Below, piece after piece: positions 1 through 37,693 of a DNA stretch of 37,693 bases. The stretch lies in the NCBI GenBank assembly GCA_019242655.1, contig JAFAVH010000352.1:1-37693 (forward strand), written 5' to 3'. The notes beneath the pieces were generated by a model, which was not told the origin of the DNA, made no database searches, and worked only from the letters and a program-made list of their open reading frames with translations. This DNA is from Methylobacteriaceae bacterium. GTDB taxonomy: Bacteria; Pseudomonadota; Alphaproteobacteria; Rhizobiales; Beijerinckiaceae. Every line of letters begins with the position of its first letter. Position 1 is the first letter of the stretch. The translations under genes and the position numbers were made by a program.

Positions 1-2
1 CC

Positions 3-50
3 TGGGGCGTTCTGCAGACGCTTACAAATGCGATGAAGCTGTTCCAGTAA
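3..50 (+). CDS. C-terminal tail of an upstream CDS cut by the window start (…WGVLQTLTNAMKLFQ*), product unknown
   Basis: Open frame from the window edge to TAA at 48-50, followed by a terminator hairpin. Confidence 0.35.
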   Translation, partial: WGVLQTLTNAMKLFQ

Positions 51-76
51 GTCGAGGAGCGGCGCTCTCAAAACAC

Positions 77-108
77 AAATGCCCGGCACAAGCCGGGCAT
101 TTTCGTTT
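77..108 (+). terminator. Rho-independent terminator
   Basis: Perfect 11-bp stem AAATGCCCGGC-ACAA-GCCGGGCATTT followed by TCGTTTT. Confidence 0.75.
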
Positions 109-151
109 TCGAGGCTCGAGCAAAAGCCGGGCTTGCGCGCAAGGTGAGCGG

Positions 152-1159
152 ATGAACGTCAGGACAGCCGGACAATTCAACGGCGCGCCCGTCCACGAAA
201 TCGAGCTCGCCAATTCCGCGGGTGCGAAAATCCGCGTGCTCACCTGGGGTGCGGTCGTACGCGATTTCGTGCTGCCGACCGGACGACATATCGTGCTCGG
301 CTTCGACAGCTTTGATCCCTACCCGATACATTCCCGCAGCTTTGGCGCGATCATCGGCCGCTTCGCAAATCGCATTGCCGATGCCTGCTTTTCGCTCGAC
401 GGACACACGTATGAGCTCACCCGCAATGACGGCGGCATCCATCACCTGCATGGCGGCGCCGGCGCGTTCGGCAAGCGGGTGTGGTCGCTCACGGATGCGA
501 GCGCGACCCACGTTACCCTCGCCCTCGACTCGCAAGACGGCGATTCCGGTTATCCCGGCACGATGCAGGCAACCTGCACATACACACTCACCGATTTCGC
601 CACGCTGAAAATCGAGCTGAGTGCGACCACCGACCGCGCGACGATCGTCAATCTCACGCATCACGGTTATTTCAATCTGGCGGGACAGGGCAACGTCGGC
701 GCGCACAAACTCTGGCTCAACGCCAGCTTCTATACGCCTGTAGGCCCCGACAGCATCCCGACCGGCGAGATTTGTCCGGTGCAGGGAACGGCTTGCGATT
801 TCACGGGGGTGCGCGACATAGGTTCAAGCGATATCGACATCAATTTCGTCTTAAATCGTCCGCTTGCCAGCGAGCGTGTTCATCCTCTTACTCATGCCGC
901 CACCCTGCATGCGCCCGATGACGCGCTCAGGATGGAGGTCTGGACCAGCGAACCGGGACTGCAGGTCTACAACGGCTTCAAGCTCGATGTGGACGTTCCC
1001 GGCATCAACGGTGAAAGGTACAAAGCGCGCTCCGGAATTGCGCTCGAGACGCAGCGCTTTCCAAACAGCCCGAACGTGCCGCATTTTTCCAAATGCACAT
1101 TGCGCGAAGACGAGATTTACCGGCAACACACGGAATACCGCGTCCGGGCCCACGCGTGA
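152..1159 (+). CDS. galM: Aldose 1-epimerase (galactose mutarotase family)
   Basis: GRFANRIADACFSLDGHTYELTRNDGGIHHLHGG and NLTHHGYFNLAGQG motifs; AGGTGAG upstream of ATG. Confidence 0.88.
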   Translation: MNVRTAGQFNGAPVHEIELANSAGAKIRVLTWGAVVRDFVLPTGRHIVLGFDSFDPYPIHSRSFGAIIGRFANRIADACFSLDGHTYELTRNDGGIHHLHGGAGAFGKRVWSLTDASATHVTLALDSQDGDSGYPGTMQATCTYTLTDFATLKIELSATTDRATIVNLTHHGYFNLAGQGNVGAHKLWLNASFYTPVGPDSIPTGEICPVQGTACDFTGVRDIGSSDIDINFVLNRPLASERVHPLTHAATLHAPDDALRMEVWTSEPGLQVYNGFKLDVDVPGINGERYKARSGIALETQRFPNSPNVPHFSKCTLREDEIYRQHTEYRVRAHA

Positions 1160-1197
1160 TGTTGACCGCGCCGGAGCCCCGCACTTAACTGGCGCCT

Positions 1198-2364
1198 ATG
1201 TCCGACATCAAGCTGCCAACGGCAGATCGCCGCGTCGTGTCCTACCGGACGCGTGCGCCTCGCGATTGGACGAAAGCAAATGGCGGCCCGCGCAACCGCA
1301 TCTTTTTTTCCGCCGCGCATGTCGTTTCCGATCCGCTGGCGGATGCGGATCCCTGGCGCTCCACCGCGCTTGATTGGGACGCGACGATCGCCTACCGGCG
1401 CTATCTCTGGTCGCTCGGCCTTGGCGTCGCGGAAGCGATGGACACGGCGCAGCGCGGCATGGGCCTCGATTGGCCGACGGCGCTGGAGCTCATCCGGCGC
1501 TCGGTCGCAGCCGCGCGCGACATTCCCGGCGCTCTCATATTTTCCGGCGCAGGCACCGATCATCTCCCGCTCTCGCCTGATGTGACGCTTGACGACGTGA
1601 TCCGCGCCTATGAGGAGCAGGTCGACGCAATCGAATCCGTGGGGGGCCGCATCATCTTGATGGCAAGCCGAGCCCTCGTCGCAGCCGCCAAAACGCCCGA
1701 TGATTATGCGCTCGTGTACGGCCGCATTCTGGGCGCCGTGAGGGAGCCGGTGATCATTCATTGGCTTGGCGAGATGTTCGATCCCGCCCTTGCCGGCTAT
1801 TGGGGCGCGCCCGAGCATCCCGCTGCAATGGATATTTGCCTCGGCATCCTCGCCGAGCACGCCGACAAGATCGATGGCATCAAGATTTCGCTTCTCGACA
1901 AAGACAAGGAAATCGCAATGCGCCGGCGCTTGCCCGCCGGCATGCGCATGTATACGGGCGACGATTTCAACTATCCCGAACTTATCGCCGGCGACGAGGA
2001 CGGGCATTCGGATGCCCTTCTCGGCATTTTCGACGCTATCGCGCCGGCGGCATCGGCAGCGCTCGCTGCACTCGGACGCGGCAGCATCAACGAATATCAC
2101 GACATTCTCGCGCCGACAGTTCCGCTGTCGCGTCACATTTTCAAAGCGCCGACGCAGTTTTATAAAACCGGCATCGTGTTCCTTGCCTATCTCAACGGCC
2201 ACCAAGGCCATTTCAGGATGCTCGGCGGACAGGAGAGTGCACGCTCGATCCCGCACCTCGCAGAGATTTTCCGCCTCGCCGATCAGGCCGGAATTCTGCT
2301 CGATCCTGACCTGGCGACGTCGCGCATGCGCGGTATTCTGCAGGTCGCGGGCATCGACGTCTGA
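1198..2364 (+). CDS. DUF993 / dihydrodipicolinate synthase-like family protein
   Basis: 388-aa protein with SGAGTDHLPL, DGIKISLLDKDKEIAMRRRLP and YTGDDFNYPELI segments typical of the DHDPS-like DUF993 family. Confidence 0.75.
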   Translation: MSDIKLPTADRRVVSYRTRAPRDWTKANGGPRNRIFFSAAHVVSDPLADADPWRSTALDWDATIAYRRYLWSLGLGVAEAMDTAQRGMGLDWPTALELIRRSVAAARDIPGALIFSGAGTDHLPLSPDVTLDDVIRAYEEQVDAIESVGGRIILMASRALVAAAKTPDDYALVYGRILGAVREPVIIHWLGEMFDPALAGYWGAPEHPAAMDICLGILAEHADKIDGIKISLLDKDKEIAMRRRLPAGMRMYTGDDFNYPELIAGDEDGHSDALLGIFDAIAPAASAALAALGRGSINEYHDILAPTVPLSRHIFKAPTQFYKTGIVFLAYLNGHQGHFRMLGGQESARSIPHLAEIFRLADQAGILLDPDLATSRMRGILQVAGIDV

Positions 2365-2385
2365 CAAAGTCTCGAGGGAGCGGAG

Positions 2386-3861
2386 ATGAAGTTCGGCGAA
2401 TACCCAAAAGTTCCCTCGCTCGGCGGCGTCGCGGGACTGCGAACGCATCTCGCCTCGCTCGGTATCGACATGCCCTGCGACGACATCGTCGCGCATGGCC
2501 CTGACTCGCCACTCGGCTCTTCCTTTAAATTCGAAGACATGACTATCGGCAACCGCATCGGCATCCTCCCGATGGAGGGTTGGGACGGACAGACCGATGG
2601 CCGGCCGAGCGAAAACACGTTCCGGCGCTGGCGCCGCTTCGGCGAAAGCGGCGCCAAGCTGATTTGGGGATGTGAAGCCGTTGCCGTGCGAGCCGACGGC
2701 CGTGCCAATCCGCGCCAGCTCTATCTCGCCGATCACACGCAGTCTGACATGGCGGAGCTGCGCGAAGAGCTCGTGCGAGTACACAAGAACGCGTTCGGCA
2801 GCGATCACGGTCTTGTTGTCGGCCTGCAGCTCACCCATTCCGGCCGGTTCTGCAAGCCGAACGACAATCGCAAGTTCGAGTCACAGATCGCCTACCGGCA
2901 TCCGATCCTTGATCGCAAGTTCGGTTACCCCGAAGACCGTCCGATCATGTCGGACGATGAGATCAAGCGGCTGATCGACGATTTCGTCCGCTCCGCGAAG
3001 CAGGTGCAGGACTGCGGCTACGATTTTGTCGACGTCAAGCATTGTCACGGCTATCTCGCCCATGAGCTCCTCAGCGCGTTCACGCGACCTGGCCCTTACG
3101 GCGGCTCACTCGAAAATCGCACGCGCTTCTTGCGTGAGATCGTCGATGGCATTCGCGCGGAGGCGCCCGGCCTTCGCATCGGCGTGCGGCTCAGCGCCGT
3201 CGATCTCGTGCCGTTCAAGCCCGCCCTGGCGCAATCGACGCCCGGCGCGCTCGGCCCGGGCATCTCGGAGGATGTCACAAAGCTTCTACCCTACAGATAC
3301 GCGTTCGGCGTCGATGAGAACAATCCCGTCGAGTTCAATCTTACCGAACCGAAAGCGTTGTTCGAGATCATGCGCAGCATAGGCGTGCGCTTGGTGAACG
3401 TCGTGGCCGGCAGTCCCTACTATAATCCGCATGTGAGCCGCCCGGCGAGCTATCCGCCGTCCGACGGATATCACCCGCCGGAAGACCCGCTTGTCGGCGT
3501 GATGCGCCAGATCGACGTCACGCGCGCGTTGAAGGAGAGCTTCCCGGATTTCTGCATCATGTCGTCCGGGTTCACCTATTTGCAGGAATTCCTGCCGAAC
3601 GTCGCGCAAGCCGTCATTCATCAGGGCTGGTCGGATGTGATCGGCATCGGCCGCATGGTGCTTGCCTATCCCGAAATGCCGCGTGACGTGCTGGAAGGAC
3701 GTGGCTTGCAGAAGAAGCGCCTCTGCCGCACGTTCAGCGATTGCACGACGGCGCCGCGCAACGACCTCGTCTCGGGCTGTTATCCGCTCGACCCCTTCTA
3801 CAAGAAGTCCGATGAATTCAAGGCGCTCGCCGCGATCAAGAAGCCCGCGAAGATCGCCTGA
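2386..3861 (+). CDS. NADH:flavin oxidoreductase, Old Yellow Enzyme family
   Basis: VGLQLTHSGRF, DFVDVKHCHGYLAHELLSAFTRPGPYGGSLENRTRF, DVIGIGRMVLAYPE motifs. Confidence 0.85.
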   Translation: MKFGEYPKVPSLGGVAGLRTHLASLGIDMPCDDIVAHGPDSPLGSSFKFEDMTIGNRIGILPMEGWDGQTDGRPSENTFRRWRRFGESGAKLIWGCEAVAVRADGRANPRQLYLADHTQSDMAELREELVRVHKNAFGSDHGLVVGLQLTHSGRFCKPNDNRKFESQIAYRHPILDRKFGYPEDRPIMSDDEIKRLIDDFVRSAKQVQDCGYDFVDVKHCHGYLAHELLSAFTRPGPYGGSLENRTRFLREIVDGIRAEAPGLRIGVRLSAVDLVPFKPALAQSTPGALGPGISEDVTKLLPYRYAFGVDENNPVEFNLTEPKALFEIMRSIGVRLVNVVAGSPYYNPHVSRPASYPPSDGYHPPEDPLVGVMRQIDVTRALKESFPDFCIMSSGFTYLQEFLPNVAQAVIHQGWSDVIGIGRMVLAYPEMPRDVLEGRGLQKKRLCRTFSDCTTAPRNDLVSGCYPLDPFYKKSDEFKALAAIKKPAKIA

Positions 3862-3976
3862 ATGTTGCCGCATACGGCCGCGGCGCTGTTGACGCGAACG
3901 CGCTAGATTGTACGCTGCCAAAATCGGTGAGATCGGCGGAAAGCCGGCGCAGCGCCGCACCGCTTCGGGAGGAATT

Positions 3977-4978
3977 ATGAAGGGTTCATACCGCCTTCTC
4001 GCATTCGCTGCGATTTTCTGCGGCGGCGCCGGCATCGCGCAAGCGCAATGGGCGCCTTCGCGGCCGATCAATCTCATCGTGCCATGGGCGGCAGGCGGTT
4101 CGACGGATCAGGCAACGCGCGTTGCTGCGGCGGAACTCGAGGATATTCTCAAGCAGAAAATCGTTATCGTCAATCAGCCGGGCGCATCGGGCTCGATCGG
4201 GACGCGCAGCGCGCTCGATGCCGCGAAAGACGGTTATACCTGGACCGCGGGTGCGGCGCAGGATCTTGGAACGTATCAGACGCTCGGGATGCTGAATACG
4301 AGCATCAAGGATTGGCATCTCTATTTGACCGTCGCCAATGTCGAAGTGCTTAGCGTCGGCGCAAACCGTCCGTTCAAGACGGCCAAGGACATTATCGATG
4401 CGATGAAAGAAAAACCCGGCCAAATTTCTGTGGCAACAGCCGGTGTGCAGTCATCCGGCCACAGCGCAATGGAGCGCATCGCGCAGGCGGCCGGGATCAC
4501 GTACAAAAACGTCACCTATGACGGCGGCGCACCATCGGTCGTCGCGACCGTCTCCGGCGAGACGCAAGCGACGACGCAGCTCGCGGTCGAGCAAACGGAG
4601 ATGATCCTCGGCAAGCGGCTGCGTCCGCTCGCGGTGATCGGCGACAAGCCGCTGCAGATCGAAGGCTACGGCACGATCGAGCCGCTCACCAATATCTTAC
4701 CCAACCTCAAATCGCCGGTGAATTATTTCGGCATTTTCGTGCCGCCGGGTGTCCCGGATGAAGTAACCAAAACGCTTGATAAGATCTGGTCGGAAAAGAT
4801 GCCGCAAGATGCCGCCTTGAAGCAATATGCGACAAAGCGCGGTGCGCTGTTCAGTCCGATGGCGGGAGAGGACGCGCAGAAAGCCGTCATGCCGGCGGTG
4901 CGGGCAAATGCGTGGCAGCAATTCAATTCCGGCAAGGCGAAAGTGTCTCCGGACACGCTCGGCATCTCGAAGCCCTGA
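3977..4978 (+). CDS. tctC: Tripartite tricarboxylate transporter substrate-binding protein (TctC/Bug family)
   Basis: Signal peptide, then WAPSRPINLIVPWAAGGSTDQATR and NQPGASGSIGT; GGGAGGAAT SD before ATG 3977; followed by TctB and TctA. Confidence 0.87.
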   Translation: MKGSYRLLAFAAIFCGGAGIAQAQWAPSRPINLIVPWAAGGSTDQATRVAAAELEDILKQKIVIVNQPGASGSIGTRSALDAAKDGYTWTAGAAQDLGTYQTLGMLNTSIKDWHLYLTVANVEVLSVGANRPFKTAKDIIDAMKEKPGQISVATAGVQSSGHSAMERIAQAAGITYKNVTYDGGAPSVVATVSGETQATTQLAVEQTEMILGKRLRPLAVIGDKPLQIEGYGTIEPLTNILPNLKSPVNYFGIFVPPGVPDEVTKTLDKIWSEKMPQDAALKQYATKRGALFSPMAGEDAQKAVMPAVRANAWQQFNSGKAKVSPDTLGISKP

Positions 4979-5001
4979 CGAGATGCAGGAATCCTAACGA
5001 G

Positions 5002-5550
5002 ATGGACGAGCGCCCGCTCGCCGCACCGACAAACGCGCCGCATGGCGAAAGCATTGGGACAAGCCCCCGCGACGATGTCGCCGGTGGGCTTCTCTGGATG
5101 CTCCTTGGAATCGTGATCCTCGCCGCCTGCTGGCGCATGGACCGGCTCGAGGCGCAGGACATCAATCCCTACACGATTCCCGGGCTGGTCCCCGGCCTGC
5201 TCGGACTCGGCATGATTTTCTTCGCCGCATGGATGCTTGCGCGCGGATGGCGCAACGGCGGCTTTCACGCAGTTCCGTACATCGTCGATGAACGCCGCGT
5301 TGCCTATGGACGGCTCGCTTTGGCGCTCGCGCTGTGCATCGGCTATGCCGTCGGGCTGCTTGGACGCATGCCGTTCTGGCTTGCGGCATCGCTGTTTGTG
5401 TCGGTCAGCATTTTCGCTCTGCGCTTTACGGAGCTCCGGGCAAAAGCGCAGCTCGTCCGCGGTGCTGTGGTAGCGGTTGCAATCGGCATCGGTTCCGGCG
5501 CACTGGTCACATTCGTTTTCGAGAAACTGTTTCTCGTGCGGCTTCCCTAG
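5002..5550 (+). CDS. tctB: Tripartite tricarboxylate transporter small membrane subunit (TctB)
   Basis: Four-TM-like small membrane protein between TctC and TctA; start MDERPLAAP. Confidence 0.8.
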   Translation: MDERPLAAPTNAPHGESIGTSPRDDVAGGLLWMLLGIVILAACWRMDRLEAQDINPYTIPGLVPGLLGLGMIFFAAWMLARGWRNGGFHAVPYIVDERRVAYGRLALALALCIGYAVGLLGRMPFWLAASLFVSVSIFALRFTELRAKAQLVRGAVVAVAIGIGSGALVTFVFEKLFLVRLP

Positions 5551-5561
5551 AGATATTCGCG

Positions 5562-7103
5562 ATGCAAGGCATCGAGATGCTGGGGAAAGCTTACCTCAGC
5601 TTCTTCAATCATTGGTCGGTGCTCTTTGCGCTCGCGGGATCGCTCACCGGCATCCTTGTCGGTTGTCTGCCGGGTTTGTCCGCGACGCTCTGTATCGCGC
5701 TGCTCACGACATTGACGCTCAAATTGCCGGCGAATGACGCAATCCTCATTCTGATCTCATCTTACGTCGGCACCTTGTACGGTGGTTCGCGCTCGGCGAT
5801 TTTGCTCAATATTCCCGGAACAGCGGCGAACGCGGCATCCTGTGCCGACGGGCACGCTCTGGCGTTGCGCGGCGAAGCTGGGCGCGCGATCGGCATCGCA
5901 ACGTCAGGCGCATTTTGCGGCACTTTGTTCGGCGTTCTCTGCCTTGCCGCGTTCACGCCGCTCCTTGCGGAAGTTGCGCTCTCCTTCGGCGCCTTCGAGT
6001 TCTTCTGGCTGGCTTTGTTCGGCGTCGTCATTTCAGGAAGTCTGGTCGGCGATGATCCGCTGAAAGGCTGGCTGGTCGGCCTGCTCGGATTGTTCGTCGC
6101 GCAGATCGGGCAGGAGGGACTCTATGCCTTCGACCGCTTCACTTTCGGCTGGTCCGAGCTATCCGGCGGTATCGGCCTCATTCCCGCGCTGATCGGTGCG
6201 TTCGGTTTTGCGGAAGTTCTGACCAATCTCGCCGAGCGGCGTGAGAAGCAGCTGGTCACGTTAAAGGATTCGACGCTGCCGCGCTTCCGCGAGGTGGCGC
6301 AATATTGGCGCACCGTGCTTCGCTCTGGCGCAATCGGCGTACTTACCGGTCTTTTGCCGGGCGTCGGCGAAGATTCCGGCGCGTGGATGTCCTACGCCGC
6401 GGCAAAAGCGACGAGCAAGGAGCGCCAGCAATTCGGCAAGGGCTCGATCGACGGCTTGATGGCGGCCGAGACCGGCGACATGTCGTCAATTCCCGGTCAC
6501 ATCATTCCGGCGTTGGCGCTCGGCATTCCGGGCTCGGCGCCATCGGCTGTGCTTATGGCGGCAATGATCATCCACGGCATCCAGCCCGGGCCGATGCTGA
6601 TGATCGAGCATCCGCAATTCGTCTACGACGTTGTGGCGATGACCTCGTTCGCGACAATCAGCATCCTCATCTTCGGCTTGTTTCTGGTACGGCCGCTCTT
6701 GCTCGTCCTCAGGATCAAGCGCGCGATTCTGATGCCGATCATCTTCCTCCTGGCGTCTGTCGGCGCTTTCGCCAGCGCCTCGCGTCTGTTTGATGTGTAT
6801 GTCATGCTCGTGGTCGGCATCGGCGCTTTCTTTCTGCGCCAGCGCGGCTATCAGATGGCGCCTTTCGTGCTCGGCCTCGTTCTTGGCCATCTGCTCGACA
6901 AAAGCTTGCGCCGCGGGCTGGTTCTGTCTGACGGCAGCATCTCGCCGTTTTTCACGCGGCCGATTTGTACGGCATTCGCATTGGTGACGCTCTGCACGAT
7001 GCTCATGTACATTCCGAGCGTCAACGTCGCGGTCAGGCGGTGGATGGCGACCGGCACGCAGAGCGTGCGGTCGTTTCTGCGCATACGCGACAAGCAGGCC
7101 TGA
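5562..7103 (+). CDS. tctA: Tripartite tricarboxylate transporter large permease subunit (TctA)
   Basis: GCLPGLSATLCIALLTTLT, LYGGSRSAILLNIPGTAANAASCADGHALA, LTGLLPGVGEDSGAWMSYAAAK, IPALALGIPGSAPSAVLMAAM motifs. Confidence 0.92.
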   Translation: MQGIEMLGKAYLSFFNHWSVLFALAGSLTGILVGCLPGLSATLCIALLTTLTLKLPANDAILILISSYVGTLYGGSRSAILLNIPGTAANAASCADGHALALRGEAGRAIGIATSGAFCGTLFGVLCLAAFTPLLAEVALSFGAFEFFWLALFGVVISGSLVGDDPLKGWLVGLLGLFVAQIGQEGLYAFDRFTFGWSELSGGIGLIPALIGAFGFAEVLTNLAERREKQLVTLKDSTLPRFREVAQYWRTVLRSGAIGVLTGLLPGVGEDSGAWMSYAAAKATSKERQQFGKGSIDGLMAAETGDMSSIPGHIIPALALGIPGSAPSAVLMAAMIIHGIQPGPMLMIEHPQFVYDVVAMTSFATISILIFGLFLVRPLLLVLRIKRAILMPIIFLLASVGAFASASRLFDVYVMLVVGIGAFFLRQRGYQMAPFVLGLVLGHLLDKSLRRGLVLSDGSISPFFTRPICTAFALVTLCTMLMYIPSVNVAVRRWMATGTQSVRSFLRIRDKQA

Positions 7104-7136
7104 TTTGTCGCATGTCCCGCTATTCGGAGTTTTCAC

Positions 7137-8309
7137 GTGAAGAAGGTCAGAGTAGGCCTCATCGGCAGCGGCTTCGTCGCCGAGCTGCATATGCATGCGT
7201 ATCGCCGTGTCTACAGCGTCGATGTAGATGTAGTCAGCGTCGTCTCCCGCGGAGACCATGTCGCCGATTTTGCCCGGAAATTTGGCATTCCGCAGACGAG
7301 CCGGAACTGGCGCGATCTGCTCAATGACGGGACGATCGACGTCATCGATCTCTGCACGCCGCCCGCGCTGCATGCCGAGATGGTGGTCGCATGCATGCAT
7401 GCAGGCAAGCATGTGATCTGCGAGAAGCCATTCACCGGCTATTTTGGCCGGCCCGGCGACGCAACGCCGATCGGACGCGAGGTCACGAAAGCGCTGATGT
7501 TCGAGCGCGTGATGGAAGAGATGGAGCGCACCCGCACAGCGATCCGCGCCAGCGGCGGACTGTTTCTCTATGCCGAAGACTGGGTCTATGCGCCTGCCGT
7601 AACGAAGATTGCGGAAATCGTACGCGAGACCCGCGACAAGATCCTGTTCATGAAGGCCGAGGAGAGCCACAGTGGCTCGCATGCGCCGCACGCCGCGGAA
7701 TGGGAGATGACCGGCGGCGGCGCGCTCATTCGTCAAGGCTGCCATCCGCTGTCAGCCTGCCTCTACCTCAAGCAGGTCGAGGCCGCGGCGCGCGGCGAAA
7801 ACATCCGTGTCGCCGATGTCACCTGCGACGTCGGCAATCTGACGGCTGCCCTCGGCGACGACGAGCGCCGCTACATTCAGGCCCGCCCGAACGACGTCGA
7901 GGATTGGGGCGTCCTCAACATGACGTTCTCCGACGGAACCAAGGCGACGATCTTTGCCGGCGACATGATCGTCGGCGGTGTCCGCAATCTCGTCGAGACA
8001 TATACGAGCGGTGGCGCTCTCTTCGCCAACATCGCGCCGAACAATCACATGCTCAGCTATCAGACCGATGAGTCGAAGCTCAAGGGCGTCTACATCACCG
8101 AAAAAGTCGATCGCAAGACAGGCTGGCAGTTCATCTGCCTAGAGGAAGAGTGGACCCGCGGCTACATCCAGGAGATTCAGGATTTCATGGAGTGCGTCGC
8201 TTTCGGCCGCGAGCCGCGTTCAGGCCTCGATCTCGCCTTCGAGGCGATCCGCGTTCAATATGCCGGCTACTGGGCCGCCGACGAGGGGCGCCGCGTCGTG
8301 CTCGGTTAA
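7137..8309 (+). CDS. Gfo/Idh/MocA family oxidoreductase
   Basis: GTG start; VRVGLIGSGFVAELHMHAYRRV NAD-binding fold, HVICEKPFTGYFG motif. Confidence 0.88.
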   Translation: MKKVRVGLIGSGFVAELHMHAYRRVYSVDVDVVSVVSRGDHVADFARKFGIPQTSRNWRDLLNDGTIDVIDLCTPPALHAEMVVACMHAGKHVICEKPFTGYFGRPGDATPIGREVTKALMFERVMEEMERTRTAIRASGGLFLYAEDWVYAPAVTKIAEIVRETRDKILFMKAEESHSGSHAPHAAEWEMTGGGALIRQGCHPLSACLYLKQVEAAARGENIRVADVTCDVGNLTAALGDDERRYIQARPNDVEDWGVLNMTFSDGTKATIFAGDMIVGGVRNLVETYTSGGALFANIAPNNHMLSYQTDESKLKGVYITEKVDRKTGWQFICLEEEWTRGYIQEIQDFMECVAFGREPRSGLDLAFEAIRVQYAGYWAADEGRRVVLG

Positions 8310-8358
8310 ACGAGATGATCGAAGAGGAGCCAGCCCCGTTGCAGCAGGAATTCTGGTC

Positions 8359-9651
8359 ATGAGTGCGCCGCCCGCCATTCCCAATCTTCAGATCGAGCCA
8401 CAGCGCTTGTGGGATTCGCTGATGGAAACGGCGAAGATCGGCGCGACGTCCAAAGGCGGCATCAAGCGGCTGACCTTGTCGGATGAAGACAAGCGCGTCC
8501 GCGACTGGTTTCGCGATGCGTGCGAGGCGCTCGGCTGCACGATCGGCATCGACGAAGTCGGCAACATGTTTGCGACCCGCGCGGGGCGCCTCGATCTGCC
8601 GCCGATCTGCATCGGTTCGCATCTCGATACGCAACCGAGCGGCGGCAAATTCGACGGCGTGCTCGGCGTGCTCGCTGGCCTGGAAGTGCTGCGCACGTTG
8701 CACGCTGGCGATTATCAGACGAATGCGCCGATCATGCTGGTCAACTGGACCAACGAGGAGGGCTCGCGCTTCTCTCCTGCCATGCTGGCGTCCGGAGTCT
8801 TCGCCGGCGTGTTTACGTCCGAATACGCGTTCACGCGGGAGGACCGCGAAGGCCGTCGCTTCGGCGACGAACTCGACCGCATCGGCTATCGCGGCGGCGA
8901 GAAAGCCGGTGCGCGAGAGATCGGCGCGATGTTCGAGCTGCATATCGAACAGGGGCCAATCCTCGAAGCCGAAGGCAAGATGATCGGCGTCGTCACCGGG
9001 GTGCAGGGCATCCGCTGGTTCGAGGTGACGGTCACCGGCCAGGATGCGCATACCGGCGCAACGCCGATGCGCCTACGTAAGAACGCACTGCTCGGCGCGG
9101 CACGCATCGTCGAAGCGGTCGACGCGATCGCATTGGCGCATGCCCCGAACGCGGTCGGCACGGTCGGACTGCTCGAGAATCGGCCGAATTCGCGCAATGT
9201 GGTCCCGGGCGAGGTTTTCTTCTGCGTCGATTTCCGGCATCCCGACGATGCCGTTCTCGAGCGCATGGAGACGGACTTCCGCGCCGCCTTGCTACGTATT
9301 CTGGAGCCGCTGAAACTCGCGTTCGAAGAAAAACGCATCTGGAACTCGCCGGCGGTCAAATTCGCTCCGGAGCTAATCGAATGCGTCGAAGCCGGTGCGC
9401 GGAAATGCGGATATGCATCACGCAGAATGGTCTCAGGCGCGGGGCACGACGCAGCTTACATCGCACGCATTGCGCCGACGACGATGGTTTTCGTTCCCTG
9501 CGCGGGCGGACTGAGCCACAATGAATTGGAATCGACGAGTTTCGAGGAATGCGGCGCGGGCGCGCAGGTCCTGCTCGAAGCGGTCCTCGAATACGACAAA
9601 AGATTTGCGGACGAGCCTAATAGGGCGGCCGACGGCAGGCGCCGACATTAA
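8359..9651 (+). CDS. Zn-dependent hydrolase, hydantoinase/carbamoylase (M20) family
   Basis: IGSHLDTQPSGGKFDGVLGVLAGLE, WTNEEGSRFSPAMLASGVFAG, ELHIEQGPILE, GAGHDAAYIA motifs. Confidence 0.9.
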   Translation: MSAPPAIPNLQIEPQRLWDSLMETAKIGATSKGGIKRLTLSDEDKRVRDWFRDACEALGCTIGIDEVGNMFATRAGRLDLPPICIGSHLDTQPSGGKFDGVLGVLAGLEVLRTLHAGDYQTNAPIMLVNWTNEEGSRFSPAMLASGVFAGVFTSEYAFTREDREGRRFGDELDRIGYRGGEKAGAREIGAMFELHIEQGPILEAEGKMIGVVTGVQGIRWFEVTVTGQDAHTGATPMRLRKNALLGAARIVEAVDAIALAHAPNAVGTVGLLENRPNSRNVVPGEVFFCVDFRHPDDAVLERMETDFRAALLRILEPLKLAFEEKRIWNSPAVKFAPELIECVEAGARKCGYASRRMVSGAGHDAAYIARIAPTTMVFVPCAGGLSHNELESTSFEECGAGAQVLLEAVLEYDKRFADEPNRAADGRRRH

Positions 9652-9662
9652 CACGAAGCAAC

Positions 9663-10571
9663 ATGAAGGGCGAAATGAAGGTTGCTGTGATGGGGGCGGG
9701 CGCCGTCGGCTGCTATTACGGCGCCATGCTGGCGCGGGCCGGCCATGAGGTCTGCCTGATCGGGCGGCCCCAGCATGTCGAGGCGATAAACGCGCGCGGC
9801 CTGATCCTCGAGACCGCCCGCTTTACCGAGACGCTGCGGGTCGGCGCGAGCACGGGAGCATCCGGCGTGTCGGGCGCAGATCTCATCCTGTTCTGCGTCA
9901 AATCAAACGACACGCTCGCTGCCGGCGAGGATATGACGCCGCACTTGAAGCGGGACGCGAGCATTCTCAGCCTGCAAAACGGCGTCGACAATGCCGAGCG
10001 TTTGCAAGCATTGCTGAAAATGCCCGTCATGCCGGTTGCCGTCTATGTTGCCACTGACATGCCGGCGCCGGGACATGTGCGTCACCATGGGCGCGGCGAG
10101 CTCGTCATCGGCCCGAACGCCGCAAGCGCACGGATCGCCGCCTGCTTTGCCGATGCTGGCATCCCCGCAGAGGTGTCGGAGAAAGTCACAGGCGCACTGT
10201 GGGCCAAGCTGATCGTCAATTGCTCCTACAACGCGCTCTCCGCAATCGCACAGCTGCCCTACGGACGGCTGGTAAAAGTGGAAGGTGTCGTCGAGATCAT
10301 GAACGACGTTATCGCTGAATGCGTCGAAGTCGCAGCTCGCCTCGGCGTTCTACTGCCGGCAGATACGATCGAAACGGTGCTCGGGATCGCCGGTTCCATG
10401 CCGAACCAATATTCGTCAACGGCGCAGGATCTCGCCCGCGGCAAGCGGACCGAGATCGATCATCTCAACGGATACGTCGTACGAAAGGCACGCGAGATCG
10501 GGATCGCGGCGCCGGCGAACCGGGCGCTTCTCGTTGCGATCAAGCTCCTCGAGAGCAGAACGCCAAATTAG
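9663..10571 (+). CDS. 2-dehydropantoate 2-reductase (ketopantoate reductase) family protein
   Basis: MKVAVMGAGAVGCYYGAMLARAGHEVCLIGR N-terminus, SLQNGVDN, LWAKLIVNCSYNALSAI; start could be ATG 9675. Confidence 0.87.
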   Translation: MKGEMKVAVMGAGAVGCYYGAMLARAGHEVCLIGRPQHVEAINARGLILETARFTETLRVGASTGASGVSGADLILFCVKSNDTLAAGEDMTPHLKRDASILSLQNGVDNAERLQALLKMPVMPVAVYVATDMPAPGHVRHHGRGELVIGPNAASARIAACFADAGIPAEVSEKVTGALWAKLIVNCSYNALSAIAQLPYGRLVKVEGVVEIMNDVIAECVEVAARLGVLLPADTIETVLGIAGSMPNQYSSTAQDLARGKRTEIDHLNGYVVRKAREIGIAAPANRALLVAIKLLESRTPN

Positions 10572-10598
10572 CCGGCTTTCGCTTTGCCTGGCGCGAGA

Positions 10599-11342
10599 TC
10601 ACGAACAAGAATGGTCCAACAAAAACTCGCCGTGGCCTTTGCCCATGGCGCCGGGCGTATATTGATCGGCGAGAACGTAGAAGCCAGTGCCAAGTCTCGG
10701 CACCACGACCAAAGTCATGTCCTCCATTTGCCCGGGCGAGACTTGCAGAAGAGTCGCTGCGGCCTTGAAAAGATTAGTCTGGCTGAGGTCGGCCGAATCG
10801 AGCAGCATGGCCCAGTAATACCGTCCGCGAAGCGCAAATTGCAGGCGAGACCATTTGTCAGGCCGGATCGTTGAATCATGCATGCGCAGCTGCTGCGCAT
10901 AACGGCGCTGCAAGCAGTCGACGTGGATGTGCAGTTGATCCTGGCTCCGGCCGGGGCGCGAATTGACGGCTAGGCCAATGTCTGCATCCTTGAGCGGGCG
11001 CTCCGCCGCATCGATCACATATTTTCGCGCACCCCATGCATCCTGGAAATAATTTGGTGGGTCCGGAGACTGAAGCTCAGGATCTTCGATCCCCGTGATC
11101 CTTGCTGTCGGGGAGACGACGACATGTGTTTTGGCAAGCGGTGCGCGTATGGTCGCAAAGCCGCGTGTACGACCCCGATCGGTATTTACGTTGAGACAAG
11201 GAAAGGACCCGCCGGTCAGCTCGTGATTTGTGACGCAGACCTGAACCACGTTCCACAATAGGCCCCGTTCAGCCGCAAGCACCGTTCCCATCGCTGCGAG
11301 GAGCACAATGGCGGAAATCAAAACTGAATTTCTGAGCCTCAT
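10599..11342 (-). CDS. cdh: CDP-diacylglycerol diphosphatase
   Basis: NYFQDAWGARKYVIDAAERPLKDADIGLAVNSRPGRSQDQLHIHVDCL resembles Cdh with its HxH motif; N-terminal membrane/signal segment. Confidence 0.85.
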   Translation of the reverse strand: MRLRNSVLISAIVLLAAMGTVLAAERGLLWNVVQVCVTNHELTGGSFPCLNVNTDRGRTRGFATIRAPLAKTHVVVSPTARITGIEDPELQSPDPPNYFQDAWGARKYVIDAAERPLKDADIGLAVNSRPGRSQDQLHIHVDCLQRRYAQQLRMHDSTIRPDKWSRLQFALRGRYYWAMLLDSADLSQTNLFKAAATLLQVSPGQMEDMTLVVVPRLGTGFYVLADQYTPGAMGKGHGEFLLDHSCS

Positions 11343-11536
11343 TGGACCCTAGGCGCCGGCGGCATCTGCGCCCGCGCCGGCAGAAAGCTCCGGATAGTGA
11401 GCAGAGCCGCTTCCGGAGGGGGCATTGATGCACCAGAAGAGTTGAAGCCAAATCAAGGCCAGGAGCGCCGTGCGGAGCTCAAGGCGCGTGAGAGTTGCCC
11501 TTGCGCGCATCGCTGTGCAAGCTGAGCTATGGGCGG

Positions 11537-12808
11537 ATGCACCGCAGAGTTACCGCGGCTTCGACGGCGATCTCGACTTCGGGCGCGAAATTGGCCCGAG
11601 ATAACGCGCGCGATCATTTGACCACCGAAAGCCCCCCTGCCGAAATCGTGCCCACGCGTACGACATTTCTGCTGCTGCCGCTGGCCTTCGTCAATTTCGC
11701 TGTCGGCGCGGGCGCCTTCCTCGTCATCGGAATGCTGTCGCCGCTCGCGCAATCGTTGTCGATGAGCAAGGTGCAGGCCGCATGGGTGATGAGCGCTTAT
11801 GCGCTCGGCTATGCCCTTACCTCGCCGGTGCTCATTGCGCTGACCGGCGCACTACAACGGCGGACCGTCATTCTCGGCGGCATTGTAATTTTTGTCGCGG
11901 CGAGCCTGTTGTCGGCAATCGCACCGACACCGGGTTGGCTTTACGCGGCGCGGATTCTGGCGGCAATCGGCGCCGGCATGATTACGCCGGTGGCGGCCGC
12001 AATCGCGGTCGCAACAAGCACGGAGGCGACACGCGGTCAGGCGCTGTCCTTCGTATTCGCGGGCATGACGATCGCGCAGGTGGTCGGTGTGCCGGGCGGC
12101 GCTTTCATCGGCTACACTTTCGGGCCGTCCGCGGCATTCGTCACCGCCGCGATCTTGTGTGCGCTTGTCTTCGTCTGGATTGCTGCCGCTGTCCCGCGGC
12201 GGGTGCAGTTTCAGCCGCAATCCCTCACGACGCTTGCCGGCACCATTCTCAGTCCGCGCCATCTCGTCGCTGTCCTATTGACGGTGACGATCGCGACGGC
12301 CGGTTATCTCGGCGCTACCTTCATGGGGCCGCTCGCCGAAGTCCGGCTCGGCATGGGGCGCGACGGCGTTGCGCTGATGCTCGCGGCCGGCGGCGCCGGC
12401 GCATTCGTCGGCAACATTATCGCCGGACGGCTGACGGACCGGCTCGGCGCAAGCCGTGCGCTCCTCTTGTTCCTGATCGGGCAGGCTGTGCTCCTGCCGG
12501 CTTTCACGATGATTCCCTACGGACTTGCACTCGGCCTTGCCTTGAGCTTCTGCTGGAATTTTGCCGGTTGGGGATTCACCGTTCCGCAACAGATGCGGCT
12601 CATGGAGCTCGACAAGGAGACGCAAGGCGTGATGCTTGCGCTCAACGCCGCGGGCATTTATCTCGGCACCGGCCTTGGCTCGGCGATCGCCGGCGTCGTG
12701 TACGAACGTTGGGGCATCGAGTCGACTGGTGTCGTTGGCGGCGCTATCACCGTTCTGGCGATCTTGCATTTGCTCTTTTCGGATTGGCTGGCCAATCGTC
12801 GGACCTAG
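11537..12808 (+). CDS. MFS transporter (AraJ-like sugar/drug efflux type)
   Basis: About 12 hydrophobic segments; SKVQAAWVMSAYALGYALTSPVLIALTGALQRRTVILGGI and NIIAGRLTDRLGASRALL motifs; start uncertain (TTG 11495, ATG 11537 or GTG 11648). Confidence 0.83.
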   Translation: MHRRVTAASTAISTSGAKLARDNARDHLTTESPPAEIVPTRTTFLLLPLAFVNFAVGAGAFLVIGMLSPLAQSLSMSKVQAAWVMSAYALGYALTSPVLIALTGALQRRTVILGGIVIFVAASLLSAIAPTPGWLYAARILAAIGAGMITPVAAAIAVATSTEATRGQALSFVFAGMTIAQVVGVPGGAFIGYTFGPSAAFVTAAILCALVFVWIAAAVPRRVQFQPQSLTTLAGTILSPRHLVAVLLTVTIATAGYLGATFMGPLAEVRLGMGRDGVALMLAAGGAGAFVGNIIAGRLTDRLGASRALLLFLIGQAVLLPAFTMIPYGLALGLALSFCWNFAGWGFTVPQQMRLMELDKETQGVMLALNAAGIYLGTGLGSAIAGVVYERWGIESTGVVGGAITVLAILHLLFSDWLANRRT

Positions 12809-12981
12809 CGCGCAGGTGCCGATTGTTCCGTCAAACCGCGGGCATATGATGAGGGCGGTCCGTTACGCCCGGCTGCAACTCAGTTAGGCGCGCGAGGCAT
12901 ACCGGCCATCGATCTCATCGTATAAGGTAAAGATCAGTTCGCCACCCCCGATTGCGTCCGCAACAATTCTGGAGATTGCCA

Positions 12982-13857
12982 ATGGCCGACTCGTCCGAAT
13001 ACACGCCGCCGAAAGTCTGGACCTGGAATAAAGCGAACGGCGGCCGGTTCGCAAACATCAATCGGCCGATCGCCGGTGCCACACACGACAAGGCACTTCC
13101 GATCGGGAAGCACCCGCTGCAGCTCTACTCGCTGGCGACGCCGAATGGCCAGAAGGTCACGATCATGCTCGAGGAATTGCTCGCGGCCGGGCACAAAGGT
13201 GCGGAGTATGACGCGTGGCTCATTCGGATCGGCGATGGCGATCAATTCGGCAGCGGTTTTGTCGAGGTCAATCCAAATTCCAAGATACCGGCGCTCATGG
13301 ACCGCAGCGGGCCGAAACCGATCCGGGTGTTCGAGTCCGGCGCCATTCTCGTTTATCTCGCCGAGAAGTTCGGCGCCTTCCTGCCGAAGGAAGCGGGCGC
13401 GCGGGCCGAATGTCTGTCGTGGCTGTTCTGGCAGATGGGGAGCGGCCCATATCTCGGCGGCGGCTTCGGGCATTTCTACGCCTATGCGCCGATCAAGATC
13501 GAATATGCGATCGATCGTTTTGCGATGGAGGTGAAGCGTCAGCTCGACGTGCTCGAACGGCGTCTTGCTGAAAACGTCTATGTCGCCGGCGCCGAATATA
13601 CGATCGCCGATATGGCGATCTGGCCGTGGTACGGCGGTCTTGCCAAAGGCGTCCTCTACGAAGCGGGCGAGTTCCTGCAGGTGCAAGACTACAAGAATGT
13701 GCAGCGCTGGGCCAAGGCAGTCGGCGAGCGTCCCGCGGTGAAGCGCGGCCGCATGGTTAATCGGATCAATGGCGATCCCTCAAGCCAGTTGCACGAGCGT
13801 CACGATGCGGGCGATTTCGAAACGAAAACGCAGGATAAACTTGCACCCGCGAATTAA
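12982..13857 (+). CDS. yghU: Glutathione S-transferase family disulfide-bond oxidoreductase (YghU-like)
   Basis: YTPPKVWTWNKANGGRFANINRPIAGATHDKALPIGKHPLQLYSLATPNGQKVTIMLEE and VNPNSKIPAL motifs. Confidence 0.88.
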   Translation: MADSSEYTPPKVWTWNKANGGRFANINRPIAGATHDKALPIGKHPLQLYSLATPNGQKVTIMLEELLAAGHKGAEYDAWLIRIGDGDQFGSGFVEVNPNSKIPALMDRSGPKPIRVFESGAILVYLAEKFGAFLPKEAGARAECLSWLFWQMGSGPYLGGGFGHFYAYAPIKIEYAIDRFAMEVKRQLDVLERRLAENVYVAGAEYTIADMAIWPWYGGLAKGVLYEAGEFLQVQDYKNVQRWAKAVGERPAVKRGRMVNRINGDPSSQLHERHDAGDFETKTQDKLAPAN

Positions 13858-13973
13858 CGCGGAACCTCCGACGAAACACTTGCTCGCCTGGCATGTGACG
13901 CGCGCATCGCGGCTGCGGTAAAAGCATTCTTCCGGACAATATCTCAAGCGAGCTGCTTCGCTGAGCCGGGCAG

Positions 13974-13998
13974 TGCTTTGCCGGTTTCGGGCAAAGCA
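13974..13998. repeat. Intergenic 9-bp perfect inverted repeat
   Basis: TGCTTTGCC-GGTTTCG-GGCAAAGCA between the GST and lipase genes; no T-tract. Confidence 0.4.
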
Positions 13999-14081
13999 TC
14001 GTCGGCATTGACGCGCGCAGCATATCGGCTCACCTTTCGCGCATTCGGCGATGCGACGCCAAGATGCAGGAGGGGCTACGC

Positions 14082-15011
14082 ATGTCCATCCTCACGAAAC
14101 TTCCGGCAGAGACCTACGATCGGGAGGCCTTTGCGGGGTTCGTCCCGCAGCGCGATTTTTTGCTGCCAAATGCGAAAGCGCTGATGTGGCTGTCGCAGCT
14201 CGCCTTTGAGACGGATGAAGTTGAAAAGGTTGCGACGCTACTCGACCGGTTTGGCCTTTCACTCGTGCAAAATGGTGTTGTATCGACACAAGCAAACTCG
14301 CCGCTGCCGATCGCCAGGACGGAAGCGGTCGTTGCTGAAGGCCGCGACGCCGCGTTTCTCGCTTTTGCCGGTACAGATCCGTTGGTCGCGGCGAATTGGG
14401 CGACGGATTTCGATATCCGTCCCAACGCCGACACAACGGAAGGCTTTACGCTTGCTCTTGGACCGGCGATCCCGAAGATCGTACAATTGCTTCGGCCAGG
14501 CGTGCCTGTCTTTGTGACCGGTCACAGTCTCGGCGGCGCATTGGCGGCGGTAGCCGCGCTCCAGCTTGCCAAAGCGGGTGTCACTATCGCCGCCGTTTAC
14601 ACGTTTGGCATGCAGCGTCCCGGCGACGAGCAATTCAAATCCGATTACGATGCTCTACTCGGAATGACCACGTATCGCCTTGTTCACGGGGACGATGTCG
14701 TGCCGAGCGTGCCTCCCTCCTCTTTCCACTTTCGCCATGTGGGGCGCCTGTTGCACACGAACCGTGGCGTTCATTTCGACAAGACGAACTTGCGCGCAGA
14801 TACAAGTTCCGACGCGCCGCCCTTCGGCGGTGTCGCCGCGAATTTTTTCAAGGACTTTGCCGCCCCTTTCAGCGGCGGTGTCGCCGAACTACTGAACGAT
14901 CCCGGGCCGCTATTGCCGGGACGTCCGGAAAAGGTCAAAATAATAATCCGCTTGCTTCCGCAATTCATCAGAGATCATCTTCAAGATAGCTACATTGCCG
15001 CGCTCGCCTGA
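14082..15011 (+). CDS. Lipase family protein (class 3 lipase)
   Basis: VFVTGHSLGGALAAVAALQLAKAG nucleophile elbow, VYTFGMQRPGDEQF, VHGDDVVPSVP; AGGAGG SD before ATG 14082. Confidence 0.82.
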   Translation: MSILTKLPAETYDREAFAGFVPQRDFLLPNAKALMWLSQLAFETDEVEKVATLLDRFGLSLVQNGVVSTQANSPLPIARTEAVVAEGRDAAFLAFAGTDPLVAANWATDFDIRPNADTTEGFTLALGPAIPKIVQLLRPGVPVFVTGHSLGGALAAVAALQLAKAGVTIAAVYTFGMQRPGDEQFKSDYDALLGMTTYRLVHGDDVVPSVPPSSFHFRHVGRLLHTNRGVHFDKTNLRADTSSDAPPFGGVAANFFKDFAAPFSGGVAELLNDPGPLLPGRPEKVKIIIRLLPQFIRDHLQDSYIAALA

Positions 15012-15110
15012 CTTCACCCGCTCGCAGCCCGGGTGCAGAATGTGATTTGATCGATCGTTGTTTGGCGCGACGCAAAACGCCTCGGCCACGCGGCAACGAC
15101 AGGAGCGGAA

Positions 15111-16157
15111 ATGTCAAACGTGATCAACGACGATCGCCGGCATTTTCTCGGCCGGGCGGCCCTTGCCTTCGCGGCAACGCAACTCACAATGGCCACCGCC
15201 AAGGCGCAAACAGTCAATCAAAATCCCTCGAACGCCGGCGCATTCAAAGTGGGGGCGAATACGTCGTTCGCGTCGCTGAAGCAGATCGATGCCGGGCTTC
15301 TCAACGTCGGCTATGCGGACGCGGGCCCGGCAGATGGTCAGCCTATCATTTTGCTACATGGTTGGCCGTACGATATCTACAGCTTTGTCGATGTCGCGCC
15401 TCTGCTTACCGCGAGGGGGTACCGCGTCATCGTCCCGTTCCTGCGCGGGTATGGCTCGACGCATTTTCTTTCGGATACAACGATCCGCAATGGCCAGCCT
15501 GCGGCCATCGCTCTCGACATCGTCGCATTTATGGACGCGCTCAAAATCGAGAGGGCGACGCTTGCGGGGTTTGACTGGGGCGCGCGGACTGCAAACATTA
15601 TCGCGGCGCTTTGGCCGGAGCGCTGCAAGGCAATGGTATCAGTAAGCGGCTATCTCATCGGCAATCAGGAAACGGGCAAGATGCCGCTGCCACCTAAGGC
15701 GGAACTGCAATGGTGGTATCAATTCGCCACCGATCGCGGCCGGGTTGGTTACGAACGATATCGGCGCGAGTTCTCCAAGCTGATTTGGCGACTTGCCTCG
15801 CCGAAATGGAATTTCGACGACGCTACGTTTGAGCGCAGCGCGAAAGCATTCGACAATGCCGATCATGTTGCGATTGTCATTCACAACTATCGCTGGCGGC
15901 TTGCACTGGCTGATGGCGAATCGCGATATGACGATGTGGAAAAACGGCTTGCCCAAAGCCCGACCATCAGCGTGCCGACCATCACCATGGAAGGCGATGC
16001 CAATGGCGCTCCGCATCCCGAACCGGCCGCCTACGCCAAGATGTTCTCCGGCAAATATTCGCATCGGAATGTCATTGGCGGCATTGGCCACAATCTTCCG
16101 CAGGAGGCTCCGCAAGCGTTTGCCGAAGCGGTTCACGACGTCATGACCGCAAGCTAA
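15111..16157 (+). CDS. Alpha/beta hydrolase with Tat-like signal peptide (epoxide-hydrolase-like)
   Basis: DDRRHFLGRAALAFAATQ twin-arginine leader; ILLHGWPYDIYSF, GFDWGARTANIIAALWPERCKAMVSVSGY, GGIGHNLPQEAPQAFAEAV. Confidence 0.86.
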   Translation: MSNVINDDRRHFLGRAALAFAATQLTMATAKAQTVNQNPSNAGAFKVGANTSFASLKQIDAGLLNVGYADAGPADGQPIILLHGWPYDIYSFVDVAPLLTARGYRVIVPFLRGYGSTHFLSDTTIRNGQPAAIALDIVAFMDALKIERATLAGFDWGARTANIIAALWPERCKAMVSVSGYLIGNQETGKMPLPPKAELQWWYQFATDRGRVGYERYRREFSKLIWRLASPKWNFDDATFERSAKAFDNADHVAIVIHNYRWRLALADGESRYDDVEKRLAQSPTISVPTITMEGDANGAPHPEPAAYAKMFSGKYSHRNVIGGIGHNLPQEAPQAFAEAVHDVMTAS

Positions 16158-16180
16158 TCGAAGACGACAGGAGACCTGTC

Positions 16181-16483
16181 ATGAGGATGCGACGTGTTCT
16201 CACGACGTTCAGTGCTCGCCGGAAGAAAAAAGCCGCAATCGTCTGTCTTGGCGTTGCATTGCTTGAGATTGCATTTGCAGGATCAGTTGAGAGCCGTGCG
16301 TCACGCCTTAGCACTCGCGCCACTAACGGCGGCTACCCCTCACAAATCTACACCGGCCAGCCGATTGTTCACGATGGCCAGCCTTACGGATTGCGCAGCG
16401 GGGGTGAAGGGCCGCTGAATGCAAGCGGAAGCTACGGCGCTATGCTCGAGGGGCGAAATCCCGTCGGCAGCACTGGCTTCTAA
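16181..16483 (+). CDS. Small putative secreted/exported hypothetical protein
   Basis: ACAGGAGAC SD before ATG; basic N-terminus plus hydrophobic segment KKAAIVCLGVALLEIAFAGS. Confidence 0.5.
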   Translation: MRMRRVLTTFSARRKKKAAIVCLGVALLEIAFAGSVESRASRLSTRATNGGYPSQIYTGQPIVHDGQPYGLRSGGEGPLNASGSYGAMLEGRNPVGSTGF

Positions 16484-16692
16484 GTTATGGCAAGCCGCGC
16501 ACGTGTTTCCCGGCGCGTCTTTCTCGCTCTCCGCCCCAGGCTCGCAGATTTTCTTTGCCGGTCCAGCGGAACGCGCCGCGGATCAATGCCGGCCGCTTCC
16601 GTCCTGCAATAGCCGACAGCCTTAACGATAGCCTCTCATCGCCAAAAACTCCGGTTGTGGAACGGTGAAATATCTGGCAACGGAAGCGCTCG

Positions 16693-18033
16693 ATGCCAAT
16701 CACCAGCCGATTTGTGGTCCGTTCTTCGATCGGACTGCTTGCCGTCGGATTCCTGACGCTCCTCGGCATTGTCGGCACGACCATTTGGCTGAACGAGCGC
16801 GCGCAATTCTATTTCAACGAAGCGATCACGGCGCGTGACGCCCGGGGCGCGGCGGTCGAGATGCGTGATGCGCTGCGAACCGCGGAGTCGAGCCAGCGCG
16901 GATACATTCTGACCGGAAACGAGATTTATCTCGCGCCCTACGATAGCGCGAGGGCTCAGGCTCAGCGGCACCTGGAGTCGCTCAACCGGTATTTTGCCAC
17001 AGATACGGAACGGCGCCCGATGCTTCGTCGGCTGACGACAATTGTCGCCGAGAAGACCGCCGAGATGGACCAATCGATTGCGCTCAAAAGCGACCAAAAG
17101 AACGAGGAGGCGTTGGCGCAGCTTCGCAGCAATCGCGGCAAGGCTCTGATGGATGAGGCCAACGTTTTTCTCTACGGATTGATCCTGTCCGCGGAAGAGC
17201 GGCTGACCGCCGGTGTCAACGAGCAGCGGGCCAATGCTGCGATGCTTCGATGGATTTCGATCATCGGCGCGTTCGTGATCGTTCTCGTCGTCGGCGGCGT
17301 AACGGTCACGGTCGTGCGATACGCACGCGAAATCGCGCAGGCACGCGATGAGGTGCGCTTGCTCAATATCAGCCTCGAGGAGCGGGTGAAGCAGCGTACG
17401 GCGGAACTCTCCCGCGCCCGCGACAGGGCGGAAGTCCTGCTTGCCGAGGTCAATCACCGCGTCGCCAACAGCCTCGCCCTCGTCGCATCGCTGGTCAAGC
17501 TGCAGTCGAACGCGGTCAAGGACGAAGCCGCGAAAAATGTGCTCGCGGAGACCGAGGGGCGCATCTACGCGGTTTCGCTCATCCACAAGCGGCTTTATTC
17601 TTCGGGCGACGTGCGCTTCGTTGCGCTCGATGAGTATCTGCCGAGCTTGCTGCAACATCTCGAGACATCGATGCGCGCCGAGGGTCATGGAGCGGCGCTG
17701 AGCTACGAGATCGAACCGCTGACACTGCGCACGGATGCCAGCATCAATCTCGGTGTTGTCGTCACCGAATGGGTCACCAACGCCTTCAAGTATGCCTATC
17801 CGGACCGCCCCGGCGAGGTGCGCGTCCGCCTGTCCGGCCAGCCCGACGGTCGCGCCGAGCTTGTTGTCGAGGATGACGGTGTTGGCCGAAGCGCCGACCC
17901 GGCAATCAAGGGCACGGGGCTTGGGACGCGGATCGTGAATGCGATGGCCAAGACCATGGCGGCGGAAATCCGCTATCTCGCGCGGCAACCTGGAACGGCA
18001 GCCCGCCTCGTGTTTTCATTGCCCTCGGACTGA
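16693..18033 (+). CDS. CHASE3-domain sensor histidine kinase, HisKA_2/HWE type
   Basis: N-terminal TM plus CHASE3-like ALRTAESSQRGYILTGNEIYLAPY; EVNHRVANSLALVASLVKLQSNAV phospho-acceptor box; VTEWVTNAFKYAYP and VEDDGVG ATPase motifs. Confidence 0.87.
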   Translation: MPITSRFVVRSSIGLLAVGFLTLLGIVGTTIWLNERAQFYFNEAITARDARGAAVEMRDALRTAESSQRGYILTGNEIYLAPYDSARAQAQRHLESLNRYFATDTERRPMLRRLTTIVAEKTAEMDQSIALKSDQKNEEALAQLRSNRGKALMDEANVFLYGLILSAEERLTAGVNEQRANAAMLRWISIIGAFVIVLVVGGVTVTVVRYAREIAQARDEVRLLNISLEERVKQRTAELSRARDRAEVLLAEVNHRVANSLALVASLVKLQSNAVKDEAAKNVLAETEGRIYAVSLIHKRLYSSGDVRFVALDEYLPSLLQHLETSMRAEGHGAALSYEIEPLTLRTDASINLGVVVTEWVTNAFKYAYPDRPGEVRVRLSGQPDGRAELVVEDDGVGRSADPAIKGTGLGTRIVNAMAKTMAAEIRYLARQPGTAARLVFSLPSD

Positions 18034-18096
18034 CAAGGCGGGATCAACCAGCTGAGACGAGAAGAGCGCACCAAGGCCAGTCGAACCAGAGCAGGC

Positions 18097-19215
18097 ATGG
18101 CTGCTCTGCTGCTGGCCGCCTGCCTCTCCGTTGCGCCGACCATTGCGAGCGTCGCTGAAGACGGACCGCCCGGCATCGTCGCGCCGAAAATATTGCCGCC
18201 GTTCGATGAAGCTGCTGCAACGTGTGCCGCTCCGCCAGGCCTGCGGAAAGTGTTGGCATTCGCGCAAGACAATGAGCGCGAATTCATGCAGGGCGTCGGG
18301 CGCGGATTGGCGGCGGCGGCGCGAGACCGCGGACTTGCCTACGAAGTATCGCTCGCCGCAAACGATCCGCGGAAGATGATCGAGCAGGTGCAAGCGATGC
18401 TCACTGCGAAAACGGGCGCGGTCGTTGCCGCACCTGTCGATCCGCCCTCGCTCAGCCGCAGCCTGCAGCAATTGATCTGGGCAGGCGCCTTTGTCGGCAC
18501 GGTGGTGCCGCCGCCCGCCATCACGCTGTTGAACGCGCCGCAATATCTGACCGGAAAAGCGCTTGGCGATGCGGCGGCGACCTACATTCGCACGCACCTC
18601 AAAGGCAAAGCCAAGGTCGTGCTGCTGACGCACGACAGTCTGCAGTTCCTCGCCCCGCGCTTCGTCGCCATGCGCGATTCCCTGAGGGACATGTCCGGCG
18701 TCACGATCGTCGCCGACATTTCGCCGGCGATGGTGAACAAGGCGGGCGGCCTTGCCATGATGCGCACGATCCTCCTCGCGCAGCCGAACGTCGATGTCGT
18801 GCTCGGCGCCGATACGGTGGTGCTCGGCGCACTCGCGGCGCTGCGCGAGGCGGGCAAGGCGCGCGACGATCAGTTCCTCGGCGGCATTGACGGAGAGCCC
18901 GAAGCCGTCGAGGAAATAAAAAAGCATGGCCCCTACAAGGCCAGTATCAGCCTAGCCTCGCCGGTGTTCGGCTATGCGCTCGGCCAGAACGGCGCCGATT
19001 GGCTTGACGGAAAAAGCGTTCCGCAGGCGATGGATATTCTACCGAAAGCGCTGACGGCCGAGAACATCGCTCAGTACGAAGCCGATCTCGCCGATCCCGC
19101 AGCTGTTTATCGCGATCCGGCACGCCGCGCTTCTTATCTCAAGATGTATGGCAACATCTGCTTCGATACGCGCGACAATTACCTGAATTTTCCGTGGTCG
19201 TCGGAGCGGAAGTGA
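18097..19215 (+). CDS. Periplasmic substrate-binding protein, sugar-binding (Peripla_BP_4/RbsB-like) family
   Basis: [51 protein letters not shown] and LGGIDGEPEAVEEIKK; start possibly upstream of 18097. Confidence 0.7.
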   Translation: MAALLLAACLSVAPTIASVAEDGPPGIVAPKILPPFDEAAATCAAPPGLRKVLAFAQDNEREFMQGVGRGLAAAARDRGLAYEVSLAANDPRKMIEQVQAMLTAKTGAVVAAPVDPPSLSRSLQQLIWAGAFVGTVVPPPAITLLNAPQYLTGKALGDAAATYIRTHLKGKAKVVLLTHDSLQFLAPRFVAMRDSLRDMSGVTIVADISPAMVNKAGGLAMMRTILLAQPNVDVVLGADTVVLGALAALREAGKARDDQFLGGIDGEPEAVEEIKKHGPYKASISLASPVFGYALGQNGADWLDGKSVPQAMDILPKALTAENIAQYEADLADPAAVYRDPARRASYLKMYGNICFDTRDNYLNFPWSSERK

Positions 19216-19351
19216 CGCGTTCAACCGTACGGGATCGGCCAAAACGCGTGCCTGCAGGCGCCAAAGCTTGGCTCACGCATTCGCCGACTCGAATGTGCCT
19301 TATTGATCGGATAGTCCTCGGCGAGTGGCATAGGCACCCTCGAGGAACGGC

Positions 19352-19675
19352 ATGAAAGCTCTCACGGCGCTAATGATAGTCGCCGCCACATCGTCAGTGG
19401 CGGTCGCGCAGACACCGTCCCCCGAAGTCGATGCTTGCAAGGCGAGCGGATTGATCGCCTTGAAGCAAAGGTCCTCCGATGTAAAAAACGTGGAAATCGA
19501 TCTCGACAGCGCAACGATCATCAAGGCCGACACGAAGATCGAAAGCACCCCGGTCAAAACCGTGATATTGGGTGAGGCCTACATAGAGCGGAAGAAGGGA
19601 GATAAGCCGCAGACCTTTGTCTGTATCCTCGGAGAAAAGGGAAAGGTTCTGCTGACACTCTTCTCCAATCAATGA
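19352..19675 (+). CDS. Small secreted hypothetical protein
   Basis: Signal peptide MKALTALMIVAATSSVAVAQ followed by a 2-Cys mature domain; GAGGAACGGC upstream of ATG. Confidence 0.6.
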   Translation: MKALTALMIVAATSSVAVAQTPSPEVDACKASGLIALKQRSSDVKNVEIDLDSATIIKADTKIESTPVKTVILGEAYIERKKGDKPQTFVCILGEKGKVLLTLFSNQ

Positions 19676-19680
19676 TCGAA

Positions 19681-20055
19681 TCACGCGCTGTGTAGCCGCG
19701 AGGCGATAAACCGCTTCACTTCGTCCGGCCGCCAGGGCTTTGCCACGAACTTGGCTTTGCCGGGAAGCGCGGACACGGGAGGCGGCGCTCCCCCTGACGT
19801 GACCAGAATTCCGATCCATGGCCAACGACGGCTGACAATGCGTGCGAGTTCGGCACCGTCCGTTTCGCTCGCCATCATCAGATCGGTGAAAATCACCGCG
19901 ACGTGTTCCGCGTGGTCCTGAAGCGCTCTCAGAGCTTCATTGCGGCTGGTCGCGACTTCGCAGGTGCAACCAAGCTCTTCCTCGATCAGTATAATTGCGA
20001 CAGCGCGCACGAGCGGCTCGTCTTCGACAATGAGCACGTTATTGCGCCTTTGCAT
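19681..20055 (-). CDS. Single-domain response regulator (receiver only)
   Basis: NNVLIVEDEPLVRAVAI, VIFTDLMMASETDGAEL phospho-Asp region, KFVAKPWRPDEVKRFI. Confidence 0.86.
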   Translation of the reverse strand: MQRRNNVLIVEDEPLVRAVAIILIEEELGCTCEVATSRNEALRALQDHAEHVAVIFTDLMMASETDGAELARIVSRRWPWIGILVTSGGAPPPVSALPGKAKFVAKPWRPDEVKRFIASRLHSA

Positions 20056-20079
20056 GCTAAGGCCAGCAAATCGATTCAG

Positions 20080-20268
20080 TCAGCCGCGTTTTTCCTGCCG
20101 GAATTCACGCAGCAGCGTCGAAAGCCTTTCCGACGGATAATCCTGCGGTTCATAGATAGCTCTCAGACCAGCCTTGATGCCGTCTGTCGGCTTTGCGTGA
20201 TGCACCTCGCCTTTCATGGCGGGTCCCCGGGATAGGGCGTCGACTGGACGGCGGCGGCGCTGGATCAT
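20080..20268 (-). CDS. Small ORF, possibly NepR-like (anti-sigma factor-like)
   Basis: 62-aa ORF ending 24 nt upstream of the response regulator start; C-terminus GIKAGLRAIYEPQDYPSERLSTLLREFRQEKRG resembles the NepR helix pattern; occupies an otherwise empty gap. Confidence 0.35.
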   Translation of the reverse strand: MIQRRRRPVDALSRGPAMKGEVHHAKPTDGIKAGLRAIYEPQDYPSERLSTLLREFRQEKRG

Positions 20269-20299
20269 GGCAATCTCGTTCAAATTCTGCGCGGTGTAA

Positions 20300-20325
20300 A
20301 ACTGCCTGCCCGGAGGGAACGTTCC
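20300..20325 (-). promoter_or_regulatory. Candidate EcfG-type promoter (GGAAC-N17-AGTT) on the minus strand
   Basis: Minus strand GGAAC GTTCCCTCCGGGCAGGC AGTT, about 30 nt upstream of the small ORF start. Confidence 0.35.
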
Positions 20326-20428
20326 CACGGCCAAGCTACGCTGGACTTCTAAATTCCGTTTGTTCTGCACCCGTGTTGATTGATAATGGCGGCTCGCTTT
20401 CGCTTTCACAAGCAAGAGATCAGCCACC

Positions 20429-20932
20429 ATGCCAACGCCAATAGCGCTCACGCGAGCGATGGGAATCGAACCGCAATTTGCCGCTGCAGGCTTGGCTGGA
20501 TTTGTCGCGCTTGCTGTGTCTTTGTTCGCTGCAGAGACTTGGCATCGCGATGCGCTCGGCGACCTCTTGAAAGCGCCGATCTGCATGGCCAACCAAAGCG
20601 CCGCTGACGCGCGCGTCACGCCGCTCGGCTCCTATGCACTGCCGAACGTTCCCGGCAAGCGGGTGACGATCGTGCGCGTTGAATATGGGCCGGGCGGCTT
20701 CACACCACCTCATCGTCATTCGGGCTCGGTCACTGCAACGATCACCAAGGGCGTCATCCGCTCGCAGCTCGACGGCGGCCCCGTGCAGGATTTCAAGCCT
20801 GGCGAGACGTTCTTCGAGCCGCCGGGCAGCATCCATCGCGTGTCGGCGAATGCCAGCACTACAGAGCCTGCGGAGCTGCTGGCCGTGTTCGTTGCCGACG
20901 AGGGCGCACCACTCACAATCTTGTTGGAGTGA
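20429..20932 (+). CDS. Cupin domain protein with N-terminal signal/membrane anchor
   Basis: YGPGGFTPPHRHSGSVTATITKGVIRSQLDGGPVQDFKPGETFFEPPGSIHRVSANAS cupin motifs. Confidence 0.82.
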   Translation: MPTPIALTRAMGIEPQFAAAGLAGFVALAVSLFAAETWHRDALGDLLKAPICMANQSAADARVTPLGSYALPNVPGKRVTIVRVEYGPGGFTPPHRHSGSVTATITKGVIRSQLDGGPVQDFKPGETFFEPPGSIHRVSANASTTEPAELLAVFVADEGAPLTILLE

Positions 20933-20944
20933 GAGACGCGCCGA

Positions 20945-21835
20945 CTATCGCTCACCCCGTTTGGATCCAGCGGGCGTAAAAGCGGAGAGCGGGGTCGGAT
21001 CTCGGCTCGGTGCCGGCGGTATCCGCCCATCGACGTCGGTAAAGCCGTATTCGACGGCTAGCTCGGAGACGAGAAGCGTCTGCCCGGACTTTGCGAGCAC
21101 GTGCGGGTCCATGGCGAGCGCCGCCACCGCCCGGCCGGTGAACAATGGCGTCTCGCCTCGTTCTTGTATCATCTTCGCGAGCGCGGGCGGCACCCGGTCC
21201 GGCTGTGCGGCAAGCTTTTCGCTCTTGATGAATCCGGGCCAAAGCGAGACGGACGCGATGCCGAACGGCTTCAATTCGTGCGCCATGTCGCGCGCCAAGC
21301 GGTCCACGCCGGCCTTCTGCACGCCAAAGGCGACGTTGAATGTGTAGCGGACCCCGCCTCCGGACGACGTGTTGACGATGAGGCCGCGGCCCTGGTCGAT
21401 CATCAGCGGCACAGCGTGCTGCGATGCGATGAAATGGGAGCGAAGACCGACGCTGTGCAGCATGTCCCATACTGAAGACGGCATTTGCCAGAAAGGCGTG
21501 TTGACCGGCATGACCTGCGGTGCGGCGAACACGTTATTAACGAGGACGTCGAGCCTGTCGAAATCGGCCTCGATCTTGGCGAAGAGCTGTTTGATTTCCT
21601 CGTCGTTGCCGTGATCGCATTCGACTCCCATCCCGCGCCCGCCGGCAGCAGAAATCTCCTCTATCGTCTCCTCAAGCGATCCCGGCCAAATCGAATCTCC
21701 GCTTTTCCGCGTTCGCGCGGTGACAATGATTGTCGCGCCCTTTTCAGCTAGTCCGAGCGCGACACCCTTGCCAACGCCGCGGCTGCCGCCGGTGACGAGC
21801 GCCACGCAATCCCGCAATGACGTTGCAGAGATCAT
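20945..21835 (-). CDS. SDR family NAD(P)-dependent oxidoreductase
   Basis: VALVTGGSRGVGKGVALGLAEKGATIIVTART, LDVLVNNVFAAP; start MISATSLRD at 21835. The YxxxK motif is not canonical (RYTFNVAFGVQKAG). Confidence 0.86.
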   Translation of the reverse strand: MISATSLRDCVALVTGGSRGVGKGVALGLAEKGATIIVTARTRKSGDSIWPGSLEETIEEISAAGGRGMGVECDHGNDEEIKQLFAKIEADFDRLDVLVNNVFAAPQVMPVNTPFWQMPSSVWDMLHSVGLRSHFIASQHAVPLMIDQGRGLIVNTSSGGGVRYTFNVAFGVQKAGVDRLARDMAHELKPFGIASVSLWPGFIKSEKLAAQPDRVPPALAKMIQERGETPLFTGRAVAALAMDPHVLAKSGQTLLVSELAVEYGFTDVDGRIPPAPSRDPTPLSAFTPAGSKRGER

Positions 21836-21893
21836 CCTCCCCTCCCTCGTCGACCTTTCAAGACAAACGTCAAGCTGATCCGCACGCAAATTT

Positions 21894-21909
21894 ATCTTGC
21901 TAGGAAGAT
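21894..21909. promoter_or_regulatory. Candidate MarR-family operator
   Basis: Imperfect palindrome ATCTTGCTAGGAAGAT between the divergent SDR and Rieske oxygenase genes; near copy at 25587-25610. Confidence 0.5.
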
Positions 21910-21957
21910 ATATGCGGTGTATCGATCCGAGGGTCAACCAAGGATGGGGGTGGTGCG

Positions 21958-23181
21958 ATGGTCACAAAGGCAGAGAACGAACTTCTGTCCCGCGTAACCG
22001 GCGACGCTCCGATGGGCAAAATGTTGCGCCAGCATTACTGGTTGCCTGCCGTCCTGTCCGTGCGCGTCAAATATGGACAAGCGCCGACGAAGGTGCGGCT
22101 GTTTGGCGAGAACTTTATCGCCTTCCGCGGCGAGGACGGGAAGGTCGGCTTCATGGAGGAAGCCTGCCCGCATCGTGGAGCGTCACTTGCTTTGGGCCGC
22201 GTCGAAGGTTGCGCGGTTCAATGCTTGTTTCATGGATGGAAGATTTCATCCGACGGGCACGTCGTCGATGTTCCAAACGAGCCGAACCGGCCGGCGGAAT
22301 TTGCGAAGACCGTCAAGGTACGCGCCTACCCTTCCCGCGAAGGCGCCGGCATCATCTGGGTCTGGCTCGGAGAGGGAGAGGCGCCGCCGTGCCCCGACTT
22401 CGAATGGATGGATTTGCCGCCGGAGCAGGTTTACTCTGCCGGCATCGAACTGAACGCCAATTGGCTGCAAGGCGTGGAAGCGACGATCGATTCGTCGCAT
22501 GTCGCGCTGCTTCACACGAGCTGGACGACAACATCCGCCACCGATTTCGGGGCGACGCGCGAGAACACGGCCGTAAACTACGAGTTCGAGAAGAAGCCCT
22601 ACGGTTTTCGCGCGGCGGCGCTACGTGCGGCGCCCGACGGCTCCTGTGTGGCGCGCGTCACCGAGTTCGTCATGCCGTACTATGGCTTGATCCCGCCGAT
22701 CTTCACCGGTCCGAAACAGGATCGCATCGCCATCATCGCCGTGCCGATCGACGACGAGAACCTTATCCAGTGGTACATCTACTACAATCCGGAGAAGCCG
22801 GTTGACTCGATGAAGCGAACGCAGCGCGCCAATCAATGGCCGATGGCCGGCGGACTGCCAGGCGATCGGTCGAATAATTGGGGCCAGAACCGCGACGTGA
22901 TGGGCGCCGGCAACAATTCCGGCTTCTTCGAAATCGTCATCGAGGATTTCGTCGTCATGGTCAGCATGGGTCCGATCGTCGACCGAAGCAAAGAGTACCT
23001 TTGCTCGAGCGATCAGGCCATCATCCGCGTGCGGCGGATGCTCTTGGAAGAGGTGAAGGCGTTCATGGCGGGCAAGGCGCCAAAAAGCGCGCAAACGCCT
23101 GCGATGTCTTACCAGGGCGTGCGCGCCGTTGGCGGCCGGTTGCCGTCGACCTCAGACGATTGGCGACAGATCGCGGCTTAG
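21958..23181 (+). CDS. Rieske (2Fe-2S) aromatic ring-hydroxylating oxygenase, alpha subunit
   Basis: CPHRGASLALGRVEGCAVQCLFHGWKI Rieske motif; NWLQGVEATIDSSHVALLHTSW mononuclear Fe region. Confidence 0.9.
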   Translation: MVTKAENELLSRVTGDAPMGKMLRQHYWLPAVLSVRVKYGQAPTKVRLFGENFIAFRGEDGKVGFMEEACPHRGASLALGRVEGCAVQCLFHGWKISSDGHVVDVPNEPNRPAEFAKTVKVRAYPSREGAGIIWVWLGEGEAPPCPDFEWMDLPPEQVYSAGIELNANWLQGVEATIDSSHVALLHTSWTTTSATDFGATRENTAVNYEFEKKPYGFRAAALRAAPDGSCVARVTEFVMPYYGLIPPIFTGPKQDRIAIIAVPIDDENLIQWYIYYNPEKPVDSMKRTQRANQWPMAGGLPGDRSNNWGQNRDVMGAGNNSGFFEIVIEDFVVMVSMGPIVDRSKEYLCSSDQAIIRVRRMLLEEVKAFMAGKAPKSAQTPAMSYQGVRAVGGRLPSTSDDWRQIAA

Positions 23182-23238
23182 CGAAACAGTCGCGCAAGAG
23201 CTCTGCCGTTCTCGCACGGCGCCGGGAGTAAAGGCACC

Positions 23239-23562
23239 ATGCCAGATTGGACGCACGTTTGCGCCGCTTCGAAAGTAGAGGAAGGCGAACCGTTCGGCGT
23301 CAAGCTGACGGAGGAGCTTCGCATCGCCGTATACCGTGTCGATGACGCGATCTACGCCACGAACGATGTCTGTCCGCATGCCTTCGCTCTTTTGTCGACG
23401 GGCTTTCTGGATGGTCATCAGATCGAATGCCCGCTTCATGGAGCAATATTCGATGTGAGGACGGGCAAGTGCCATGTTGCCACCTACGACGATGTCCGCG
23501 CCTACAAAGCCGAGGTCCGCGACGGTGACGTCTTCGTCGACCTGGACTCAACGTCGTCTTGA
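23239..23562 (+). CDS. Rieske-type ferredoxin component
   Basis: CPHAFALLSTGFLDGHQIECPLHGAIFDVRTGKC; placed between oxygenase and reductase. Confidence 0.88.
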   Translation: MPDWTHVCAASKVEEGEPFGVKLTEELRIAVYRVDDAIYATNDVCPHAFALLSTGFLDGHQIECPLHGAIFDVRTGKCHVATYDDVRAYKAEVRDGDVFVDLDSTSS

Positions 23563-24806
23563 GTGGACTTGTCGTTATCGGCGGCTCCTACGCCGGGTTG
23601 ACAACGGCATCCGCGGCGCGCGAGTCAGGTTATCTCGAGCCGATCACGATCATCGGCAATGAAGCGCATCTCCCTTATCAAAGACCTCCATTGTCGAAAG
23701 CGTTTCTGTTGGGCGATGCCGACGAGCAGAGCCTGCTGATCCGCGCCGCGCGTTTCTTCGTGGACCAGAATATTGATGTTCGGCTTGGCACGTCCGTGAC
23801 TGGAGTCGACCGCCGAGCCAAACGCGTCGAATTGTCGGACGGACGATCTCTCACCTACGACGCACTGGCCTTTAGCACGGGATCGAGAGCGCGGCGCCTC
23901 GACATTCCCGGTGCGACTCTTTCCGGTATTTGCTATCTCCGCTCGCTCGGCGACGCCGTGGAATTGCGCGATCGCTTGGCAGCCGCAAAGGACGTCGTCG
24001 TTATCGGCGGCGGCTTCATCGGATTGGAGGTAGCGGCCTCGGCACGCCACCTCGGCAAGACCGTGACGGTGATCGAAAGCGCGGCGCGCCTTCTGGAGCG
24101 GGCGGTGACGCCGCTGATAGCAGACTACCTTTTGCGGGAGCACCAGGCAAAAGGCGTTCGCGTCCATTTCGACGAAACGGTGCGGGAATTCGCCGGTGAC
24201 GGAGTAAAGGTTTCATCGGTCATTCTGCGAAGCAACGAACGGATTGCAGCCGATCTTGTTCTGATCGGGATCGGCGGACTACCGAACGATGACGTCGCGC
24301 GCGCCGCCGGGCTCACCTGTACAAATGGCATTGTCGTCGACGACTTCGGACGCAGCCGCGACGACGCGTGCATTTCTGCCGCCGGCGACTGCGCAAACCA
24401 TCACAGCGGATTTGCGCGCGGCTGGATCCGGCTCGAATCCGTTCAGAACGCGCAGGATCAGGCGCGCATTACGGGCTCGACGATCGCCGGGCAGGAGCGG
24501 CCCTATAACAGCGTGCCTTTGTTCTGGTCGGACCAATACGATACGAAACTTCAGATGGTCGGCTTTTCCAAAGGACATGATCGCTTCGCGATGCGCGGTC
24601 GTCCCGACGATGGTCAGTTCTCGGTCTTCTACTACCGGACCGGGGAGCTCATCGCCGTCGACAGTGTCAACAGACCTGCCGACCAGCTGATTGCGAAACG
24701 CCTGCTCGCGGCGGGACTTTCTCCTGGCATCGATCAGGTCGGCGATATGTCGTTCGACTTCAAAACGTTCCTGAAGCGAGGCATCGAGAAAAGCGCTGCG
24801 CGCTAG
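23559..24806 (+). CDS. FAD-dependent ferredoxin reductase (BphA4/RhlG-like)
   Basis: TTG start overlapping the ferredoxin stop (TTGA); VVIGGSYAGLTTA, LPYQRPPLSKAFLLG, VVVIGGGFIGLEVAASARHLGKTVTVIE, AAGDCANH. Confidence 0.9.
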   Translation: MSGLVVIGGSYAGLTTASAARESGYLEPITIIGNEAHLPYQRPPLSKAFLLGDADEQSLLIRAARFFVDQNIDVRLGTSVTGVDRRAKRVELSDGRSLTYDALAFSTGSRARRLDIPGATLSGICYLRSLGDAVELRDRLAAAKDVVVIGGGFIGLEVAASARHLGKTVTVIESAARLLERAVTPLIADYLLREHQAKGVRVHFDETVREFAGDGVKVSSVILRSNERIAADLVLIGIGGLPNDDVARAAGLTCTNGIVVDDFGRSRDDACISAAGDCANHHSGFARGWIRLESVQNAQDQARITGSTIAGQERPYNSVPLFWSDQYDTKLQMVGFSKGHDRFAMRGRPDDGQFSVFYYRTGELIAVDSVNRPADQLIAKRLLAAGLSPGIDQVGDMSFDFKTFLKRGIEKSAAR

Positions 24807-25444
24807 CGACCCGTCCGCCGTCGCGGGCGCAGAAGCTTGGCCGGCCGCGCGCCCGTCACGGCCGAACCCGTTGCCCGCGTTTTCCGCTGTCCGTGCTTCG
24901 CCAAAGCCGAGACGTTGAGCAGTTTACGAAAGCCGCGATCCATGACCGCAATTTCGTTCTGCGTCAGGCCACTTTCCAGCAAGACGTGCTTCGTGATCCG
25001 CGCAATCTCCGCAATGCCGCGGTCGGCGACGCTGAGACCCGAACCGGTCAGTCGTACAAGTTCGGACCGCCCGTCATCGCTTGCCGAGGTTCGGACGATC
25101 AAACCGGCGTCCTGCAATTTCGCGACGCGTTTGGTCATCGCCCCGGATGTGACGAGGAGGGTTCGAAACAGATCGGTCGGACGAAGTTCATAAGGCTTGC
25201 CCGCGCGGCGCAATGCGAGAAGAACCAGAAGCTCGCCCGTGTGGATGCCGATCGCTTTAGAGATTGCCTTCACGCGCGCCTCGTGAAGCTGGTTCGCCCG
25301 TTCCATGCGCAGGAGAGTGCAGGCCATTCGCAAGTCGAGGTCGGGACGCTCTGCGAGCCAGGCGGACTCTATGTCGTCGTAAAGCCTCTCGGGCCGCAAT
25401 CGCTTCGCCGGCACGATGGTTTTCCGTCCTGCTCGCTTTGCCAT
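24803..25444 (-). CDS. MarR family transcriptional regulator
   Basis: HTGELLVLLALRRAGKPYELRPTDLFRTLLVTSGAMTKRVAKLQDAGLIVRTSASDDGRSELVRLT winged-helix pattern. Confidence 0.85.
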   Translation of the reverse strand: MAKRAGRKTIVPAKRLRPERLYDDIESAWLAERPDLDLRMACTLLRMERANQLHEARVKAISKAIGIHTGELLVLLALRRAGKPYELRPTDLFRTLLVTSGAMTKRVAKLQDAGLIVRTSASDDGRSELVRLTGSGLSVADRGIAEIARITKHVLLESGLTQNEIAVMDRGFRKLLNVSALAKHGQRKTRATGSAVTGARPAKLLRPRRRTGR

Positions 25445-25580
25445 CTCTGTCCCGCTTACACCGCCCTTTGTTGGCGCTCTAATCGCCGCTCGATCGAGCA
25501 ATTAGCACCGGTCGGTCCAGAGAAACTAGCGCCGACGGGAATTTTTACACCGGTTCCCCGGCGCCGAACAAAAAGAACCG

Positions 25581-25610
25581 TTGACTAGAAAGCTTCCAAG
25601 GAAGATAAAT
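25581..25610 (+). promoter_or_regulatory. Candidate sigma70 promoter with overlapping MarR-type operator
   Basis: TTGACT-N17-GATAAA; spacer and -10 contain CTTCC-AA-GGAAG. Reverse complement ATTTATCTTCCTTGGAAGCTTTCT matches 21890-21913 at 19 of 24 positions. Confidence 0.5.
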
Positions 25611-25711
25611 GTGCACAATCTGAGGGGGCGGAAAGTGGCGCACTGGCGATGTAATGTAGCTCTGGGCCTGCTCCTCGTAGGCGCGTTTGTCGGCGGGTCG
25701 ATGTATCGCCC

Positions 25712-26839
25712 GTGCGAGCCGCAGATGATGAGATCGTGCTTGGGCAGACCATGCCGTATAGCGGACCTGCGTCTGTGCTCAGCGCCATCGGCAAGGTGCA
25801 GAGCCGCTACTTTCAGATGCTCAACGATCAGGGCGGGATCAACGGCCGCAAGATCAATCTGATTTCGCTCGATGATGGATACAGTCCGCCCAAGGCAGTC
25901 GAGCAGACGCGGCGTCTTGTCGAGAGCGACAAGGTCGTTGCGATGTTCGCAAGTATGGGAACGGCACAGAACACCGCGGTGCAGAAATACCTGAACGCGA
26001 AGAAGATACCACAGCTCTTCGTGTTCTCGGCGAGCGACCGCTTCGCCGATCCGAAGGCGTATCCTTACAGCATCTCCGGAATGACACTCTATACGACCGA
26101 GGCCGCGATTTATGCCGGTATCGTCGCTAAGCTCGTGCCGCAAGCCCGCGTTGCGGCACTTTATCAAAACGACGATTATGGACGCGAATATCTCAAGGGC
26201 TTCCGGGAGCAACTTGCAAAGCTCGATCCGCAAGCTTCGATCGTCTCCGCGCTGCCATACGAGGTGACGTCGCCGTCGATCGAATCGCAAGTTATTACGC
26301 TCGCGGCGACGAGCGCGAACGTCTTTCTGGATGCATCCGGTGGAAAATTCACCACGCAAGCGATCAGGAAAGCAGGACAGATCGGCTGGAAGCCGCTCCA
26401 CTTCCTGCCGATCGGCAGCAACTTTGTCGCAACGATTCTAAAACCGGCGGGACTGGAATATGCGACAGGATTGATCACCGCGACGCCGACCAAGACTGTC
26501 GGCGATCCTGAATGGGCCGACGATCCCGGTTATTTGGAGTGGCTTGCGTTCATGAAGAAATATTACCCGGAAGGTGACATCCAGGATCAGCTGAATTTCA
26601 CCGGTTGGACCGTCGCTGTTCTAATGAAAAAAGTTATTGAGGCGTGCGGCACCGACGTTTCGTCGGAGAATCTGCTGAAGCAGGCGACAAACCTTCGCTC
26701 GGTCGTATTACCCGGATTGCTTCCTGGCTACACTGTTAGTACGTCTCCGGAGGATTATCGGATCGTAAAATCGCTCCGGCCGCAGCGCTTCGATGGAACG
26801 CGGTATGTTCCGATGCTCGACTCCCAATCGCTTCAATAG
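25712..26839 (+). CDS. ABC transporter substrate-binding protein, HAAT (branched-chain amino acid-type) family; signal peptide out of frame upstream
   Basis: DDEIVLGQTMPYSGPASVLSAIGKVQSRYFQMLNDQGGINGRKINLISLDDGYSPPKAVEQTRRLVE; GTG 25712 is the first in-frame start, leader lies in another frame (25635-25711). Confidence 0.84.
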   Translation: MRAADDEIVLGQTMPYSGPASVLSAIGKVQSRYFQMLNDQGGINGRKINLISLDDGYSPPKAVEQTRRLVESDKVVAMFASMGTAQNTAVQKYLNAKKIPQLFVFSASDRFADPKAYPYSISGMTLYTTEAAIYAGIVAKLVPQARVAALYQNDDYGREYLKGFREQLAKLDPQASIVSALPYEVTSPSIESQVITLAATSANVFLDASGGKFTTQAIRKAGQIGWKPLHFLPIGSNFVATILKPAGLEYATGLITATPTKTVGDPEWADDPGYLEWLAFMKKYYPEGDIQDQLNFTGWTVAVLMKKVIEACGTDVSSENLLKQATNLRSVVLPGLLPGYTVSTSPEDYRIVKSLRPQRFDGTRYVPMLDSQSLQ

Positions 26840-26869
26840 AGTATGGATGCCAAGCGGTACGCAGCCGAT

Positions 26870-28495
26870 TTAAGTGTCAGGGATTATGGTAGCCTCTGTC
26901 GCCGAAACCGCCCCGCCGAGACCGAAGGCGGAGTCAAATAGCAGTTTCGTATAGGGGTGCTGAGGCGCCGCAATCAATTGAACAGCCCCACCTTCCTCCA
27001 TGATGACGCCGCGCTGCATCACGGCGATCCGATCGCTGATCTGTGCTGCCACGCGAAGGTCGTGTGTGATGAACAGCATTCCAATTTCGAGATCGTGCTG
27101 CAAATCCTGCAGCAATGTCAGAACCTGCGCCTGCACGGATACGTCCAGCGCTGACACGGCCTCGTCGGCAATGAGAAGAGTTGGATCAAGCGTCAGCGCG
27201 CGCGCTATGCATATCCTCTGACGCTGTCCGCCGGAGAACTGGTGGGGATAGCGGGTCATTGCTTCAGGCGGAATACCGACCCGTTCCAGGAGGCGGCCCG
27301 CGCGCTTGCGCGCATCCGTTCGCCCGATGCCGCGATTGCGCAATCCCTCGACGAGCGAGCGCCCGACTGTCCATCGTGGATCGAGCGAACGATTGGGGTC
27401 TTGGAAGACGATCTGGACCTCGTCAGACCGCTTCTCATCGTTTGTCGATCCGACGACAATGCGCCCGCTCGTTAGCTGTACCAGGCCCGCGATGCAGCGC
27501 GCGACCGTGGACTTGCCGGAGCCCGACTCGCCGACAAGCGCTACCGTCTCGCCGCGGCGTACGTTCAGGCTGACATCGCGAACGGCTGTGATTGTGCGTG
27601 TTGTGCGAAAAAGTCCGCCCGAAGTGTAGGTCTTGGACAAACGTTCGACCTGGAGCAGGTTTGCGCCCGGAGGCTGCCGCGTGCGCCGACGATGCGACAG
27701 CCCGGGAATGGCGGCGAGAAGCGCCTGCGTGTACGGATGGCGTGGATTTGCAAGCACATCGGCGGCGCGTCCTTCTTCGACCAGTTTGCCTTGCTGCATC
27801 ACGACAACACGGTCGGCAATCTCAGAGACCAGACTGAGGTCGTGCGTGACGAACAGCACGCCCGCGTTCGATCGCCGCTGAAGCGAACGGATGAGCGCGA
27901 TGATTTGCGCTTGCGTGGTGACGTCGAGTGCGGTCGTCGGCTCGTCTGCGATCAGCAGCGCGGGTTCGAGCGCAAGAGCCATCGCTATCATCACGCGCTG
28001 GCGCTGCCCGCCCGACAGTTCGTGCGGATAGCGGCCGATCAAGTGCCCCGGCTCCGGCAAATTGACGAGCGTCATCAACTGGAGAGCGCGCGTGCGGCGC
28101 TCGCCTTTCCCCATCGCGGTATGGACTCGGAACGGCTCCTCGATCTGCCGGCCGACGGTCATGGTCGGCGAAAGCGCCGTTGCGGGCTCCTGGAAAATCA
28201 TGGCGAGCCGATTGCCGCGCAGCCGCCGCATGGCGCGTTCGGATTTGCGCAGCAAATCTTCGCCGCCGAATGCGACCGTGCCGGACACGGACCGTAAGCC
28301 CCGCGAGAGGAGGCGCATAATTGAAAAGGCAGTGACAGACTTTCCCGATCCGGATTCTCCAACGATGCAAACAATCTCACCGGCAGCAACGGAGAAGCTA
28401 ACATCCTCAACGGCATGACGCCGGTCGGCATTCGGCGGCAGCGCAATCGTCAGCCCGGTTATGCGCAGAACGGGTTCGCCTCCTTCAGGCCTCAT
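26870..28495 (-). CDS. Dipeptide/oligopeptide-type ABC transporter, fused double ATP-binding protein (DppD-DppF-like)
   Basis: Two Walker A motifs ([25 protein letters not shown]), two signature motifs ([24 protein letters not shown]), two Walker B regions. Confidence 0.92.
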
Positions 28496-29363
28496 GAATG
28501 GACGCGCGCGGATCGAGCAAGTCGCGGAGACCATCGCCGAAGAGATTGATCGCCAACACGGCGATCGACAGCGTCATGCCGGGAAAGAGAATGATCCACG
28601 GCGCGACACGGAACAGGATTCGCCCGTCCGCCATGATATTTCCCCAAGTGGGCACGTCGGGCGGCAAGCCGCAGCCGAGAAAACTCAGTGTCGCCTCGAG
28701 AAGCATCGCACTTGCGGCAATATGCGTCGTGAGCACTGCGAGCGGCGCCACGACACCCGGCAGCATGTGACCGAGGACGATACGCCAGCGCGGTGAGCCC
28801 AACACAAACGCTGCTTCGACGAACGGCTCTTCGCGCAGCGACAGCACAATTCCGCGCACCAGGCGCGCGACGCGCGGCATCTCGTTGACGCCGAGCGCAA
28901 GAACGACGGTTGTAATGGAAGGACTCGCGACGGAGATCGCCGCGATTGCGATAAGGATGCCTGGGACGGCCATGATCGCATCGAGACAACGCATGATAAT
29001 ACCGTCAACGCCGCGCACGGCCCCGGCGATCAGACCGAGCACGACGCCAAGGGCGGCGCTCAGGCCGGCAACCGCGAGGCCGACCGCCAGCGATGCGGAG
29101 GTGCCGAAGACAATGCGCGAAAAGACGTCGCGTCCAAGCCGGTCGGTGCCGAACCAATACTCGGCGGATGGCGGTCGCAGCCTGGCGCGCGTAGCGATGG
29201 CCTGCGGATCGATTGGTGCGATTACATGCGCGAACAAGATCACGATCCCGAATAGGACGAGAATTGCGCCGCCGGCGTAAAGAGCGCCGTGACGGCGCCA
29301 GCGATTAACACGGCCCCCGGTTGGCGTTGACGGCAGCGGTGCTTCGAGGCTCCCAGCGTTCAA
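28485..29363 (-). CDS. Dipeptide/oligopeptide-type ABC transporter permease (DppC-like)
   Basis: YWFGTDRLGRDVFSRIVFGTSASLAVGLA and EAAFVLGSPRWRIVLGHMLPGVVAPLAV motifs. Confidence 0.91.
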   Translation of the reverse strand: MNAGSLEAPLPSTPTGGRVNRWRRHGALYAGGAILVLFGIVILFAHVIAPIDPQAIATRARLRPPSAEYWFGTDRLGRDVFSRIVFGTSASLAVGLAVAGLSAALGVVLGLIAGAVRGVDGIIMRCLDAIMAVPGILIAIAAISVASPSITTVVLALGVNEMPRVARLVRGIVLSLREEPFVEAAFVLGSPRWRIVLGHMLPGVVAPLAVLTTHIAASAMLLEATLSFLGCGLPPDVPTWGNIMADGRILFRVAPWIILFPGMTLSIAVLAINLFGDGLRDLLDPRASIHEA

Positions 29364-30298
29364 GAGCGTATCCGAGGGTCGAGCGCCGCATAGGCCACGT
29401 CGATGGCGAGGTTGATGACGACATAAGTCAGTGAAAAGAGAAGGATGACTGCCTGGATAACCGGATAGTCGCGCGCGAGAACGGCCTCGATCGTAAGCCG
29501 GCCGATGCCAGGCAGGTTAAACACCGTTTCCGTCACCACGACTCCGGTCAGCACGATGCCGATGCCGACCGCGATGATCGTGACGATCGGCACCGCCGCG
29601 TTGCGCAGCGCATACAGCGTGAACACGCGCACTTCGGTAGCGCCGAGCGCACGAGCGGTGCGCACAAAGTCCTGTCCGAGCACCTCGATCACGCTTGCGC
29701 GCGTAATGCGTGCGATGAGAACGATGAAAACCGTGCTCATGGCGAGCGTAGGCGCAACGAGATGCAGCAGCCATTCTGCCGGATCGACCAGCATGGAAAT
29801 GTAACCCTGCGCAGGGAGCCAGCCGAGGCGGATCGAGAAGAGCCACACCAGGAGGTAACCGGCAACAAAGGTCGGCATGGAGAAACCACCGACGCAAAAC
29901 AGCGTGATCGCCCGGTCGAGGAGCCCTCCTTTGAAACGCGCCGCAAGCACGCCGAGCGGCACTGCGAGAAGAACGGACGTGACGGTCGTCGTGAGCGCCA
30001 AGGACAATGTCGCTTCAAGCCGCTCAGAGATCATCGCGGCGACGGGCTGGCGCGTGATCAGCGACGTGCCGAGATCGCCCTGCAGGAGATGCCCGAGCCA
30101 GAGGCCGAACTGCGTTGCCACGCTGCGGTCGAGACCGAGCGAGCGGCGCAGCGCTTCGATGCGTTCCGCGGTCGCGTTCTCGCCTGCAAGTTCCGCCGTC
30201 GGATCGCCCGACAGCCGCAGAAAGATGAATGTCGCAATGGCAAGAATGGCGACGATCGGTAACGCCGAGACGAGGCGGCGGGCGAGATAGGGGAGCAT
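29360..30298 (-). CDS. Dipeptide/oligopeptide-type ABC transporter permease (DppB-like)
   Basis: MLPYLARRLVSALPIVAILAIATFIFLRLSGDPT N-terminus; DFVRTARALGATEVRVFTLYALRNAAVPIVT EAA loop; ATGA overlap with the downstream permease. Confidence 0.91.
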   Translation of the reverse strand: MLPYLARRLVSALPIVAILAIATFIFLRLSGDPTAELAGENATAERIEALRRSLGLDRSVATQFGLWLGHLLQGDLGTSLITRQPVAAMISERLEATLSLALTTTVTSVLLAVPLGVLAARFKGGLLDRAITLFCVGGFSMPTFVAGYLLVWLFSIRLGWLPAQGYISMLVDPAEWLLHLVAPTLAMSTVFIVLIARITRASVIEVLGQDFVRTARALGATEVRVFTLYALRNAAVPIVTIIAVGIGIVLTGVVVTETVFNLPGIGRLTIEAVLARDYPVIQAVILLFSLTYVVINLAIDVAYAALDPRIRS

Positions 30299-30363
30299 CA
30301 ATCTTTCGAAATGTTCCACATCATCATGGCGGAGCGGGAAAGACGCCTTTGACGTTCGTGCGA

Positions 30364-31866
30364 TTAGGCGGCGAGTGACACGAACGTGCCAGTCGGGATG
30401 TAGATCGCTTGGTCGTAGTTTACACGTTGGATCTCGGCAGCGATCTCCTTGCGCTTCTCCATATCGGGTTCGCGCGCGAATTTGCTGCGCAGCGCTTCGA
30501 TCTCCGGCGAGGTCGGCCAGCCCCACGGCGCTTTTTGTCCGGCGCCGCTAAGCGTCGCGTTGACGATTGGATCGACAACGTCGGAGCCGGTCCAAGTCGA
30601 AAAGGCGATATTCCAACCACCCTGCTCGGGCGGCCCTTGGTTTAGGCGGCGACGTGTAAAAGTCTGAAAATCCATCGCCTGCGCCTCCACCTTGAACCCG
30701 GCCTCGCGGAGGAGGCGCGTCGCAACCTCGCTGATCGGCCCAATCGTCGCGCTGTTCGTCGCCATGAACTGCACGATCGACTTGCCGTCATAGCCCGCAT
30801 CTTTCAAGAGATCGCGGGCAATTGCGAAATCGATCTTCGGAACGCCGGCATCCGTTTCGTAAGGCGAGCCGCACGAATAGATCGATCGGCAAACCTTGTA
30901 GTATTTTGCGTCACCGACAAGCGCGCGCAGGAAATCCTCCTGTCGCATCGCATGTGCGACCGCACGGCGATAGCGCACATCGTTGAAGGGCGGCTGGAGG
31001 AAATTGAAGCGTACGAAACCAAGCTGCCCGATTTCGTTATAGACCATCACCTTGATCTTTGGATCGCTCTCGAGCAACGGGGCGAGGTCGTGCGGTAGCT
31101 CCTGGATTAGATCGATCTCGCCATTTGTCAGCGCGTTGACCGCCGTCATGCCGTCGCGGAACTCGATCCATTCGAGGACATCGACCTTCGGCACTTTCGC
31201 GCCGGTCGCCCATTCGCTCGGCTCAGAGCGTGGCACGTAGTTCGTGTTCTTGCGGAAGACGAGCTTCACCCCTGTTCCGGCCTCCTGGTCGAAGATGAAG
31301 GGACCCGACCCAACGAACTCCTTGATCGGCTCGCTGCTCGGCGTCCGTGCGATGCGCTCGGGCATGATGAAGGGTACGGATGAACCAACCTTGCCGAGCG
31401 AAGACAGCACAAGCTCGTACGGCTGCTGTAAGATCAGCCGAAACGTCTTGGCGTCGCCCGCAATCCATTCCTTGGTGAAGGACGCGAGCGTCTGGCCCAT
31501 CACATCGCGCTCGGCCCAACGCTTGATGGACGCAATGCAATCGGCCGCTGTCACCGGCGCACCATCATGGAACGCGAGACCGTCCCTGAGACGAAACGTG
31601 TAGGTGAGCCGGTCCGGACTCATCGACCAGCTCTCGACCATTTGCGGTCTGACCTGGAAGGATTTGTCGACCGCAAAGAGCGTTTCGTAGATGAGATACC
31701 CGAAGTCCCGTTCCGTGAAGCTCGTGGTGAAAATTGGATCGAGAATGCGCGGGATCGAGGTTTTCGCGACGCGCAGAACGCTTTCGGCTCGCGCCGGCTG
31801 CATGGCAGCGCTCATGATCGCTGCGGCGAACAGCGCGATAGTACCTAATCGAGAACGCTTCTTCAT
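30364..31866 (-). CDS. ABC transporter substrate-binding protein, family 5 (DppA/OppA-like)
   Basis: Signal peptide MKKRSRLGTIALFAAAIMSAAMQPARA; VESWSMSPDRLTYTFRLRDGLAFHDGAPVTAADCIASIKRWAERD. Confidence 0.92.
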   Translation of the reverse strand: MKKRSRLGTIALFAAAIMSAAMQPARAESVLRVAKTSIPRILDPIFTTSFTERDFGYLIYETLFAVDKSFQVRPQMVESWSMSPDRLTYTFRLRDGLAFHDGAPVTAADCIASIKRWAERDVMGQTLASFTKEWIAGDAKTFRLILQQPYELVLSSLGKVGSSVPFIMPERIARTPSSEPIKEFVGSGPFIFDQEAGTGVKLVFRKNTNYVPRSEPSEWATGAKVPKVDVLEWIEFRDGMTAVNALTNGEIDLIQELPHDLAPLLESDPKIKVMVYNEIGQLGFVRFNFLQPPFNDVRYRRAVAHAMRQEDFLRALVGDAKYYKVCRSIYSCGSPYETDAGVPKIDFAIARDLLKDAGYDGKSIVQFMATNSATIGPISEVATRLLREAGFKVEAQAMDFQTFTRRRLNQGPPEQGGWNIAFSTWTGSDVVDPIVNATLSGAGQKAPWGWPTSPEIEALRSKFAREPDMEKRKEIAAEIQRVNYDQAIYIPTGTFVSLAA

Positions 31867-31905
31867 TTCGTGTCCTTGTCTCGTCCTTGCTTCTGGACTG
31901 GTCAA

Positions 31906-33381
31906 TCACCAGTCGGGATAGGTAACAGGAAAGACGTCGCGGATCGGCTTGCCGGACCAATGCCTGTCTGAGAATTGGTCGACGATCTGCTGGAAGGAGC
32001 GTTTTCCGCCCTCGATCAGTTCACGCTCGTCGTAGCGCGTCAGAACGCCGTCCTCCATGAGAACTTCGCCGTCGCAGATAACCGTCTCGATGAGATCGGG
32101 CGTCGCCAAATGCACGAGCGAACGGATCGGATCGTAGACGGGCCCGATCTGGAGATTGTCGAAATCCATGATGACGATATCGGCCTTCGCGCCAGCGGCT
32201 ATTCTGCCGATGTCTTCGCGGCGGAAGGCCTTTGCGCCACCAAGCGTCGCCGCCTCGAAGACGGCGCCGGCCGTACCAAGTTCGTTGCTCTTGCCCTGCA
32301 GCTTTTGGGTGAGCGCTCCGGTCCTCATCTCCTCGAGCATGTCGTGCGGCATCACGTCGGTGCCCATCGACATCGTAACGCCATGGGCCCGATAGCTGTC
32401 GAAGTGTTCCAGATTGTAGCCGCGGCGGAGGTAAGCGACAGGACAATAGGCGACGACTGAACCCGATCGACCAAGTTTCTCGAGATCGCTGGAGAATTCC
32501 CATGTCGTGGCGGAGTGGCCGGCGATGTAGACGGAATGCGCCAGGATAACATTGGGACCGAGCAGCCCCTCCTGCTCCATCAGATCGACGGGCGTGATTC
32601 CGTAACGCCGTACAGTCTCGTGGAACTCGAAGAGCTGCTCGCAAAAATGCGTCGTGAAGAGCACGTCGAGATCATCCGCGGCCTTCTTGGCGGTTTTCAT
32701 CAGCGGCACCGTCGCCAGCACGTAGTTGCGGACATTGATGAGGCCCTGCAGCCGTCCTTCGAAACGACCGTTATTATCCTGCACAAAGCGCACGGCCTTC
32801 TCGAGCTGCGTAAAACCGCGCTGCTCGTCCCACACTGGGTGCAGACGCCCATCTTCATCGAACCGATTCTCTGCGGACGTTGCTTGCGGCGCGAAATAGA
32901 CCCGCATGCCGCTTTCGTCAGCGGCTTCCATCATGACGCCGCTCACATCCGCGCTGCCGGCCCCGAACGAAAGAACGGTCGTGATGCCGTTGCGGATGAG
33001 TTGAGCAAATCCGAAACGAATCGACGCACGCGTATCAGCAGCCGCGACGAAAGGGCGATCGTCGCGCGGATTGTTCGGCGTGTAATTGAGGAAACCCGAT
33101 CGCATCACATCGCGCCGCCCTAGATCGAAAATCAGGCGCGAACCTTCATGCGCATTGACGTGAGCATGCGTGGACACAAAGCCCGGAATAACGAGTTTGC
33201 CCTTCGCGTCGATCGTGCGGTCTGCTGGTCCCTCATAGCCCGGTCCGACATGAACGATGTCTCGTCCTTCAAACACGACGACGCCATCGTTCAGGATGCG
33301 ATGGCCGCCGTCGCGATAGGCGATAATAGTTCCACCTGTGATCCTTGTCCGCATGCGCTGCGCGGTCTTGTCCGTGGTCAT
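31906..33381 (-). CDS. Amidohydrolase family protein (copy 1)
   Basis: GKLVIPGFVSTHAHVN (HxH), TTHFCEQLFEFHETV, LAHSVYIAGHS, MGTDVMPHDMLEEMR, GAKADIVIMDFDNL. Confidence 0.9.
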   Translation of the reverse strand: MTTDKTAQRMRTRITGGTIIAYRDGGHRILNDGVVVFEGRDIVHVGPGYEGPADRTIDAKGKLVIPGFVSTHAHVNAHEGSRLIFDLGRRDVMRSGFLNYTPNNPRDDRPFVAAADTRASIRFGFAQLIRNGITTVLSFGAGSADVSGVMMEAADESGMRVYFAPQATSAENRFDEDGRLHPVWDEQRGFTQLEKAVRFVQDNNGRFEGRLQGLINVRNYVLATVPLMKTAKKAADDLDVLFTTHFCEQLFEFHETVRRYGITPVDLMEQEGLLGPNVILAHSVYIAGHSATTWEFSSDLEKLGRSGSVVAYCPVAYLRRGYNLEHFDSYRAHGVTMSMGTDVMPHDMLEEMRTGALTQKLQGKSNELGTAGAVFEAATLGGAKAFRREDIGRIAAGAKADIVIMDFDNLQIGPVYDPIRSLVHLATPDLIETVICDGEVLMEDGVLTRYDERELIEGGKRSFQQIVDQFSDRHWSGKPIRDVFPVTYPDW

Positions 33382-33433
33382 CTTCTTCGCCTAGCAACCG
33401 CAAGGATCGCGCCAAGTCTAAGCGGTGGCCGCA

Positions 33434-34894
33434 TCACCACGCCTCAAGCGAGAGGGGATATTCCGACTGCACCGGGCGCTTCGACCAGTGGCGTGCGGGA
33501 AACTCGTCGATCACTTTTTGGAACGAGCGTTTGCCGCCCTCGACGACGGCGGCCTCGTCATAATTGAGGAGCTCGCCGTCCTGCAGCAGCGTGACGCCGT
33601 CGCAGATGACGGTCTCAATCAGGTCGGGCGACGCGAAATGGACGAGGCTGCGGATCGGATCGTAGATCGGACCGATCTGCAGATTGTCGAAATCCATGAT
33701 GACGATGTCGGCCTTGGCGCCTGGTGCGAGCCGCCCGATGTCCTCGCGTCCGAACGCCTTCGCGCCGCCGAGCGTCGCCGCGTTGAAGAAATCGAGCGAT
33801 GTTCCGACCTCGTTGTTGCGAGCGATGAGCTTGCAGGCGAGAGCGCCGACGCGCATCTCTTCGATGATGTTGTGCGGGGCCACGTCGGTTCCAATCGACA
33901 TGGTCACGCCGGCTTGAAGGAAGCGGTCGAAGCCCTCGAAAGCATGACCGCGGCGCAGCATGACGAGGGGCGCATGCGCGACGGCGGCCTGGTGGCGGCC
34001 AAGAATCTCGATGTCGCTCGAAAACGTCCACGTCGTGTAGGAATGGCCCGCGATATAGATGCAATGACCGAGCAGCACGTTCGGCCCCAGCAAGCCTTCG
34101 CGGTCCATGAGCTGCACGGGTGTGAGGCCGTAGTCGCGCACCGTTCGGTGGAATTCGAAGAGCTGTTCGCAAAAATGCGTCGTCAGCACGAGGCCACGGC
34201 GATCGGCCATGGCTTTCGCGCGGCGCAGGAGATCGAGCGTCGCAAGCGCGTAATTGCGCACCACGGCGATCCCCTGAAAGCGCCCGTCGAACCGTTCGTG
34301 ATTCTCTTCGATGAAGGCTTCCTGGCGATCGAGCTCGGCGAGACCGTTGCTCTCGTCCCAGTGCTCGCGCATGCGGCCGTCGTCGTCGAAGTAATTCACC
34401 GCAGAATTGGCTTGCGGCGCATAGTAGACGCGAATGCCGCTCGCGCCCGCATGCTCGGCGAAGGCGCGAGCAGCCGCCGGCGATCCGCCGCCGAAGGCCA
34501 TGACCGTGGTGATGCCGTTGCGGATGAGTTGCGCGAACCCAAACCGGGTCGTTTCGTCCGGCAGAGAGGCCGCCACATAAGGCGGTCCATTGATGCCGTT
34601 GTTTGGCGTGTAATTGAGGAAACCCGATCGCATCACGTCGCGCCGGCCGACATCGGTGATGAGGCGCGTGCCTTCATGCACGTTCACATGCGCATGCGTG
34701 GACACGAATCCTGGAATGACGAGCTTGCCCGCGGCATCGATCGTGCGGTGTGCCACGCCGTCATAGTTCGGTCCGACATGGACGATGCGGTCGCCCTCGA
34801 AGACGAGCACTCCGTCTTCAAGCAGCCGGTGCGCCCCGTCGCGATAGGCGATGATCGTCCCGCCTTTGATTAGGCTTCGTTGAGGTTCAGCCAT
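33434..34894 (-). CDS. Amidohydrolase family protein (copy 2, tandem paralogue)
   Basis: GKLVIPGFVSTHAHVN, LTTHFCEQLFEFHRTV, LGHCIYIAGHS, IGTDVAPHNIIEEMR; start MAEPQRS at 34894. Confidence 0.9.
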   Translation of the reverse strand: MAEPQRSLIKGGTIIAYRDGAHRLLEDGVLVFEGDRIVHVGPNYDGVAHRTIDAAGKLVIPGFVSTHAHVNVHEGTRLITDVGRRDVMRSGFLNYTPNNGINGPPYVAASLPDETTRFGFAQLIRNGITTVMAFGGGSPAAARAFAEHAGASGIRVYYAPQANSAVNYFDDDGRMREHWDESNGLAELDRQEAFIEENHERFDGRFQGIAVVRNYALATLDLLRRAKAMADRRGLVLTTHFCEQLFEFHRTVRDYGLTPVQLMDREGLLGPNVLLGHCIYIAGHSYTTWTFSSDIEILGRHQAAVAHAPLVMLRRGHAFEGFDRFLQAGVTMSIGTDVAPHNIIEEMRVGALACKLIARNNEVGTSLDFFNAATLGGAKAFGREDIGRLAPGAKADIVIMDFDNLQIGPIYDPIRSLVHFASPDLIETVICDGVTLLQDGELLNYDEAAVVEGGKRSFQKVIDEFPARHWSKRPVQSEYPLSLEAW

Positions 34895-34948
34895 TTTCGC
34901 TCCGTCCGGGTTCTCGTAACGTGCCCAGTTCGCTGCGGGAATGCAACT

Positions 34949-34974
34949 TTGCCAAACTTGCATGCAAAATGCAT
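34949..34974. promoter_or_regulatory. Candidate divergent promoter/operator with TTGCATGCAA palindrome
   Basis: TTGCCAAACTTGCATGCAAAATGCAT between divergent amidohydrolase genes; AAACTYGCATGCA recurs at 36520-36532. Confidence 0.35.
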
Positions 34975-35036
34975 ATCCTGGCATCATCAGCGGCCGACAT
35001 GTCTGCATGCCAGCGTCGTGACGTGAGGGAAACAGG

Positions 35037-36485
35037 GTGAAGATCGAGGCCGAGTATCTTTATGCTGCGCCGGGACGTGCGCCGGGCGCGACCGGCATGG
35101 CCATCCACACCGACGGCGACACGATCGCGGCGATCGCGCCGGAGTTGGGCGGACATGGCCTGCTCGCGATGCCCGCTCTCGCCAACGCGCATGATCACTG
35201 CCGCGGGCTTCATCACATCGCGTTCGGCGCCAAAGACCAGAACTTCGAATTGTGGCGCGCAGCGCTTTATGCGCAGCCTCCGATCGATCCCTATCTTAAT
35301 GCTGCACTCGCCTTCGGCCGCCTCGCGCAAGCAGGCGTCGGTTCCGTCACGCATGTCTATTCGTCGACGCGCGTCGATCGTCTCGCCGACGATGCGGAGG
35401 CAATCGCACGCGCGGCGCGGGACGTGGGCATCCGTCTCGGCTTTGCGGTGCCGCTGCGGGACCGTCAAACGCTCGGCTACGGTAACGACGCGGACCTCCT
35501 AGCCCTGCACGACGAACGCGACCGCGCCGTCATCGGCGACACGTGGCTTCCGCCTTTCCCCGGACCGGATGTCTACATGCAGCTCGTTGCCGAGATTGCG
35601 CGTCGCATTGAAGGTCCGACGACAAGCGTTCATCTCGGCCCGAACAGCCCGCAGGCCTGTTCGGATGCGCTGCTCGAAACGGTCGCCGATATGTCCGCGC
35701 GCGAAGGACGCCGGATAACGACGCACCTTTTGGAAACCTCGCTCCAGCGCGAGTGGGCGGACGCGACCTACCCGCAGGGCTTCGTGCGCCATTTGTGCGA
35801 GCTCGGTATCATTTGCGAGCGCTTTACGGGCGCGCATGGCGTCTGGCTGAGGCCGGACGACATCGCGCTTCTGGCCGAGCGCAAGGCGCAGATTGCGGTC
35901 AACGTGAGTTCGAACCTACGCTTGCGATCGGGACTTGCGCCGGTCGCGCACTTCATCTCGGCGCAAATGCCGTTTTGCTTCGGCGTCGATTCCTTTGCTT
36001 TCGACGACGATGAGGATGCTTTGCGTGAGCTGCGCATCGCGCAGTGGATGTTCTCGCCGCACGACACGCGGGCGCCGCTCACCCCCGAGCTTTTGTTCCG
36101 CGGCTGGCACGAAAACGGCTACTACAGCGTCAACAATCGGTCGGGTTACGGGCGCCTTGAAGCCGGTGCTCCGGTTGACATTGTCGTGCTCGATTATGAG
36201 GCAATGGCCTTCGACGTCATCGAGGGCATGATCGATCCTCTCGACGTCGTCTTGACGCGGGCGACGGCGCGCCACGTCAAAAGTCTGCACGTTGCCGGCC
36301 GCGAGATCGTGCGCGACGGACGCGTTCTCGGCGTCGACCTTCCGGCGATCGAGCGAGAGGTCATCGCACAGAGCCGGGCCCACGCCGGCCACATGCGTCG
36401 CTTGCGGCCGGTGCTCGAGCGGTCGCAGCAGACATTGAAGTCGTTCTACCAGTCCGGAGGCCATCGATCCGGACGTGTCTCGTAG
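35037..36485 (+). CDS. Amidohydrolase family protein (metal-dependent deaminase/hydrolase-like), divergent from the tandem pair
   Basis: GTG start; MPALANAHDHCRGLHH (HxH), RITTHLLETSLQREW, FTGAHGVWL, FCFGVDSFAFDDDED. Confidence 0.84.
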   Translation: MKIEAEYLYAAPGRAPGATGMAIHTDGDTIAAIAPELGGHGLLAMPALANAHDHCRGLHHIAFGAKDQNFELWRAALYAQPPIDPYLNAALAFGRLAQAGVGSVTHVYSSTRVDRLADDAEAIARAARDVGIRLGFAVPLRDRQTLGYGNDADLLALHDERDRAVIGDTWLPPFPGPDVYMQLVAEIARRIEGPTTSVHLGPNSPQACSDALLETVADMSAREGRRITTHLLETSLQREWADATYPQGFVRHLCELGIICERFTGAHGVWLRPDDIALLAERKAQIAVNVSSNLRLRSGLAPVAHFISAQMPFCFGVDSFAFDDDEDALRELRIAQWMFSPHDTRAPLTPELLFRGWHENGYYSVNNRSGYGRLEAGAPVDIVVLDYEAMAFDVIEGMIDPLDVVLTRATARHVKSLHVAGREIVRDGRVLGVDLPAIEREVIAQSRAHAGHMRRLRPVLERSQQTLKSFYQSGGHRSGRVS

Positions 36486-36553
36486 CGGGCGCGTCTTGTT
36501 TTTGGCATACACATTGCTAAAACTCGCATGCATGTTTTTTACGGAGCTGCAAG

Positions 36554-37693
36554 ATGAAAAACCGCTTTCGGCATGCGACCGCGCTTCTTGCGGCTTTCCC
36601 TCTCGCGCTCTGGTCGTTGGCCGGCGCAGCGGACACCATCCGGATTGGTGCGGTCTACCCGCTGACAGGGCCGGTCGCCGAGGACGGCGCCGTGGTGCTC
36701 AAGGGCGCGAAGCTTGCGGTGAAGCTCTTCAACGATGCGGGCGGCGTAAACGGCGACAAGGTGGAGCTTCTCGTAGAGGACGGCGCCTGCATTCCGGCGC
36801 AGTCGGTCGCCGGGGCTGAGAAGCTCGTCTCCAGCTCGAAGGTTGTCGGGCTTGCCGGCGCATTCTGCAGTTCGTCGACGGGCGCTGTCATGGACGTCGC
36901 TCAACGCTACAAGGTGCCGCTCGTCGCCGGCATCTCGACTGCCCCGAACCTCACCGAGCGCGGCAACAGGTACCTCTTCCGCATCCAGGCGACGTCGCAG
37001 ATGCTGGCCGACGCTTTCGCGCCGAGGATGATGGAACTTGCGCGCGGCAAGAAGGTCGCGTTCCTCGTCGTAAATGACGACTGGGGACGTTCGATCGCGA
37101 GCTATTACAAGACGTCGCTCGAACGGCAGGGTGCTACCGTCGTCAGCACGCAAATCTTCGACTCGACCGAGACCGACCTGTTTCCCTTCATCACGAACGT
37201 CAAGCGTGCCGAACCGGATGCGATCATGATGGCCGCGAATACGCAGAACGCGGTCACTTTGACCGAACAATTGCGTCAGATGGCGGTGAAGTCCGTTCTC
37301 TTCGCCGAGGGCTCGTTCACCGCGAAATCCTACTACGACGCAGTTGGCAAACAGGGCGACGGCATCGGCGGGCTCATGCCTTATGTTTCGAGCTACGACA
37401 CTCCCGTCAGCAAGGCTTTCGTCGAAACCTACAAGGCTGCCTACGGCGAGGTGCCCAACAACAATGCCGCCGGAGGATTCGAGGAGCTGAGCATCATCAC
37501 CAACGCCCTGAAAGCCGCGGGTCGCGCTGACCCGGAGGCGGTGCGTGACGCGATTGCGAAGAGCACGACTTCCGGTCCAGCCGGCGAGATCAAGTTCAAT
37601 GACAAAGGCCAGGGCTACGGATTCAGCGTGTTCCTGACGAAAAATGTAGACGCCAAACCGATCATCGCTGCAACCGCCCTGGTTCAGAAGCCG
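36554..37693 (+). CDS. ABC transporter substrate-binding protein, HAAT family; 3' end runs off the window
   Basis: ATG 36554, signal peptide MKNRFRHATALLAAFPLALWSLAGAAD then TIRIGAVYPLTGPVAEDGAVVLKGAKLAVKLFNDAGGVNGDKVELLVEDGAC; open for 380 codons, absent from the ORF track because no stop is reached. Confidence 0.88.
   Translation, partial: MKNRFRHATALLAAFPLALWSLAGAADTIRIGAVYPLTGPVAEDGAVVLKGAKLAVKLFNDAGGVNGDKVELLVEDGACIPAQSVAGAEKLVSSSKVVGLAGAFCSSSTGAVMDVAQRYKVPLVAGISTAPNLTERGNRYLFRIQATSQMLADAFAPRMMELARGKKVAFLVVNDDWGRSIASYYKTSLERQGATVVSTQIFDSTETDLFPFITNVKRAEPDAIMMAANTQNAVTLTEQLRQMAVKSVLFAEGSFTAKSYYDAVGKQGDGIGGLMPYVSSYDTPVSKAFVETYKAAYGEVPNNNAAGGFEELSIITNALKAAGRADPEAVRDAIAKSTTSGPAGEIKFNDKGQGYGFSVFLTKNVDAKPIIAATALVQKP

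Follow-up and report, generated by a model that had tools for sequence, protein, structure and literature searches.

Two palindromic sites predicted as operators of a MarR-family regulator at a Rieske oxygenase module and a putative uptake gene in a Methylobacteriaceae genome

Introduction

Why do the promoter of a Rieske oxygenase gene and that of a solute-binding protein gene share one palindrome, with a marR gene lying between them? We examined this question in a 37,693-nucleotide stretch of DNA from a Methylobacteriaceae bacterium (assembly GCA_019242655.1, contig JAFAVH010000352.1), referred to here as the window. A first-pass annotation, made from the letters alone, had proposed that one regulator, most likely the local MarR protein, acts at both sites and coordinates catabolism with uptake. 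Our reading, to which we assign a probability of about 0.87 on sequence grounds, is that the palindromes are operators of the MarR dimer encoded between them, and that this dimer would keep RNA polymerase off the two promoters until displaced by an aromatic-acid-like ligand. Substrate-switched gene control of this sort is of an ordinary kind; what the analysis adds is a definition of the operator, together with a candidate specificity residue.

Results

The genes, promoter elements and sites of the locus are collected in Table 1. The nearest solved relatives of the oxygenase include phthalate dioxygenase-type enzymes (PDB 7fhr, 7fjl), and a scan of window ORFs turned up no Ring_hydroxyl_B small subunit. 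The reading frames of oxygenase, ferredoxin, reductase and MarR are intact. Both Pfam assignments of the regulator (MarR_2, 4.7e-11; MarR, 4.8e-06) lie above the curated cut-offs, and its AlphaFold2 model shows a helix at residues 100–112 followed by a beta wing; Lys105 is part of that helix (pLDDT about 93). In the binding-protein gene, frame comparison with orthologs showed the signal-peptide-like start and the mature part to be in different frames; the 5' end looks frameshifted in the assembly, which may be an assembly error in this 434-contig genome. No permease or ATPase matching the binding protein was found beside its gene, and the Opp-type transporter downstream lies on the opposite strand with a binding protein of its own. 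The uptake arm would consist of an orphan binding protein, whose putative transport role is taken from its protein family.

Table 1 Features of the locus, with positions in the window.
Feature	Position	Strand	Basis and remarks
SDR oxidoreductase, 296 aa	20945..21835	-	Pfam adh_short; ATG 21835 preceded by GGGAGGGGAGG; divergent from oxygenase
-35-like hexamer ACGCAA, oxygenase promoter, weak	21884..21889	+	Sequence; orthologs have TTGACA here
Operator site 1 (predicted)	21890-21913	.	ATTTATCTTGCTAGGAAGATATAT; 16-bp core ATCTTGCTAGGAAGAT at 21894-21909
-10-like GATATA, oxygenase promoter	21907..21912	+	Overlaps right arm of site 1; sequence and ortholog alignment
Candidate SDR promoter TTGACC-N17-CATATA	21909..21937	-	Weak, identified by eye; -10 overlapping site 1
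Rieske oxygenase alpha subunit	21958..23181	+	Pfam Rieske and LigXa_C (1.1e-30); phthalate-dioxygenase-like; ATG 21958
Rieske-type ferredoxin	23239..23562	+	Pfam Rieske; NCBIfam HcaC/AndAb-like
FAD ferredoxin reductase	23559..24806	+	Pfam Pyr_redox_2 and Reductase_C; gene overlaps ferredoxin gene
MarR-family regulator, 213 aa	24803..25444	-	Pfam MarR_2/MarR; ATG about 25444; recognition helix ~residues 100-112 with Lys105
-35 TTGACT, binding-protein promoter	25581..25586	+	Sequence; TTGAC[AT] in 14/14 orthologous loci
Operator site 2 (predicted)	25587-25610	.	ATTTATCTTCCTTGGAAGCTTTCT read on minus strand 25610-25587; 12-base core CTTCCAAGGAAG at 25593-25604
-10 GATAAA, binding-protein promoter	25604..25609	+	Sequence
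Peripla_BP_6 solute-binding protein	25635..26839	+	Pfam; GTG 25635 start signal-peptide-like; mature-part ORF 25712-26839

Site 1 was found where the first-pass annotation had placed it, between the divergent SDR and oxygenase genes, with 20 of its 24 positions self-complementary. Site 2, read on the minus strand, is identical to site 1 at 19 of 24 positions and lies between marR and the binding-protein gene, where the TTGACT-N17-GATAAA promoter was likewise recovered. The description of both as one common palindrome needed narrowing, however: the two sites are present as described, but over 24 bases site 2 is symmetric at only 14 positions, its symmetry being confined to a perfect 12-base core, CTTCC-NN-GGAAG (CTTCCwwGGAAG). 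When 24-mers of the two intergenic regions were compared in both orientations, the highest match was 20 of 24 positions, against a maximum of 18 in 2000 shuffles of the same regions. When the whole 3.7-Mb assembly was scanned, the pattern WTCTTNCTNGGAAG, which was derived from the two sites themselves, occurred exactly twice, at sites 1 and 2, and a perfect TATCTT-N6-AAGATA occurred at site 1 only. As an independent test, we built a scoring matrix from ortholog sites alone, leaving the window sequences out; this matrix gave scores of 30.1 for site 1 and 27.1 for site 2, against -1.1 for the next-best window position and a maximum of 20.1 in 200 Markov-shuffled windows.

Both sites are embedded in promoters. 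Site 2 occupies the stretch between the -35 and -10 elements of the binding-protein promoter, and TTGACT is kept in the window at this site only, the hexamer ACGCAA at site 1 not being recognisable as a -35. The same layout could be read in orthologous loci, 14 of which (13 Bradyrhizobium and one Hyphomicrobiales MAG) were found by a scan with the MarR protein. In these, MarR is 61–73% identical to that of the window, and the SDR (71–78% identity), the oxygenase (77–81%) and the binding protein are present in 14/14. Reading the exact core, we found the palindrome kept, in ATCTTCCTAGGAAGAT-like form, at both the oxygenase and the binding-protein promoter of every orthologous locus, non-conservation having been named beforehand as evidence against a shared operator. 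At both promoters of all 14 loci, TTGAC[AT] stands directly to the left of the palindrome, with the right arm running into the -10. In a palindrome-anchored alignment, the 16-bp core carries a mean information of 1.91 bits per column at site 1 and 1.72 at site 2, compared to 0.42–0.72 in the flanks. Across the 14 orthologous genomes, the motif occurs at two mismatches or fewer one to four times per genome, nearly always within the orthologous locus, while a reversed-pattern control gave matches in one genome only.

Further copies of the motif were seen in some of these genomes. In one locus with a changed gene order, the reductase gene stands alone and carries a predicted operator copy of its own. 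Upstream of site 1, at a distance of 28 bp, most Bradyrhizobium loci have a second, weaker palindrome, absent from the window, which is possibly an extra operator on the SDR side. One genome has extra copies near a flavodoxin-fold reductase gene, and also near genes for a PnbB-type 4-hydroxylaminobenzoate lyase and protocatechuate 3,4-dioxygenase. Two other matches were taken as chance, one (G439:C7, L170) lying inside a predicted reading frame and one (L172) showing no clear link. Bradyrhizobium neighbourhoods also contain a conserved nitroreductase-like gene, recognised by eye, and a second binding protein; neither of these, nor PnbB or protocatechuate 3,4-dioxygenase, is present in the window. 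The Bradyrhizobium gene content is suggestive of an aromatic acid that is routed to protocatechuate.

The window and Bradyrhizobium do not share the gene order around the module, and the copy in the window is perhaps partly decayed or wrongly assembled, judging from the poor -35 at site 1, the degraded arm of site 2 and the frame of the binding-protein gene. Because site 1 is without a recognisable -35 and one arm of site 2 is degraded, regulation in the window could be weaker than in Bradyrhizobium. A stronger form of this argument holds that the system is real in Bradyrhizobium and decaying in the window genome, with the sites as remnants and control weak or lost; the frameshift, the weak -35, the asymmetry of site 2 and the unlike gene order all speak for it. 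We nevertheless consider such decay unlikely, since both sites score far above the remaining window, the four frames of oxygenase, ferredoxin, reductase and MarR are intact, and the frameshift is possibly an assembly error.

The palindrome could also be read by some other regulator, linked or unlinked, with MarR as a bystander. A LysR gene (about 81–87% identity) lies next to the binding protein in 9 of the 14 orthologous loci and is the obvious candidate; however, this gene is missing from the window and from L071, L075, L078, L079 and L081 (30% match only), although both sites are kept in all of them, and we rejected the LysR neighbour as the regulator on account of its absence from the window and these five loci. 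A palindrome placed between -35 and -10 also fits a repressor better than a typical LysR activator, and the motif also accompanies remote MarR relatives that lack these neighbours. Taken as a whole, control by another protein appears very unlikely. Across 249 Bradyrhizobium genomes, the orthologs of oxygenase and MarR occur in the same 16, and the motif is present at one mismatch or fewer in all 16 of these, compared to 7 of the 233 others, with a Fisher value of 4e-20 that overstates independence because Bradyrhizobium genomes are related. B. retamae and B. pachyrhizi are among the species in which the module occurs.

The association between MarR and palindrome extends well beyond the orthologs. 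In MarR relatives of about 28–45% identity, whose neighbours vary, TATCTT-N6-AAGATA precedes the regulator's own gene. At one mismatch or fewer, this string was found upstream of marR in 41 of 81 MarR-family loci, while the other spacers tried each reached four loci at most. When a further, class-wide sample was taken, spacer 6 was found in 22/29 loci, other spacers in three or fewer and reversed strings in none. A palindromic site of about 16–20 bp near the regulator gene, a trait of the MarR family, is seen in the window, the orthologs and these remote relatives alike. Such conservation of spacer 6, together with the link to a recognition-helix residue described below, points to protein binding. 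The inverted repeats could in principle fold as RNA hairpins and act as a terminator or attenuator, but the palindromes lie between -35 and -10 and would therefore not be transcribed from their own promoters; this explanation is, in our judgement, the least credible of all.

In the remote relatives, the distance from the site to the point downstream where homology to marR begins is usually some 20–140 bp, as would be expected for autoregulation, and MarR proteins can activate; the protein might thus bind both sites but act as an activator, or mainly autoregulate, instead of repressing both promoters. This appears improbable given that, in each of the 14 orthologous loci, the palindromes share bases with core promoter elements of their target genes, which is a blocking position, and that site 2 lies about 140 bp away from the marR start.

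GA- and TC-core MarR relatives in Alphaproteobacteria share with the window system the half-sites, the spacer of 6 and a site near marR, but differ in the inner bases, which are GA..TC, AA/AG..TC or TC..GA instead of CC..GG. These bases covary with the recognition helix. In the alignment, 22/22 MarRs with a CC/GG core have Thr-Lys105, within Met-Thr-Lys except for one Val-Thr-Lys, whereas residue 105 is mostly Asn, Ala or His in GA-core relatives, and Asn, in a different helix, in TC-core relatives. The CC-core proteins fall into at least two separate clades of the tree, Bradyrhizobium and Actinomycetota. The protein side of this comparison is selected, because the peptide words used to fetch the actinobacterial loci included VTSGAMTK. 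The rule is also not strict: among remoter Lys proteins, the core is mixed or TC in L012 and L160, and the site of L164 is poor. Taken together, the palindromes of remote relatives, the co-occurrence in Bradyrhizobium and the relation of inner bases to residue 105 support the earlier assignment of the local MarR as the most likely regulator of both sites.

Discussion

We infer that MarR binds the two sites, that it represses rather than activates, that its ligand is aromatic-acid-like and that the binding protein serves transport. In the mechanism we propose, a ligand-free MarR dimer would sit on ATCTTCCTAGGAAGAT-like DNA in the -35/-10 spacer of the promoter driving oxygenase, ferredoxin and reductase, and would bind in the same way in the spacer upstream of the binding-protein gene, so that neither promoter would be open to RNA polymerase; at site 1, the candidate -10 of the divergent SDR gene would probably be covered as well. 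Binding of an aromatic-acid-like substrate or intermediate would cause MarR to leave the DNA, switching on oxidation and substrate capture together. The first-pass claim that a single regulator joins catabolism to uptake is strengthened by the presence of the same motif at both promoters, while its uptake half stays putative, with an orphan Peripla_BP_6 protein under site 2.

A wider proposal is tentative, and we rate its chances as somewhat worse than even: an undescribed MarR subfamily, present in Alphaproteobacteria and Actinomycetota, would read TATCTT-N6-AAGATA, and the choice of inner bases would depend on residue 105, with Lys specifying CC/GG and Asn, Ala or His specifying GA-type cores. 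The CC/GG version would control a patchily distributed Rieske module acting on an aromatic acid and possibly leading to protocatechuate. What began as a coincidence of two sites can now be tested as a regulon: its operator and promoter logic are defined, and a candidate specificity residue is at hand. The system also supplies a ready pairing of sensor and promoter for the Rieske oxygenase, as well as a sequence rule for finding further members of the MarR subfamily.

The nearest solved MarR structures by sequence are PDB 8ylh (E 4e-22) and 8ylf (5e-20), whose recognition helices read TMTHR and SMTNR, compared to AMTKR in the window MarR; a search of the open-licence literature found no operators or ligands for either. 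In the same literature, we found no paper on CTTCCTAGGAAG, TATCTTGACGTCAAGATA, TCAAGATA or GGAAGAT as a MarR operator. PheR (PMC13273656) was considered as a parallel and rejected, being an IclR protein.

Repression that is lifted by a ligand is the way in which MarR repressors of aromatic catabolism are known to act, and two described systems bear comparison. In Variovorax CL14, the MarR repressor IadR (MarR_73) has a 24-bp site ahead of an operon for aromatic catabolism, and the substrate, auxin, releases it (PMC9613470). Compared by description, it resembles the system predicted for the window in having a 24-bp site before a catabolic operon and differs in oxygenase type and gene set; the two-subunit ring-hydroxylating oxygenase that lies beside marR in the iad locus was not found among the window ORFs scanned. 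The closest known case appears to be DdvR of Sphingobium sp. SYK-6, a MarR-type protein that represses both the Rieske oxygenase gene ligXa and the uptake gene ddvT until an aromatic substrate releases it, with LigXa served by the ferredoxin LigXc and the reductase LigXd (PMC6874591). The uptake component there is a TonB-dependent receptor instead of a binding protein, and the substrate is 5,5'-dehydrodivanillate. The likeness, which is one of description and not of sequence, is that the window also has a LigXa-type oxygenase with separate ferredoxin and reductase, and that MarR-type control is predicted for a Rieske oxygenase together with a putative uptake gene; the same operator motif stands at the oxygenase and binding-protein promoters, as DdvR-like control would need.

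Binding-protein reading frame and gene neighbourhoods

At the start of the binding-protein gene in the window, a signal-peptide-like segment (VAHWRCNVALGLLLVGAFVGGSM) lies out of frame with the mature protein (ADDEIVLGQTMPYSGPAS), and this break most probably reflects a frameshift or an assembly error, because the reading frame is continuous in the orthologs at two orthologous loci, L073 and L079. At L073, from B. ivorense, behind the SDR gene come genes for urocanase and for aromatic amino acid lyase, neither of which was found in the remaining orthologous loci. In Bradyrhizobium sp. Tv2a-2 (L083), the ferredoxin reductase gene is split off from the oxygenase and has an operator of its own.

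Coordinates of features in the window and in other genomes
Feature	Locus	Position
Frame break, binding-protein gene	Window	25635-25720
Genes following the SDR gene, B. ivorense	L073	12419-15838
Reductase operator, CTTCCTAGGAAG core intact	L083	9790-9805
Additional operators, G850	L207	3576-3755
Additional operator, G850	L208	2996-3011

Additional operators and MarR relatives

The additional operators in one Bradyrhizobium genome (G850) lie close to a flavodoxin-fold reductase gene, to the genes of a PnbB-type 4-hydroxylaminobenzoate lyase and of protocatechuate 3,4-dioxygenase, and to that of an MFS transporter; they hint at a larger regulon and provide a clue to the pathway. A second MarR paralog (L204, G316:C32; 58% identical) adjoins SDR and ABC ATPase genes, and the retrieved stretch contains no palindrome of this MarR-operator type. 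Immediately 5' of the Cellulomonas MarR genes (L084-L087, L089) lie two CTTCCNNGGAAG palindromes, spaced 21 bp, or approximately two helical turns.

Another MarR (L090; 43% identical), on a contig filed under Streptomyces sp. AcH 505, is accompanied by two LigXa-type oxygenases, a Fer2-domain reductase, an SDR and a full set of genes for a branched-chain-type ABC transporter; the palindrome occurs three times at this locus. Its GC content, 61%, is low, which suggests that the contig is not of Streptomyces origin.
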